This document shows positions 1 to 64,000 of a DNA stretch of 64,000 nt, piece by piece. The position numbers and the translations under genes were made by a program. A model generated the notes under the pieces. It was given only the letters and a program-made list of their open reading frames with translations, was not told the origin of the DNA and searched no databases. Within the stretch, counting starts at the first letter, position 1. Every line of letters starts with the position of its first letter. Origin of the DNA: Leptotrichia sp. oral taxon 223. Lineage in GTDB: Bacteria; Fusobacteriota; Fusobacteriia; Fusobacteriales; Leptotrichiaceae. The DNA lies in contig NZ_JABXYU010000001.1 in the NCBI RefSeq assembly GCF_013394795.1, positions 1,178,001 to 1,242,000 of the forward strand, written 5' to 3'.

Positions 1-375
1 AATAAAGGAGCTGATGTTAAAGCAGTAACAGAAGATGGGATAAGTTTATTTTTTCCATTATTCTCATATGGTTGGACAGATATAGTAAAAACAACAATAT
101 TGTGTAAAACATTATTGGAAAAAGGCGCGGATATAACAACAATATATAAGAAAGAGAAAACGGTTGCTTTCAAGGAATTATTTAATATTGGTGCTCCTGA
201 AATGGAAATGTTACCACTATATCAGCTAATATTTTCTCAACCAGGACTTCCTCTCTTAGTAAAGGATAAATGGGGATTAACAGTAATTGAATTTGCGAGA
301 AGATCTAATAGACCGATAGCAGTACAAATGATGGAAGACTATGTAAAGAAATATAATTTGGAAGAAGAAAATTAA
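1..375 (+). CDS. Ankyrin-repeat-like protein, 5' end outside window
   Basis: The reading frame is open from base 1, so the gene is cut by the window edge; the first internal Met is at 100. The visible part contains an ankyrin-like turn (NKGADVKAVTEDG and LLEKGADITT) and a C-terminal half that is almost residue-for-residue the same as the protein at 719-1258. Small ankyrin proteins in tandem copies are often immunity proteins of polymorphic toxin systems; that role is an inference from the duplication and the orphan tail between the copies. No enzyme motif is seen. Confidence 0.75.
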   Translation, partial: NKGADVKAVTEDGISLFFPLFSYGWTDIVKTTILCKTLLEKGADITTIYKKEKTVAFKELFNIGAPEMEMLPLYQLIFSQPGLPLLVKDKWGLTVIEFARRSNRPIAVQMMEDYVKKYNLEEEN

Positions 376-415
376 AGTACTTAATAATCATTGTTATAAA
401 AGTATATATTAGAAT

Positions 416-519
416 GGGTGTGTAAAAATTTTTGTGTAAACCTCTAAATAATATATGGTAAAATAACTGTATAATATTTGGAGGTTTTTGTTATGGCTAA
501 AAAGAAATCTGTTTGTTAA
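416..519 (+). mobile_element. Possible left-end remnant of an insertion sequence
   Basis: A G-rich start (GGGTGTGTAAAAATTTTTG) is followed by a TATAAT box, a GGAGG site and an eight-codon frame, MAKKKSVC, that ends at once in TAA (493-519). This is how a transposase gene with its terminal repeat begins, and it breaks off immediately. The IS family (IS256-like is one thought) is a guess; no matching right end was found. Confidence 0.25.
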
Positions 520-550
520 AATATAGTTATAGAAATATTTAATAATCTGA

Positions 551-703
551 ACAGAAAAAGTGAAAGTTGCTTATAAATGGAGGTTTAAAGCAAGATGTAG
601 AAAAGAATACAAAACAGTACCATTATTAGAATATAAGCCAGATTATATAAATAATATACAAAATATAATTCAAAAACAACAAATGAAAATACCTACAAAA
701 TAG
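551..703 (+). pseudogene. Orphan C-terminal protein tail upstream of ankyrin gene
   Basis: A 50-codon open stretch bounded upstream by TGA (548-550) and ending in TAG at 701-703. It has no ATG or ribosome site at its start. It encodes a basic, then polar, tail (TEKVKVAYKWRFKAR followed by YKPDYINNIQNIIQ). The stop lies 15 bases before the ankyrin gene start, the spacing expected of a toxin C-terminus followed by its immunity gene. I do not recognise the family; it may be the remnant of a toxin cassette or of another gene's tail. Confidence 0.4.
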
Positions 704-718
704 AGAAAGGACAAAGCT

Positions 719-1258
719 ATGACAATTTATTCAGCAGCAGATATGGGAACATATGAAGAATTTTTAAAAATATTTAAAGAAGGAGATCAAAATGAAATAA
801 GTCCATCAGGACGAAGTTTACTTTTCACAGCATTATGCAATCCAAAATTAGAAGAAAGATATAGAATAGCAAATTTTCTTATAAATAAAGGAGCAGATGT
901 TAAAATAGTGACGGAAGATGGAATGAGCTTGTTTTTTCCACTATTTTCACGTTGCTGTAAAGATATAGTTAAAACAACGATACTATGTAAAACATTATTG
1001 GAAAAAGGAGCGGATATAACAGTAATGCATAAAAGAGAAAAGACAGTTTCATTCAAAGAATTATTTAACACTGGTACTCCTGAAATGAAAATGTTACCAT
1101 TGTATCAACTGATATTTTCTCAACCAGGGCTTCCTCTTTTAGTAAAAGATAAATGGGGACTAACAGTAATTGAATTTGCGAGAAGGTTTAATAGACCAAT
1201 AGCAGTGAAAATGATGGAAGATTATGTAAAAAAATATAACCTAAAAGAAGACAGTTAG
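719..1258 (+). CDS. Ankyrin-repeat-like protein (candidate immunity protein)
   Basis: A 179-residue cytoplasmic protein with no signal peptide. An ankyrin-like helix-turn unit is seen around residues 58-75 (NFLINKGADVKIVTEDG) and again around 94-105 (LLEKGADITVM). It follows an AGAAAGGA ribosome site. Its last 120 residues nearly repeat the partial protein at 1-375, so the two genes are a recent tandem duplication. No toxin domain is present. An immunity role against a polymorphic toxin is an inference from architecture and from the orphan tail directly upstream; a general protein-binding role is equally possible. Confidence 0.75.
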   Translation: MTIYSAADMGTYEEFLKIFKEGDQNEISPSGRSLLFTALCNPKLEERYRIANFLINKGADVKIVTEDGMSLFFPLFSRCCKDIVKTTILCKTLLEKGADITVMHKREKTVSFKELFNTGTPEMKMLPLYQLIFSQPGLPLLVKDKWGLTVIEFARRFNRPIAVKMMEDYVKKYNLKEDS

Positions 1259-1267
1259 AATTTTTAG

Positions 1268-1303
1268 ATAACCGTTGTTGTAAAAATCAATGGTTATTTT
1301 TTT
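1268..1303 (+). terminator. Rho-independent terminator after ankyrin gene
   Basis: Ten-base stem ATAACCGTTG / CAATGGTTAT (one G-T pair) with a 10-base loop, followed by six T. It lies 10 bases after the ankyrin stop codon. Confidence 0.75.
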
Positions 1304-1374
1304 AGAATCAAGCTTTTTTTATTAAAATACAAGAAATTAATTTTTACCGAATATTATTATTGAGAATAATTTTA

Positions 1375-1765
1375 TACTATTCCCCATTTAAGTAACGAAT
1401 TTATTACAAACTTTTTCAATAAAGGATATAAACCTAATATTTTCAAATAATTAAAACATAATTTTTACTTTTTAAACAGATTTTAGTATAAGTTAATCCG
1501 TCGGAGCATTTTTCTGTGCTAACAAAACTGTCTGAGCATAGCGAGTTTTTTGTCAGTGCAGAAAAATGTCGTAGACTAGCCATAGGTTGTAGGATTTGCG
1601 GCAATGAGCAATCCTACGAAAACAAAAAAGAAAAAACATAGTAATATGAAAAAATATTTATTAATAAAATGTCCAAAAAATAATTTAGTTAAAAGATTAC
1701 GAATTAATTATTAAACAATTCTATTATAAAAATTTATTCCTATTTTCAAAAGGGGTTTAGTATTA
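1375..1765. repeat. Noncoding repeat element, copy A (inverted-end, MITE-like)
   Basis: About 390 bases that match, inverted, the region 51437-51872. The right end reads AAAAGGGGTTTAGTATTA; the left end (TATTCCCCATTTAAGTAACG) is its degenerate inverted copy. Inside is a long imperfect hairpin, GCATTTTTCTGTGCT pairing with the stretch ending GTGCAGAAAAATG (about 1506-1569), and a second perfect hairpin GTAGGATT / AATCCTAC (about 1590-1619). No open reading frame of note. Relative to copy B it lacks about 60 bases just before the second hairpin. Confidence 0.75.
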
Positions 1766-1908
1766 ATAATTAAATTTAATTAAAGGATATTTTAATAGCT
1801 ACATAGATTATACAATAGCATAGCCCTATAAAAAAATGACTTTAATTTCATAAATTTTTTGATTTCTACTATTTAAACGGAAAATAGTACAAAAATAAAG
1901 TTATAAAC
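1766..1908. other. AT-rich intergenic stretch, nothing recognised
   Basis: No open frame, promoter of good quality, or structured element was seen between repeat copy A and the terminator of the hydrolase gene. Confidence 0.5.
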
Positions 1909-1953
1909 AAAAAAGACTAAACTCAGAATTTACTATTCCAAGCAAGTCTTTTT
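1909..1953 (-). terminator. Terminator of the secreted hydrolase gene
   Basis: Read on the minus strand: AAAAAGACT stem, long loop, AGTCTTTTT, then T. It lies 36 bases beyond the stop codon of the gene at 1989. Confidence 0.6.
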
Positions 1954-1988
1954 CATTTCATTTTAACATCTCTAGTAAGCTAAAATTT

Positions 1989-3272
1989 TTATTTTTTCAA
2001 ATGTTGCTTTGCCATCCACTCAAACAAATGTTCCCCTTTATTATTCACAGGCATATTTCTAAGACTATAAATCCAGCTCCAGTGTCCATTGTACTCAGTT
2101 TCATGAATTTTTACATTTGGATAAGAGGAAAGTATTGCTCCATATTTTGAAAGAACATCGTAAACTCTTTTACTTGTATTTTCGTAGGAAATAGTCGGAT
2201 CATTTTGTGCGTGAACCATCCAAAGCGGTTTATTTCTTATTTTCATCAAATCCTGTGTAGTAGTTGCAACTCCACCAGAAGTAGCCGCTTTATCAAGAGC
2301 AGCTGCACTTGTACTAAATGCCGCAAAATAATCTGGATATTCAATCATCATTCTAAATGACATATATCCACCAGCAGAAGCTCCAAAAACATAAATTCTA
2401 TTTTTATCAACATTATTTTCAGAAGCAAATTCATCAATCATAGCCTTCACTGATTTTATGTACCCTTTGGTATAATTATTGTACCAAGTGTCATCAGCCT
2501 GCGGTGCCACAACATAAGCCCCGCCAAATATCTTTTGTGTTTTATCTTCTGCAAAAGCCACTGCACCACGATTTGCCAATTTTTGTGAAACATTATTTCG
2601 ATAATTCTTGTATCCGCCTTCACCATTCCCATGAAACCAGATTATAAGCGGATGTTTCTTCCCATCATCTTTATTAACAGGTTTAAAATATTGATAATTC
2701 ACTCCACTTTTAGACTTCGCCGCTACAAACTTATCAGCTTCCTCATCAACAATTTTCCCTTGTCTATAAAATCCTGTTTTATAACCCTTTATCTCCTTTT
2801 TTTGCTCCACTTTATATTCCAAATCCATCAGTACATTCCGTGAAACATTCCCAGTAACATAACTCAAAGTATTCGCTCCAGCCACATCTTTCCCATATTT
2901 CAAGTTAATAACAATATTTCCCTTGTCATTCACATAAATATTCTCAATTTCCCTCTCAACTTCAAATGTCCCCGATGATTTAGTCTTATCGTCTAGCACA
3001 ATTCCAGCGTCCTTTGGCAAAGTTCCTTTAGCAAAAACTTTAAATGTATCTTTAGCAATTTGTTTATTTTGAATATTTTTCCCTTTTCCTTCAGTATTAA
3101 TTTCAATGGAAACAATATTTTGCCCATAATCAAAAATTTTTGCATTTAATGAATATTGATCACTAAACGAATGATACATTTCCTGATCCCTAAATGTAAT
3201 TTCAGCTGAAATTCCCAACACACTTACCAAAAACAAACCTACAAACACCAATACCTTCGTTCTCATAGCCAT
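1989..3272 (-). CDS. Secreted alpha/beta-hydrolase (esterase / prolyl-oligopeptidase type)
   Basis: A 427-residue protein with an N-terminal signal peptide (MRTKVLVFVGLFLVSVLGIS, cleavage near SAE). Residues about 25-165 look like the Ig-like N-terminal domain seen in secreted esterases. From about 195 there is an alpha/beta-hydrolase domain: oxyanion region LIIWFHGNGEGG, nucleophile elbow GASAGG, acid in HAQNDP, and histidine in NGHWSW. Family knowledge supports ester or peptide hydrolysis outside the cytoplasm; the substrate is unknown. The codon at 3275 is GTG; the ATG at 3272 sits 4 bases after AGAGGAAG, and another ATG at 3266 is possible. It has its own terminator and appears monocistronic. 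Confidence 0.85.
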   Translation of the reverse strand: MAMRTKVLVFVGLFLVSVLGISAEITFRDQEMYHSFSDQYSLNAKIFDYGQNIVSIEINTEGKGKNIQNKQIAKDTFKVFAKGTLPKDAGIVLDDKTKSSGTFEVEREIENIYVNDKGNIVINLKYGKDVAGANTLSYVTGNVSRNVLMDLEYKVEQKKEIKGYKTGFYRQGKIVDEEADKFVAAKSKSGVNYQYFKPVNKDDGKKHPLIIWFHGNGEGGYKNYRNNVSQKLANRGAVAFAEDKTQKIFGGAYVVAPQADDTWYNNYTKGYIKSVKAMIDEFASENNVDKNRIYVFGASAGGYMSFRMMIEYPDYFAAFSTSAAALDKAATSGGVATTTQDLMKIRNKPLWMVHAQNDPTISYENTSKRVYDVLSKYGAILSSYPNVKIHETEYNGHWSWIYSLRNMPVNNKGEHLFEWMAKQHLKK

Positions 3273-3347
3273 CACTTCCTCTACAATATTTTTTATTTCA
3301 AATTTAATTGATAAAATTATTAAATAAAGTAAAAATTTAAAAGTAAA

Positions 3348-5051
3348 CTATTTTATTTTCAACTTCCTATACCTATTCACCGCTCCACAAAATTCCTGCT
3401 TTCTAGGCAATGCCAAATTTCCTGGATGCCCTGTGTACGAAGAAATCGAATCAAGCCCGTCCTTTTCAATCTTTTTATAAATCCTATCAGCCGCTTGCGA
3501 AAGTGTCAATTTTTCATCCAGCACCTTATTTTTAAAATAGTCAATCATTACAGCAATGCAATTTGTCTGGCTGTCATCCACAAGCTGCTCCAGCCCCGAA
3601 ATGTCGATTAAGTCCTTTCCATACAAAATGCTGTATTTCCCTTTAGCTTTTGTTTTATCCAGTTTTCCTGACTGCGAAAAACTTTTTTTGAGTGGAATTC
3701 GCTGTGTAACTCCTTGAAATTTATCGTTTGAAGAAAATTCCCTTTTATTTTCATCCGATTTTGCAATCTCTTTTGCTTTTTCTGTCACATCTTTTGGCAC
3801 ATATTCATACATCATTATAATGTGATTTGCCACATCAAAATAATCTCCAGATCCACCAACAATCAATATCGTAGAAACTCCAAAATTGTCATAAAGTTCC
3901 TTTACCCTGTCAATAAACGGTGTTATCGGCTCTTTCTCCTTTGCCACAAGTTTTTGCATTCTTCCGTCACGGATCATAAAATTTGTAGCCGAAGTGTCCT
4001 CATCTATCAGAAGTAAAGAAGTTCCATATTCCAGAGCTTCTGCCACATTTGCCGCCTGCGATGTGCTTCCACTCGCATTTTCAGTCGAAAAAGCCCTTGT
4101 ATCCTTATTTTGTGGCAAGTTATTGATAAATCCGCTTATATTCACCTTTTCGACATTTCTTCCATCTTCCGCACGTATTTTTACCGCATCCGATTCAGAA
4201 ATTATAAGTTCTCGCCCATCTTGAGCAATGTGATTGTAAACCCCTCTTTCAAGTGCTGCAAGTAACGTGGATTTTCCGTGATAACCTCCACCCACAATTA
4301 GCGTAATTCCTTTTGGAATCCCCATTCCACTTACTTCTTTACCACTTGGAAGTTTTAACGTAATCTCAAATTTTTCTGGACTTTTAAACTTAACTGCATT
4401 TTTCATAGGCTTGTCTGAAACTCCACTTTCACGTGGAAGCACAGAATCATTAGCCACAAACGCAACAAGCCCTTTTTCCTTCAATATTTTTCTTGCATAT
4501 TCCTGATCCAGCACTAGAATTACCTGCTCATTTAGCGCTCTTTTATTCAAATTATCATAAATAATGGATTTCTCTACAATTTCAGGCAGCTGCTCAAAAA
4601 TAATTTTCTGTGCGGCTTTTCCCATTATCCGTCTTCCTCTGGCAGGCATCCCCATTTCAAACCTCACTTCAACTTTATCTCCCTTTATGAGAACTGAAGT
4701 TCTTTCCAAAATTTCCTGTCCGCATCTGTCAATAAAAATTCTTCCACTTTCCCCAGTTCCTGTACTATCATTCCCACTTTTCTGAATTTCCCTGTAAAAA
4801 TTTCTAGTAAGAAAATCCGAAACTGCAATATTCTTATCCTTCGTATCTGTCAGCTCATAAGGAATCCCGCAAATTTTCCTATCCATTATAACTCTCATTT
4901 TTGAAGGTGGAGCATAAGGATCTGACTGCACATGATCAATCGCAAGAACATACTTTTCAAACCTATATTCCCCTTTAAGCGACTTATACGCCGAATAACT
5001 TTTTCCATCCATTGAAAATAATATTTTTTCTAATTCTTTATAATTTTTCAT
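3348..5051 (-). CDS. ABC-class ATPase domain protein (COG3044 type)
   Basis: A 567-residue cytoplasmic ATPase. The Walker A motif is GGGYHGKST (near residue 255), Walker B is SLLLIDEDTSATNF (near 350), and the family signature region with FINNLPQ and the Thr/Ser-rich loop before Walker B is present. The length is typical of this family of predicted ABC-class ATPases, which have no membrane domain and no firmly known function; roles in nucleic-acid or RNA handling have been suggested. The upstream TTG at 5060 is only 2 bases from AGGAGG, while ATG at 5051 has a spacing of 11, so ATG is preferred. The gene follows the Abi gene by about 40 bases and could be cotranscribed with it. Confidence 0.85.
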   Translation of the reverse strand: MKNYKELEKILFSMDGKSYSAYKSLKGEYRFEKYVLAIDHVQSDPYAPPSKMRVIMDRKICGIPYELTDTKDKNIAVSDFLTRNFYREIQKSGNDSTGTGESGRIFIDRCGQEILERTSVLIKGDKVEVRFEMGMPARGRRIMGKAAQKIIFEQLPEIVEKSIIYDNLNKRALNEQVILVLDQEYARKILKEKGLVAFVANDSVLPRESGVSDKPMKNAVKFKSPEKFEITLKLPSGKEVSGMGIPKGITLIVGGGYHGKSTLLAALERGVYNHIAQDGRELIISESDAVKIRAEDGRNVEKVNISGFINNLPQNKDTRAFSTENASGSTSQAANVAEALEYGTSLLLIDEDTSATNFMIRDGRMQKLVAKEKEPITPFIDRVKELYDNFGVSTILIVGGSGDYFDVANHIIMMYEYVPKDVTEKAKEIAKSDENKREFSSNDKFQGVTQRIPLKKSFSQSGKLDKTKAKGKYSILYGKDLIDISGLEQLVDDSQTNCIAVMIDYFKNKVLDEKLTLSQAADRIYKKIEKDGLDSISSYTGHPGNLALPRKQEFCGAVNRYRKLKIK

Positions 5052-5092
5052 CTTTTTCAATTCCTCCTAATAATCCTCTTTATTTTTGAATT

Positions 5093-6037
5093 TTATTGTT
5101 TATGCCAATCCACTGGAAAATCCATTCTATCCAAAATATCATTTACACTAATAGAATTTAACTTATCTTCTAATTTTGTTACTAAATATTTTAAAGAAGA
5201 AGTAAGATATTCATAATCATTTTTTGACAAAAAAATTTTTAAAACACTATACAAAGTAAATAATTTCTGATTATTCAAAACACGTCCATTTATCAAAGGT
5301 TTTTGTCCAGCAATATGTCCTCTTAAAGTAAAATTATAAAATCTTTCATTATGAGCCGCAACATTTCTAAACAATGAACAAGCATTTAAAAAAGTGCTTA
5401 TAATTTTTATATTTAAATTCAGATAACTATTATAATCATTCTTATAAAGTTTTTTAAAATGTTCCATTACATTTTGCTTGACATCAAGTTCTAAAATATC
5501 AAATAATATTGAAATATTTCCTAATGTTAAAAAATGTATTGTTATCCAAAAAGGAATATTGTCTTTTATTGAATAATGCTTTATTATTTCTTTACTTTTA
5601 TTTATTTTATGTCCATATAATTTAATAAGTACAGATTTTCCCTTCTCATTTAATCTTTCTATATAATTAGATGGATCTAAATATGTTTCTTTGATATTTT
5701 TATCATAATAATCTGAAAAATAATAAGCAATGGCTGTTTTAAAGTATTTTTCTATTTTTGTAAGAAAATTAAAAAATAATATTCTAAGTTCCCCATCGAA
5801 ATCATGAAGAGCTTTTAATTCATTAAAATGTACATTTGGAAAATAAATATCTTCATTATTTCCATCCTTTCCAATTACAAAAGGCTCCTTATAAAAGTTA
5901 ATAATAGAGTAATAGTTATCTCTCATCAAATAAAATTTTGTATTGCTGTCTGTATTCATCCTTTTTCTTTTATTAGGTTCATCTAAACCATTAAGAATCG
6001 CAACCTGTTCATCAAATGTTTTAAATGGCTTATCCAT
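5093..6037 (-). CDS. Abi_2 / AbiF-type HEPN protein (abortive infection RNase)
   Basis: A 314-residue protein with the features of the Abi_2 (AbiD/AbiF) family: N-terminal FKTFDEQVAIL, the Y/F-rich N-terminal helices, and a C-terminal HEPN motif RNVAAH (R224, H229), the R-x4-H catalytic pair of HEPN RNases. Family members cause abortive infection or act as toxins. A strong GGGGAGG ribosome site is 4 bases upstream of ATG. It is preceded by a small-RNA gene with its own promoter and terminator (6060-6174). Published proposals, cited from memory and unchecked, link AbiF-type proteins to the ancestry of Cas13 and to neighbouring noncoding RNAs. There is no CRISPR array in this window. Confidence 0.88.
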   Translation of the reverse strand: MDKPFKTFDEQVAILNGLDEPNKRKRMNTDSNTKFYLMRDNYYSIINFYKEPFVIGKDGNNEDIYFPNVHFNELKALHDFDGELRILFFNFLTKIEKYFKTAIAYYFSDYYDKNIKETYLDPSNYIERLNEKGKSVLIKLYGHKINKSKEIIKHYSIKDNIPFWITIHFLTLGNISILFDILELDVKQNVMEHFKKLYKNDYNSYLNLNIKIISTFLNACSLFRNVAAHNERFYNFTLRGHIAGQKPLINGRVLNNQKLFTLYSVLKIFLSKNDYEYLTSSLKYLVTKLEDKLNSISVNDILDRMDFPVDWHKQ

Positions 6038-6059
6038 AAAATCCTCCCCTTATATATGT

Positions 6060-6085
6060 AAAAAAGCCTCAACAAAGAGGCTTTT
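6060..6085 (-). terminator. Terminator between leader sRNA and Abi_2 gene
   Basis: On the minus strand a perfect nine-base stem AAAAGCCTC / GAGGCTTTT with a six-base loop ends in six U. It lies only 23 bases before the Abi_2 start codon, so it should end most transcripts before the gene; readthrough or antitermination would be needed for expression. Confidence 0.85.
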
Positions 6086-6139
6086 AATACAGTCTATATA
6101 AACCCAATTTTATAAGCATAATATAGAACGATCCTTTAT
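6060..6139 (-). ncRNA. Candidate small RNA in the Abi_2 leader (~80 nt)
   Basis: The transcript predicted from the promoter at 6146-6174 starts near 6139 and ends at the terminator at 6060. It contains a seven-base stem TCTATAT / ATATAGA (6121-6127 with 6093-6099) closing a 21-base loop, then the terminator hairpin. No open frame fits. Position, length and self-contained promoter and terminator suggest an RNA partner or antitoxin for the HEPN protein, or a leader attenuator; that role is an inference. Confidence 0.6.
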
Positions 6140-6145
6140 ATTTTC

Positions 6146-6174
6146 ATTATACCTTCTAAAAATTAAAAAGTCAA
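6146..6174 (-). promoter_or_regulatory. Sigma-70-type promoter of the Abi_2 leader sRNA
   Basis: Minus strand TTGACT (6169-6174), 17-base spacer, TATAAT (6146-6151). Near-perfect consensus. The -35 box overlaps the stop codon of the small ORF at 6171-6314. Confidence 0.8.
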
Positions 6175-6314
6175 GCCTCCATCAAATTCTTTTTTACCAA
6201 TTCATCAACTATTTCTTGATTTAATTTCATAATAAAATCTTGAAAATCCTCTTTTTTATAATATTTTTGAACAATCTTCTTCAGTTGCTCTAATTGTTTA
6301 CATTCATCTTCCAT
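6171..6314 (-). CDS. Small 47-residue protein upstream of Abi_2
   Basis: ATG at 6312-6314, stop TGA at 6171-6173, encoding a charged, helix-prone peptide (starts MEDECKQLEQLKKIVQKYY, ends DELVKKNLMEA). AAGGA lies 9 bases upstream of the ATG. The composition (alternating Lys/Glu with Leu/Ile/Val) suggests an amphipathic or coiled helix. I do not recognise a family. It ends exactly over the -35 box of the Abi_2 leader promoter, so it may be a small gene of the same module or a remnant of a longer antitoxin-like gene. Confidence 0.5.
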   Translation of the reverse strand: MEDECKQLEQLKKIVQKYYKKEDFQDFIMKLNQEIVDELVKKNLMEA

Positions 6315-6364
6315 TCCAACTTGTCCTTATCATAAAATTAAATATTAAAACAATTTTGAATCTC

Positions 6365-7189
6365 TCATAAAATATATCTTTCCAAAAACACCCCAATCCC
6401 ATCACTATTATTATCCTCCGTAATAAAATCTGCCACACTTTTCGTAAGTTTGCTTCCATTTCCCATAACGACTCCAATTCCAGCGTTTTTTACCATGTCA
6501 TAGTCGTTATCTTCATCACCGAATACACATAAATTTTCCATTGACAAGTCATGTAAATCAAGGATTTGCTGCAATCCATAAGTTTTTGAAACTCTTGGAT
6601 CCATGTATTCATAAAGCACACTTGCCGTTTTTAATGAAGCTGATTTATATTTTTCATTTTTAAAGGTTTTGCTTCTTTCAATTACATCTTTCATTGTTTC
6701 AGAATTTGTCATTATCATCAGTTTTTGACGTGGCTCTTTTAAAAATTCCTCAAAATCAAGCACTTTGTATTTCACTCCATCCAGCTCCGCCAAAAGACTA
6801 ATATGCTCATCATCCTTAGGAACACACAAAACTCCCTTATCCGGCACAACAAAATTCACATCCAAATCTTCATAATGCTTTATAATGTCCTTTATAAACT
6901 CCCCAGCCAGCGGATAGGCAATTTTCTCAACATTTTTTGTAAAATCGCAAATTTCAGAACCTCCAGTTCCCACAATCACATCCACATATTTCGCAATTCC
7001 CCATTTTTTCACAAGCTCCTTTACACTATGCATATCTCTTCCCGTGCAAAGCCCAAATAAAATCCCTTTTTCTGTAACTTTTCTAATCACTTCCAATGTT
7101 TTTGGTGAAACAATCCCATTATCTGTCAAAAGTGTCCCATCTATATCACACATAACTATCTTTATTTTCCTAAAATCCTTTTTTTCCAT
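6365..7189 (-). CDS. HAD-superfamily sugar-phosphate-type phosphatase (Cof type)
   Basis: A Cof/IIB-type HAD hydrolase of about 274 residues from this start. Motif I is MCDIDGTLL (nucleophile Asp), motif II is LCTGRD, motif III/IV are the Lys in PRQKLMIM and GDEDNDYDMV. Such enzymes dephosphorylate sugar phosphates, flavin or pyridoxal phosphates in the cytoplasm; the substrate is not predictable. The frame is open to 7312 with alternative ATGs at 7279 (AAAGGA upstream) and 7312; I prefer 7189 because the family begins a few residues before motif I and the extension is a low-complexity Lys/Arg/Glu stretch. Confidence 0.85.
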   Translation of the reverse strand: MEKKDFRKIKIVMCDIDGTLLTDNGIVSPKTLEVIRKVTEKGILFGLCTGRDMHSVKELVKKWGIAKYVDVIVGTGGSEICDFTKNVEKIAYPLAGEFIKDIIKHYEDLDVNFVVPDKGVLCVPKDDEHISLLAELDGVKYKVLDFEEFLKEPRQKLMIMTNSETMKDVIERSKTFKNEKYKSASLKTASVLYEYMDPRVSKTYGLQQILDLHDLSMENLCVFGDEDNDYDMVKNAGIGVVMGNGSKLTKSVADFITEDNNSDGIGVFLERYIL

Positions 7190-7374
7190 AGAAATTCTTC
7201 TTTCTTTAATAAATTTATTTATTTTTTCCTTTTCGGTTATCCTATTTTCCCTTCCTAACCTTCTATCTTCTATATTCATTTTATCACACTTTCCTTTTAT
7301 TTCCCAAATCATTTTTTTGTTAGATAAAGGGGTATTGTCAAATCAAGTGCAGCAAAAAATTTATTCTCAACGTA

Positions 7375-7403
7375 TTGATTTTTCAAAAAAAATTTGTTAT
7401 AAT
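7375..7403 (+). promoter_or_regulatory. Promoter of an orphan plus-strand small RNA
   Basis: TTGATT (7375-7380), 17-base spacer, TATAAT (7398-7403), pointing away from both flanking minus-strand genes. Confidence 0.65.
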
Positions 7404-7409
7404 TACATT

Positions 7410-7508
7410 GTTAATATTATTATTAATCTTTTCATATATCACAATCGAAGAAAAAAATTGGTCATAAAAGGCAGTCCATATACCTCTTTCTCGTGGACTG
7501 TTTTTTTA
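7410..7508 (+). ncRNA. Candidate intergenic small RNA (~100 nt)
   Basis: Starts about 7 bases after the TATAAT box and ends at a hairpin CAGTCCA / TGGACTG (7472-7478 with 7494-7500) followed by seven T. There is no open frame with a ribosome site. It is not tmRNA, SRP RNA or RNase P. The flanking genes are on the other strand, so this is a free-standing transcript. Function unknown. Confidence 0.55.
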
Positions 7509-7539
7509 TTTTCCATTTTTTCAATTATATATACAAAAC

Positions 7540-7564
7540 AAGGAGCCGATAAATTCAGCTCCTT
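7540..7564 (-). terminator. Terminator after GH13 gene
   Basis: AAGGAGC / GCTCCTT stem with an 11-base loop; a T-rich run follows on both strands, better on the plus strand, so it may be bidirectional. Confidence 0.5.
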
Positions 7565-7600
7565 AATTTTTTATATATATTTTTCACATTACAATGTTAC

Positions 7601-10600
7601 TTATTCGTAATCTCCATCTATCCTAACTTTTCGCAAAATCATTCCTTCCTTGGCTTTCAAGCTCAGCTTGATTTTTCCAGTTGAACTTGTTCTGAATGTT
7701 CTGCCTTCCGTTACCAGGTCGATAAATCTCTCATCTTGATAATTTGTTTCAAATTCCACGTTTTCCCAGCTGTTAAATGAATTATTTATTATAACAATAA
7801 TTGTATGATCTTCAATTACTCTTTCGTATACAATTATTTCCCTGTCATTATCAGCGAATATTTCCCTGAATTTACCATAAACAAGAGTTTTATTTTCCAG
7901 TCTTATTCTTATTAACTTTTTGTACCATTCAAATAAATCGCTGTCAACTTTTTGCTGGTAAACTTCATTCTGGTTAATGTGTGACGGATTTTTCTCATCA
8001 TCGTACATAAATTCCTTCCATAACATCGGTTTTCGGCAATATGGATCTGTTGCTCCCCACATTCCTACTTCATCACCGTAAAACAGCATTGGTGCTCCAA
8101 TATATGTCATTTGGAATACTGAGATTAATTTTAATATATCTTTTGGCTTAATTGGGCTGTTTCGCCAGTCTATTGTTGTGTTTGGATGATAGTTTGAAGC
8201 CAAGTCTGGACGAATTCCGTTATAGCCTTTTTCCAGCTGTTTTCCTTCCTCCAGATTTCTTCCAATCACATCATTTACAATTCTTGAATAAAGTCTGTCG
8301 GTATCATGTGAACCGTTTAAGTTCTGGCTCGCCTGCAATGCCTGATACGGATACCAAGTTCGTTTTTCTCGAAGCTCGTTGAAAAAGTCCTGTGCCTTCA
8401 ATTTATATCTTACGCCACCTTCACGGCTTTGGTTAATGAAAAATCCAATAACTGTTTTTAACCATTCATAATTCATTACAGTGTCAAATTTATTTCCCCC
8501 GTTAATATCGCCTGCGGCATTTCCCCAAAGTTCGGCAGTTATATAGGAATCTGTCTTGCTGCCTTTTACAACTTCACGCCATTCATTCCAGAAGTTCTGA
8601 TTTTCAAGGCAATTTGGCACATCAAGACGCCATCCGTCTATCCCGTCATCTTCCATCCAGTTTTCACTTTCTTTTCCGTCAGGCCCATACATCCATTTTC
8701 TCGTAATATTAAAAATATATTCTTTATATTCCTGATTAAACGAGTTAAATTCAGGCAACGAGTCAAATCCTCCCCAAGCGTTGTAAATAGTCCTCTTTCT
8801 ATTTGCAATAAGAGTTTCGTATGCCTGCTCCTTGCTCATTTCATCAGTTATTGGCACATGCTGGCCAAAATCCGTAAATTTATACCAGTCCTTATATTTA
8901 GAATTTTCCCCATCAGCAAGCACCATATTAAATGTCCAATGTTCACTGCTGCTATGATTGAAAACCCCGTCAAATATTACACGGATACCATTTTTATGAA
9001 ATTCCTTTATCAAATCCACCATTATCAAGTCTGACTCCGTCCACACCCAAGTTGATGGATCTTCTGTTTCCCCATAGCCATTTTTTCCACGATTTTCACC
9101 ATTCAGGTTTACTTCCAGAAGTTTTAGCTCGCTACTTGTCGAAGCCTTGTTTCCCAGTACATCCACATACGATTTATTCCCGTATTTATTATTTTTATTA
9201 ATTTCCACATCATGAGTTTTTCCACTTGTCTTTATCGTCCCGAAGTCTGGTGAAATATGCCTAAAGTCATTTGCCCCGTATTTATGGTTCTGATATGAGA
9301 AAAACACTGGATTTAGCCATACGGCATTAATTCCGAGTTCCTTCATGTATGGTATTTTTTCTTTTATTCCCTGCAAATCTCCACCATACATTCTGGCATA
9401 TTTCAAGCTGTAGTCAATTTCACGCTCTCCCAGCTTTTCCCAGACTACCTGCTCCCTAAAATCGGCAGTCCATCGGTTTCTGTCAAACTGGCTGATTACA
9501 TTGTTGCTTTTTTCCCATTTGTAGTCCTCTATGAAGTTCTGTTCGTGAAGCCTGTTCGGCTTAAATGCTTCCGGCCCAAATTCATTGAAAATTGGATCAT
9601 TGTAATGATTTCCATTGTAAAATCTGTCTGGGAAAATATTGTACCAAATTGCCTCTTTTGCCCAGTTTGGTACATCAAATAGCTGTATATCCTTAGAAGT
9701 TGTATTTACAATTAATCTTTTTGGCTTGCTGTAACTCAATGTTTTTCCGTTAAAATACGCTCTTGAGCCGTTATCTTCAAGAATAAAATAATACAAAAGT
9801 TTTTTTGCCTCTTTACCAAAATTTATTATTCTTTCAAAATAATCAAATCCGTTTGTCTTATCCTGATACCTTTCCAGCTCATAAATCATCTCATAATTAT
9901 CTTCTTCATGTAAAACAACACTAATATAAGCTCGTTCCACATCATTCATCTGAGTTCTTATTTTAAACTCATATTCATTATCTGAAAGCTTGTTAAAATA
10001 TTGCAAGCTATCATAATTATGCACGATAGCCTTCAAATTCGTATTTTTATCAATTGCTTCATATACAAATTTTCCAGTTCCCAAATCCCCTTGCGGAAAC
10101 AACGCCCCATTCTCTCCAATTATCAATTTTTTATTTTCATTTTCAGGATACCATTTCCCGTCAATCAGATATTTGTATTCATAAACGCCTTCAGGTGAAG
10201 CCAGTATTACTTCATAATTTGTCCCCTCAAAATGATGAATCGGCTCAGTATCAGGCTTCCAGTTATTAAAATTTCCGGCAATTTCAACTTTATCCGCTTT
10301 TTCTAGTCCAAAATCAGCAATATTCAAGTTCATTCTGTAAAATTTCATTTTTGTCAATGAAATCGTCCTTTTCGACGGGCAATACTCCACGTAAATATCT
10401 ATTCCCTTTTGAAATCCAGTTATTGATTTCGGCGGCAAGTTTTCATCCACTACAGCTTCAAACCTTTTTGCAAATGGAGCAGTATGGCTATAAGTTACAC
10501 CGCTTATAACGTCTGTCTCCTCATTTTTTATTTCAAAAAAATAGCTTCCTGATTCAACATTTCCCCATTTGTATATAAAATTTTCCCAATTCTGTTTTAA

Positions 10601-10654
10601 GTTCTCTTCCTTATAAAATTTGTTGTCCTTATAAATTACAATTTTATAGCCCAT
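7601..10654 (-). CDS. GH13 alpha-glucan hydrolase (neopullulanase / amylopullulanase type)
   Basis: A 1017-residue protein without a signal peptide, so probably cytoplasmic. A glycogen-binding CBM48-like domain is seen around residues 120-200 (VEIAGNFNNWKPD ... YEYKYLIDGKWYPE). The catalytic TIM barrel carries GH13 region I DGVFNH (about 560), region II DGWRLD with the nucleophile Asp (about 675), region III AELWG with the acid Glu (about 707), and region IV GSHDTDRL (about 783). It should hydrolyse alpha-1,4 and perhaps alpha-1,6 bonds of glycogen, pullulan or maltodextrins and feed pgi and glycolysis. Its length is above typical neopullulanases because of extra N-terminal beta domains. Confidence 0.9.
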   Translation of the reverse strand: MGYKIVIYKDNKFYKEENLKQNWENFIYKWGNVESGSYFFEIKNEETDVISGVTYSHTAPFAKRFEAVVDENLPPKSITGFQKGIDIYVEYCPSKRTISLTKMKFYRMNLNIADFGLEKADKVEIAGNFNNWKPDTEPIHHFEGTNYEVILASPEGVYEYKYLIDGKWYPENENKKLIIGENGALFPQGDLGTGKFVYEAIDKNTNLKAIVHNYDSLQYFNKLSDNEYEFKIRTQMNDVERAYISVVLHEEDNYEMIYELERYQDKTNGFDYFERIINFGKEAKKLLYYFILEDNGSRAYFNGKTLSYSKPKRLIVNTTSKDIQLFDVPNWAKEAIWYNIFPDRFYNGNHYNDPIFNEFGPEAFKPNRLHEQNFIEDYKWEKSNNVISQFDRNRWTADFREQVVWEKLGEREIDYSLKYARMYGGDLQGIKEKIPYMKELGINAVWLNPVFFSYQNHKYGANDFRHISPDFGTIKTSGKTHDVEINKNNKYGNKSYVDVLGNKASTSSELKLLEVNLNGENRGKNGYGETEDPSTWVWTESDLIMVDLIKEFHKNGIRVIFDGVFNHSSSEHWTFNMVLADGENSKYKDWYKFTDFGQHVPITDEMSKEQAYETLIANRKRTIYNAWGGFDSLPEFNSFNQEYKEYIFNITRKWMYGPDGKESENWMEDDGIDGWRLDVPNCLENQNFWNEWREVVKGSKTDSYITAELWGNAAGDINGGNKFDTVMNYEWLKTVIGFFINQSREGGVRYKLKAQDFFNELREKRTWYPYQALQASQNLNGSHDTDRLYSRIVNDVIGRNLEEGKQLEKGYNGIRPDLASNYHPNTTIDWRNSPIKPKDILKLISVFQMTYIGAPMLFYGDEVGMWGATDPYCRKPMLWKEFMYDDEKNPSHINQNEVYQQKVDSDLFEWYKKLIRIRLENKTLVYGKFREIFADNDREIIVYERVIEDHTIIVIINNSFNSWENVEFETNYQDERFIDLVTEGRTFRTSSTGKIKLSLKAKEGMILRKVRIDGDYE

Positions 10655-10682
10655 TTTTTTCTCCTAATTATCTACTCATTCT

Positions 10683-12056
10683 TTAATCTAACTCAAAAAA
10701 TACTTTGTAAGCCCTATATGTTTCATACAAGTCAGCTTTTGATGAAATTTCAAACAAGGAATGCATTGATATAAGTGCAGGCCCTGCGTCTATCGTTCTG
10801 ATTCCATAGTAAGCCAAGAACTTAGCAACTGTTCCTCCCCCGCCTTCGTCTACCTTTCCAAATCCTCCAGATTGGTACTTAATATCATTTTTGTCAAATA
10901 TTTGTCTTATTTCCTGAATAATTTCCGCATCAGCATCATTTGCCATGACTTTTCCACGGCTTCCCGTATATTTTGCAAATGCCAACCCATAAGATAGCCG
11001 TGCCACATTTTCCATATCGTGAACCGACTTAAATACAGGATTTAATGCAGCCGTAACGTCTGATGACAATGCCTTGGAATTCCACAAGGTTTCCCTCAAT
11101 ATCTGGTCATTGTAATTCTTTTCCGTAAGCAGGAGCATTTTCCCAACAATATATTCAGGCAATGTTGACTTCAAGCTCGTAGAACCTTCACTTCCGATTT
11201 CTTCCTTGTCTGTCAAATAAATCATAACAGTTTTTTCAGTTTCCTTCACATCAAACAAGGCTCTAAGCGAAGTATATGCACAAATTCTGTCATCCTGCCC
11301 ATATCCTCCAATCATGCTTTTATCAAGCCCCACATCCCTTAATTTTCCAGCAGGTACTACTTCCAGCTCTGCGGTAAAGAAGTCATCTTCCTTTATTCCG
11401 TAATCCTTTTCCAGTTTATCAAGCACAAACTGCTTTATTTTTTTATTCACATTCTCATCATTTAAAGGCATATTTCCAAATAGCAGTTTTAATTCTTCGC
11501 CTTTAATAACTTCCCTTGCTTTTCTGTCATCCTGAACATTATACGCCAGATGCGGCAATATATCAGGCACACTGAATACAGGTTCGTCATCTTTTTCCCC
11601 AATTGAAAGTGTAACTTTTTCTCCATTTTTCAAGAAGACAACACCATGCAACGCTAGCGGAGTTGCTGCCCATTGATATTTTTTTATTCCACCATAATAA
11701 TGCGTATTTAACAGCGCAAATTCCTCATCCTCCATTATTGGATTAGGCTTTAAGTCCAGTCTTGGGGAATCCACATGGGAAACTATCATATTAATTCCGC
11801 TTTTTATATCATTTCCAACAATTACTGCAATGATATTTTTATTTCTGTTATTAAAATAAATCTTATCCCCTTTTTTCAATTCACTTTTTTCATTAATACT
11901 GACAAAGCCATTTTTTTTCAGCTCTTTTTCTGTTATATCTACAAATTCCCGCTCTGTTTTTGCAGAATCCAAATATTTCTTATAGCCTTCAGCGAAATCA
12001 AAAATTATTTTCTTTTGTTCATCGTTATAATTTTTCCACAAATTTTCCTTTGTCAT
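10683..12056 (-). CDS. apeB: M18 family aspartyl/leucyl aminopeptidase
   Basis: A 457-residue metallo-aminopeptidase of the M18 family. Zinc-site and catalytic motifs: SHVDSPRLD (first His and Asp), GGYGQDDRICAYTS (bridging Asp), TDKEEIGSEGS (catalytic Glu pair), and MHSLFEI (C-terminal His). The length matches the family. It acts in the cytoplasm on peptides, releasing N-terminal residues. A GAAAGGATG ribosome site precedes the ATG. It lies 28 bases upstream of the GH13 gene on the same strand and the two may be cotranscribed. The gene symbol is the common bacterial one for M18 and is used by homology only. Confidence 0.9.
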   Translation of the reverse strand: MTKENLWKNYNDEQKKIIFDFAEGYKKYLDSAKTEREFVDITEKELKKNGFVSINEKSELKKGDKIYFNNRNKNIIAVIVGNDIKSGINMIVSHVDSPRLDLKPNPIMEDEEFALLNTHYYGGIKKYQWAATPLALHGVVFLKNGEKVTLSIGEKDDEPVFSVPDILPHLAYNVQDDRKAREVIKGEELKLLFGNMPLNDENVNKKIKQFVLDKLEKDYGIKEDDFFTAELEVVPAGKLRDVGLDKSMIGGYGQDDRICAYTSLRALFDVKETEKTVMIYLTDKEEIGSEGSTSLKSTLPEYIVGKMLLLTEKNYNDQILRETLWNSKALSSDVTAALNPVFKSVHDMENVARLSYGLAFAKYTGSRGKVMANDADAEIIQEIRQIFDKNDIKYQSGGFGKVDEGGGGTVAKFLAYYGIRTIDAGPALISMHSLFEISSKADLYETYRAYKVFFELD

Positions 12057-12095
12057 TCTCTACATCCTTTCCAAAGTTCACAAAATAAACAATAA

Positions 12096-12136
12096 AAGAT
12101 GGCGACTTGAAAAAATATCCCAAATCAGCCACCTTC
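12096..12136 (-). terminator. Probable terminator after pgi
   Basis: Minus strand AAGGTGGC-GA pairs with TC-GCCATCTT (G-T pairs tolerated) around a loop of about 18 bases, followed by TTATTGTTT. Weak T-run. Confidence 0.45.
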
Positions 12137-12258
12137 TTTCTCAACTAAATTAATTTTTCAATTTATCTATTTTTATTAAAATCTTTTCAAACTTATGTAA
12201 AATCAAGCCAAAATAAAATCACAAGACAAGGCATTCCAAAAATACCCCCCTGCTACAA

Positions 12259-13617
12259 TTATTTTACTTCATTTAATTTTTTTTCCAATTCTTTTCCAGC
12301 TTCTTCATATCCTGGTTTTCCTAATAACGCAAACATATTTTTCTTATATGCTTCCACTCCAGGCTGATCAAACGGATTTACACCTAAAAGGTATCCGCTT
12401 ACTCCGCACGCTTTTTCAAAGAAGTAGAATGTGTATCCCAAATGGTAAGGAGTTACTTCAGGAATGTTTACTCCCAAATTAGGTACATTTCCGTCAACGT
12501 GTGCCAGTATTACTCCATCAGTAGCTTTTTTGTTTACGTAATCCAATGTTTTTCCAGCGATAAAGTTTAGTCCGTCAAGATTATCCTTGTCACTCTCAAT
12601 GACAAATTCCACTTCAGGTTTTCCGATAGAAACTACTGTTTCAAAGAATAATCTTTGCCCTTGCTGAATATATTGCCCCAATGAATGCAAGTCTGCCGAA
12701 AAATCTGCCGAAGCTGGATACAATCCTTTCCCGTCTTTTCCTTCAGATTCTCCAAACAGCTGTTTCCACCATTCTGCCAAATAATGAACTCTTGGCTCAT
12801 AATTTACCATTAGTTCCAAGTGCTTACCTTTTCTGTGTAAAATATTTCTAACAGCCGCATACTGTAAAGCCTGATTTTCATCCATATTTTTGTTTGCAAA
12901 GTCATTCATTGCATCTTTTGCCCCGGCCATCAAGTCATCAATGTTAATTCCAGCCGCAGCGATTGGTAAAAGTCCCACTGCAGTCAATACAGAGAATCTT
13001 CCTCCAACATTGTCAGGTACAACAAAAGTTTCGTATCCTTCAGCTATAGCAAGCGTTTTTAATGCTCCACGCTTTTTGTCTGTTGTAGCATAAATTCTTT
13101 TTGCAGCTTCCTCTTTTCCATATTTTTCTTCCAGCATTTTTTTGAACACTCTGAATGCAATCGCAGGTTCAGTCGTAGTTCCTGATTTTGAAATTACGTT
13201 TACTGAAAAATCCCTGTCTCCAACAACTTCGATTAAGTGCTGCAAATAAACACCGCTCATATTTGTCCCTGCAAAGTAAATTTCAGGAGTCTTTCTTTTA
13301 TCTTTTGGCAAGTTGTTGTAAAAGCTGTGCGATAAAAACTCGATTGCAGCCTTTGCCCCTAAATACGATCCTCCAATTCCAATTACAACTAAGACATCTG
13401 AATCACTTTTAATTTTTTCAGCTGCCTTTTTTATTCTGGCAAATTCATCCTTGTCATAATTTTCAGGCAAGTCAACCCATCCTAAAAAATCATTTCCTGC
13501 TCCTGTCTTTGAAGTCAGCACCTCATTTGCCAGCTCTACATACGGTTTAATCTGTTTTAATTCGTTTTCGTTAAAAAAATTTTTTGCAAATTGATAATTA
13601 AAATTCAATTTTCCCAT
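12259..13617 (-). CDS. pgi: Glucose-6-phosphate isomerase
   Basis: A 452-residue phosphoglucose isomerase that converts glucose-6-phosphate and fructose-6-phosphate in glycolysis. The phosphosugar (SIS) signature [19 protein letters not shown] is near residues 78-97, [15 protein letters not shown] near 142-156, and the active-site stretch [14 protein letters not shown] near 288. The length is that of the short bacterial form. It has its own upstream promoter (13757-13785) and a downstream hairpin, so it is probably monocistronic. The nag genes next to it deliver fructose-6-phosphate, its product. Confidence 0.97.
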
Positions 13618-13756
13618 TTTTTTCTCCTTAATATAAATATTTTATTTTTCAGATTTTCTTAAAATCAGAAAATCTCTGCCATTTTACACATAGTAATCCA
13701 ACTTTAAAATTGAACAAAATTATAAATTTAAAAACTTAAATCTTTTTTTCAATTAA

Positions 13757-13785
13757 AGTATAACAAAAAAAGTATTTTTTTTCAA
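13757..13785 (-). promoter_or_regulatory. Promoter of pgi
   Basis: Minus strand TTGAAA (13780-13785), 17-base spacer, TATACT (13757-13762). It leaves a leader of about 130 bases with no recognised structure. Confidence 0.65.
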
Positions 13786-14014
13786 ATTTTTCTATCATAT
13801 TTTTAGATTTTTAAAAATTTTTTCTAAAAATTTTAAATTTTATCACATACGCCCTGTATTATATTCAAAATCGGACTTGTTCCAGTTGGATAAATTCAAG
13901 ACTTTTAATCTCAGCTTTAAAATCGTTCTGCTGTGCTTGCATTTTTTATATTGAACTAATTAAGGCTAAATAAATTTAAGATTTTAATAAAATAGTCACA
14001 ACTTTAAATTTAAT
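13786..14014. other. AT-rich intergenic region, nothing recognised
   Basis: Between the pgi promoter and the nagA stop. A short minus-strand frame around 13855-13945 has no ribosome site and is not called. Confidence 0.4.
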
Positions 14015-15166
14015 TTATTCATATCTTGTTAAATTTCCCTTGCTTACAGTTCCCTTGACATTAAAATTATCATCAAAATATGTCAAATCCGCAAAATATC
14101 CTTCCTTTATAAATCCGTATTTTTCATCCACAGCCACAGCTTCAGCAGGATAGGAAGTAGCCATTCTAAGTGCTTCCTCAAGCGAAACATGCACCTTTTC
14201 CACAAGATTTTTTATCCCCTCAATCATAACAAGCGCTGAACCTCCCAAAGTACCTTCTGGCGAAACACATTTTCCATTTTTATACAAAACTCGATTCCCT
14301 TCAAACATAAATTCCGTCATATTATCAGTTCCAGCAGGACTAACCGCATCCGTCACAAGATAAAGTCTGTCCTTCAAGATTTTCTTAGCAATTTCCACAG
14401 AAGCAAAATCCATATGAAGCCCGTCAACTATTATTCCGCAGTTTGTCGTATCATTGTTAAACAAAAATCCTACTACTCCAGGCTCTCTTGACCCCAGCCC
14501 TCTCATTGCATTATACAAATGAGTTCCACAGTTATAATATTCCTTTTTTTCCATACACTCCTTATAAGTCGCATTTGTATGCCCTACAGCAATATTAATC
14601 CCTGCTTTCTTCAATTTTTCGAGATGTTCAATTTTAGCCTTTTCAGGTGCAATTGTTATTATTTTTGTAACTTCAGTTCCTGCATCCGCTATTTTTTCTA
14701 TCATTTCACCAGATAAAACTCTTATGTATTCAGGACGATGAATCCCCTTTTTTTCAACGCTTATATAAGGTCCTTCAATATGAAGTCCCAAAACTCCAAT
14801 TTCCTCCTTATCTTTCATTTCCTTCATAAGATTCAGAGCCCTTTCAATTTTCTCATCAGGCGAAGTTATAAGTGTAGGCAGAAATGAAGTGCATCCATAT
14901 CTCTTGTTAGTTTCATTCATTATCTCAAGCGTCTTTCTCGAAATATCATCATTAAACAGCACTCCTCCACATCCATTAATCTGCAAATCAATAAACCCCG
15001 GCGACAGCATCATCCCTTTGGTATCAATCACTTCCTGATTTTCTAATTCTTTTTCATCAATCAATGAAAAATCCGTTACTTTCTTTATAAATTTTCCATC
15101 CAAAACAACAGCATTTTCATCAATAAACTTTTCCCCATCAAATATCTTTGCATTTTTTATAATCAT
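14015..15166 (-). CDS. nagA: N-acetylglucosamine-6-phosphate deacetylase
   Basis: A 383-residue amidohydrolase-fold enzyme that removes acetate from N-acetylglucosamine-6-phosphate. Metal and substrate motifs: PGFIDLQINGCGG near residue 57, HIEGPYIS near 130, AVGHTNATY near 194, GTHLYNAMRG near 215, LVTDAVSPAG with the catalytic Asp near 274. The gene starts 16 bases after nagB and shares its promoter. Together they turn GlcNAc-6-P into fructose-6-phosphate for Pgi and glycolysis. Start ATG follows AAAGGAA. Confidence 0.96.
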   Translation of the reverse strand: MIIKNAKIFDGEKFIDENAVVLDGKFIKKVTDFSLIDEKELENQEVIDTKGMMLSPGFIDLQINGCGGVLFNDDISRKTLEIMNETNKRYGCTSFLPTLITSPDEKIERALNLMKEMKDKEEIGVLGLHIEGPYISVEKKGIHRPEYIRVLSGEMIEKIADAGTEVTKIITIAPEKAKIEHLEKLKKAGINIAVGHTNATYKECMEKKEYYNCGTHLYNAMRGLGSREPGVVGFLFNNDTTNCGIIVDGLHMDFASVEIAKKILKDRLYLVTDAVSPAGTDNMTEFMFEGNRVLYKNGKCVSPEGTLGGSALVMIEGIKNLVEKVHVSLEEALRMATSYPAEAVAVDEKYGFIKEGYFADLTYFDDNFNVKGTVSKGNLTRYE

Positions 15167-15181
15167 CTCAACAATTCCTTT

Positions 15182-16015
15182 CTACTTTGCTAATTCTATT
15201 AAATATTTTTTATATTTTTCCAAATCCAAGTTCTTAGCCTCAATTTCCTTAAAATACCTATACGTCTTAACCTTTATATCGGAAACTGCCATTTCATCAA
15301 TTACTAGAACAGCTCTTCTATGCAGCTGCAAAGCTGAAATTGTCCAGAGATGGTTTACTCCGCCTTCTACCCCGTGATAAACTGCACGAGCCTTTTTATA
15401 GCCATTTGCAAGAATCATAACTTCCTTTGATTCCATCAGTGTTCCTACGCCTATTGTCAAGGCCAGCTTTGGCACTTTTTCAATGTTATTGCCAAAAAAT
15501 CTGGAATTTGCCAAAATTGTGTCGTAAGTAAGATCCTTGTCACGTGTATGCGAAGAAAGCGACGAACCTGGCTCATTAAATGCTATATGCCCATCTTCTC
15601 CAACTCCACCTAAAAACAGTTGGATACCGCCAACCTTTTTTATTTTTTCCTCATAATCCTGACATTCCCTTTCCAAATCTTCGGCACATCCATCTAGAAT
15701 ATTTATATTTTCTTTTTTTATATTAATATGCTTAAAAAAGTTTTCATTCATAAAATAATGATAGCTTTGCGGATCTTCCGGCTTTAGCCCCACATATTCA
15801 TCCATATTGAAAGTTACGACATTTTCAAATGACAATATTTTTTCATTATATAAATTTATTAATTCCTTATAAGTCGCAAGCGGTGTAGAGCCAGTAGGAA
15901 GCCCCAGCACAAAAGGCTTATCCTTTGAAGGCTTAAATTTCAATATTTTCTTAGCTATTTGGTATGCACTCCACTTTGCAACTTCATCAGCATTCTTCAA
16001 AATAATTACACGCAT
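15182..16015 (-). CDS. nagB: Glucosamine-6-phosphate deaminase
   Basis: A 277-residue enzyme that converts glucosamine-6-phosphate into fructose-6-phosphate and ammonia. Motifs: [15 protein letters not shown] (phosphate loop), [10 protein letters not shown] with the catalytic Asp, and [16 protein letters not shown] with the catalytic Asp/His pair. First gene of the nagBA operon; a TTGACA-16-TATAAT promoter lies 55 bases upstream. The intergenic region is shared with the divergent rfbB promoter. No NagC- or NagR-type operator was recognised. Confidence 0.96.
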
Positions 16016-16069
16016 TTTTTCACATCCCTTAATATTTTTTAAATTTTGATTAAAACACTTATTACTATA

Positions 16070-16097
16070 ATTATATAGTCATTTTTAATTATGTCAA
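16070..16097 (-). promoter_or_regulatory. Promoter of nagBA
   Basis: Minus strand TTGACA (16092-16097), 16-base spacer, TATAAT (16070-16075). Confidence 0.75.
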
Positions 16098-16147
16098 GTC
16101 TATTTTTGCTCCAACTTTTACTTTTGATAAAATCTTAGTAATTTTTA

Positions 16148-16176
16148 TTGGAAAAAATCAAAAAAAATTGTATAAT
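16148..16176 (+). promoter_or_regulatory. Promoter of rfbBC
   Basis: TTGGAA (16148-16153), 17-base spacer, TATAAT (16171-16176), 60 bases before the rfbB start. Confidence 0.65.
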
Positions 16177-16201
16177 TTAATTGGTGATGATAAATAAAAA
16201 A

Positions 16202-16218
16202 ACTGTAAATTTTACAGT
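16202..16218. promoter_or_regulatory. Perfect palindrome in the rfbB leader
   Basis: ACTGTAAA-T-TTTACAGT, an 8+1+8 palindrome placed between the predicted start point and the ribosome site (TTAGGAGG). It could be an operator or a small leader hairpin. A very similar palindrome, ACTGTAA-AAA-TTACAGT, is at 52023-52039. Confidence 0.45.
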
Positions 16219-16237
16219 AAATTAATTAGGAGGAAAA

Positions 16238-17443
16238 ATGAAGACGTATTTAGTGACAGGTGCCGCAGGCTTTATCGGCGCCAACTATTTAAAGTACATT
16301 TTAAGAAAATACAGGAATGAAGAGATTAGGGTAATTGTTGTGGATGTGCTAACTTATGCGGGAAATTTAGGCACGATTGCCCACGAAATTAAAGATGAAA
16401 GAGTAAAATTTGAAAAAGTTGATATTCGTGACCAAAAGGAAATTGCTAGAATTTTTTCTGAAAATGAAATTGATTTTGTTGTAAACTTTGCAGCCGAATC
16501 ACACGTTGACCGTTCCATCGAAAATCCACAAATCTTTTTGGAAACAAATATTCTTGGTACACAAAATCTTTTGGAAAATGCTAAAAGAGCATGGACTGTT
16601 GCAAAAGATGAAAATGGTTATCCAATTTACAAAGATGGCGTAAAATATTTACAAGTTTCCACAGATGAAGTTTACGGAAGCTTGTCAAAAGACTATGGCA
16701 CAGCGATTGACCTGGTAATTAACGATGAAGAAGTAAAAAAAGTTGTAAAAAACAGAACAAATTTAAAGACTTATGGAAAAAATTTCTTCACAGAAAAAAC
16801 TGCACTTGATCCAAGAAGTCCATATTCAGCTTCCAAAGCGAGCGCAGATCACATCGTAATCGCCTACGGTGAAACTTACAAAATGCCAATAAACATCACA
16901 AGATGTTCAAACAACTACGGCCCTTACCACTTCCCGGAAAAATTAATCCCGCTTATGATTAAAAACGTGCTGGAAGGCAAGAAATTGCCAGTTTATGGAA
17001 AAGGGGACAATGTAAGGGACTGGCTTTATGTGGAAGATCACTGCAAAGGAATCGACTTAGTTTTAAGAAATGCTGATGTTTACGAAATTTATAATATCGG
17101 AGGCTTCAACGAGGAGCAAAATATTAACATTGTAAAACTGGTTATCGACATTTTAAAAGAAGAAATAGAAAATAACGATGAATACAAAAAAGTTTTAAAA
17201 ACTGACTTGCAAAATATAAATTATGATTTAATTACCTATGTTCAAGATAGGCTTGGACACGATATGAGATATGCCATCGACCCTTCAAAAATCGCAAGGG
17301 ATTTGGGATGGTATCCAGAAACAGACTTTGAAACAGGTATCAGAAAAACTGTAAAATGGTATTTGGAACATCAGGACTGGGTAAATGAAGTAGTTTCAGG
17401 AGATTATCAAAAATATTATGAAAAAATGTACAAAAACAAATAA
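16238..17443 (+). CDS. rfbB: dTDP-glucose 4,6-dehydratase
   Basis: A 401-residue short-chain dehydrogenase-type dehydratase, second step of dTDP-L-rhamnose synthesis. NAD site VTGAAGFIGANY (residues 5-16); catalytic STDEVYGS near 145 (Asp-Glu pair); YSASK (Tyr-x3-Lys) near 202; SNNYGPYHFPEKLIP near 228. It is about 50 residues longer than many homologues; extra residues lie between the DEVYG motif and the YxxxK motif (around 155-190) and near 300-320. Followed after 34 bases by rfbC; rfbA and rfbD are not in the window. Confidence 0.95.
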   Translation: MKTYLVTGAAGFIGANYLKYILRKYRNEEIRVIVVDVLTYAGNLGTIAHEIKDERVKFEKVDIRDQKEIARIFSENEIDFVVNFAAESHVDRSIENPQIFLETNILGTQNLLENAKRAWTVAKDENGYPIYKDGVKYLQVSTDEVYGSLSKDYGTAIDLVINDEEVKKVVKNRTNLKTYGKNFFTEKTALDPRSPYSASKASADHIVIAYGETYKMPINITRCSNNYGPYHFPEKLIPLMIKNVLEGKKLPVYGKGDNVRDWLYVEDHCKGIDLVLRNADVYEIYNIGGFNEEQNINIVKLVIDILKEEIENNDEYKKVLKTDLQNINYDLITYVQDRLGHDMRYAIDPSKIARDLGWYPETDFETGIRKTVKWYLEHQDWVNEVVSGDYQKYYEKMYKNK

Positions 17444-17477
17444 TCAAATTTATATTTTTTAAAAAAGGAGAAAATCA

Positions 17478-18050
17478 ATGAATAATTTTACAATAAAGGA
17501 AACCCCAATAAAAGGTTTAGTAATAATTGAACCAAAAGTTTTTGGTGACGAAAGAGGATTTTTTATGGAAACTTACAACCAGAAATCCTTTGAAGAATTA
17601 GGACTTACAATGAACTTTGTCCAAGACAACCACTCAAAATCCAAAAAAGGCGTTTTACGTGGACTTCATTTCCAGACAAAGCACACTCAGGGAAAATTAG
17701 TACGAGTAATAAAAGGAAGTGTCTACGATGTGGCAATTGACTTAAGAAAAGGCAGCGAAACTTTTGGAAAATGGTATGCAGTAAAACTATCTGCCGAAAA
17801 TAAATTGATGTTCTACGTTCCAGAAGGCTTTGCACACGGCTTTCTAACTCTAGAAGATGAAACAGAGTTCGTCTACAGATGTACTGACTTATATGCTCCA
17901 GAATACGACAGCGGGCTTTTATGGAGTGACAAAACTTTAAACATCGACTGGAAATTTGAAGAATTTGGAATAAATCCTGATGAACTGACAATTTCTGAAA
18001 AAGACAAAGTTCAGCAGAAATTTGATAAAAACAAAAATTATTTTGAATAA
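17478..18050 (+). CDS. rfbC: dTDP-4-dehydrorhamnose 3,5-epimerase
   Basis: A 190-residue cupin-fold epimerase acting on dTDP-4-keto-6-deoxyglucose. The catalytic His is in RGLHFQ and the Tyr in the LYAPEYDSGL region; DERGFFMETYN near residue 22 and VPEGFAHGFLTL near 115 are family motifs. Length is normal. Second gene of an rfbBC unit ending at a clear terminator. The product feeds rhamnose into cell-surface polysaccharide, which fits the glycosyltransferase gene at 19464. Confidence 0.96.
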   Translation: MNNFTIKETPIKGLVIIEPKVFGDERGFFMETYNQKSFEELGLTMNFVQDNHSKSKKGVLRGLHFQTKHTQGKLVRVIKGSVYDVAIDLRKGSETFGKWYAVKLSAENKLMFYVPEGFAHGFLTLEDETEFVYRCTDLYAPEYDSGLLWSDKTLNIDWKFEEFGINPDELTISEKDKVQQKFDKNKNYFE

Positions 18051-18080
18051 ATTTTGAATAATAAAAATAATCTAAAAATT

Positions 18081-18110
18081 AGCTATTTCTTAACTGAGAT
18101 AGCTTTTTTC
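18081..18110 (+). terminator. Terminator of rfbBC
   Basis: Stem AGCTATTTC / GAGATAGCT with a 6-base loop and six T. Confidence 0.75.
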
Positions 18111-18118
18111 TTTTACAA

Positions 18119-18160
18119 AAAAAGGCAGAAAAAAACTTCTCTTCAAAAGCCTTCCTGCCT
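18119..18160 (-). terminator. Terminator of GH16 gene
   Basis: Minus strand AGGCAG ... CTGCCT followed by eight T. Same layout as the hairpins at 19377-19416 and 20531-20572. Confidence 0.7.
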
Positions 18161-18192
18161 AAATCACTTCTATCTGTACCAATCAAATTAAA

Positions 18193-19212
18193 TTATTTTT
18201 TCTGATAAACTCTTACATAATCAACTTTCATTTCTGTCGGAAAATCCACATCCCCGTCTCCTCCTGTTTTCTCACTCAATGCCACATTTATCATTATATA
18301 ATAAGGCTGTTTAAATGGATTTTGCAGCCCTTTTCTTTCCAGTTCCTTGTAAGAGAATTTCTTATATACTTTGTTGTTAAATAGCCATTTTATTTCCTTG
18401 TCATCCCATTCTACTGCATAAGTGTTGAAGTTAGTCAATTTTTCCTTAGACCATTTACCTATTTTATAGTCATTACCCTCAAAGGATTCATAAGTATTGT
18501 CACTTTTTAGAACATGAACTGTCCCTGTAACACGGTTCATCTCACCACCATCAGTTTCAACTATATCAATCTCTCCAACTGCTGGCCCTCCCGTAGCTTG
18601 AGAATATCCTTCAGGCCACAGCCAAAACGCAGGCCAAGTCCCAATCCCTTTAGGCATAGCCGCCCTCATTTCAATTTTCCCATACTGCACATTATAGAGG
18701 TTTCTTGTGTGAATTGCTCCAGAACTATATAAAATCTTTCTATCTACACCATCTATTTTTACTTTTTTATCTGTTTCCTTTTTCAATGTGATAATCATAT
18801 TCCCATTTTCAATTTTAACATTATCTCTCAAATAATACTGCTTTGCATTAAATCCATACTGATTAACTAAATTCCCATTTTCATCCAAATAATTTCCTGC
18901 ATTCCAAGGATTTCCATTTTCCCAGTAAGCCCATTTCGTACCATCCAGCTGATTTCCATTAAATTCATCATCCCAAACCAGTTTCCAGCTTTTTCCTCTT
19001 ACCTTAGAAATAAATCTGTTTAATTTCCCCCTTCTAGAACTTTTCACCTCAACCTCAGCTTTACCCTCTATATCTCCTTTCTTTTGCCGAATTTCACTCG
19101 CTGTAACCTCAACTTGCTGAGTACCTGGTATTTCTTGATTTCCCCCTGCAGCAAATACGATATTTCCAGCCAGCACAAACAAAACTGCACTTAAAAAAAT
19201 CTTTTTTTTCAT
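18193..19212 (-). CDS. Secreted GH16 endo-beta-glucanase (laminarinase/lichenase type)
   Basis: A 339-residue protein with signal peptide MKKKIFLSAVLFVLAGNIVFA. After a basic linker (residues 25-70) the GH16 jelly-roll starts at WKLVWDDEFNGNQLDGTKW. The catalytic motif is GEIDIVETDGG (E-I-D-I-V-E, near residue 219), and the C-terminal strand ends in MKVDYVRVYQK. The family cleaves beta-1,3 or beta-1,3-1,4 glucans. A role in using dietary or fungal glucans, or in surface polysaccharide turnover, is an inference. Monocistronic with its own terminator. Confidence 0.93.
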   Translation of the reverse strand: MKKKIFLSAVLFVLAGNIVFAAGGNQEIPGTQQVEVTASEIRQKKGDIEGKAEVEVKSSRRGKLNRFISKVRGKSWKLVWDDEFNGNQLDGTKWAYWENGNPWNAGNYLDENGNLVNQYGFNAKQYYLRDNVKIENGNMIITLKKETDKKVKIDGVDRKILYSSGAIHTRNLYNVQYGKIEMRAAMPKGIGTWPAFWLWPEGYSQATGGPAVGEIDIVETDGGEMNRVTGTVHVLKSDNTYESFEGNDYKIGKWSKEKLTNFNTYAVEWDDKEIKWLFNNKVYKKFSYKELERKGLQNPFKQPYYIMINVALSEKTGGDGDVDFPTEMKVDYVRVYQKK

Positions 19213-19376
19213 AATTTTTTCTCCTTTTTCAAATTATCCCTTCCATTTGTAAAAATTTAAAACAATTTTACAACATATACTCAAATATTTTATACTAATT
19301 TTCATATAAAATCAACCAATTTTTTTTATTCAAAAAAATTCCAAAACATTCTCTAACTTCTATAAAATCAAATTGA

Positions 19377-19416
19377 CAAAAAAGACAAAAAACTCCTTCT
19401 CAAAAGTCTCCCTGTC
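19377..19416 (-). terminator. Terminator of GT2 gene
   Basis: Minus strand AGACA ... TGTCT followed by TTTTTTG, with an inner GGAGACTTTT/GAAGGAGTTTT pairing. Confidence 0.6.
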
Positions 19417-19463
19417 TAAATCACCTTTATTTCAAATAAATACAAAATAATTTTTATTATAAT

Positions 19464-20297
19464 TTATTTTTTATATTTTATCATACATTCCCTGTTTTTC
19501 TCTTTTCTCTCCTTATCAAAAAACCATCCCCACTTATTAAAATACTTTATAGCTGAATTTACGTGCAACATCATCATTTTTCGAGATTTATAAGAGGCTT
19601 TCCCATGCTCATGAATTATTTCTGCCTTCGGATAAAAAACAGTCCTATGCTTCTGCCCAATCCGCCTGCACAAATCATAATCCTCCATATACATAAAGTA
19701 CCTCTTGTCAAACCCGCCAATTTCTTTCAAAACATCTGTCCGTACAAAAATAAAACACCCCGACAAAATCGGAACATCAATTATTTCCTTATAATCATAC
19801 CATTTCATCTCATAATCATAATCCAACTTCTCAACAATCCACTTCAGTGGTAAAAATCTCCTAAATATCAAATTCACAGGTGACGGCAATAACCTGCAAG
19901 ACTTTGTCACTTTCCCATCAAGTCCATATATTTTCGGGCCAATTTGCCCAATATTCCTATTTCCCCTCATATAGTCAACAATTTTTTCAATAGTATTTTC
20001 CTCAAAAAAAACATCCGCATTCACCATCAAATGAAATTCCGACTCCACCTCCCCCTCGATTAATTTCTTAATAACAACATTATGCCCCGTTCCAAACCCA
20101 TCATTCGAATTATTAAAAATATACTCAATCCTATCATCTAAAAACCCTTCTATTAACTCTCTCAATTCATCCTTTTCAGAATTATCAGAGATCCACAGCT
20201 TAAATCTAAGCCTTATTTTCTGAAAACACCCGATAATTTTCCTCAATTCTTCCTGTCCCGTATTATAAGTAACAATACAAGCTGTAAAATCATACAT
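19464..20297 (-). CDS. Family 2 glycosyltransferase (rhamnosyltransferase-like)
   Basis: A 277-residue GT-A fold transferase. N-terminal ACIVTYNTGQEELRKII (nucleotide site), HLMVNADVFFEENT with the metal-binding D-x-D-like NADV near residue 94, and YFMYMEDYDLCRRIG near 197, the ED motif of the catalytic base region. This architecture is common in rhamnosyltransferases of the WcaA/RfbF kind. A link to the nearby rfbBC genes is suggested by proximity only. No membrane segment. Confidence 0.88.
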   Translation of the reverse strand: MYDFTACIVTYNTGQEELRKIIGCFQKIRLRFKLWISDNSEKDELRELIEGFLDDRIEYIFNNSNDGFGTGHNVVIKKLIEGEVESEFHLMVNADVFFEENTIEKIVDYMRGNRNIGQIGPKIYGLDGKVTKSCRLLPSPVNLIFRRFLPLKWIVEKLDYDYEMKWYDYKEIIDVPILSGCFIFVRTDVLKEIGGFDKRYFMYMEDYDLCRRIGQKHRTVFYPKAEIIHEHGKASYKSRKMMMLHVNSAIKYFNKWGWFFDKERKEKNRECMIKYKK

Positions 20298-20530
20298 AAA
20301 CTAACCTCTATCCATATTTTTTATTCACAAAATTATACCATTTTCCTCTATTTCAAACAACTAAATTTTTTACTAATATTATTCTCCATAAAAAAACGAA
20401 TGTTTAATAAATTCTGAATTACATAATATTTAAAAAGAAATTAAAACTTTTTACTCGTAATATGTTTTCTATAGTAAAACTATTAAATTTAAAACACCAT
20501 TAAAAAGTACGAATTTCCTTTCCTGAAAAC
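20298..20530. other. Intergenic stretch with a possible solo MITE end
   Basis: No gene. ATAGTAAAACTATT at 20470-20483 matches the first 14 bases of the right terminal repeat of the element at 46573-46860. No partner end was found nearby. Confidence 0.3.
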
Positions 20531-20572
20531 AAAAAAAGACAAAAAACCTTTTTAAACAAAGTTTTCTTGTCT
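20531..20572 (-). terminator. Terminator of the rRNA operon
   Basis: Minus strand AGACAA-AAAACTTT ... AAAGGTTTT-TTGTCT followed by seven T. It lies 126 bases after the tRNA-Asn gene with no gene between. Confidence 0.75.
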
Positions 20573-20697
20573 AGTTAACAATATTCTTGCAGTAATTTAC
20601 TATCTTGATATTTAGAATAGTATCATTTATTAATATACTGTCCAATACTCTATGTCTTTTTTCTTTAAATCTTTATGATATTTTCACAAAAAAAAAG

Positions 20698-20774
20698 TGG
20701 CGTCCCCGGTTGGACTCGAACCAACGACCCTCTGATTAACAGTCAGATGCTCTAACCGGCTGAGCTACGGAGAC
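20698..20774 (-). tRNA. tRNA-Asn (GTT)
   Basis: Minus-strand cloverleaf with acceptor GTCTCCG / CGGGGAC, anticodon stem CTGAC-TGTTAA-TCAG with anticodon GTT, T-loop GGTTCGAGTCC, and an encoded CCA end. It follows the 5S gene as the last member of the rRNA operon. Confidence 0.96.
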
Positions 20775-20790
20775 ACACAAAAGAAAAAAA

Positions 20791-20905
20791 GTTTGGCAAC
20801 TGCCTATTTTCCCAGGACGAATCCAAGTATCGTAGGCGTAAGCAGACTTAACTGCCGGGTTCGAAATGTGACCGGGTGTATCCCTGCTGCTAACATCACC
20901 AAACT
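20791..20905 (-). rRNA. rrf: 5S ribosomal RNA
   Basis: About 115 bases on the minus strand, ends pairing (AGTTTGGTG ... CCAAACTT), with the typical internal CCGAACCC-like and GGTAGT-region sequences. Lies between 23S and tRNA-Asn. Confidence 0.93.
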
Positions 20906-20964
20906 TTAAAAATTAAATTGTCAAGTTAAGACAATGAGAAATAAATAGTAGTAGTAAAAGATTA

Positions 20965-23870
<2,906 letters not shown>

Positions 23871-23975
23871 CCAGAATAACTTTTACTCCAGTTCATTGTA
23901 ATCTTTTACCTACTATTCATTTCCCATTGTCCTGAACAGAGACATAAGAAGAAGCAGCTAGTGAACTGGCTCCTT

Positions 23976-25490
<1,515 letters not shown>

Positions 25491-25639
25491 TATATCTTCA
25501 TATATTTAATTTCACCTTTGTCTTGACGAGAATCTTATTTGCATAAGCATTCTTGACTTTTATCTATCTTTTACACATTATTGCTTCTTCTATTCTTATC
25601 TCAATTGTCCTTCGACACAGTTTTGTATCGACAAGATAT

Positions 25640-25668
25640 ATATTACCATAATTGGATTTCTTTGTCAA
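25640..25668 (-). promoter_or_regulatory. rRNA operon promoter
   Basis: Minus strand TTGACA (25663-25668), 17-base spacer, TAATAT (25640-25645), about 150 bases upstream of the 16S gene. Confidence 0.8.
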
Positions 25669-25702
25669 CTACTTTTTTTCAAAAAATTTGCATTTTTTGT
25701 AA

Positions 25703-26428
25703 TTATAAAGGTTTCTTTACTGGTATTCCTACTTTTCTAGGATATTTTTCGTTTGTTTTTTGAAGTTTTATAATTTCCAATATTATTCTTGGATCTTTGC
25801 TTTCTGGAAGTTTAAATTCAAATGTTTTGTTTATTTTTGAATTTAGAATCTTTAAAGCATTTTTTGATTCTTCTATTTCATTTAGATTTAATTTTTGCGG
25901 TAAAAAGCGTCCATTTACCTTTATGAACGGAATCATGTATTCCAGTATTATCCTTAAATTTGCTACTCCTCGGCAAAGTGCAACATCAAAACTTTCTCTT
26001 TTATCTTTTATCAGTTCTTCAGCACGTTCAAAACTTGTGGTTACATTCTGTAAATTTAATTCTTTTATGACTTCATTTATGAATTCTATTTTTTTCCTTA
26101 CTGAATCTACTAACAAAAATTTTTTCTCTGGATAGTAAATGGCAAGTACAAATCCAGGAAATCCAGCGCCTGTTCCCACATCGATAAAAGATTTTTCATC
26201 ATTATTTTTTATAACTTTTGTTAAAAGTAATGAATCTATAAAGTGTTTTTCCAGCATTCCTTTTTTATCCCGAATTGCTGTCAGATTCATGACTTGATTT
26301 TTTTTATATAAAAGCTCCAAGAATTCTAGCATTTGGGTTATTTTTTTATCTTCCACTTTAATTTCTGATTTTAAAAGTAAATTCAAGAAATATTCTCTTA
26401 AATCATTTCCTTCATTTAAATTTTTCAC
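25703..26428 (-). CDS. rsmG: 16S rRNA (guanine-527-N7) methyltransferase
   Basis: A 241-residue SAM-dependent methyltransferase (GidB family). The SAM loop is FIDVGTGAGFPGFVLAIYYP near residue 85, LLVDSVRKKIEF follows as the acidic end of strand 2, and VALCRGVANL is the catalytic region. It modifies G527 of 16S rRNA. Located just upstream of the rRNA operon and downstream of mnmG, the classic gidA-gidB arrangement, though here 180 bases apart. Confidence 0.95.
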   Translation of the reverse strand: MKNLNEGNDLREYFLNLLLKSEIKVEDKKITQMLEFLELLYKKNQVMNLTAIRDKKGMLEKHFIDSLLLTKVIKNNDEKSFIDVGTGAGFPGFVLAIYYPEKKFLLVDSVRKKIEFINEVIKELNLQNVTTSFERAEELIKDKRESFDVALCRGVANLRIILEYMIPFIKVNGRFLPQKLNLNEIEESKNALKILNSKINKTFEFKLPESKDPRIILEIIKLQKTNEKYPRKVGIPVKKPL

Positions 26429-26609
26429 TTTTTCTCCTTATTTTTTAAAATATTTTCATAATTTGTAAAAGTTTAGAATGCCTAATAATTACAACGTTTT
26501 TACAGTTCTAAGTTCTATCATTTTCTACAGTGTTTTTGTAACAAAAGTTTAATATTTTAGATAAAAACACTGTATTCAGTCAAGTTTTGCATTATTACTT
26601 TGCAATCAC

Positions 26610-28532
26610 CTATTTTAAAACTCCGTCCAGATACATTAATAGTACTGAAATATCTGCCGGTGTTACTCCAGACATTCTGGAAGCCTGCCCCACATTATAT
26701 GGCTGGTTTTCCTTTAATCTCTGTTTTGCTTCTCTTGTAATTCCTTTCATGTTATCATAGTCAAAGTTCTTGGGAATTCTTTTGTCGTCCATTTTTTTTT
26801 GTTTTTCCATAATTTGCGTGGCTTTGGCGATGTAGCCCTCATATTTTATCTGAACTTCGATTTGATATTCTGTTTCATCGTCAAAACTTAAATTTGGTAC
26901 ATTTTCAATGCTTTCAGCGATATATTTTATATCCTGATACGTAACTTTTGGACGGCGTAAGATTTCCTTTAAAGTAGTTCCGCTTTTTAGGCTTTCACCG
27001 TATTTATCAAGAATTTCCATTAGTCTTTGATTACTGCTTCCTAGTTTTATATTTTCAAGGTTTTCTATTGTTTCCTTAACATTTTTTTTCTTTTTCTGTA
27101 CAATATCATAATATTTTTTATCAAGAAGTCCGATTTTAAAAGCCTTTTCAGAAAGTCTTATATCAGCATTGTCTTCACGTAAAATAAGGCGGAACTCAGA
27201 TCTTGCGGTAAACATTCTGTATGGCTCAAACAATTCCTTATTTATTAAATCGTCTATCATTGTCCCAATGTATGAACTTTCCCTGTCTAAAATAAACGGT
27301 TCTTGTCCTTTTATCTTTAAAGAGGCATTAATTCCAGCGATAATTCCCTGAGCAGCCGCTTCTTCATAACCGCTTGTACCATTTAACTGTCCAGCCAAAT
27401 AAAGCCCCTTTACTTTACGAGTTTCAAGAGTGTAGTCAAGTTCGCTAGGGTTTACAATATCATATTCCACAGCATACCCATATCGCATTATATGGGCGTT
27501 TTCCAGTCCATCAATTGTATTTACTATCTTCTGCTGCAAACTAGCGGGATAACTTGTGGAAAGTCCACTTATGTAGACTTCCGCCGTGGCAAATCCTTCT
27601 GGCTCCAAAAATAGATGATGGCTATCCTTATCATTAAATTTTACAACTTTATCTTCAATTGACGGGCAGTATCTTGGCCCTGTGCTACTTATGCTTCCAT
27701 TATACATTGGTGCTTTGTCCAGATTATCAAGTATTATTTTATGCGTTGTTTCATTTGTCCGTGTTAAATAGCAGGATAATTGAGGTTTTTCTAAAACTTC
27801 ACTATTTGGAGTTCTCATTGAAAATTTTAATGGAATACCTGTTATTCCTGGCTGTTTTTCCAATTTTTCCAGATTTAATGTTCTAATATCAAGTCTAGGC
27901 GGTGTCCCTGTCTTGAATCTATCCATTTTAAATCCTAACGATTTTAAGGAATCTGTAAGGTCATCTGCTGATAACTCTCCCATTCTTCCACCTTTCACCC
28001 TTTTATCTCCAATGTATAAAAGTCCTCTCAAGAATGTTCCTGTTGCAAGTACAACCGCTTTGGCAAAAAATTCCATTCCTGTCTTAGTTCTTATCCCTTT
28101 TATAACTTTTTCAGTTCTTCTAGAATCACTTTCAAAAATTTCAACTTCTTCAACGATTAATTCTGTGACAATATCTTGAACAGCATCTAAATTTTGCTGA
28201 CTTTCTATTGTTTTCTTCATCTCCCTTGCATAAATTTTTCTATCCGCCTGAGCCCTTAATGAACGAACTGCCGGTCCTTTTTTCGTATTCAGAATTCTCA
28301 TTTGTACAAAGCTTTTGTCCATATTTCGTCCAATTTCTCCGCCTAGCGCATCAACTTCCTTAGCCAAATGGCTTTTTGCAGGCCCTCCAACTGATGGATT
28401 ACAGGACATAACACCTATATTATCTAGCGTTATTGTAAAAATGGCTGTATTCAGCCCTAATCTTGCTGATGCCAATGCCGCTTCAATCCCTGCGTGCCCA
28501 GCACCAACTACAATTACATCATAATTTCTCAT
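26610..28532 (-). CDS. mnmG: tRNA uridine 5-carboxymethylaminomethyl modification enzyme MnmG
   Basis: An FAD-dependent enzyme of about 640 residues from this start that, with MnmE, modifies wobble uridine-34 of tRNAs. FAD site YDVIVVGAGHAGIEAALASA at the N-terminus; SCNPSVGGPAKSHLAKEVD; second motif LYLAGQLNGTSGYEEAAAQG near residue 365; C-terminal ARMSGVTPAD-like end (ASRMSGVTPADISVLL). The frame is open to a TTG at 28601, but the family starts at MRNYDVIVVG (28532). The preferred ATG has no clear ribosome site; a start-stop ATGTAA with a good GGAG site lies upstream near 28590. Confidence 0.94.
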   Translation of the reverse strand: MRNYDVIVVGAGHAGIEAALASARLGLNTAIFTITLDNIGVMSCNPSVGGPAKSHLAKEVDALGGEIGRNMDKSFVQMRILNTKKGPAVRSLRAQADRKIYAREMKKTIESQQNLDAVQDIVTELIVEEVEIFESDSRRTEKVIKGIRTKTGMEFFAKAVVLATGTFLRGLLYIGDKRVKGGRMGELSADDLTDSLKSLGFKMDRFKTGTPPRLDIRTLNLEKLEKQPGITGIPLKFSMRTPNSEVLEKPQLSCYLTRTNETTHKIILDNLDKAPMYNGSISSTGPRYCPSIEDKVVKFNDKDSHHLFLEPEGFATAEVYISGLSTSYPASLQQKIVNTIDGLENAHIMRYGYAVEYDIVNPSELDYTLETRKVKGLYLAGQLNGTSGYEEAAAQGIIAGINASLKIKGQEPFILDRESSYIGTMIDDLINKELFEPYRMFTARSEFRLILREDNADIRLSEKAFKIGLLDKKYYDIVQKKKKNVKETIENLENIKLGSSNQRLMEILDKYGESLKSGTTLKEILRRPKVTYQDIKYIAESIENVPNLSFDDETEYQIEVQIKYEGYIAKATQIMEKQKKMDDKRIPKNFDYDNMKGITREAKQRLKENQPYNVGQASRMSGVTPADISVLLMYLDGVLK

Positions 28533-28733
28533 TTTATTTATAAATTGTAATTTTTTATTTTCAAAATAATACTTTGACTTAAAATTACATTCTCCTTTCA
28601 ATTCCAGTTCTTTTTATAAATCCATTATATATTAATATTTTGTTTTTTTCAATAAAGTATTTTTCAAAAAAGAAAAAACGAGTCATACAACCCGTTCTTA
28701 TTTATTTAATTAATTATATTTTATTTTCTGTTT

Positions 28734-29071
28734 TGGTGGAAATGACGGGAATCGAACCCGTGTCCAAAATAAAAGTCCTTACTATCTTCTACAAGTTTAG
28801 TCTATTTAACGCTTTAACCGTTAGATATTAAACAGACAAAAGTCTAAAGGCGAGATTATAAGATTTCCTCAAATGACATAATCATACATTTGAGTAAGCC
28901 ATTAAAAATGACATCATCTAATGGAAAAATGGCGTTTCCAAAAGAGATGAGCCGCTATCTTAGGCAGCTAATGCGTAATTATCGTTTCCGATTATTTTTA
29001 AGTTGGATTTTAAAGCTCCCGCTTACTTGCCAATAATAATCTTTTTATCCTGTCGAAACCAAAACATTCCC
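28734..29071 (-). ncRNA. ssrA: tmRNA
   Basis: Minus strand, 338 bases. The 5' end GGGAATGTTTTGGTTTCGACAG and the 3' end with T-loop GGGTTCGATTCCCGTC and CATTTCCACCA pair as a tRNA-Ala-like acceptor (GGGAATG / CATTTCC). The tag reading frame ends in GNDNYALAA and a TAA stop (about 28960-28993). tmRNA rescues stalled ribosomes with SmpB, which is not in the window. Confidence 0.95.
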
Positions 29072-29147
29072 TTAATTATTCATTTTTTAACTTTCAAGTC
29101 ATTCTACCACAAAAACATTTATTTTTCAACAGCAATTTTAAATTCTT

Positions 29148-29663
29148 TTAATGTTTTGGTGCAAAAAGGCTTATTACACCATAAGATGCTAAAGTCATTA
29201 TTACTGCGGCTATTATTACTCCCAGCACAATATAAAAAAACGATTTTTTTCTCTCAAACTGAAGCAATGCCGCAATTAATGCACCTGTCCAAGCACCTGT
29301 TCCTGGAAACGGAATTGCCACAAACAGCATTAATCCAATAAATTCCCCAGTTGCTAACCCTTCACTCCGTTTTTTCGCACGATTTTCTATTTTTTCAACA
29401 AATTTTACCATAATATTATGTTTTTTCATAAATTCAAAGGCTTTTACTGAAAACAGCAGAATAAATGGTACAGGAAGCATATTTCCAATAATCGAAACAA
29501 TCATATTTAAGTACCAGGGCAATCCAATAGCCGCTCCAATCGGTATTGCACCACGAAGCTCAATTATAGGCAGCATTGATATAAGAAATATTCCAATCAC
29601 TTTGTTTAAAAGTGGAGCTCCAATTAAAGTTACCTTTATAAAATTTTTAAAAGATTCCATCAT
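29148..29663 (-). CDS. Small multidrug-export-type membrane protein (COG2426)
   Basis: A 171-residue integral membrane protein. Four to five hydrophobic segments, with the family stretch LPIIELRGAIPIGAAIGLPW near residue 30 and LMLFVAIPFPGTGAWTGALI near 113. It matches the Sm_multidrug_ex family (PF06695), whose export role is poorly tested. Inner-membrane location is expected. It lies between the tmRNA gene and the bicupin and has no obvious partner. Confidence 0.85.
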   Translation of the reverse strand: MMESFKNFIKVTLIGAPLLNKVIGIFLISMLPIIELRGAIPIGAAIGLPWYLNMIVSIIGNMLPVPFILLFSVKAFEFMKKHNIMVKFVEKIENRAKKRSEGLATGEFIGLMLFVAIPFPGTGAWTGALIAALLQFERKKSFFYIVLGVIIAAVIMTLASYGVISLFAPKH

Positions 29664-29748
29664 TTTTATTTTTCAATTTCTCCCTTATAGTTTATTTACG
29701 TTGATTTGAGATAACGTATAATCTTTTTGTCAAAATAAATTTTCGTAT

Positions 29749-29791
29749 AAAAAGCTGTATAAAAGGACTTCACTATATCTATACAGCTTTT
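29749..29791 (-). terminator. Terminator after bicupin gene
   Basis: A perfect twelve-base stem AAAAGCTGTATA / TATACAGCTTTT with T-runs at both sides; usable on either strand. Confidence 0.75.
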
Positions 29792-29853
29792 CATTTAATA
29801 TGTAATTTTTTTCAATAAAATTATCATCTTATAAAAAATAAAGTTACAAGTTT

Positions 29854-30528
29854 TTATTCTTTAACAAGTATTAATAACATTTTAAAATTTTCTGTTTCAG
29901 CTTCTACAGCATGAGGTATATTTGCTGGAAGAACCGCACTTTCACCTTTTTTCACAACAAACGGTTTCCCATCAACATAATATTTCCCCTCTCCATCAAG
30001 TACAGTAACTAAAGCATCTCCTGGAGCTTTGTGTGGATCAAGGCTCTCACCTTTCCAAAAAGACATAACTGTCATTACCAAATTTGGTTTTGCCACCAAA
30101 TTTTTGCTTACAATTTTTCCCTCCTGATAGTCAACAATTTCAGAAAGATTAAATGCACTTGCACTTTCCAGCATTTTTAATGTCGTATTTTCCATATTTT
30201 TATCTCCTATCTTTTCTCCAACTTCAATTAATTTCAAATTATTTCTTGCCTCAATCGAATAATTATGATTTGCCGCTATTTCCAAAAAATCTCCTCTAGA
30301 AATCATTTTTTTACTATTTTCAATAAAAATCTCTCCGTTGCCGTTAAAACAGTAATAATATCTGTTTCCAAGCATGGTTTCTGCTGTTATTTCCTCATCT
30401 TTTGCCAAAGAAAATAAAGAAATATAGCTGTTTGGCTGATTTAAAATTCTCATGCTTACAACTTCAGCTTCCTTAGATGTGATAAGTTCATTAAAATTTA
30501 TCGGTTTTGCCATTTCTATTTTAACCAT
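29854..30528 (-). CDS. Bicupin protein
   Basis: A 224-residue protein with two cupin domains. The second, residues about 145-224, is clear: DPHKAPGDALVTVLDGEGKYYVDG, then PANIPHAVEAETENF. The first, residues 40-110, has YYYCFNGNGEIFIE and a degenerate metal site. Cupins of this arrangement bind small ligands or act as metal-dependent isomerases or dioxygenases; the substrate cannot be told. Cytoplasmic. Monocistronic with its own terminator. Confidence 0.85.
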   Translation of the reverse strand: MVKIEMAKPINFNELITSKEAEVVSMRILNQPNSYISLFSLAKDEEITAETMLGNRYYYCFNGNGEIFIENSKKMISRGDFLEIAANHNYSIEARNNLKLIEVGEKIGDKNMENTTLKMLESASAFNLSEIVDYQEGKIVSKNLVAKPNLVMTVMSFWKGESLDPHKAPGDALVTVLDGEGKYYVDGKPFVVKKGESAVLPANIPHAVEAETENFKMLLILVKE

Positions 30529-30668
30529 AAATCTCTCCTTTGTTGCTTTAAAATAGTTTCTAAATAATTTTGTTATAGTATAACATATATTTTACAAAAT
30601 ATAAATTAATTTTTTTTTCAAGAAAATCTGAAATGATGAAAAGAAAAATTAGAAATAAAAATAAAAAG

Positions 30669-30694
30669 AAAACCGACTATTCCTAGCCGATTTT
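30669..30694 (-). terminator. Terminator of gapA
   Basis: Minus strand AAAATCGGCTA / TAGTCGGTTTT with a 4-base loop, followed by CTTTTTATTTTT. Confidence 0.8.
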
Positions 30695-30728
30695 CAAAGT
30701 TAATTTTTAAGATTTCTGTTTAAATCAA

Positions 30729-31742
30729 TTATTTAGCAATTTTGCTTGCGAAGTATCCTAAAGTTCTGATTAATTGAGAAGTATAAGACATTTCGTTGTC
30801 ATACCAAGATACTGTTTTAACTAATTGAGCATCTCCATTTTGAACAATTTTAGTTTGAGTTGCATCAAATAATGATCCAAAGTGAATTCCAACAATGTCA
30901 GAAGATACTAATGGTTCTTCAGTGTATCCGAATGATTCATTAGCTGCTGCTTTCATTGCTGCATTTACTTCATCAACAGTTACTTTTTTGTTTAAGATAG
31001 ATACTAATTCAGTTAATGAACCAGTTGGAACAGGTACTCTTTGAGCAGCTCCATCTAATTTTCCGTTTAATTCAGGTACTACTAATCCAATTGCTTTTGC
31101 GGCTCCTGTTGAGTTAGGTACGATATTTACTGCAGCAGCTCTTGCTCTTCTTAAGTCACCTTTTCTGTGAGGTGCATCTAATGTGTTTTGGTCTCCTGTG
31201 TAAGCGTGGATAGTTGTCATTGTTCCAGTTACGATTCCAAATTTATCATTTAATGCTTTAGCCATTGGTGCTAAACAGTTAGTTGTACAAGAAGCTCCTG
31301 AAATAACTGTTTCTGAACCATCCAAGATTTCGTGGTTTACATTGTAAACTACAGTTTTAACATCATTTCCACCAGGTGCAGTAATAACTACTTTTTTAGC
31401 TCCTGCTTTTACGTGTTTTTCAGCTTTTTCTTTAGTTGCAAAGAAACCTGTTGCTTCTAATACTACGTCTACTCCTAATTTTCCCCAAGGTAATTTTTCA
31501 GGATCAGCTTCTGCGAAAACTTTAATTTCATTTCCGTTTACTACGAAAGCTCCTTCTTTAACTTCAATAGTTCCATTGAATCTTCCTTGAGATGAATCAT
31601 ATTTGAATAAGTGTGCTAACATTTTAGCATCTGTTAAGTCATTAATTGCTACAACTTCAAATTTATCTGTTTGTTCAGACATTAATCTCAATGCTAATCT
31701 CCCGATTCTTCCAAATCCATTAATTGCTACTTTAACTGCCAT
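30729..31742 (-). CDS. gapA: Glyceraldehyde-3-phosphate dehydrogenase
   Basis: A 337-residue NAD-dependent glycolytic enzyme. NAD fold [16 protein letters not shown]; catalytic Cys152 in [11 protein letters not shown]; catalytic His in the [11 protein letters not shown] region; [13 protein letters not shown]-terminal [12 protein letters not shown]. Strong ribosome site (AGGAGGTATTATT before ATG) and codon use biased to few codons, consistent with high expression. Monocistronic with promoter at 31804-31832 and a strong terminator. Confidence 0.98.
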
Positions 31743-31803
31743 TTTAATAATACCTCCTAAAAATTTTAATATATATTAATAATATATTGTTTCTTACAAT
31801 TTG

Positions 31804-31832
31804 AGTATACCATATTTTTTTTGAATTTTCAA
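31804..31832 (-). promoter_or_regulatory. Promoter of gapA
   Basis: Minus strand TTGAAA (31827-31832), 17-base spacer, TATACT (31804-31809). Confidence 0.65.
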
Positions 31833-31955
31833 CAGTCAGAAATTAATAAAATTTTATATTGTGATTATTAAAAAATTATATAAGTTTTATATTTTCTAAA
31901 TACAAAAAAAACTGCCAAAAAACAGCAGCTATACATTACATAATTTATATTAAAA

Positions 31956-32030
31956 TGGCTGGGCTGAATGGATTCGAACCATTGCATGCTGGAGTCAAAG
32001 TCCAGTGCCTTACCGCTTGGCGACAGCCCA
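31956..32030 (-). tRNA. tRNA-Gln (TTG)
   Basis: Minus-strand cloverleaf, acceptor TGGGCTG / CAGCCCA, anticodon stem CTGGA-CTTTGAC-TCCAG with anticodon TTG, T-loop GGTTCGAATCC, encoded CCA. The U-A-like first pair fits tRNA-Gln. Confidence 0.95.
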
Positions 32031-32116
32031 ACAACATTTCCTAAGACAAGAATTATTATACAAAAAAATTTCCATTTTGTCAACACTTTATTTTACAATT
32101 TTCAAAATTATTTTTT

Positions 32117-32141
32117 GGGGGTGTATTGTCAAGTCAAGTAA
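32117..32141. repeat. Short motif shared with 7329-7348
   Basis: G-run followed by GTATTGTCAAGTCAAGT; at 7329 the same orientation reads GGGGTATTGTCAAATCAAGT. Seventeen bases match with one difference. It could be a leftover end of a mobile element. Confidence 0.3.
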
Positions 32142-32162
32142 TATGTAACACCGAAAATGTAA

Positions 32163-32203
32163 ATAAGATACTGTCCTGTAACTTATAAACAAAACAGTAT
32201 CTT
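32163..32203 (-). terminator. Hairpin after the secreted-paralogue cluster
   Basis: A perfect eleven-base stem TAAGATACTGT / ACAGTATCTTA with a 19-base loop, 42 bases beyond the last stop. The T-run is poor (TTATTTACATTTT), so termination is likely but not sure. Confidence 0.5.
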
Positions 32204-32244
32204 ACATGCATAGCATACTAAAAAACTCTTTTTAAACCTACTTT

Positions 32245-32940
32245 TTATTTAATACCCTTCAATGTTTTTTCTAAACTATCCACTTCCCATTTCCCATTCA
32301 CTTTTTTCAATGTTGCTGGCACATTTTCAATTAGAATCTCTTCTTCTTTAATTTTTTTCGCTTCTGCTTCAAACATTTTTATTCTTTTAGTTATTGCGAT
32401 ACTGTAGTAATTTCGTTTTAACGGCTCATTTCCTTTAGTTTTCATAAGTTCTTCCAGTTCGCTTACACTGCCAATTTTAGCCTTTTCCATAATTTGTTTT
32501 TCTGTTTCATCATCTATATCTAACATATCTGGAACATCTTTCAAATTTTTAGACTTTATATCGTAAACGACTTCCACTTCATCGTCAGAAAGATGATCTA
32601 TCTGCTTTACATCAAATCTTAACGGTGTTTCCCTTGCTGTAATTCTTGAAATTGATCTTACATATTTATCTACAATTTCGTGTTTCAATGCATTGCTTAT
32701 AATATAATCCTTTTTAAACAGCCTATTGTAAGCTTCCTTTTCCAATTTTCTTTCATTATCTTGTATCCCGGCATTTACAATTGTGAAAAAAAACGATTGC
32801 AATCTGCTTATAAGCGCCTTCTTAATTTCCATGTTTTCTTCTTCCACTGTTCTTGCCGGCACATTTTGCTGCACTCGACTATTTGCCGCAAATGTATTTC
32901 CCATCACTGCCACCATAATTAAAAATAATATTTTTTTCAT
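32245..32940 (-). CDS. Secreted protein, tandem paralogue 3 of 3
   Basis: A 231-residue protein with signal peptide MKKILFLIMVAVMGNTFA. The mature part is helical and charged, has a central beta segment SDDEVEVVYDIKSKNL, and ends in the shared motif PATLKKVNGKWEVD, a final strand typical of NTF2-like/DUF4878-like folds. It is homologous to the proteins at 32985 and 33736, all in one orientation with 44-70 base gaps. No known function. Periplasmic or outer-membrane associated by its signal; no lipobox Cys. Confidence 0.8.
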   Translation of the reverse strand: MKKILFLIMVAVMGNTFAANSRVQQNVPARTVEEENMEIKKALISRLQSFFFTIVNAGIQDNERKLEKEAYNRLFKKDYIISNALKHEIVDKYVRSISRITARETPLRFDVKQIDHLSDDEVEVVYDIKSKNLKDVPDMLDIDDETEKQIMEKAKIGSVSELEELMKTKGNEPLKRNYYSIAITKRIKMFEAEAKKIKEEEILIENVPATLKKVNGKWEVDSLEKTLKGIK

Positions 32941-32984
32941 CTTTATTCTCCTTATTTTTTAATTTATTTCTGTTAAACCTGTTT

Positions 32985-33665
32985 CTAATTGTCTGTATCT
33001 TGAACTTGCCATTTACCGTTTACTTTTTTAAGTGTAGCTGGTATATCTTCTACCAAAACCTCTTCATCTTTAACTTCACGGATATTTTGATTAATAATTT
33101 TTGCTGTTTCCTCTATTGCTATATTATAAAATTTACGTTTTATTTCATCATTTCCTTTATTTTTTAAGATACTTTCCATTTTATCCATACTGTATCCCAT
33201 TCTTTTTAAAACTCTTTCTCCCAAAATGCCCTCTTTACCGCTTATACTCAAAATATTTTCTGTATTTTTTGCTTTTGTATCATATAAAATTTCAACTTCA
33301 TTTTCTGAAATCCGATTAACTTTTTTCACTACAATTTTAAGATCCAATCCTTTTAAGGACAAATCTATCAAAGTTTTCAAAAATTTTTGTGCCATTTCTT
33401 TTTTCAAAGATTCACTGACATTATAACCTTCATTAAATAAGTTCTCATATGCTATTTTTTTCAATTCTTCACTTTTAGAAAGCTCTGCCTTTATAGAATC
33501 ATTTATCGGCTGTTCCACATCATTTTTTATCGCTCTTTCAAATTCTGTCTTCTCACTTTCCGATACCTGACTTACCGTTCCAGTATTTTTACTACTTCGT
33601 GATGTAGGTGCTGTAAAGCTGTTTCCTGCTATCACCAGCATAATTAAAAACAATATTTTTCTCAT
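32985..33665 (-). CDS. Secreted protein, tandem paralogue 2 of 3
   Basis: A 226-residue protein with signal peptide MRKILFLIMLVIAGNSFTA. It shares with its neighbours the N-terminal Ser/Thr-rich linker, the beta segment ISENEVEILYDTKAKNT, the KGNDEIKRKFYNIAI helix and the ending PATLKKVNGKWQVQD. The divergence between the three copies is large (well under half identical by eye), so the duplication is old and the copies may differ in ligand. Confidence 0.8.
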   Translation of the reverse strand: MRKILFLIMLVIAGNSFTAPTSRSSKNTGTVSQVSESEKTEFERAIKNDVEQPINDSIKAELSKSEELKKIAYENLFNEGYNVSESLKKEMAQKFLKTLIDLSLKGLDLKIVVKKVNRISENEVEILYDTKAKNTENILSISGKEGILGERVLKRMGYSMDKMESILKNKGNDEIKRKFYNIAIEETAKIINQNIREVKDEEVLVEDIPATLKKVNGKWQVQDTDN

Positions 33666-33735
33666 AAGATCTCCTCCATTTTATATTTATTTTTATTTCC
33701 ACTAAAATTATAACCTAATTTTTAAAACCTTTTAA

Positions 33736-34425
33736 TTATTGATTTAAATCCACTTGCCATTTCCCATTCACTTTTTTAACTGTAACTGGTATATTCTCTA
33801 CCATGTTTTCTTCCTCTTTTGTCTTTCTTATTTCTTCATTAAGGAAATTTACCACTTCTTCCAGCATTACATAATAATATTTTTTCTTTAATTCTTCATT
33901 TCCTTTGTTTCTCATGATCTTTTCTGCTGCATCCATATCTTTGAGTCCTATCTTTGTCAAAAATTGTCTTTCCATCTTTTCATCAAAGTCCAGCAAATCC
34001 CAAACTTTGTCTAAATTTTTCACTTTCATATCACAATTTACCTGAACTTCATTTTGAGAAATATAATTAATTTTTTTAACTGCAATTCTTGGTTTCATTC
34101 CATTGATTACAATTTTTATTATTTCATCTGTATATTTTTTCCCAATTTCTTTTCTCGCAGCATCGCTTATAACGTATTCCTTTGGAAACAGGCTGTCTAT
34201 CGGAATTTTTGAAGACTGCTTATTAATTTCTGTTAGCACAGCATTCCTAACTGTGTTCATAAATGGCTGCATTCCAACTTGAACAGCATCTTCGATTTCC
34301 TTTCTTTCACTTTCGGATATTCTGCTTGACGCTGTCGTTCTAGCACTTTTACCCTTCTGTGATGCTGGTGCCGCAAATGTATTTCCCATTACCGCCAGCA
34401 TTAGTGCAAATAATACTTTTTTCAT
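33736..34425 (-). CDS. Secreted protein, tandem paralogue 1 of 3
   Basis: A 229-residue protein with signal peptide MKKVLFALMLAVMGNTFA. Shared features: ISQNEVQVNCDMKVKNL, NKGNEELKKKYYYVMLEE and the final strand PVTVKKVNGKWQVD. First gene of the tandem set; about 150 bases of AT-rich sequence separate it from the DUF2798 pseudogene on the other strand. No enzyme residues are conserved among the three, which argues for a binding or structural role. Confidence 0.8.
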   Translation of the reverse strand: MKKVLFALMLAVMGNTFAAPASQKGKSARTTASSRISESERKEIEDAVQVGMQPFMNTVRNAVLTEINKQSSKIPIDSLFPKEYVISDAARKEIGKKYTDEIIKIVINGMKPRIAVKKINYISQNEVQVNCDMKVKNLDKVWDLLDFDEKMERQFLTKIGLKDMDAAEKIMRNKGNEELKKKYYYVMLEEVVNFLNEEIRKTKEEENMVENIPVTVKKVNGKWQVDLNQ

Positions 34426-34581
34426 AAATTCTCCTCACTATATCTTTTAGTTTTCTTATAAAAGTATAACATATTTTTATAAAATATTAAAATTAAAAAT
34501 TATTTTAAAACACAAAAACTTACGAAAAAATAATTTATGTGATACAATACAGGAAATTTATGATTTAGAAGGAGGGATTTA

Positions 34582-34737
34582 ATGCCTAGAAACAAGAAAG
34601 AAGGAATTATTTTTGGAATTACAATGTGTTTTTTAATGGTTTGCTGAATGAGTGCCTATAATTTGGCTCTTGTTGGAAAATTGAGATTACACAAAATTAT
34701 GGACACTCTCTTAAAAAGTTTTGATTGTACATTTTAA
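34582..34737 (+). pseudogene. Broken DUF2798 membrane protein gene
   Basis: A strong AGAAGGAGGG ribosome site and ATG start MPRNKKEGIIFGITMCFLMV, then a TGA at 34645-34647 and continuation in the same frame with MSAYNLALVGKL, as in DUF2798 proteins. After about 12 more codons the family match ends and the frame stops at 34735-34737, inside the end of the DKNYY gene on the other strand. Both a nonsense change and a lost C-terminus are seen, so this is a decaying gene. An extended -10 box (TGATACAAT) lies upstream. Confidence 0.7.
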
Positions 34738-35778
34738 ATATTCGTGATTTTTATCTTTTACTGTTCCTTTATTTATGCTATATCTCTCGTCTCTTGAAGT
34801 TTTAAAACTTTCATAATCTGCACCCTTTAATATTTTCCCATTACAATAAACATGGTCTTTATCTTTTGCGTAAGAAAATCCCTCTGCATCCATATTCTCA
34901 AATATTGTAAACGAATTTTTATCTGCAAAAACTTTAATTGGGTATTTATTTATTCTAAAAATATCATAAAAATAAATATTATTCCTATCTTTCGCATAAC
35001 CATTTCCTATAACTTCAAACGTTTTTGTATCTGCACCTTCTAATTTTACAAAATCATCTATTTCTGAATTATAGTAATAGATACTTTTCTTATCTTTTAT
35101 AAATTCATACTCCAAAGGTTTAAACGTTTTTTTATCAATATTTTTTAATTCCTTCGCTCTGTATTCATTTAGCCATCCATCAGACAAAAAATATAATTTT
35201 TTATTATTCTCAAAAAATATTTTGTTATGTTTCAAATTTTCATTTATAAACTTAAAATCTTTAGCAGGAGGTGTTCCTGTTATTTTTTTCATAGAAAAAT
35301 ATGGGCCATGATAACCTTGTTCAACAATAATTTCCCCTGTTCCAAATATATAAATTTTGTCCTTATCTATTGCAACGTCTTCAGATATTAACTTAAATGT
35401 ATTATAATCCACTCCTTTTAGTTCATTAATTAATGTTCCATAAATAGCAAATATTCTTTCCCCATCTTTCAAAAAATATTTTTTCTCTACTATATTTTTT
35501 ACATTTGGTTTAATCAATTCAAGATTTTTAAAATTTATTTTTAATTTTTCTTGTTTAATATTTACAAGATTTTCTGCATTTTTTACTTTTATACCTAAAT
35601 AATAAACACCTTCATCGTCTACTGAAATTTCATCATTTAATCTTCTTCTTCCTTTGCTTATTTCTATATCATACTCTTTATTTCCAAAAACTTTCCATTT
35701 ATTACTAACATTCCCCGTAAATGATAAATTTCCTATAAAAAATAATAAAACAAATATTTTGAAAAACTGTCTTTTCAT
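34711..35778 (-). CDS. Secreted DKNYY-family protein
   Basis: About 355 residues with signal peptide MKRQFFKIFVLLFFIGNLSF. The mature part holds repeated DKNYY-type units: KDGERIFAIYGTLI, DKDKIYIFGTGEI, IKDKKSIYYYNSEI, AKDRNNIYFYDIF, AKDKDHVYCNGKIL, each a D-K-x-x-(I/V)-Y/F strand pair followed by a LxGAD-type turn (PF13644-like). These repeats form a beta solenoid-like surface; ligand unknown. The frame is open to 35901, but ATG at 35778 has AAGGAG at 8 bases and starts the signal peptide. It follows the gene at 35795 by 16 bases, so they form one transcript. Confidence 0.82.
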   Translation of the reverse strand: MKRQFFKIFVLLFFIGNLSFTGNVSNKWKVFGNKEYDIEISKGRRRLNDEISVDDEGVYYLGIKVKNAENLVNIKQEKLKINFKNLELIKPNVKNIVEKKYFLKDGERIFAIYGTLINELKGVDYNTFKLISEDVAIDKDKIYIFGTGEIIVEQGYHGPYFSMKKITGTPPAKDFKFINENLKHNKIFFENNKKLYFLSDGWLNEYRAKELKNIDKKTFKPLEYEFIKDKKSIYYYNSEIDDFVKLEGADTKTFEVIGNGYAKDRNNIYFYDIFRINKYPIKVFADKNSFTIFENMDAEGFSYAKDKDHVYCNGKILKGADYESFKTSRDERYSINKGTVKDKNHEYLKCTIKTF

Positions 35779-35794
35779 AATCTGCACTCCTTTT

Positions 35795-36808
35795 TTAATC
35801 ACATCTTTTACCAAACTCATCATATTCTTCTCTTGCAACACTCTCACTATTTTCATCAAAAAAAATCCAGTTATAAAACTTTCTCCCATCTCGTATAACA
35901 CCTTTTATAACTGCCTTTTCTCTCAAATTATCGTCTTTTCCCTTACTAAACCATTTATTGAAATAACGAAGAAAATTATTTTTTATTTCCACAAAATCTG
36001 TAATTTCTATTTTTGCATTTATTTTTCTCCCATTTAACCTGTAAATCGAAACATCTTTTTCAAAATCTTTTTCTTCAATTTCAATAATATTATTTTCTAC
36101 TTCCAATTTTTTCCATTTCTTTAGATTATTCCATTCTTCCAAAGTCATTTTTATCATATCAAAATCTTTAATCGGCTTAAAATCACGAAATTCTACAATT
36201 GTGTATTCTCTAATAAATTTTTCCATTTCTTTCTTTTCCAAAAACTCGCCATTCTCAAAGACAATCCTATTCACATTATTTTCTTCAATAAATTCCATTA
36301 TCTTCTCAAAACCAATTTCCCGTGTTACAACATCATCAGAAATTTCTATTTTTTCTTTCCAAATTGATTTATACAGCCCAACTTTTTTCAGTTCTATCCG
36401 AAATTCCTTCTTGTTTATTTTTTCTCCCACTTTTATTTTCTCAAGAAGTTCAATTAATTTTTTTGAAAAATCAACCTTATTTTTATGAATTATTTCTTTC
36501 AAATATCTAATTGTGCTGTTTCTCAAAATATCATAATTTCCTAAAATTTCATTTTTCAATTTTTCATCATTCGTAACTTCATTTTCATAACATTTCCACG
36601 AATAATCCTGCCCATCAAAACAATGAAATATTTTATCTCCCTTTTCTTTCTCAAAATCATAATAAGAACAGCTATACAGCGGATCATCTTCCCTTCTCAA
36701 ATCAAATGCCACATAATTTTTATCTTCTTTTGCTTCCCCAATATGCAAAAAACATTCCGCCTCAAAAAAAGAATCATTTTTCTGATTTTCAAGTTTTATA
36801 ATTTTCAT
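35795..36808 (-). CDS. Hypothetical protein, 337 aa
   Basis: A soluble, Lys/Glu-rich protein without a signal peptide or membrane segment. The N-terminal 100 residues are beta-rich (FFEAECFLHIGEAKEDKN, VAFDLRREDDPLYSCSYYDF), the middle helical (residues 115-210), and the end beta again (GRKFYNWIFFDENSE). I recognise no family. It is followed by the DKNYY gene and preceded by a decayed C-terminal fragment (36845-37108), an order that recalls toxin tail plus immunity gene, but this is inference. Confidence 0.7.
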   Translation of the reverse strand: MKIIKLENQKNDSFFEAECFLHIGEAKEDKNYVAFDLRREDDPLYSCSYYDFEKEKGDKIFHCFDGQDYSWKCYENEVTNDEKLKNEILGNYDILRNSTIRYLKEIIHKNKVDFSKKLIELLEKIKVGEKINKKEFRIELKKVGLYKSIWKEKIEISDDVVTREIGFEKIMEFIEENNVNRIVFENGEFLEKKEMEKFIREYTIVEFRDFKPIKDFDMIKMTLEEWNNLKKWKKLEVENNIIEIEEKDFEKDVSIYRLNGRKINAKIEITDFVEIKNNFLRYFNKWFSKGKDDNLREKAVIKGVIRDGRKFYNWIFFDENSESVAREEYDEFGKRCD

Positions 36809-36844
36809 ATTTTTTTAAATCCTTACGCAATAAATAACATTTTA

Positions 36845-37108
36845 TTACTTAATTTTATTTAACATCTCTTCAAATTTTTCAACATCTTTAAACTTCCACT
36901 CATTCCCGATTTTATTTAATTCATTTGTCACTTTATCTATCATATAATTTTTAGGATTTCGCACTCCTTCTCTTAACATTTCATTCATTATATCTTTTCG
37001 TTTTTTTATACTTTGATGTGACGATGAATAAGACTTCTTTCTCTATAATTTTTTGTATTTTTTGATTGACTGTTTCCTTGAATTTTAACTATATTTTTTA
37101 ATCTATCC
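36845..37108 (-). pseudogene. Decayed C-terminal gene fragment
   Basis: On the minus strand a frame reads NKKDRLKNIVKIQGNSQSK and then, after a one-base shift near 37025, SYSSSHQSIKKRKDIMNEM and on to GNEWKFKDVEKFEEMLNKIK and stop TAA at 36845-36847. Both parts look like coding sequence and no start with a ribosome site exists upstream, because GNAT coding sequence is reached at 37112. Most likely the remnant tail of a larger protein, possibly a polymorphic toxin C-terminus. The last 47 codons from ATG could still be translated. Confidence 0.45.
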
Positions 37109-37111
37109 TTT

Positions 37112-37678
37112 TTATTTATGAATTATCCAATAGTCTTTATATGAATATCCATCATGTGTTCCTACTAAAAAATTATCCGATTTTGTAAAACCAATACCCG
37201 ATGCTGCGGACATTCTTTCAATGGCATAATTAGGAACTTTAGTAATAACTTCTTCGCAATCAAATAGTTCAAAAGTCGGAGAAACTATAAGCTCCAAAAT
37301 TTCTTTAATAACTTCTTCTTTTTCATATTCGCTTTTCAAATCCAGTCTAAGTACGCCCATTCCATTAAACTTATCTTCTGATGTTCTATTAAACAGTTCA
37401 ATAGTTCCAATTACTTTTAGTGAAATCTTATCAATGATAACCCAACGAACGAACCATTTTGTCTGATATGATTTTAGCCAAAAATCAATAGCCTGTTCCA
37501 TCTTATCTTTTGTTGGATAGTAGAAATTATCACCATCACAATTATCACTATTAAAAAATGGCAATGAATTTTTGTCACTATAAACTGCGAATAAATCTTC
37601 TACATCATCTTTATCTACAAATCGGAGTAAAAATTTTTCACTTTCAAATTTAGGAACATTCTCATATATATTTGACAT
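37112..37678 (-). CDS. GNAT family N-acetyltransferase
   Basis: A 188-residue acetyltransferase of the RimJ/RimL-like group (Acetyltransf_3). N-terminal strand KFLLRFVDKDDVEDLFAVYS; WVIIDKISLKVIGTIELFNR is the beta3-beta4 hairpin; acetyl-CoA side helix in EVITKVPNYAIERMSAASGIGF. The substrate, protein N-terminus or small amine, is unknown. The start has TTAGGAGGACTAAACT upstream and an extended -10 TGGTATAAT about 45 bases before the start, so it has its own promoter placed within the TnpW-linked remnant. Confidence 0.85.
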   Translation of the reverse strand: MSNIYENVPKFESEKFLLRFVDKDDVEDLFAVYSDKNSLPFFNSDNCDGDNFYYPTKDKMEQAIDFWLKSYQTKWFVRWVIIDKISLKVIGTIELFNRTSEDKFNGMGVLRLDLKSEYEKEEVIKEILELIVSPTFELFDCEEVITKVPNYAIERMSAASGIGFTKSDNFLVGTHDGYSYKDYWIIHK

Positions 37679-37844
37679 AGTTTAGTCCTCCTAACCAATA
37701 TATCTCTCCTCAAATTTGTTATATATTATACCATTTTTAAGCCATTTTTTCTACCGTCAGATTTCCTACTTGCTTTCAGGACTTCCACAAAAACAGATAT
37801 GAAAAGAATGGGAATATCGTTATTAAGGGGGCTATTTCACCTTA

Positions 37845-38039
37845 TTATTTCTGTTCCGATTTCACTACCTTTAACAGCTTATCTTGAAATGTTTCTTTGC
37901 TGTTTTTATTAAAATATATCTCCGTTACAAAGGTCTTCCCTCTAATCTTTTTTATCATAATACCGTTCGGTTTTTGGGGTGTGGCTCGTTCTTTGTTGGT
38001 CTGTATTTCACTGCTTTGTGCTTTTTCATTTTCTACCAT
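37845..38039 (-). CDS. TnpW-like protein, mobile-element remnant
   Basis: A 64-residue protein. The C-terminal half IRGKTFVTEIYFNKNS followed by ETFQDKLLKVV matches the TnpW family (PF14202) of conjugative transposons, which has a G-x-T-(Y/F)-x-V strand and an E-T-x-x-D-K-L helix. The function of TnpW is unknown. No integrase, recombinase or mobilization gene is nearby, so it is an isolated remnant. About 130 bases of downstream sequence (to 37740) also resemble nothing in the neighbourhood and may belong to the same element. Confidence 0.7.
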   Translation of the reverse strand: MVENEKAQSSEIQTNKERATPQKPNGIMIKKIRGKTFVTEIYFNKNSKETFQDKLLKVVKSEQK

Positions 38040-38062
38040 TTAGTCCTCCTTTCGACTTGCAC

Positions 38063-38097
38063 AAAAAAAGATTTCCTGTAATTAGGAAACCTCTTTT
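38063..38097 (-). terminator. Terminator after cobM and small secreted gene
   Basis: Minus strand AGGTTTCC / GGAAATCT with an 8-base loop, then seven T. Confidence 0.8.
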
Positions 38098-38131
38098 CAT
38101 ATTGATTGATATTTAATTTTGGGTATTGTTT

Positions 38132-38407
38132 TTAAGTTGTGGCTTGTAGCTTATTTCTTGCTCGATATTCCCTTGCTTTTATCCGTTCGTACTCTCTAAA
38201 CTTTTCAATGTTTTTTGCTCGGTATTCTTTGGAATATGCCCTATGATAAGCTCTTGATTTTTCTTTCTTTGTTTCTTCAATTTTCTTATTCTCCAAATCA
38301 ATCTGCTCTTTTGACAAAGTAACATTTTTTTGCTTTGTTACTTGATATTGCTGTGCAAAAATTTGCATGGAAAATGTAAATAGAATTATTGTTATTAGTT
38401 TTTTCAT
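38132..38407 (-). CDS. Small secreted basic protein
   Basis: A 91-residue protein with signal peptide MKKLITIILFTFSMQIFAQ. The mature 72 residues are highly charged with repeating Tyr/Arg units (RAYHRAYSKEYRAKN, KFREYERIKAREYRARNK), likely a long basic helix. The ATG overlaps the cobM stop (TAATG), so it is translationally coupled to cobM, and both end at the hairpin at 38063. No known role; a nucleic-acid- or envelope-binding peptide is possible. Confidence 0.7.
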   Translation of the reverse strand: MKKLITIILFTFSMQIFAQQYQVTKQKNVTLSKEQIDLENKKIEETKKEKSRAYHRAYSKEYRAKNIEKFREYERIKAREYRARNKLQATT

Positions 38408-39168
38408 TATTCCTCAATCCCTTTCCTAAACTCATGCGAAAATGTCTTATCATAAAGTTTAGATTTAGAATACTCATTTCCTATAAAGTTTCCAACCAAA
38501 ATTTGTGCAGTTTTCGTAATTTTTTCATCTTTCACTTTTTGAGCAATGTTTTCCAATGTTCCCATAATGATTTTCTGATCTTCCCAAGTTGCTCTTTGGA
38601 CAATTGCAATTGGTGTTGTTTTATCATAATGCTTTAATAATCTTTTTACAACTTCATCAATCATTTGTACAGATAGGAATATTGCCATCGAACATTTATG
38701 TGAAGCCAGGCTTTCTAGGCTTTCTGTTTCTGGTACTGGAGTTCTTCCTTCCAGTCTTGTACAAATTATTGTCTGACTCACATCAGGCAATGTAAACTCT
38801 TTTTTTATTGCAGCAGCGGCAGCTACAAATGAACTTACCCCTGGAATTACTTCATATTCAATCCCATATTCATCCAAAATATCCATTTGTTCCCTTATTG
38901 CTCCAAAAATACTTGGATCTCCAGTATGCACCCTTGCTACCAGTTTCCCTTTTTTCTGTGCCTTTATCATAACTTCCATCACTTCATCCAAATTCATTGA
39001 AGCGGAATTATAAATTTCAGCTCCATCCTTATGACAATCAATAACCTCTTTTGGAACCAATGAACCAGCATAAATTATTACATCTGCTTCCTTTACAATT
39101 TTTTGCCCTTTTACTGTAATCAATTCAGGATCTCCTGGTCCTGCTCCTATGAAGTATACTTTTTTCAT
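38407..39168 (-). CDS. cobM: (Cobalt-)precorrin-4 C11-methyltransferase
   Basis: About 253 residues of the tetrapyrrole methylase family (CbiF/CobM). N-terminal VYFIGAGPGDPELITVKG, the VIYAGSLVP motif, LVARVHTGDPSIFGA (SAM-binding GDP) and the PGVSSFVAAAA stretch. It methylates C-11 of cobalt-precorrin-4 in anaerobic B12 synthesis. The frame is open to 39216, but ATG at 39168 follows AGAGGTAA and starts at the family's usual position. It is separated from cobI by 2.4 kb of unrelated genes, so the operon seems to have been broken. Confidence 0.94.
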   Translation of the reverse strand: MKKVYFIGAGPGDPELITVKGQKIVKEADVIIYAGSLVPKEVIDCHKDGAEIYNSASMNLDEVMEVMIKAQKKGKLVARVHTGDPSIFGAIREQMDILDEYGIEYEVIPGVSSFVAAAAAIKKEFTLPDVSQTIICTRLEGRTPVPETESLESLASHKCSMAIFLSVQMIDEVVKRLLKHYDKTTPIAIVQRATWEDQKIIMGTLENIAQKVKDEKITKTAQILVGNFIGNEYSKSKLYDKTFSHEFRKGIEE

Positions 39169-39360
39169 AAAATTACCTCTTTCTTTTTTAATTTTTTTAT
39201 TTTTATAATATTTCATTTATTTGAAAACTTACTGATATTTCTGTATTCAAATATATTTTTTCATTTTTCTTAAAAAACGCTTCCCAGACTTTCCCATTTT
39301 CAAGATAAACTATTTTTTTTAGGTTACCATCTTGTTACCTTGTAATAAAATTGTGCCTTC

Positions 39361-39407
39361 TTCACAATTTTTCTATTTTAAGCTATAATTAACATAGTTA
39401 GCTAACT
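39361..39407 (+). promoter_or_regulatory. Promoter with overlapping palindrome before PNPOx-like gene
   Basis: TTCACA (39361-39366), 17-base spacer, TATAAT (39384-39389). Starting 6 bases after the -10 box, at the expected start point, is the perfect palindrome AGTTAGCTAACT (39396-39407). GTTACC occurs twice about 15 bases apart near 39322-39340. The HxlR-type regulator gene next door is a natural candidate to bind here. Confidence 0.6.
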
Positions 39408-39435
39408 CAAAAAAATATATCTGGAGGAAAATAAA

Positions 39436-39849
39436 ATGATTGATTACAATACAATATTAAAAGAAAACTCTTACGGAGTTTTAGCTACACTTGACGATAA
39501 TAAACCTAAAACAAGAATTTTTCAGTATCTGTTTTCTGAGAAAAACAAAGTATATCTTGCAACTACAAATAATAAAAACGTTTACAAACAGTTAAAAAAA
39601 TGTCCTTATGTTTCTTTTCTCTCTCATTCAGAAGACTATTTATCTTTTGTATCCGTAAATGGAAATATTCATTTTACTAATGATATTAACCTGAAAACAA
39701 AAGTTTTAAACGAATATCCAGCAATAAAGGAACTTTTTAAAACTCCTGACAATCCTATTTTTGAACTTTTTTATATTAATGTAGAAGAAATCAGAACTTT
39801 TGATTTAAAAACTTATACCAATGAAAATTTTAAAATAGAAAAACCATAA
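39436..39849 (+). CDS. Pyridoxamine 5'-phosphate oxidase-like FMN-binding protein
   Basis: A 137-residue split-barrel flavin-binding protein. YGVLATLDDNKPKTRIFQYLF near residue 13, then KVYLATTNNKNVYKQLKKCP near 45 are typical strands and the phosphate-binding region of this family. Such proteins reduce or bind flavins, haem or small quinones in the cytoplasm. It faces, tail to tail, an HxlR regulator with only 20 bases between; the pair is a common redox-stress unit. Confidence 0.85.
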   Translation: MIDYNTILKENSYGVLATLDDNKPKTRIFQYLFSEKNKVYLATTNNKNVYKQLKKCPYVSFLSHSEDYLSFVSVNGNIHFTNDINLKTKVLNEYPAIKELFKTPDNPIFELFYINVEEIRTFDLKTYTNENFKIEKP

Positions 39850-39869
39850 TTAATTCGATACAATTATAG

Positions 39870-40208
39870 TTATTCATATTTTGTTTTTTCTCTGTAATTT
39901 ATACCCCATTTATCCATACTTTCCAGTATCGGCTTTAAGCTGTAACCTGTTTCAGTAAGAGAATATTCAACTTTTGGAGGAACTTCAGGATAAATTTTTC
40001 TTACAAGAAGATTGTCCTCCTCCATTTCTCTTAAATTGTATGTCAAAACTTTATTAGAAATTCCATTTATAGATTTTCTCAACTCTCCAAATCTTTTTGT
40101 TCCATCGAGTAAATCTCTTATTATAAGTATTTTCCATTTATTAGAAATTAAAGAAAGTGTTATTTCAACTGAACACTTCGGTAATTCTTTTCTATTCATA
40201 ATTATCAT
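39870..40208 (-). CDS. HxlR-family transcriptional regulator
   Basis: A 112-residue winged-helix protein. KCSVEITLSLISNKWKILII is the HxlR signature (normally CPV ... ISGKWTLLIL), followed by GTKRFGELRKSINGISNKVL and the wing. One Cys (near residue 12) sits where redox- or aldehyde-sensing HxlR proteins have theirs. It probably controls the converging PNPOx-like gene through the palindrome at 39396. Its start overlaps the end of the broken YhcG gene, so it may now depend on that gene's promoter. Confidence 0.88.
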   Translation of the reverse strand: MIIMNRKELPKCSVEITLSLISNKWKILIIRDLLDGTKRFGELRKSINGISNKVLTYNLREMEEDNLLVRKIYPEVPPKVEYSLTETGYSLKPILESMDKWGINYREKTKYE

Positions 40209-40778
40209 TTTCTATTCCTTTTAATTTTATTTTCTTATCATACTCCCTCAAAACTTTTTCCACCTCATTTTCAAGCACTTCTTTATTAGGAATATACAAT
40301 GTGTATTTTGAAGCAAAAATCTGATTAGAAAGTCCACCTAGTGCGTATCTCTTTCATAAAATGCTCTTTCTTTATCATCAGATATACTCAAAATCTCACA
40401 ATAATGAGACCAGCTTAATTTGCCAGACAGTGTCTGGCAAATTGGATACTTCAAATAAAATTGCCTCATATTTTGTAAATTAGATCTCGAAAATCCTTTT
40501 CCATACTCTTTTGTCAATTTTTTCGACAATTCTTTTAAAAGTTTTTTCCTGTATTCCGCCCTCTCATTATTTTTCTGTTCATCTTCTATAATAATTTTCC
40601 CAATTTTCCAATAAGTCTGCACAAGAATATTATTAATCTTTACAGACACCTGTTTCCTTGCATTTTCCATCAATTCTTTGATTTGCAAATAAACCATATT
40701 ACTTTCAATTCCTTTTTCAATTTTATTTATTTTTCTCCCCCTATTTATATTAAATTCTAAAAATAATTTATCAAACAT
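40192..40778 (-). pseudogene. YhcG / DUF1016 nuclease gene with internal deletion
   Basis: The frame from 40778 encodes the DUF1016 N-terminal domain (QIKELMENARKQVSVKINN, VQTYWKIGKIIIEDEQ, KGFSRSNLQNMRQFYLKYP) up to ERAFYERDTH and TAG at 40339-40341. Directly after, in another frame, comes the family's C-terminal tail GGLSNQIFASKYTLYIP and on to a stop at 40192-40194. The whole middle, with the PD-(D/E)XK catalytic core, is missing. A single deletion with frame change explains this. The full-length family is linked to DNA and phage defence; this copy must be non-catalytic. Confidence 0.8.
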
Positions 40779-40784
40779 ATTTAA

Positions 40785-41468
40785 CTAATAACTAATTTTT
40801 TGTTCAACATTCGGATTTTGAATTGCTTTCTTATACAGTTCCTTTAATTCTTCAAAATGATTTCCATTTTTTTCTCTATATTCCTTTTCCTTTTCTGTCA
40901 ATTCCCTATTATACGGATTATCTCCCAAACTGCTGTGAAGTGCAACTCCAAATTGGGTTATAATATCAAATTTCATGATTTCCTGCGACAAACTTTTATC
41001 TGTATAAAATTTATAACCATCATAATTTGAACCTCTTCCCGCATCATAGTAAATATTGTTATTGTATTTTACTTTTACAATATTTTTTATTTCTTTTTTT
41101 GTTTTTCTTTCATAAATAACTGCTTTGTTGTTTTCCACCAATTCAGCAATGTAATTACGAACATAATCCAATTTTTTATCTTTATCTGAAATACTATTTT
41201 TTATATTCTTTTCTTTTTTATCTCTATTTTTATTGTATAATTCCAATAGATCACTTTTTCTCACTAAAATATCATAATTTTCAGTTTTATACGTTACTGT
41301 ATTCTTTTTATCACTCGGCAATACATAACTCAAATTTATTTCCTTTTCAAAAATTTGACTCAATTCTATGTATCTTTTTTTCTTCGTATCATAAGTTCCT
41401 TTTACAATCGTTTCTGCTAGTCCTTGAATTGCTACTCCAAGTAACAAAATAAATAATATTTTTTTCAT
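40785..41468 (-). CDS. Secreted hypothetical protein
   Basis: About 227 residues with signal peptide MKKILFILLLGVAIQGLAE. The mature protein is Lys/Tyr-rich with a DAGRGSNYDGYKFYTD turn region near residue 145 and a helical C-terminus. The upstream GTG at 41480 is in frame, but ATG at 41468 begins the signal peptide. No family recognised. It ends only 7 bases before the broken YhcG gene starts. Confidence 0.7.
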   Translation of the reverse strand: MKKILFILLLGVAIQGLAETIVKGTYDTKKKRYIELSQIFEKEINLSYVLPSDKKNTVTYKTENYDILVRKSDLLELYNKNRDKKEKNIKNSISDKDKKLDYVRNYIAELVENNKAVIYERKTKKEIKNIVKVKYNNNIYYDAGRGSNYDGYKFYTDKSLSQEIMKFDIITQFGVALHSSLGDNPYNRELTEKEKEYREKNGNHFEELKELYKKAIQNPNVEQKISY

Positions 41469-41560
41469 AACTGTTCTCACTTTCTTAAAATATACTTGAA
41501 TCTCTTAATTAATAAATTACTGTAATAAAATTAAATATTTCTACTATTCATTATTTTAAT

Positions 41561-42289
41561 TTACATTTTTAGAAATCTCTTCCATTGTCCTATTCCCTGT
41601 TTTTTAAGAATCAATGTAGAAAAATAGTGTACACTTTCAACATTTTCAATATCTGTAATAATTTCTTCATTTTCTTTTCCACAGTTTGAAACAATTACAG
41701 CATTTTCTTTATTCCCAGTTTCAATTATCGCTTTTTTTATTTTCTCAAAATCTCGGCTAATTTTCATTAACACTAAATTTTGATTGTTTTCAATTTCTTT
41801 ATAAATATCAGTTTTTCTATTGACAGAAACTACTTTTAAATCTTCATCTCCAATCATTAGCGGTATGTTAAGCCTTGCCGCAATACTGTTAAATGAAGTT
41901 ATTCCCGCAATAGTTTCAACTTCCACATCATCTGAAATATGTTCCAAGACGTAAGTGTAAGTGCTATAAGTCATCGGATCTCCTATTGTTAAAAATGCCA
42001 CATTTTTCCCTTTTTTAAGCTCCTCACTTATTTTGTCAGCATTATTTTTTCTAAAAACTTTTCTCGCTTCCACATCTTTTATCATCGGAAACTCCAAAAA
42101 TAGCTGCTCCACATCAGGTTTTACATACTCTTTTACAATATTAAAAGCTGTACTTCCTTCTCCACTTTTCGCCTCAGGCAGTACAATCACATCTACTTCA
42201 TGCAGTCTTTTTACTGCTTTAACTGTTATATTTTCAGGATCTCCTACTCCTACTCCTATTCCATAGAATTTACCTAATTTACTAGCCAT
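41561..42289 (-). CDS. cobI: (Cobalt-)precorrin-2 C20-methyltransferase
   Basis: A 242-residue tetrapyrrole methylase (CbiL/CobI). KFYGIGVGVGDPENITVKAV at the N-terminus, VDVIVLPEA, FLTIGDPMTYSTYTYVLEH (SAM site) and ETIAGITSFNSIAARLNIPL. It adds a methyl group at C-20 of cobalt-precorrin-2, the product of CbiK in this pathway. It stands alone between accessory genes, 2.4 kb from cbiD and 2.3 kb from cobM. Confidence 0.94.
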   Translation of the reverse strand: MASKLGKFYGIGVGVGDPENITVKAVKRLHEVDVIVLPEAKSGEGSTAFNIVKEYVKPDVEQLFLEFPMIKDVEARKVFRKNNADKISEELKKGKNVAFLTIGDPMTYSTYTYVLEHISDDVEVETIAGITSFNSIAARLNIPLMIGDEDLKVVSVNRKTDIYKEIENNQNLVLMKISRDFEKIKKAIIETGNKENAVIVSNCGKENEEIITDIENVESVHYFSTLILKKQGIGQWKRFLKM

Positions 42290-42381
42290 TTTTTCTCCTC
42301 TAATTTTTATTCATTCCAAATTTTTTAGTTTCAAAAACTTTTTTCCAATAATTTTATACTATATCTTCCTTTTTTACATCA

Positions 42382-43062
42382 TTAAATTTTGAAAATTGTT
42401 TCTATTTTTTCTCTGAATTCATCGCTTGATTTTCCCCCATCTTTTCTTTTTCTATACCACCATGCTGAAGCAGGGTGACAAAAAGTGTAAGTATTTTTTA
42501 AGGATTCTGAATTCTGTTTTTCAAAAATACAATAACTTTTTTTACTAAGAAATAATATATAATTCGGTTTCAACACTTTAATTACTTCTTCAAAATTATT
42601 TAAAGACTTTTCTTCCATTTCTTTTGTAGCTATTATTCCTCTACTTCCATTTGTTGAAGGAACTACAAAAAAATTCATGAATGAAACTCTTTCCCAAAAA
42701 TGTTTTATATCAATATTTGCTTTTTCAATTTCTTTTTTTATTCTTTGAAAAAAAACATTTCCTCTAGAAAAACATTCATCTACTACTCCTCTTGTGTATA
42801 TATATTTAGGACAAGATAAAGAAATATTTCCTTTATCCCCATACCATTTTTCAAAATTATCTACTTTTTTTCTATCTTCTTCATTTTCAAGGTAATGACT
42901 TTCAGCAACTAATAATACTCTATATTCTTCATATTTAAAGCCAACATAAGGTAACATACATTGATGTATTTTTGAATTTTTATAAAATTCAATTTCTTTT
43001 AACTTAGCATCATAATTTTCACTACTTTTTAATTCCATAATTTCTAATTCCAATAAATTCAT
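42382..43062 (-). CDS. Uracil-DNA-glycosylase-fold-like hypothetical protein
   Basis: A 226-residue soluble protein. The order of VLLVAESHYLEN near residue 50, MNFFVVPSTNGSRG near 130, LKPNYILFLSKKSY near 165 and TFCHPASAWW near 195 recalls the UDG superfamily (motif A, the strand with Asn, and the HPS motif before the last helix). The catalytic Asp/Asn of true UDGs is not evident. It may be a divergent member with a role in DNA repair or defence. No operon partner; cobI starts 92 bases away. Confidence 0.4.
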   Translation of the reverse strand: MNLLELEIMELKSSENYDAKLKEIEFYKNSKIHQCMLPYVGFKYEEYRVLLVAESHYLENEEDRKKVDNFEKWYGDKGNISLSCPKYIYTRGVVDECFSRGNVFFQRIKKEIEKANIDIKHFWERVSFMNFFVVPSTNGSRGIIATKEMEEKSLNNFEEVIKVLKPNYILFLSKKSYCIFEKQNSESLKNTYTFCHPASAWWYRKRKDGGKSSDEFREKIETIFKI

Positions 43063-43248
43063 CCTCTCAATTAAAATTTACAAAAAATATATTAAGTTTA
43101 CTTTTTGAAAATTTTTCTATACTTAACAATCAATTTGTTTTTCAATATTAGAAACTTCTATTTTCTCTATTGATTGATTTTTAAAACATAATGTTAAGAC
43201 TAAAGTTATCGTAAACAAAGAAAATTTTCTTTAATTTTACGGTTTTAC

Positions 43249-44487
43249 CTAATTCCACAACAACCATTCCAAAGCATTTATAACCTTTATTCCATCATAG
43301 TCAGTATTCACCATTACATCATCTAAAGTTATAAGATACTTCGGATAGTTATCCTTAATATTTTTAAAGGTATCCAGTTCTCTTTTTAAAGTATTTTCAT
43401 CTAAGACAGTCAAAGCGACCTGATAATACTCAATTTCATTTGAATTAATAACAACAAAATCAATTTCATTTTTATCAAACTGCCCAACATATACATTGCC
43501 TTTTCTTCTAAGCAGTTCAAGATAAATTATATTTTCCAGTATATGCCCCATATCTATATTTCTGTTACCTAAAATCATCTGTCTAAGCCCTAAATCTGCA
43601 ACATAATATGTTGATAATGTAGATAGAAATTCTTTCCCTTTTATATTATATCTGCTAACTTCATGCACAAGTAAACTGTCAGTAAGTCCTCTAATATACT
43701 TTTCAATGGTTTTTACATCTGTTTTTCTTCCCATTGAAGTTAGGGTATTCCCTATTTTTGAAAGCGAAGTCAAGTTACCGATATTATCAAATATATATTT
43801 AACGACACTTTCAAGTCTCATCACATCTGAAATTTTCAATCTTGCAACTATATCTTTTAAAAGCACAGAATTATATATTCCACTTAAATATTCATGTATA
43901 TTTTTCAAATCACTGTCCAACTGTAAAGTATAAGGAAACGAACTGTTTACTATATATTCATTATAATATTGTATAAGTGTTTTTGATATTCTATTTTCCT
44001 TTTGCTCCAGTTTTTCATATTCTAATTTAGCCTGATAATACTCCTTAAATGATAAAGGCAGCATTTTCAGTTCTATATAACGTCCACTTAAAAGGGTTGC
44101 CAATTCGCTAGACATAAAATAGGCATTAGAGCCTGTTATATACAGGTCTGTATTTTCTTTTATAAAAAGGCTGTCTACAACTTTTTCAAATTTATCCACA
44201 TGCTGAATTTCATCTAAAAATATATAATTCCTTTTATCTTCAATCAATTTAGATTTTATATATTCGTAAAGTTTTTTATAATCTGTAAGTTCTTCATAAT
44301 CCATATCTTCAAAATTTATGGATATAATCTGATTTTTTGCAACTCCATTTTCAAGCAGAAAATCTTTATATATCTCAAAAAGAGTGGATTTTCCACATCT
44401 TCTTACACCAGACACAACCTTTATTATCTGTCTGTCTTTTGATTTTACTAAAATATCTAAATATTCTTTTCTATCTATTCTTATCAT
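43249..44487 (-). CDS. AAA_14 / DUF4143 ATP-binding protein
   Basis: A 412-residue protein. Walker A SGVRRCGKSTLFE near residue 30, Walker B NYIFLDEIQHVDKFE near 89, sensor LYITGSNAYFMSSEL near 115, then the C-terminal DUF4143 domain with LSTYYVADLGLRQM, NIIYLELLRRKGNVYVG and the nuclease-like strand NEIDFVVIN. This family is widespread, often on mobile islands, and is suggested to be a defence or toxin-related ATPase, unproven. Three regularly spaced palindromic sites lie upstream (44545-44640). Confidence 0.9.
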   Translation of the reverse strand: MIRIDRKEYLDILVKSKDRQIIKVVSGVRRCGKSTLFEIYKDFLLENGVAKNQIISINFEDMDYEELTDYKKLYEYIKSKLIEDKRNYIFLDEIQHVDKFEKVVDSLFIKENTDLYITGSNAYFMSSELATLLSGRYIELKMLPLSFKEYYQAKLEYEKLEQKENRISKTLIQYYNEYIVNSSFPYTLQLDSDLKNIHEYLSGIYNSVLLKDIVARLKISDVMRLESVVKYIFDNIGNLTSLSKIGNTLTSMGRKTDVKTIEKYIRGLTDSLLVHEVSRYNIKGKEFLSTLSTYYVADLGLRQMILGNRNIDMGHILENIIYLELLRRKGNVYVGQFDKNEIDFVVINSNEIEYYQVALTVLDENTLKRELDTFKNIKDNYPKYLITLDDVMVNTDYDGIKVINALEWLLWN

Positions 44488-44544
44488 TTTAACACCTCAT
44501 TTCCTTTTAAATTATATCCCTTTTTTATTCAAAAATCAATTTTT

Positions 44545-44640
44545 ACGGAATGTAATCCTATTTTTCTATGAATTAATAGAATTTAAGGAATGCATTCCGT
44601 AAATTTTAGAATTTTTAATTTTTTAAGGAATGTAATCCTA
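44545..44640. promoter_or_regulatory. Three palindromic sites at exact 40-base spacing
   Basis: GGAATGTAATCC (from 44547), GGAATGCATTCC (from 44587, a perfect palindrome) and GGAATGTAATCC (from 44627). The sequence between the sites is not conserved. They lie 60-150 bases upstream of the AAA_14 gene and are candidate operators for an unknown regulator. Confidence 0.55.
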
Positions 44641-44737
44641 TAATTTAAAAATTATCAATGAGGTTTTACCAGCTTTTATTTTTTCGTAAATTTAATTAAA
44701 CTTGCATTTAGAATTTGATAGAACAACTTCTATATCC

Positions 44738-45862
44738 TCAAAGCCCTTTTCTTTTAAAATTATCAAAAAAATGCTTACTACTTCCCAGTTCTTTTCTTTC
44801 AGCAGAAATAATAAGCGTTTCCACTTCCAGATCCCAGCCGTTTCTTCGGCAATATTCTTCGCATTTCTGTTTGGCTTTTTTTGCCAGAAGATCGTAAACT
44901 TCTGTTTTTTCAATGTATTTTGTAGCTTCTTCGGTTGTGTTGGAAGCCATTATCTTTTTTAAGTTTTCCATGCTTTCGCCAACAAGCAACGCATTCGCTG
45001 TGAGAATTTCCATTTTTGCGTCAGAAACTCTGCTGTGTGTATGAAATATTCCGCCTGCAACTTTCACAAATTTTCCAAGTTCACCAATAAAGTAAATTTT
45101 TCTTGCTTCAAATTCACATGCCCTGTCAAACATATAGCCCACAAAGTTGCTTATTACAACCGATTGAGAAGTGTTATCCTCAAAGTTGTCACTCAAATAT
45201 TTTTTTCCTCTATTTCCAAATAAAAAAATAACTTCTCCATTTTCTGAATTTTCAAGAGCCATTTTTAACTCAATGGCAAGTGATGCCTTCCACGCTTCTT
45301 CCGACATTGGCTTTACTATCCCAGTCGTCCCAAGGATCGAGATTCCACCAATAATTCCAAGTTTTGCATTCAATGTCTTTTTAGCAGTTTCTTCACCTTT
45401 TGGAACAAATATTTCCACATCTGCCCCCATACCTTGCGGCAATACGCTTTCCACAGCCTGTCTTATCATTTTTAAGGGTACCGGATTTATTGCGGAATTT
45501 CCAGGAGCAATAGGAAGCCCTTTTTTAGTAACTTTTCCAACTCCTATTCCACCAAAAATATTTATTTTTGCATCATTTCTCAAATTTACTTTTGAAAAAA
45601 TTTCCAAACCATGAGTAACATCAGGATCATCTCCACCATCCTTTAAAACTGATGCCAAAGCGTAATTATCCTTTCTTTTCAATGAGTTTACTTTTATTGT
45701 CAAGGGTTTTCCTGAGGGAAGTCCGATTGTTACTTCGGGTATGTCGTTTTCTCCGCTGTCCAGAAGATACATAAGTGCGGCTTTCGCAGCTGCGGTTGCA
45801 GAACTTCCCGTTGTATAGCCATATCTTAGCTTCTTGCCATTAAAATATACATATTCTTCCAT
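44738..45862 (-). CDS. cbiD: Cobalt-precorrin-5B C1-methyltransferase
   Basis: About 374 residues, the normal CbiD length. N-terminal KKLRYGYTTGSSATAAAKAA (family signature), GGDDPDVTHG, GLPIAPGNSAINPVP and GTTGIVKPMSEEAW. CbiD methylates C-1 of the ring in anaerobic cobalamin synthesis after CbiF. GTG at 45868 is an alternative start; ATG at 45862 has AAAGGGG at 8 bases. The next gene upstream is cbiC, 28 bases away, so cbiC-cbiD are cotranscribed. Confidence 0.95.
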   Translation of the reverse strand: MEEYVYFNGKKLRYGYTTGSSATAAAKAALMYLLDSGENDIPEVTIGLPSGKPLTIKVNSLKRKDNYALASVLKDGGDDPDVTHGLEIFSKVNLRNDAKINIFGGIGVGKVTKKGLPIAPGNSAINPVPLKMIRQAVESVLPQGMGADVEIFVPKGEETAKKTLNAKLGIIGGISILGTTGIVKPMSEEAWKASLAIELKMALENSENGEVIFLFGNRGKKYLSDNFEDNTSQSVVISNFVGYMFDRACEFEARKIYFIGELGKFVKVAGGIFHTHSRVSDAKMEILTANALLVGESMENLKKIMASNTTEEATKYIEKTEVYDLLAKKAKQKCEEYCRRNGWDLEVETLIISAERKELGSSKHFFDNFKRKGL

Positions 45863-45895
45863 TTTCACTTCCCCTTTTTATTTTAAATTCTGTAT

Positions 45896-46540
45896 TTAAT
45901 ATCTATCTCTTTCAAACATCTGATACAGTATTCCGTGCAATACTGCCACAGCCACTGTGCTTCCGCCTTTTGTACCGTTAGTTCTTATAAACGGCACATC
46001 GTAACCTGAAAGTGCCGCCTTTGATTCAGGGCATCCTACAAAGCCTACTGGCACTCCTGCAATCAGTTTAGGTTTTTCTGCTCCATCCTTATCTATCTCT
46101 TCAAGAAGTTTAAATAATGCTGTTGGAGCATTTCCAATCAGAAATATTTTTGTATCCTTATCTTTCACTGCTCTTTCAATTCCAACCATTGATCTTGTAA
46201 TTCCTCTTTCCTTAGCTTCTTTTGCCACTTTCTCGTCATTTACAAGGCAGTATGCCGAACATCCAAATTTCGCAAGACCTGCTTTGTTTAGCCCAGTAAC
46301 AATCATATTTGTATCACAATATATCTTGCACCCTGATTTTATAGCTTCCATAGCCGAATTTACAGCATCATTATAAAACTCTGTAATTTCCGCATACCCA
46401 AAATCCCCAGTAGTATGCACAAGCCTTTTCACAATCGGATTTTCATTTTCAGCAAAATGATCTGCCTTGTTTCCTAACCCTTCCGTAATTATCTCAAAAC
46501 TTCTTACTTCTATCCCTTTCGGATCCTTAATATACGACAT
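45896..46540 (-). CDS. cbiC: (Cobalt-)precorrin-8X methylmutase
   Basis: A 214-residue CbiC/CobH enzyme that moves the methyl group from C-11 to C-12, giving cobyrinic acid. HTTGDFGYAEI with the catalytic His near residue 43, IYCDTNMIVTGL near 75, GNAPTALFKLLE near 137, AGVPVGFVGCPESKAAL near 161, and TKGGSTVAVAVLHGIL at the end are diagnostic. Strong ribosome site (TTGGAGGGAATCA). The 360 bases upstream contain a MITE-like element that separates it from cbiA. Confidence 0.96.
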   Translation of the reverse strand: MSYIKDPKGIEVRSFEIITEGLGNKADHFAENENPIVKRLVHTTGDFGYAEITEFYNDAVNSAMEAIKSGCKIYCDTNMIVTGLNKAGLAKFGCSAYCLVNDEKVAKEAKERGITRSMVGIERAVKDKDTKIFLIGNAPTALFKLLEEIDKDGAEKPKLIAGVPVGFVGCPESKAALSGYDVPFIRTNGTKGGSTVAVAVLHGILYQMFERDRY

Positions 46541-46572
46541 AAATTGATTCCCTCCAATATTTTTATGTTTTT

Positions 46573-46860
46573 ATAGTAAAACTGCTTTAAAACCGAACTC
46601 AAAAGCTATGACTATTTTACTCAATCTCTAAATTTATATAATTTTTAGTAGTTTAATTTTAAATAGGTTTGAGTATAAACTAAAAAAAATCAAACAATAT
46701 TTAAGTTTAGATTTTAAATATAGCAATTCCAGTTTAAAACTAAAGTGGAAATTTATGCCATATCTATAGCCAGTCCATTGCTTTTTATATATTTTTAATC
46801 CAATTTTTAAGCGGATTGGCTATAACTTTGATTAGTTCGATTTTTAAATAGTTTTACTAT
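46573..46860. mobile_element. MITE-like element between cbiC and cbiA
   Basis: A 288-base noncoding unit with terminal inverted repeats of about 27 bases: ATAGTAAAACT-GC-TTAAAA-CCGAACT at the left, inverted at the right (AGTTCGATTTTTAAATAGTTTTACTAT) with few differences. An internal twelve-base stem TATAGCCAGTCC / GGATTGGCTATA lies at about 46763-46824. No open frame and no clear target duplication. It splits the cobalamin operon and may carry a promoter or terminator effect. Confidence 0.7.
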
Positions 46861-46899
46861 GCAATTATATATTATTTTTTAAATTTTAGATAGTTTTTT

Positions 46900-48243
46900 T
46901 TACAATTTTTCAATTAAATATTTGAAAAATTCTATATTTGAATAAAAAGAAATATGCGGATAGCCTGCCAGTAGGCTACTTTTCCTATATCCACAAGTCC
47001 AGTTTCTTCCATCGTTTTTTTCTATTTTGTAAAATTTTTTCTTTTCATTGTCTACAGAAATTTCTGAATAATGAAATTCGTGTCCCTTTGTACAGATTCC
47101 ATTCTCAGTTTTTATATTTATGTATCCAAATCTTCCGATATTTAACCTGTTTTTCATGGAAATTTCCACATCTATAATTCCGCAGAAATTCCCGCTATTT
47201 CCATCTAGCAAGTTCAGCTTATTCGTCAAATAGATAAATCCACCACATTCTCCATAGATTTTTACTCCATTTTCATAAGCCTGCCTTATGCTTTTCTTCA
47301 TGGAAACATTTTCAGACAATTCTTTCCAGTAAAGTTCAGGATAGCCTCCGCCAAGATAGATCATATCCAGGTTTTCCGGTATTTTTTCATCTTTTATAGG
47401 ACTGAATTCGACTATTTCCAAGCCTGAGAATTTCATAAGCGAAAGATTTGACTCATAGTAAAAGGAAAATGCCCTATCTTTGGCAATTCCCACACGTTTT
47501 CCTTTATACTTGCCCTTCAAGCCTTTTATTGGCTCAAAACAGTCCATATCTCCCTTAACTTGAAATTCTTCTGCTATTTCATAAATTCTTTCTAAATTCA
47601 AGCAATTTTGTGCAATTTCCTTAAACAGCTGTTTCTTTTCATCAAGTTCTTTTGAACCTTTCAGTTCAAAAGCCTGTTTCAATCCCAAATGTCTACTTTC
47701 CACCGATAATTTCTCATTTTTCGGCAAATATCCTACGCACTCTATTCCAGTAAATCTTTCTACCGCTTCCTTCAAGTTTAAATACAGCTTTTCAGAAGAA
47801 ACATTATTTAAAATAATGCCCTTTATTTTAACATTTTTATCAAACAGCTTGAAACCCAAAACTTCGGCAGCTATACTTGTGGAGATTCCTTTTGCGTTAA
47901 CTACGAGAATTACTGGAATATCAAGTATTCTTGATACATGAGCTGTACTAAAATTATCCTTGTCATGCCCGATTCCATCATAAAGTCCCATAACTCCCTC
48001 GACTATAGCGATATTGCCCTCTTTTGCCCCTGTTTCAAATATATGCCTTAATGTGTTTTCATCAAACATAAATGCATCCAGATTATAAGACTTGTTCCCT
48101 GTAAAAAGTTCATGATAGCCAGGATCAATGTAGTCAGGACCAACCTTAAAAGGTGCCACGTTTTCAAAAGCCGACATTAATATGCTGCTTACCGTAGTCT
48201 TTCCGCTACCACTCATTGCTCCTGATATAAGTATTTTTTTCAT
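46900..48243 (-). CDS. cbiA: Cobyrinate a,c-diamide synthase
   Basis: A 447-residue ATP- and glutamine-dependent amidotransferase. N-terminal P-loop-like ISGAMSGSGKTTVSSILMSA, KVGPDYIDPGYHELFTG, VEGVMGLYDG, then the class I glutaminase-like domain with IYLGGGYPELYWKELS and the Cys in YGECGGFIYLT; ending near FYSN. It amidates the a and c carboxylates of cobyrinate. ATG overlaps the cbiO stop by four bases (ATGA), so it is translated as part of cbiMNQOA. Confidence 0.96.
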   Translation of the reverse strand: MKKILISGAMSGSGKTTVSSILMSAFENVAPFKVGPDYIDPGYHELFTGNKSYNLDAFMFDENTLRHIFETGAKEGNIAIVEGVMGLYDGIGHDKDNFSTAHVSRILDIPVILVVNAKGISTSIAAEVLGFKLFDKNVKIKGIILNNVSSEKLYLNLKEAVERFTGIECVGYLPKNEKLSVESRHLGLKQAFELKGSKELDEKKQLFKEIAQNCLNLERIYEIAEEFQVKGDMDCFEPIKGLKGKYKGKRVGIAKDRAFSFYYESNLSLMKFSGLEIVEFSPIKDEKIPENLDMIYLGGGYPELYWKELSENVSMKKSIRQAYENGVKIYGECGGFIYLTNKLNLLDGNSGNFCGIIDVEISMKNRLNIGRFGYINIKTENGICTKGHEFHYSEISVDNEKKKFYKIEKNDGRNWTCGYRKSSLLAGYPHISFYSNIEFFKYLIEKL

Positions 48244-49046
48244 AACAAGTTTTTTTCCTCCAAGAATTTATAGTAATCATTTTCATCAAGATTTTTATAC
48301 TTGAGATAGCTTTTTATTTTCAGTACATTTGGAATATTCAAATTTAATTTCTTCAAAAATTCAAAATCCTCAAAAACCTCGTCCCTGCTCCCTTGCCGTA
48401 CAATTCTCCCTTTTTCAAGCACATAGATATAATCAGCAAATTCATAGGCAAAATCGGTATCATGCGTCGATACTACCATCGTTTTCCCTGCTTTGGAAAA
48501 GTTATCCAAAATTTCTGATACTCTTTTTGTATTTCTAGAATCAAGCCACGCAGTTGGTTCATCCAGAATGAGCAGTTCTGGCTCCATTGCTGTAATTGCG
48601 GCTATTGAGACTCTTTTTTTCTGTCCGTAGCTCAGATGATGACAAGGTCTATCTTTTAAATCTGTTATATTGATTTCTTTCATTGCCCTGTTTACATTTT
48701 CTTCCACTTTTTCACTGGAATAGCCAAGATTTTCAGGCCCATAGGCTACTTCCTGAAATACTAAAGGAGCAAAAATCTGTATTTCGGGATCTTGAAAAAT
48801 TATCCCAACTTTTCTTCTCAGATCTTCCAAATCCTTTTTTTTATGTTTTATTTTTTCCCCTTCAAAATAGATACTGCCCTTTTGCGCCTGCAAAAGTCCG
48901 TTCATTATTAAAAATAAAGTTGATTTTCCTGAGCCATTTTCCCCAAGAAATAATGTTTTTCTACCTTTTTCAATATTCAAAGTTATATCTTTCAGAGCCT
49001 CTGTTTCTTTATCATACGAAAAGGTTATATTTTCAAGTCTAAGCAT
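48240..49046 (-). CDS. cbiO: Cobalt ECF transporter ATPase
   Basis: A 268-residue ABC ATPase. Walker A LGENGSGKST near residue 38, Q-loop IFQDPEIQIFAP, signature LSYGQKKRVSIAA, Walker B LLILDEPTAWLD, and the switch His in STHDTDF. It powers the energy-coupling cobalt transporter CbiMNQO. It overlaps cbiQ by 8 bases. Confidence 0.95.
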   Translation of the reverse strand: MLRLENITFSYDKETEALKDITLNIEKGRKTLFLGENGSGKSTLFLIMNGLLQAQKGSIYFEGEKIKHKKKDLEDLRRKVGIIFQDPEIQIFAPLVFQEVAYGPENLGYSSEKVEENVNRAMKEINITDLKDRPCHHLSYGQKKRVSIAAITAMEPELLILDEPTAWLDSRNTKRVSEILDNFSKAGKTMVVSTHDTDFAYEFADYIYVLEKGRIVRQGSRDEVFEDFEFLKKLNLNIPNVLKIKSYLKYKNLDENDYYKFLEEKNLL

Positions 49047-49743
49047 TGTATTTTACCACCAGATATAAGTTTATTGCAAATATTATTATTACGAAAATTA
49101 TTTCAAACCCAATTTTTTTATATTTTCTATGAGAAAAGATAAACTCTTTTCCCATCCGTGATTCCACAGCCTTTATAGAATTCAGATTATAGTAGTATGT
49201 TTTTTTTAATATGGCGACTACCAGCATCGGAAATGACTTCATCCCATTTTTAAAGCTGCTGTATCCCAGCCTTACTTCCTGTGCATTCTGCAACTTTTCT
49301 TTATTATCAAATAATAAAAATATATATCTGTAAATTAACAGAAACATTTCCCTAAATATTTTAGGAAATCTCATTTTTTCAAATATATAATCCAGATCTA
49401 TAACAGGCGTTGAGCAGATAAGGAAATAAATTACTGTTATCGAAGAAAATGAACGAAGTAAGAATGTCCATATATCCGCCTTTATAAGTAGCAGCGAAAT
49501 TACAGTCGTCAAAATAAATAAAGCCGGAACAAAGTTCAGCTTTAATAAGTCGCTTATTTTTACTTTTACAACAAATAAGAGAAGTAAATTAAACAATATA
49601 AAATTAAAAATAAATACTGTTTTACTTCCTGTATAAAGCAAAAATACTAATGTCGTCATTGACAATATAAACTTTACTCCGGGATTTATATTTTTTATGG
49701 GATTTGTGTAAGATACTTTATCTATTAGCATTTTTTCTTTCAC
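49039..49743 (-). CDS. cbiQ: Cobalt ECF transporter transmembrane protein CbiQ
   Basis: A 234-residue membrane protein with about five hydrophobic segments. Start region DKVSYTNPIKNINPGVKFIL is the family's; the coupling helices with the AQEVRLGYSSF and KAVESRMG motifs (A-R-G type) that contact CbiO are near residues 155-200. It overlaps cbiN by 26 bases and cbiO by 8, showing a compact operon. Confidence 0.94.
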   Translation of the reverse strand: MKEKMLIDKVSYTNPIKNINPGVKFILSMTTLVFLLYTGSKTVFIFNFILFNLLLLFVVKVKISDLLKLNFVPALFILTTVISLLLIKADIWTFLLRSFSSITVIYFLICSTPVIDLDYIFEKMRFPKIFREMFLLIYRYIFLLFDNKEKLQNAQEVRLGYSSFKNGMKSFPMLVVAILKKTYYYNLNSIKAVESRMGKEFIFSHRKYKKIGFEIIFVIIIFAINLYLVVKYNA

Positions 49744-50020
49744 CTTTGAAATAGCCTAATACATATCCTACAATTCCTGCACCTAATGCCGCCTGTAATG
49801 CAAACAGCAGACTTTCAGTTTCATCTCCTGGTAATTCTATTAAATTTTTAGCCCATGGCTCATAATCAGGTTTTATAGTTTTTATTACTTCTTCTCCCTT
49901 GTCATCAGATCCTCCAAATTCAGATTTTACGAGAAGCAAAGGAATAACACCTATTAAAATTATTGCAATTATTAAAATAATATTCTTTTTAAATACACTT
50001 TTGTTTTTATTTTCTGACAT
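49718..50020 (-). CDS. cbiN: Cobalt transport accessory protein CbiN
   Basis: A 100-residue protein with two membrane segments (residues 12-30 and about 75-95) and an extracytoplasmic loop with GGSDDKGEEVIKTI and YEPWAKNLIELPGDETESLLF, characteristic of CbiN. It helps load cobalt into CbiM. ATG follows the cbiM stop directly (shared base). Confidence 0.93.
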   Translation of the reverse strand: MSENKNKSVFKKNIILIIAIILIGVIPLLLVKSEFGGSDDKGEEVIKTIKPDYEPWAKNLIELPGDETESLLFALQAALGAGIVGYVLGYFKGERKNANR

Positions 50021-50727
50021 TATGCTTCCACCCCTTTTACATTATATTTTTCAAGTATATTCATTACTACATTTGTAAGCAGCCCTTCGATGATAGCAAG
50101 AGGAATCTGAGTTACTGCAAACACCATGCCAAATTTGATAAACGAAGCAACTACTCCGCCTTCAGCAGATGGATATGCAAGCGCAAGCTGTAAAGATGTA
50201 ACCACATATGTGGCAAGATCTCCTATTGCCGCAGCCAGAAATATTGCAACTGCCCTATTCTTCTTAGCAAGGCTCTTATAAATCAAATATGAAACAATTG
50301 GCCCTGCTATCGCCATCGAAACAGTATTTGCCCCAAGAGTTGTAAATCCTCCGTGAGCAAGTAATCCTGCCTGAAATATCAATACGATTGTTCCAAGAAT
50401 GGAAGTTACAAAAGGTCCGTATAATATAGCCGAAAGCCCTACTCCTGTTGGATGTGATGAACTTCCTGTAACTGACGGAATTTTTAGTGCGGATAACACA
50501 AATATAAATGCTCCTGCTAATGCAAGTGTCATCTTATCCTGCACGCTTCCTTTAGAAACAGTCTGAAGTTTCTTTATCCCTATAATCCAGAACGGAATAC
50601 AAACCACAAACCATACTATAACCCAGTTTAAAGGTAAAAAACCTTCCATAATGTGCATTGAATAACCATTTATGCCTATTAACAGCATGCCAGTTAAAAC
50701 TAAAAACAATAATGTTCTCTTTTTCAT
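50020..50727 (-). CDS. cbiM: Cobalt ECF transporter substrate protein CbiM
   Basis: A 235-residue membrane protein starting with a signal-like segment processed before [12 protein letters not shown]; the metal-binding N-terminus (M-H-I-M-E-G) is the hallmark. [14 protein letters not shown] and [19 protein letters not shown] are further family motifs. About six membrane helices. First gene of cbiMNQOA, controlled by the riboswitch at 50931-51091. Confidence 0.96.
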
Positions 50728-50770
50728 TTTCTCTCCTTCTCCAAATTTAATTTAACCTTCGGCAAGTTCC

Positions 50771-50793
50771 AAAAAAAAATCAGCCAAAGCTGA
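50771..50793 (-). terminator. Expression-platform terminator of riboswitch 1
   Basis: Minus strand TCAGC-tttg-GCTGA followed by nine T. It lies between the riboswitch and cbiM, where ligand-dependent termination would act. A second hairpin AAATCA / TGATTT is at 50859-50874. Confidence 0.65.
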
Positions 50794-50930
50794 AGCCAAT
50801 ACACGTCAAAACTTCCACAACAATAACTATATCATCATCGCATAGTATATTTATGGAACAAATCACCGTTGATTTATTTTTACATTGATGTATATTAAAT
50901 CTTCCCTTCCCAGAAAATTTTATATAAAAA

Positions 50931-51091
50931 ATTATTAGGTAAGTCTCCTGACTAACTTCATCCTACTCGTACCCTTCCCAAAATATCTATAATATTTCAG
51001 TGGTTTTGTGTACTTTCGTCAGTTTCACAGTAGTGGGGGCTGTATCGGATTTTAACCGATTTCCTTATTAAGTTTGTAAAACACCTATAAT
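50931..51091 (-). promoter_or_regulatory. Cobalamin riboswitch 1 (before cbiMNQOA)
   Basis: Minus strand with the conserved B12 box AGTCAGGAGACTTACC, the GCCACTG-equivalent region (AACCACTG), the GATACAGCCCCCACTACTG block and the closing P1 stem (ATTATAGGTGT with ACCTAATAAT). It should switch off cobalt uptake and cbiA when adenosylcobalamin is present. Confidence 0.93.
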
Positions 51092-51102
51092 TCTTTACTA
51101 TT

Positions 51103-51130
51103 AGTATACTCTCTTTTTTATATTTGTCAA
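51103..51130 (-). promoter_or_regulatory. Promoter of cbiMNQOA
   Basis: Minus strand TTGACA (51125-51130), 16-base spacer, TATACT (51103-51108), right before the riboswitch. Confidence 0.75.
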
Positions 51131-51308
51131 CCCTGTATAAAAAATTTTATTTTAATAATTTATAAAAATATTCTTCAAAATATTTTTTATAGGGTTTTCT
51201 GTAATATTAAATTAAATATTCATCTAAGTGATTTTTATTTAAGTTTTGAAAGATTCAATCCTTGATTTTCAATAGTTTGCACTTTAAAAGGGTGCTTTAT
51301 ATTATGTC

Positions 51309-51410
51309 TTATCGGAATAGCAAAGGTGGTTCTTCATAATTGATAATACACAAAATTGCATAAGGACGCCCTTTTTTCATTTCTATTTCACTACATCGTG
51401 AATATTCCAT
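51309..51410 (-). pseudogene. Short frame, likely gene fragment (33 aa)
   Basis: ATG at 51408-51410 to TAA at 51309-51311. The sequence MEYSRCSEIEMKKGRPYAIL and on to EEPPLLFR reads like the interior of a folded protein (K-K-G-R-P-Y strand) and not like a leader. No ribosome site of quality. It may be the remains of a gene cut by insertion of repeat copy B next to it. Family not recognised. Confidence 0.35.
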
Positions 51411-51436
51411 AAAAAAGTCATCTGTTAAAAATCTAA

Positions 51437-51872
51437 TACTAAACCCCTTTTAAAAATAAGAATAAATTTTTATAATAGAGTTGTTTGATAATTAATTCAT
51501 AATCATTCAACTAAATTATTTTTCGGACATTTTATTAATAAATATTTTTTCATATTACTATATTTTTTATTTTCGTAGGATTGCTCATTGCCGCAAAACC
51601 TTATCTTGCAGTAAAGGTTTATCCTAATAATCAAAATTGTGGCAAGATTGCTACGCAATAACCTATGGCTAGTCTACGACATTTTTCTGCAATGACAAAA
51701 AACTCGCTATGCTCAAACAGTTTTGCCAGCACAGAAAAATGCTCCGACGGATTAATTTATACTAGAATCTGTTTAAAAAGAAAAAATTATGTTTTAATCA
51801 TTTGAAAATATTAAGTTTTATCCCTTAATTAGAAAATTTGTAATAAATTCGTTATTTAAATGGGGTTTAGTG
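51437..51872. repeat. Noncoding repeat element, copy B (inverted-end, MITE-like)
   Basis: About 436 bases, the inverted counterpart of 1375-1765. Ends are TACTAAACCCC (left) and GGGGTTTAGTGTA (right), better preserved than in copy A. It holds the same long hairpin (about 51681-51746) and flanking conserved stretches, plus an extra segment of about 60 bases (51602-51665) absent from copy A. No coding frame explains the conservation. Confidence 0.75.
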
Positions 51873-52108
51873 TAAATTTCATTTATATTCCTTTCTGATA
51901 CTAACCTCCATTTAAATAAAATATGATTTTGAATTTTTAAACGGATATTTACATTTATTTTTTTCAAAATAATTTTAACAAATAAAATAGTGTTTTTCAA
52001 ATTTATTTTTTCCTTTTTAAAAACTGTAAAAATTACAGTAAATAAAGGATTTTTTATACTATATCTCTTTTAAATAATAAATTTATAAAAAATTTTCCCA
52101 AAAAAAAG

Positions 52109-52128
52109 AAGAGCAATTTTTTGCTCCT
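52109..52128 (-). terminator. Terminator of the B12-controlled ABC transporter operon
   Basis: Minus strand GAGCAA / TTGCTC followed by TTCTTTTTTTT, 130 bases beyond the last stop. The palindrome at 52023-52039 lies further on. Confidence 0.7.
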
Positions 52129-52259
52129 CAAATTTTTATATCTTCTTAGTGTACATTTCTTTATATTACCCTGTTTCGCTGTACTATAAACAGATTCTTC
52201 CTATAATTATATTATCAAAAATTTAAAAAAATGCAAGGAATTTTTCTTTTAATAAAAAA

Positions 52260-53063
52260 CTATGTAAATTCCATCATTTCTCCACGCACAGGAAAAATTG
52301 CATTCAATAATGACTTCGTATATGGATGTTTTGCTTTTTCAGAAATTTGTCCGCCTTCTATTACTTCCACCATTTCTCCGTGATACATTACTACGATTTC
52401 GTGTGCAAAAGATTCTATGAGTGCAATGTCGTGGCATATAAAAATCATTGTTATGTTTTTTTCTTTTTGTAGCTTTACGAGAAGTTCGACTATGTTTTTT
52501 TGAATGGAAACATCAAGGGCGGAAGTTGCCTCATCGCATATAAGTATCTCTGGCTCAAGCGAAATTGCTCTTGCGATTCCAAGCCTTTGCCTTTGCCCAC
52601 CGCTCATATTTTGTGGATACTTTGTTACAAATTCTGCTGGTAAATCAACCATTTTAAGAAGTTCTACTGCTTTTTGCCGTCTTTTTGATTTTTTTAACCT
52701 TCCATAATTCATTAATGGTTCTGTAAGGATTTGCATAACGTTCATTTTGGGATTGAAGGCTGTCCATGGATCTTGAAAGACTATCTGGATATTTTGTCTA
52801 TTTTCCCATATTTCTTTTTTTGTAAACTTGCTCATATCCCTTCCGTGATACAGAATTTCTCCAGAAGCTGGTTTTTCCAAATCCATAAGCATATTTACAA
52901 GTGTTGTTTTCCCTGATCCTGATTCTCCAACTATTCCCAATGTTTTACCTTTTCGGATTTTTAAATTTATATTGTTACAAGCTATAACTTTTTTATTATT
53001 TGATTTTTCATAAATTTTTGTAAGATTTTTTGTTTCAAGAATTACATCGTTAATATTAGACAA
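52260..53063 (-). CDS. Peptide/nickel-type ABC transporter ATPase 2
   Basis: About 267 residues of the DppF/NikE group. Walker A GESGSGKTTL, Q-loop VFQDPWTAFNPKM, signature MSGGQRQRLGIARA, Walker B ILICDEATSALD, switch FICHDIAL. I place the start at a TTG (53063): GGAGGTG lies 6 bases upstream, inside the end of the preceding gene, and translation from TTG gives SNINDVILETKNL, the normal beginning. An ATG at 53117 would be buried in the previous gene. Last gene of the five-gene operon. Confidence 0.9.
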   Translation of the reverse strand: MSNINDVILETKNLTKIYEKSNNKKVIACNNINLKIRKGKTLGIVGESGSGKTTLVNMLMDLEKPASGEILYHGRDMSKFTKKEIWENRQNIQIVFQDPWTAFNPKMNVMQILTEPLMNYGRLKKSKRRQKAVELLKMVDLPAEFVTKYPQNMSGGQRQRLGIARAISLEPEILICDEATSALDVSIQKNIVELLVKLQKEKNITMIFICHDIALIESFAHEIVVMYHGEMVEVIEGGQISEKAKHPYTKSLLNAIFPVRGEMMEFT

Positions 53064-53841
53064 GCCTTTCACCTCCAATTTCAGGAACAGATGCCAACAG
53101 TTTTTTTGTGTAGTCACTTTTTGGATTGTTTATAATTGTATTTTTATCGCCTGCATCGGCTATTTTTCCATTTTGCATGACAATTATTTTATCAGAAATA
53201 TATGCTGCAACTCCTAAATTATGAGTTACCATTATTATTGAAGTGTCAAATGCTTTTCTTAATTCCATTATTTCCTTCACTATCTGAGCCTGCGTTATCA
53301 CATCCAATGCACTCGTTGGCTCATCCGCCAGAATAATTTTTGGATGAAAAGTAAGTGCCATTGCTATTCCTACACGCTGTTTCATTCCACCTGATAGCTG
53401 GTGCGGATAGCTTTTCATAATGATTTCAGGATCTGGCAAGTTTACTTTAGAAAACATATCTTTTGCTTTTTCTTCAGCTTCTTTTGTTGATATTTTGGAA
53501 TGTGTCTGAATGTATTCGACAAACTGTTTTCCTATTTTTCTTATTGGATTAAGAGTTCCTCCTGAATCCTGTGAAATCATAGTTATTTCAGTTCCTCGCA
53601 GTTCCCTCCATTGACTAAGGGTATTTTTAAGCATTGATTTACCGTTATAAGCTATATCGCCTGAAATTATTTTCCCAGTATTTGGTAAAAGTCCTAAAAT
53701 AGAAGAAAGAACGGTAGATTTTCCACTACCGCTTTCCCCTACAATTGCTATTATTTCACCTTTTTTCAATGAAAGAGAAAAATCTTCAACCACTGGAGGC
53801 TTTTCTCCATACTGGATTGTCAAATTTTTTATTTCTAACAT
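53056..53841 (-). CDS. Peptide/nickel-type ABC transporter ATPase 1
   Basis: A 261-residue ABC ATPase of the DppD/NikD group. Walker A GESGSGKSTVL, Q-loop ISQDSGGTLNPI, signature LSGGMKQRVGIAMA, Walker B IILADEPTSALD, switch MVTHNLG. It lies 9 bases after the binding-protein gene and overlaps the next ATPase gene by 8 bases. Confidence 0.93.
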   Translation of the reverse strand: MLEIKNLTIQYGEKPPVVEDFSLSLKKGEIIAIVGESGSGKSTVLSSILGLLPNTGKIISGDIAYNGKSMLKNTLSQWRELRGTEITMISQDSGGTLNPIRKIGKQFVEYIQTHSKISTKEAEEKAKDMFSKVNLPDPEIIMKSYPHQLSGGMKQRVGIAMALTFHPKIILADEPTSALDVITQAQIVKEIMELRKAFDTSIIMVTHNLGVAAYISDKIIVMQNGKIADAGDKNTIINNPKSDYTKKLLASVPEIGGERLV

Positions 53842-53850
53842 AAATTCTCC

Positions 53851-55410
53851 TTAATTAACTTTTGCCACATCTTTTGTTATCCAGTAATAATCCATCGGAT
53901 ACATTTTAAGTCCTGTTACCGATTTATTGCTGTAAAGGAATGTAGTTTCATATCCAAAGAACAATGTAGCCGCATCATTCATTATTAATTGCTGTATTTT
54001 TACAATCAGATCTTTTCTCTTAGCCTTGTCAAATTCTTTTGATAATTCTTTTAACAATTTATCGACTTCTGGATTTGCATACCCAGTCTGATTTGTTTTT
54101 GCTGTGCTGTCCCAGTTTTCATCTAGGTATTTTTCAGGATCTCCTGTATTTGCGGCAAGTACATTCCAAATCATTAAATCAAAGTTGGAATCATCTCTCA
54201 TAGTTAAAAGAGTTTCATAGCTTACAGGTTTTAATGTTACTTTTATTCCAATTTCCTTCATATCAGCCTGAAATGCCTGAGCATAAATCCCCAATTCTTC
54301 CCTACTTGTATAAATTACAAAGTTCAAGTCAAGTTTTGATCCGTCAGGACGTTCCAGATATCCATCTCCATTTGTATCCTTGTATCCTGCATCTGCCAGT
54401 ATTTTTTTAGCACTCTCAGGATTATACGCATTTTCATCCTTTAATTCATTAAATCCGTAGTCCAATGTTGGCGGAACTGGCGCTTTTCCAGGAGTTGCTC
54501 CACCTTGTAACAAGTTCTGCGTATAGTTTTGTCTATTTGAACCTCTTATTATTGCTTCTCTTAACGCTTTGTCCTTCAATCCTTTAGTCTGGTTCATAAA
54601 GGCATAAGTTGATCTTAGCGATTTTAATTCATTTATTACAATATTTTTATCCCCTTCAAAATCAGCTTTGTTAGTAACTTTCAAGTTGTATGCCACATCA
54701 ATTTCTCCAGATTTTAGTGCCAATGCTCTTGTATTTTGATCATTTATGTCTTTAAATGTTACTTTTGCCAATTTTGCTTTTCCATTCCAATATTTTTCAT
54801 TTCTTACAACTACTGTCTGTTCACCAGATTTAAATTCCTGTACTACAAACGGTCCTGTTCCTATTGGCCCTTTTTGAGCAAATTCATCTGTATTAACAGA
54901 TGTATCTACAACAAGAAATAACGGATCTGCCAATGTTTGAGGCAATATTGCCACAGGTTCCCTTGTTTTTATTTTCAAAGTTTGTCCATTGGCTTCTATT
55001 GCGGCATATTTAAAATATGTTTCAGCTCTTTTATTTTTTTCAAAAACTCTTTCAATTGATTTTTTTACTGCTTCCGCTGTTAATGGATGTCCATTTGAAA
55101 AAGTTACGCCATCTCTTATTTTAAAAGTCCATTCCAATTTATCATCGCTTAATTTCCAGCTTTCAGCAAGCAATGGCTGCAGATCCCCTTTTTCATCAAA
55201 TTTTGTCAAATTTTCCCCTACACCATAACGAGTTATAACCCAGCCAAAATACTGATCTGTTGGCTCAAGGGTATCCGCAAACGTAGTAACTCCTACTACC
55301 AATTCATCTGGATTACTTTTACTTTTTGCACTTTTCCCTCCACACGCTACTAACAACGTGAATAAAGCTAAAATTAAAACTAAAAATTTACTTTTACGAT
55401 TTTTTAACAT
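53851..55410 (-). CDS. Substrate-binding lipoprotein of B12-controlled ABC transporter
   Basis: A 519-residue SBP_bac_5 family protein. Lipoprotein signal with lipobox LLVACGG (Cys near residue 23). GVGENLTKFDEKGDLQPLLAESW and WTFKIRDGVTFSNGHPLTAEAVK are family stretches; LPQTLADPLF and GPIGTGPFVVQEF follow. Members bind peptides, nickel chelates or other small ligands. Because the operon is under a cobalamin riboswitch, cobalt, nickel-like chelates or a corrinoid precursor is the likelier cargo than peptides. Specificity cannot be read from the sequence. Confidence 0.92.
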   Translation of the reverse strand: MLKNRKSKFLVLILALFTLLVACGGKSAKSKSNPDELVVGVTTFADTLEPTDQYFGWVITRYGVGENLTKFDEKGDLQPLLAESWKLSDDKLEWTFKIRDGVTFSNGHPLTAEAVKKSIERVFEKNKRAETYFKYAAIEANGQTLKIKTREPVAILPQTLADPLFLVVDTSVNTDEFAQKGPIGTGPFVVQEFKSGEQTVVVRNEKYWNGKAKLAKVTFKDINDQNTRALALKSGEIDVAYNLKVTNKADFEGDKNIVINELKSLRSTYAFMNQTKGLKDKALREAIIRGSNRQNYTQNLLQGGATPGKAPVPPTLDYGFNELKDENAYNPESAKKILADAGYKDTNGDGYLERPDGSKLDLNFVIYTSREELGIYAQAFQADMKEIGIKVTLKPVSYETLLTMRDDSNFDLMIWNVLAANTGDPEKYLDENWDSTAKTNQTGYANPEVDKLLKELSKEFDKAKRKDLIVKIQQLIMNDAATLFFGYETTFLYSNKSVTGLKMYPMDYYWITKDVAKVN

Positions 55411-55446
55411 TTGTCTTCTCCTTATATATTTTTTTATTTTTATAAA

Positions 55447-56268
55447 CTACTCACTTTTTATATCGACTAAATCCCTTACCGAATCCCCCAGCATATTAAA
55501 TATGGTTACAACTATCACTATTGCCAGCCCTGGATATAACATCATCCACGGTGCACTGCTAAGGGTTGTTCTCCCTTCATTAAGCATTGCTCCCCATTCG
55601 GGTGTCGGTGGCTGTGCTCCAAATCCTAAGAATGAAAGTGCCGCTATTTCCAGCATTAATGTTCCCATATCTGAAACTGCCGTTACTATCATCGTTGTAA
55701 TCATATTGGGAATGATATATTTGAATATTACCGAATAATCTTTGCTTCCCGTTAATTTTGCAGCTTTTACATACAGTTCCTGCTTTATTTTAAGAACCAT
55801 GCTTCTTGCAAGCCTTGCATATTTTGTCCAAGTAACTGCCGCTATTGCTATAATTGAATTTTTAACGCTTGGATTCAAGAGTCCAGCTATTGCTATGGCA
55901 AAAATTAATCCTGGAAACGCAATCATCATATCTCCGAACCTCATTATCACAGTATCCGCTATTCCGCCAAAATATCCTGCTATCACTCCAAGTACCGTTC
56001 CCACTAAAAAAACTATAAAAATTAAGGCCAAAGTCATAAATACCGAATATCTTGAACCATATATAATTCTAGAAAACAAATCCCTGCCAAGGTGATCTGT
56101 CCCAAAAATATACTGCCTTGATGGCCGTCGCAAACTTGGGGCAATCATTTTAAAAGGATCTCTAGGTACTATAGCAGGGGCAAAAATCGCTATCAGAATT
56201 ACCATAATCGCCAATATCAAAAACACTGCCAGCTGAATATTTTTCCTTTTTAATCTAAATTTTTCCAA
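55447..56268 (-). CDS. Peptide/nickel-type ABC transporter permease (C subunit)
   Basis: A 273-residue permease of the DppC/NikC type with about six membrane segments. YIFGTDHLGRDLFSRIIYGSR near residue 48 is the N-terminal signature; the EAA loop contains KLTGSKDYSVIFKYIIPN; C-terminal SFLGFGAQPPTPEWGAML is diagnostic. It sits 2 bases after the B-subunit gene. Confidence 0.94.
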   Translation of the reverse strand: MEKFRLKRKNIQLAVFLILAIMVILIAIFAPAIVPRDPFKMIAPSLRRPSRQYIFGTDHLGRDLFSRIIYGSRYSVFMTLALIFIVFLVGTVLGVIAGYFGGIADTVIMRFGDMMIAFPGLIFAIAIAGLLNPSVKNSIIAIAAVTWTKYARLARSMVLKIKQELYVKAAKLTGSKDYSVIFKYIIPNMITTMIVTAVSDMGTLMLEIAALSFLGFGAQPPTPEWGAMLNEGRTTLSSAPWMMLYPGLAIVIVVTIFNMLGDSVRDLVDIKSE

Positions 56269-56270
56269 AA

Positions 56271-57212
56271 TCAGTCAACCTCCCCAACTCTCGGATCAAG
56301 ATATTTATACGAAATGTCTACTGCTATATTTATTATCAGGTACAGAAATGCAATTATCAGGACATAAGCCTGTATTAACGGATAATCTTGAGCCGCTATC
56401 GCCTTTACAGCCATTCTTCCCATCCCTGGCCAATTATAAACAAATTCCACAATTGCCGTTCCTCCCAGAAGGCTTCCGAGAGAAATTCCTAAAAGTGTTA
56501 TTATTGGCAGCATTGCATTAGGCAGTACATGTTTCCACAAAATATCCCGCTCTCTTATTCCCCTCATTCTTGCTCCCGTTACATAACTTTTTCCCAGCTC
56601 TTCCAGAAACACATGCCTTATTTGCCGTATATACTTGGCAGACATCGCTATTGCTAATGTGAAAGCAGGTAAAATTACAGATCTGAAATCCGCTTGTCCC
56701 CCTGAAACTGATACAAGTCCAAGCTGTACTCCAAAAATACTTAAAAATATCAGCCCTAGCCAGAAACTTGGTATGGACATTCCCATAAAAGTTATCATTC
56801 TTATTAAATAGTCCTGCCATTTATTCTCTTTTACTGCTGCCAATATCCCAGCAGGTATAGAAATAACGCACATTAAAAATAGTGATAAAAAAGATAAGCA
56901 GCATGTAGGTATAAATGCCTGTCCTATCTTCTGAATCACCGGTATTCTTAATGAATATGATTTTCCAAAATTACCTTGCAGAACTCCAAAAAGCCATTTC
57001 CAGTATTGAATATAAAACGGCTTATCTATACCAAGCTCAGCCCGTGTATGGGCTAAAAGTTCAGGAGTTGGAATAAGTCCACATTCTGTCAGCATAACTT
57101 GTGCAGGATCTCCTGGAGCTATATAGATTAGGCAGAAAGTCAGAAAACTTACTCCAAAAAGTACAATCAGTATCTGTATAGCATATCTTATTATTTTTTT
57201 GTTTTGTACCAT
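56271..57212 (-). CDS. Peptide/nickel-type ABC transporter permease (B subunit)
   Basis: About 313 residues, DppB/NikB type: first helix IIRYAIQILIVLFGVSFLTF, APGDPAQVMLTECG, the EAA loop TGARMRGIRERDILWKHVLPN, and GTAIVEFVYNWPGMGRMA near the end. The frame is open to a TTG at 57278 that lies inside the T-run of the upstream terminator, so ATG at 57212 is preferred. An AAGGAGG site is 29 bases before this ATG with a small GTGAT / ATCAC hairpin between, so start selection may itself be regulated. First gene of the operon. Confidence 0.9.
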   Translation of the reverse strand: MVQNKKIIRYAIQILIVLFGVSFLTFCLIYIAPGDPAQVMLTECGLIPTPELLAHTRAELGIDKPFYIQYWKWLFGVLQGNFGKSYSLRIPVIQKIGQAFIPTCCLSFLSLFLMCVISIPAGILAAVKENKWQDYLIRMITFMGMSIPSFWLGLIFLSIFGVQLGLVSVSGGQADFRSVILPAFTLAIAMSAKYIRQIRHVFLEELGKSYVTGARMRGIRERDILWKHVLPNAMLPIITLLGISLGSLLGGTAIVEFVYNWPGMGRMAVKAIAAQDYPLIQAYVLIIAFLYLIINIAVDISYKYLDPRVGEVD

Positions 57213-57276
57213 CACTCCAAAATAGTGATATTTATCACTTTCCTCCTTTACAAATTTTTCTTTTTTATTTTTTACC

Positions 57277-57304
57277 AAAAAAAATCCAACTCAGAAAGTT
57301 GAAT
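57277..57304 (-). terminator. Expression-platform terminator of riboswitch 2
   Basis: Minus strand TTCAACT-ttctg-AGTTGGA followed by eight T, between riboswitch 2 and the permease gene. Confidence 0.75.
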
Positions 57305-57403
57305 CAAATTTTATATATTAAAACAGATGAAAAGTATCTATGTAAATTTCCAGCAGTCTTTATATATTAAATTTTTCCCTTCCCGAAAAATGTAACTTTA
57401 TTA

Positions 57404-57562
57404 TATAGGCAAGTCTCCTGACTAACTTCATCCTACTCGTACCCTTCCCAAAATATAATGATATTTCAGTGGCTTTTTCGTACTTTCGTCAGTATCACAG
57501 TAGAGGGGGCTGTATCGGATTCCAACCGATTTCCTTATTAAGTTTGTAAAACACCTGCAAAT
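57404..57562 (-). promoter_or_regulatory. Cobalamin riboswitch 2 (before the ABC transporter operon)
   Basis: Minus strand with the B12 box AGTCAGGAGACTTGCC, AAGCCACTGAAA, GGGAAGGGTACGAGTAGGATG, GATACAGCCCCCTCTACTG and the 5' GCAGGTGTTTTACAAAC stem. Nearly the same as riboswitch 1 over the core, suggesting recent duplication. It follows cbiK on the same strand with no strong promoter seen between, so cbiK readthrough may supply part of the transcript. Confidence 0.94.
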
Positions 57563-57598
57563 TATAAATCTTAAATTTTATTATTTTATTTAAAATTT

Positions 57599-58339
57599 TT
57601 AATAAACCTCTTCCAGTTTATCCATGAACATTTGATGAATAAACTCATATTCTCCCATTCCCTTTAATAAAGGCGTTACTTCATATCCTTCATTTTGAAG
57701 AATTGTCTTCCACGAATCTTCCTCATCAGAAGCCATATCATTTTTGGCGTGATCTCCAGCCACTATCATAAATGGCTTTAACAATATTTTCTTAAATCCT
57801 CTTCCCTTCAATTTGCCAATAACATCCTCAAGCGTTACTTTGCCTTCGACTGTCGCTATAAAAATATTATCTTTTCCAGCTTTCAGATATTCCTCCTGAA
57901 GTCTTTGATATGTGCTGTCTGCGGCACTTTCGGAACCATGTCCCATAAACACGATGGCATCATTTCCATCAAGGCTGTTAAACTCTTCATTGTTCACAAT
58001 TCTTTTGTAATCTTCGTCTGCCGCAAGCAGAGGTTTTGTTATTTTCCCGTATTTATCACTAAGTTTTGCATACTCAATTCCACCCAGAATATGCAGCGAC
58101 ATCGTTACAATCTCATCATACCCTTTATTTTTCAAAGCCTCCAGTCCTTCATTCTGATCAAATATGTGAATTCCTTCCTTTCTTTCCACTATTCGTCTTA
58201 TAACTCCCGATGTATAGGCTCTTTCCACTCTTTCACTTCCATATTTAGCTTTTACCTTATTTTCAATCGAATCAAGGCACTTTTCCCTCGTATCCTTGTG
58301 CGACGTTCCAAAACTCGTTACTAAAACTGCTTTTTCCAT
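57599..58339 (-). CDS. cbiK: Sirohydrochlorin cobaltochelatase
   Basis: About 246 residues of the CbiK family. KAVLVTSFGTSHKDTREKCL at the N-terminus; MSLHILGGIEYAKL with the metal-handling His near residue 88; VFMGHGSESAADSTYQRL with the second His near 132; KPFMIVAGDHAKNDMASDE with the third His near 192. It inserts cobalt into sirohydrochlorin, the first committed step of anaerobic B12 synthesis. ATG at 58345 has AGAGGAA only 2 bases away, so ATG at 58339 is preferred. No signal peptide, so it is cytoplasmic. Confidence 0.95.
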   Translation of the reverse strand: MEKAVLVTSFGTSHKDTREKCLDSIENKVKAKYGSERVERAYTSGVIRRIVERKEGIHIFDQNEGLEALKNKGYDEIVTMSLHILGGIEYAKLSDKYGKITKPLLAADEDYKRIVNNEEFNSLDGNDAIVFMGHGSESAADSTYQRLQEEYLKAGKDNIFIATVEGKVTLEDVIGKLKGRGFKKILLKPFMIVAGDHAKNDMASDEEDSWKTILQNEGYEVTPLLKGMGEYEFIHQMFMDKLEEVY

Positions 58340-58461
58340 AGACATTTCCTCTCATTCTACATTCTAAATTTATAGAAATTTACTACTTTCTATTTCCTGT
58401 TTCATCTAATAAAACTAAACTTCTTACCTCCCTTCTATAATCTTATGATAATCTTTACATA

Positions 58462-58530
58462 ATTGCTCTACGCTCCCAGTCACATTTGAACCTCATCAAG
58501 TTCAGCCAAATCCGCAACTAATAACATTTG
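58462..58530 (-). promoter_or_regulatory. Unrecognised structured leader upstream of cbiK
   Basis: A GC-richer island in a very AT-rich leader, read on the minus strand: GCGGATTTGGC, hairpin TGAAC-ttgatgag-GTTCA, then GTGACTGGGAGCGTAGAGC. The parts TGAACTTGATG and AGCGTAGAG vaguely recall the 3' half of a TPP riboswitch, but its 5' half is absent. It is not a cobalamin or NiCo aptamer as I know them. Could be a degenerate or novel element that controls cbiK. Confidence 0.4.
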
Positions 58531-58770
58531 CATTATTTTAAATTTGATTCTCAAACTATTTTTTACTCATATCCACATTATAATAATTATTTGTTTTTTT
58601 TGCAACTATTTTTTTACATTAATTTTAATAGTTTTTTATTTAACTATAAAAATATAATTTTTAAAACATCCCCCTTATTTATCAACAACATCTCTTTTTA
58701 ATCTTTATTTTCATATTTTTATAATAAATTTACAGTTCACAATCTTAAAATAATAATTACAGTCACTGTC

Positions 58771-58799
58771 TTGTAAATAACCTGATAACGAAGTATAAT
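58771..58799 (+). promoter_or_regulatory. Promoter of thiN
   Basis: TTGTAA (58771-58776), 17-base spacer, TATAAT (58794-58799), 39 bases before the start codon. Confidence 0.6.
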
Positions 58800-58837
58800 G
58801 TAAATATTATTGCATTTCTTGAACTGAAGGGAGAAAA

Positions 58838-59512
58838 ATGGAGAAAAAATATGTGATTTTTTTAAATGGTGAATATAAATATTCACAAGAATTTATGGAT
58901 AAATTAGTTTCAGAAAATGCAGTTTGCTTTTGTGCGGATGGCGGGGCAAATTTTGCATTTAAATATGGGAAAATACCGAAAGCGATTGTTGGAGATCTGG
59001 ATTCGATTGAGAAAAATGTTTTGGAATATTATAAAAGTAAAAATGTTTTAATAAAAAAGTTTCCAAAGGATAAGGATTTTACAGACTTTGAGTTAATTTT
59101 GGAGGAAATCCATAAAATTAAAAAAGATAACAATTATTTGCAACAAGTATTTGTTGTTGGTGGACTTGGGAAACGAATTGACATGACTTTGAGTAACCTA
59201 TTCATAATGGAAAAGTATAAAAATCTCGTTTTTTTGCAGGAAAATGAAGAAATTTTTTATGCAGAAAAGTCTTTTATACTAAAAAACAAAAAGGAATATG
59301 AATTTTCAATCATTCCAATTAGTGAAAAAGTTGAAAAATTAACCTTGAAGGGCTTTAAGTTTGAAACGGATAAAATTGATGTGAAAAGGGAAAGTTCCAG
59401 ACTTGTGAGCAATGTTATTCTTGAAAATGAGGCTAGTGTGGAATTTGAAAACGGGAAACTGATAATTGTTTTGAAAAATAATAATAAAAAAAAGGAAGTG
59501 TATAAATATTGA
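58838..59512 (+). CDS. thiN: Thiamine pyrophosphokinase
   Basis: A 224-residue ThiN-type enzyme that makes thiamine pyrophosphate from thiamine and ATP. CFCADGGANFAFKYG near residue 31, PKAIVGDLDSIEK near 47, KFPKDKDFTDFELIL near 73 and VVGGLGKRIDMTLSNLFIM near 106 are the catalytic motifs. Strong ribosome site (AAGGGAGAAAA). It overlaps the RluA-type gene by four bases (ATTGA), so both are cotranscribed. Confidence 0.95.
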   Translation: MEKKYVIFLNGEYKYSQEFMDKLVSENAVCFCADGGANFAFKYGKIPKAIVGDLDSIEKNVLEYYKSKNVLIKKFPKDKDFTDFELILEEIHKIKKDNNYLQQVFVVGGLGKRIDMTLSNLFIMEKYKNLVFLQENEEIFYAEKSFILKNKKEYEFSIIPISEKVEKLTLKGFKFETDKIDVKRESSRLVSNVILENEASVEFENGKLIIVLKNNNKKKEVYKY

Positions 59513-60747
59513 AAAAATTTAGGATTGAAAAGGAACATCAGAGGATGAAAATCTCGCAATATTTGAGGGAAGTGCAGAATTATTCGGGGAGAAGTTTGAG
59601 AAATGTAGAAGTTTTTTTGAATGGGAAGCAGGTAAAATTGACCAAAAAATTGCCGTCACACGGAAACTTGAAAGTTGTTGAGAAGAAAAAGGGAACGGAC
59701 ATCAAGCCCATTAAACTGCCACTTGATATTATTTTTGAAGATGAAGATATTTTGGTTGTGAATAAAGAGCCATTTTTACTGACACATCCGACACAGAAAA
59801 AAGCTGATTTTACACTTGCAAATGGAATCGTAAATCATTTTTTGGAAAAATATGGGGAAGTGAGAGTTCCGCGATTTTATAACAGACTCGATATGAATAC
59901 ATCTGGACTGATTATTATTGCCAAAAACAGTTTTGCACAGGCATTTTTACAAAATTTTTCGATTTTTGAGAAAAAATATCTGGCGATTGTTAACGGAATT
60001 ATTGATGATAAGGAAATTGCTAGAATCAACGAAGAACTGGCAAAAGATGGGGAAAAACATAGGATTCAGGATTTGGAAAAGGAAAATTTGAAACCTGAAA
60101 TTGAAAAAGTTAATTTTGGAGAAATGAAAAAATATGATGAAATGGAGAAAATAGAAAACAATTTAATTCTTGAAAACAAAGATAGTAAAATTGGAGAAAA
60201 TACAGGTTTTAACAGTAAAAAAGAAAATAATAATTTAAATTTTGAAAATAAAAGTAATTTTGAAAATATAAATTTTAAAATAAATGAAAATATGGATTTT
60301 AACAGCAAAAATACAAAAGATAATTTAAATTTGAAAAATAAAAATGATTTTAATAATGAAATTTTGGAAAAAAATGGAATAAATAAAATAGTTATTGAAA
60401 GACGGATTTTTCGGGATGGGGATAATTTGGAAAGAATAATTGATGAGCGGGGGCAATACACAAAAACGGCTGTAAAAGTCTTGAAAACTTATCCTGAAAA
60501 AAATGTGACATTAGTAGAATGTGAACTTTTTACAGGGAGAACACATCAAATTCGAGTTCACCTGAAATCCGTCGGACACACAATTATAGGAGACGAACTT
60601 TACGGAAATGGTTTAAACAAAGAACTTGGAATAAATAGACAATTTTTGCACGCTTACAAGGTAAAATTTACACATCCTGCAACAAAAAAGGAAGTTGAAC
60701 TGGAAATACCAATTTTTTCGGATATGAAAGAATTTTTGGAAAAATAG
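59509..60747 (+). CDS. RluA-family pseudouridine synthase with Asn-rich insertion
   Basis: A 412-residue protein started by TTG (AAGGAAGTG upstream, overlapping the thiN stop). S4 domain in residues 1-60 (RMKISQYLREVQNYSGRSLR); catalytic domain with YNRLDMNTSG (catalytic Asp128) and LFTGRTHQIRVHL near 341. Between residues about 180 and 290 there is an insertion of low complexity, rich in Asn, Lys, Glu and Phe, with repeats such as NTGFNSKKENNNLNFENK and NMDFNSKNTKDNLNLKNK. Usual family members are about 300 residues, so the insert accounts for the extra length. The rRNA or tRNA target is not predictable. Confidence 0.9.
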   Translation: MKKFRIEKEHQRMKISQYLREVQNYSGRSLRNVEVFLNGKQVKLTKKLPSHGNLKVVEKKKGTDIKPIKLPLDIIFEDEDILVVNKEPFLLTHPTQKKADFTLANGIVNHFLEKYGEVRVPRFYNRLDMNTSGLIIIAKNSFAQAFLQNFSIFEKKYLAIVNGIIDDKEIARINEELAKDGEKHRIQDLEKENLKPEIEKVNFGEMKKYDEMEKIENNLILENKDSKIGENTGFNSKKENNNLNFENKSNFENINFKINENMDFNSKNTKDNLNLKNKNDFNNEILEKNGINKIVIERRIFRDGDNLERIIDERGQYTKTAVKVLKTYPEKNVTLVECELFTGRTHQIRVHLKSVGHTIIGDELYGNGLNKELGINRQFLHAYKVKFTHPATKKEVELEIPIFSDMKEFLEK

Positions 60748-60830
60748 AAAAATTATATTTTTTACAAAAAACTATTTTTAAAATAAGAATAAAAACTTAC
60801 GATTTAAAAAACAAAAAGAAAGGACAAAAA

Positions 60831-62174
60831 ATGAAAAAATTTGATTTTTCTGTTGATTTGATAAATGATAATATTTTGAAGTCGCTTCTGATTTTTTCGA
60901 TACCGATACTTGTGTCGAATATTTTTCAGCAGCTTTACAATATGGCGGATATTGCTATTGTGGGGCATACTTTGGGAGATAATTCGCTTGCGGCTATTGG
61001 GGCTTCGGCAGCTATTTTTGAGCTGATTTTTGGATTTGCGTTGGGAATTGGAAATGGGCTTAGTATGGTTACGGCTAGAAATTATGGGGCAAATAACAAG
61101 AATCTTTTGAAAAAGTCTGTGGCTGGCTCGATTGTTATTGGAATTTGGATTACTGTGGGAGTAATGATTTTATCACGGTTTATTCTTATGCCATTGCTAA
61201 AAATATTGCATACACCTGAAAATATTATAAATGAAGCATTTGAGTACATAAATATAATAACAATGTTTATTGGCGTAACTTTTTCCTATAACTTGTCGTC
61301 AGGACTTTTACGTGCAATCGGAAACAGCTTTATGTCGCTCGTATTTTTGGTAATTGCCTCAATTTTAAACATTTTCCTTGATATTTATTTCATAACTTCC
61401 CTTAAAATGGGAATTGGCGGAGCTGCGATTGCAACAGTTATTGCACAGGCAATTTCGGTTATCTTGAGTATTATCTACATTTATGTAAAAGAGCCGATTT
61501 TAATCCCTAGAAAAAAACATTTCAGATTTGATAAAAAATTGTACAAGGAACTGCTTGGACAGGGACTTTCTATGGGATTTATGATTGCGATTGTACTTAT
61601 GGGAACGCTGATTTTACAGTATGCGATAAATGGGTTTGGGTACTTGATTATCGCCGGGCATACTTCGGCAAGAAAACTTATGGGATTTTGTAACATTCCA
61701 CTAACTACAATAGCACTCGCACTTGCAACTTTCGTTTCCCAAAATAAAGGTGCAAATAAAGTAGACAGAATCCGAAAAGGTGTATTTTACGCTAATATGA
61801 TGGATATAATTTTTGCAATCGGAATCACAATTTTTGTATATTTATTTTCCAAAAATATGATTCATCTGATGTCAGGCTCCGAATCTGAAATCGTACTTCA
61901 CAACGGCTCAACCTACCTAAAAATCGCCTCCCCATTTTTCACAATACTAGGAATTCTCTTTAACTTGCGATACGCTTTACAGGCTCTCGGAGAGAAATTA
62001 ATCCCTCTTGTTTCCAGCGTAATAGAATTTTTTGGGAAAATAACCTTTGTAATTTTTATCGTGCCAAAATTGGGTTATTTTGGTGTGATGATTTGTGAGC
62101 CACTGATTTGGATTGTGATGACGGGGCAATTGGGAATTGCGTTTTATGGGAATGGGTATGTGAGGGAGAAATAA
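60831..62174 (+). CDS. MATE family efflux transporter
   Basis: A 447-residue multidrug/toxin extrusion protein with 12 membrane segments. N-terminal SLLIFSIPILVSNIFQQLYN and MADIAIVGHTLGDNSLAAIG are the family signature; the second half repeats the fold from about residue 235. It exports organic cations or drugs in exchange for Na+ or H+. AGAAAGGACAAAAA precedes the ATG. It lies 84 bases after the RluA-type gene and could be in the same transcript. Confidence 0.93.
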   Translation: MKKFDFSVDLINDNILKSLLIFSIPILVSNIFQQLYNMADIAIVGHTLGDNSLAAIGASAAIFELIFGFALGIGNGLSMVTARNYGANNKNLLKKSVAGSIVIGIWITVGVMILSRFILMPLLKILHTPENIINEAFEYINIITMFIGVTFSYNLSSGLLRAIGNSFMSLVFLVIASILNIFLDIYFITSLKMGIGGAAIATVIAQAISVILSIIYIYVKEPILIPRKKHFRFDKKLYKELLGQGLSMGFMIAIVLMGTLILQYAINGFGYLIIAGHTSARKLMGFCNIPLTTIALALATFVSQNKGANKVDRIRKGVFYANMMDIIFAIGITIFVYLFSKNMIHLMSGSESEIVLHNGSTYLKIASPFFTILGILFNLRYALQALGEKLIPLVSSVIEFFGKITFVIFIVPKLGYFGVMICEPLIWIVMTGQLGIAFYGNGYVREK

Positions 62175-62186
62175 GAGTATTAATAA

Positions 62187-62215
62187 TAGACAGGCTTAAA
62201 AAATAATTGTATAAT
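62187..62215 (+). promoter_or_regulatory. Promoter of the DUF262 gene
   Basis: TAGACA (62187-62192), 17-base spacer, TATAAT (62210-62215). Confidence 0.6.
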
Positions 62216-62246
62216 TAATAAAAAATAGTTTCAGAAAGGAATATTT

Positions 62247-64000
62247 ATGGCATTTACAACGGAAAATAGAAAAATACGAGATATATTTCAGAGAGCTTCA
62301 ATTTATGAAGTTCCAAGATATCAAAGAGATTACGTTTGGAAAGAGATAAATTGGAAAGAGTTATGGATTGATTTACAATTTACTCTTAAACAAAATAATA
62401 AAGAAATACCTTGGTCTCATTTTTTAGGAACGATAGTGTTAAATCAGAGATTAAATAAGACAAAGGGCATAGATATTTATGAAATAATTGATGGTCAACA
62501 AAGAATGATGACAGTTTATTTATTATTAATTGTTTTATACAAAAATTTCAATAAATTGGGTACAGAAAGTTCTAAAAAAAGAGGTACATATATTTATGAT
62601 ACTTTCATAACCTCTTTAAATATGGAATCAGAAAGAGAATTGGTTATTAGTAATGATTTATATGATAATGAAATTAAATTAGCGATAGATTCAGCATCAA
62701 GAATTACAACAATTAGTAAAGATAATAAGTTATATAAATTATATAGTTATTTTGATAACTTATTAAAAAATAAAAATTTTGATTATTTAGATAAATTTTT
62801 AGATAAATTATTATCTGTCAATATTGTTGAAATCATTTCAGGAGAAGATGAGGAAATATATAATATTTTTGAAGTGTTAAATGCAAGAGGACAAAAATTA
62901 AAACAAATTGAATTACTTAAAAATCATATAATGAAGTATGTTCAACCTAGAGAACGTGAATTTATTGACAATGCGAAAAGCAAATGGAGAATCATTCAAG
63001 AAAATATTAATCATTTGAATGATCCTGATGCTCTAATACAACATTTTACTAAATGTTATATAGAAAAAGATGCAGAAAATCAAAATTCAATTTACAGACT
63101 GATAAAAGAAGAAATTAAAATAGAAGATTTAAGTAATTTTCTAAATGAATTAGAATTTTTTTCTAAAATATATAAAGAAATATCACAAAGAGATAATAAC
63201 GATAGTGTGATAAGATACTTTAATATAAAAAGAAACCAACAAATAAGATCATTATTATGTGCAATTTATGGATTATATAATAAAAATATTATAGACGAAC
63301 AAGTAAAAAATCAATCTTTACTTCAAATAAGAAATTTTTTCTTTATATTTAATACAACACAACAAACTAGTAACAAAACTGATAAGTTAATAAGTACAAT
63401 ATCTTATAAAGTTTATAATTGTGAAACACAGAATGAATTTAAAATACTTTTTACTGATTTTATGAATACCTTATATCAATATATTGAAAATAAAGATTAT
63501 AAATTATTTTTTGAAACTAATCAGTCTTTTAAATACTCTAATAAAGATAAAAATTTAAAAAGAAATTCAAGATTGGTTAAATATGTACTAGAATTGATTT
63601 ATTCATACACTCAAAATGATACTTCTATAATATCAAATGAAGTAACATTGGAGCATTTGAAAAGTGATGACGGAACGTTAGAAAATTCTTCAATATGGAA
63701 TATTACTTTAACAAATGAAGAAATTAATTCTAATATACTTAAAAACAAGCCTATTTTAGAAAAAATTGAAATATTAAAAGATAAATCATCAATAAAAGAA
63801 AATCAAAATTTATCCAAATATATTGATAACGATGAATTTAATATTATTAAAAGAAAAAATGAATTAATAAATACTATTTTTGAAAATGTATTTAAATTTG
63901 ACAAATCAATTTTTCATTTAACAAAAGAAGACATTGAAAGATACAAATATTTTGAAAATATTTTTATAGAAAATGATGAAAAAGAATTATTAAAATTGCT
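62247..64000 (+). CDS. DUF262/DUF1524 protein (GmrSD-like), 3' end outside window
   Basis: Open from ATG at 62247 (AGAAAGGA upstream) to the window end, at least 584 residues. N-terminal DUF262: VPRYQRDYVWKE near residue 22 and EIIDGQQRMMTVYLLL near 79 (the DGQQR nucleotide-handling motif), EVLNARGQKLKQIELLKNHI near 212. A C-terminal DUF1524-like region starts near residue 467 (TLEHLKSD with the His of the HNH-type motif, then WNITLTNEEINSN). This is the architecture of GmrSD-type, modification-dependent (type IV) restriction enzymes and related phage-defence nucleases. It has its own promoter. A partner gene may follow outside the window. Confidence 0.85.
   Translation, partial: MAFTTENRKIRDIFQRASIYEVPRYQRDYVWKEINWKELWIDLQFTLKQNNKEIPWSHFLGTIVLNQRLNKTKGIDIYEIIDGQQRMMTVYLLLIVLYKNFNKLGTESSKKRGTYIYDTFITSLNMESERELVISNDLYDNEIKLAIDSASRITTISKDNKLYKLYSYFDNLLKNKNFDYLDKFLDKLLSVNIVEIISGEDEEIYNIFEVLNARGQKLKQIELLKNHIMKYVQPREREFIDNAKSKWRIIQENINHLNDPDALIQHFTKCYIEKDAENQNSIYRLIKEEIKIEDLSNFLNELEFFSKIYKEISQRDNNDSVIRYFNIKRNQQIRSLLCAIYGLYNKNIIDEQVKNQSLLQIRNFFFIFNTTQQTSNKTDKLISTISYKVYNCETQNEFKILFTDFMNTLYQYIENKDYKLFFETNQSFKYSNKDKNLKRNSRLVKYVLELIYSYTQNDTSIISNEVTLEHLKSDDGTLENSSIWNITLTNEEINSNILKNKPILEKIEILKDKSSIKENQNLSKYIDNDEFNIIKRKNELINTIFENVFKFDKSIFHLTKEDIERYKYFENIFIENDEKELLKL

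Follow-up and report, generated by a model that had tools for sequence, protein, structure and literature searches.

In the window, the 64,000-nucleotide stretch of Leptotrichia sp. oral taxon 223 DNA analysed here, a promoter, a leader, an intrinsic terminator and an Abi_2 gene follow one another on the minus strand. The initial annotation had placed these four elements correctly without giving the strand. The promoter TTGACT-17-TATAAT (6146..6174, minus; -35 at 6174-6169, -10 at 6151-6146) had been called near-consensus and indeed matches the consensus at 11 of 12 positions. It is one of two such sites within 4 kb; promoter scans are weak evidence alone (32 promoter-like sites vs 21.7 expected by chance), and in relatives the leader RNA is preceded by the same promoter arrangement. 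The predicted small RNA is about 80 nt long (6060..6139, minus), with its start (about 6139) and its end (the T-run of the terminator) deduced from the sequence. The terminator AAAAGCCTC-TTTGTT-GAGGCTTTTTT (6060..6085, minus) had been described as strong, in agreement with the -11.3 kcal/mol given by a fold-based scan for 6085-6060. A pattern scanner of terminators did not list it because the T-run lies partly within the stem. It ends directly before the gene as claimed, the distance to the ATG at 6037 being 22 nt and not 23, and a ribosome binding site, AGGGGAGGA (6042..6050, minus), lies in between. Further upstream lies a 47-aa open frame (6171..6314, minus), and its stop codon and the -35 box overlap. 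This frame has no accepted family match, and no counterpart of it was noticed when the other leaders were read; for these reasons it was dismissed as a possible third component.

The Abi_2 gene, abiF (5093..6037, minus), encodes a HEPN protein of 314 aa with the motif R224-N-V-A-A-H229. The Pfam Abi_2 match has an E-value of 9.4e-32 and scores 111.2 bits against a curated cut-off of 25.6; PADLOC names the protein AbiD (4.3e-43). Among solved structures the only sequence relative is PDB 8VZ6 (2e-8, residues 31-312 alignable), the dimer of Prevotellaceae PbAbiF bound to its ncRNA. A confident predicted model (pLDDT 86, pTM 0.85) also retrieved 8VZ6 in a fold search (3.7e-9), which was the sole match at E <= 0.001. 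The two superimpose with TM scores of 0.73/0.77 and 20% identity in the fold alignment. R224 and H229 align with the catalytic residues R210 and H215 of PbAbiF, and within the RNxxxH motif 13 homologues all keep R224, N225 and H229. Judged by its sequence and its predicted model, the product of this gene is a bona fide AbiF.

The leader had been described as about 80 bases that can fold, with a stem TCTATAT/ATATAGA, which we located at 6127-6121 / 6099-6093. This description stood: leader plus terminator folds better than shuffled sequences (z -3.98), mostly owing to the terminator. The upper hairpin of the window copy alone was not significant against shuffles (z -1.63, p 0.07). Since this hairpin barely beats shuffles, and since about five independent leaders were available for comparison, the case for the RNA is a comparative one. 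Conserved structure upstream of homologues, for which the initial annotation had proposed a search and whose absence it had named as refuting its reading, was found. Homologues in Leptotrichiaceae with 49-55% protein identity have leaders with similar tags and a similar hairpin in which the letters of the stem are changed. The lower stem (6126-6121 paired with 6099-6094, minus) shows compensatory changes at three of its six pairs and no broken pair, counted over about five independent leaders; a seventh pair is present in some leaders only. In the alignment of this stem, 90.5% of the cells are paired, and in slid controls, in which the partner was moved by 1-3 columns, pairing went down to 19-51%. 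On either side of the stem stand the conserved tags GATCG and CTG, and the loops, which differ among relatives, are short (about 6-7 nt). Together these elements make up a conserved core, GGATCGTT + hairpin + ACTGTA (6089..6134, minus), supported by covariation, genome pattern search and fold.

Written as a pattern, GATCGW-CU..A-loop-U..AG-RCUG, this core was found at 13 places in 98 genomes of Fusobacteriota, 11 of them preceding abiF genes or pseudogenes, and the reversed pattern was found nowhere. The pattern was written from leaders already seen; therefore the search tests rarity and location and is not a discovery. The compensated pairs, the failure of the slid controls and the 13 matches vs 0 nevertheless set the leader above chance. 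Hence, on comparative grounds, the leader is a structured RNA that is conserved and has a terminator at its end.

At 27 of 35 near AbiF loci, a terminator-like hairpin ends 8-40 nt ahead of the start codon; the same holds for 8 of 172 control genes drawn from the window and the fetched loci (Fisher p about 7e-20, which is not exact as the loci are related). At least two of the eight positive controls are abiF leaders read from another start. Among 16 more distant Abi_2 genes, only one shows a hairpin of this kind anywhere in the final 110 nt; thus the leader terminator is not general to Abi_2 genes. The distribution of the RNA type agrees with the protein tree: it is restricted to one AbiF clade, which together with its nearest sister has a support of 100/100. 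Because viral and genome contig collections hold few or no close relatives, the close clade is, as far as seen, essentially one of Leptotrichiaceae. Units of abiF and RNA that are near-identical occur in different genera, and this points to recent transfer of the units.

Comparison with Rfam yielded only chance matches for the leader, both at the gathering threshold and at E <= 10. The model of the known abiF RNA family, RF03085, matched neither the leader at E <= 10 nor anything in 33 genomes at E <= 1, yet this model does detect the RNA of phage phiC2. The leader RNA is therefore a family apart from RF03085. By this comparison, the AbiF system at the locus has its own RNA family. A published survey of structured RNAs that names Leptotrichia (PMC8040213) was also considered and set aside; it covers RNAs in front of ToxN, not of abiF.

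The closest known counterpart is AbiF-RCd22 of the C. difficile prophages phi027 and phiC2 (PMC12373285). It shares with the Leptotrichia locus an Abi_2 protein with the RNxxxH motif and the order of one promoter, a structured RNA, an intrinsic terminator, a ribosome binding site and abiF. The RNA made there from a SigA promoter is about 100-130 nt long (PMC12373285), compared with about 80 nt predicted here. RCd22 contains two RF03085 abiF motifs (in phiC2 one above and one below the gathering score), whereas the Leptotrichia RNA is one hairpin of other sequence, and RCd22 lies in a prophage lysis module, whereas the Leptotrichia abiF is chromosomal and adjoins an ABC_ATPase gene. PbAbiF-AbiFr of Prevotellaceae (PDB 8VZ6; Zilberzwige-Tal et al. 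2025), compared here by its protein alone, is alike in protein sequence and fold, despite the low identity given above. ToxIN and classical type III toxin-antitoxin systems likewise have an RNA gene, a terminator and an RNase toxin gene behind a single promoter. However, their toxin has the ToxN fold and not the HEPN fold, and their RNA is a tandem-repeat array; reading the leader RNA by eye revealed a single hairpin and no ToxIN-type tandem repeats. AbiD1 of L. lactis, as cited in PMC12373285, is also an Abi_2 protein with a structured leader and a short, prematurely ended transcript, but its activation, by a phage protein, takes place at the level of translation.

The unit lies in an accessory insert of about 2.1 kb (5110..7247, ends approximate, no strand assigned). 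In several relatives this site is empty: their DNA matches the window to about 5051-5109 and resumes at about 7248, with as few as 12 bases in between. The insert sits between the ABC_ATPase gene and the sequence that in relatives is directly upstream of that gene. Besides abiF and the leader RNA it carries a gene for a HAD-family hydrolase (6365..7189, minus; Pfam Hydrolase_3, 7e-48), for which a search of 32 related genomes at 1e-40 gave no match. From the comparison with relatives, abiF, the leader RNA and the HAD gene were acquired as an insert, and the ABC_ATPase gene upstream of which they lie is conserved. On a 26-kb contig this genome has two more tandem Abi_2 genes (L001/L002, G000:C2:19239-21920; listed with L050 and L055), one with an internal TGA, and it has a broken Abi_2 gene elsewhere. 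The leaders of the tandem genes are of two other sequence types, GTGAACG and GTGGAATGCATG.

The two pattern matches that have no abiF behind them are in the window genome (L080, G000:C1:114243-114289, minus) and in a relative (L082, G015:C1:837515-837561). The former is followed by a candidate defence gene of 344 aa (DUF3644/PADLOC PDC-S19), the latter by a remnant of a DUF3644/PDC-S19 gene. Both copies are intact, with promoter, hairpin and terminator kept. The 47-nt core of the orphan RNA is identical to the core at the abiF loci of two relatives, and its lower stem is identical to that of the window copy. At these places abiF has been swapped for another defence gene or its remnant, and possibly there is nothing to this beyond a recent replacement. 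That the RNA could serve as a stand-alone unit, perhaps a solo antitoxin against other copies of AbiF including that of the window, is conceivable but rather doubtful.

The initial annotation had read the layout as a toxin-antitoxin system with an RNA partner or as an attenuated operon. The identity of AbiF, the conserved RNA with its terminator and the layout in C. difficile support this: as in a type III-like AbiF system, a structured RNA lies between the shared promoter and the toxin gene and is ended by a terminator. C. difficile produces the short RNA, the terminator stops most transcription there, and deletion of the RCd22 RNA raises abiF 17-fold; the RNA binds and neutralises AbiF in trans and also attenuates in cis (PMC12373285). 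From the protein, the conserved RNA, the leader terminators, the restriction of the RNA type to one clade and those experiments on the same layout, with an RNA that neutralises the toxin in cis and in trans, we consider it very probable that the Leptotrichia locus encodes an AbiF toxin on the chromosome and, in the leader, an RNA antitoxin that acts by cis attenuation and trans neutralisation. A single promoter would drive both the leader RNA and abiF. The terminator would halt most transcription and release a hairpin RNA of about 80 nt, and abiF mRNA would stem from occasional read-through. The AbiF dimer would be a HEPN ribonuclease, kept inactive by binding of the free leader RNA. When transcription is shut off, e. 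g. by a phage, the unstable RNA would be lost first, the RNase freed and growth stopped. We infer the short transcript, the binding of RNA to protein, the toxicity, the trigger and an anti-phage role from studied relatives.

Alternatively, the leader could merely limit transcription of abiF, or sense a signal by a switch in structure, and the short RNA would have no function of its own. The strong terminator immediately upstream of abiF fits such a pure attenuator, as does the leader of L. lactis abiD1, which is also cis-acting and bound by a phage protein (cited in PMC12373285). Yet inspection by eye brought up no alternative antiterminator pairing, the GATCG and CTG tags beside the stem are what an RNA that binds protein should have, the orphan copies have been kept where abiF is absent, and the C. 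difficile RNA works also in trans (PMC12373285). Attenuation as the sole function is therefore unlikely. Decay of the cassette, with a layout merely inherited, is suggested by broken abiF copies in several relatives (L042, L043, L045); it is very unlikely for the window, where abiF is full length and motif, promoter, ribosome binding site, RNA stem and terminator are all intact.

Least probable of all, and hardly to be expected, is that AbiF and the leader RNA recognise target RNAs by base pairing, like Cas13. Published work derives Cas13 from AbiF (PMC12737573), and the hairpin loop varies between relatives. However, the loops are short, no spacer-like segment was seen, and the published AbiF RNAs are antitoxins, not guides.

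The link between AbiF and the Cas13 ancestor, which the initial annotation had mentioned, is in the literature, where the review PMC12737573 cites Zilberzwige-Tal et al. 2025 for it. Cas13a occurs together with an abiF that has this leader RNA in two related genomes (G008 with abiF intact, G009 with abiF broken). Read as above, the Leptotrichia locus would add a distinct RNA family to the AbiF antitoxins, in a genus where Cas13a, which is RNA-guided and descends from AbiF-like proteins, occurs as well. Because it has both, Leptotrichia would be a natural genus for comparing the ancestral toxin-antitoxin system with the derived CRISPR effector.
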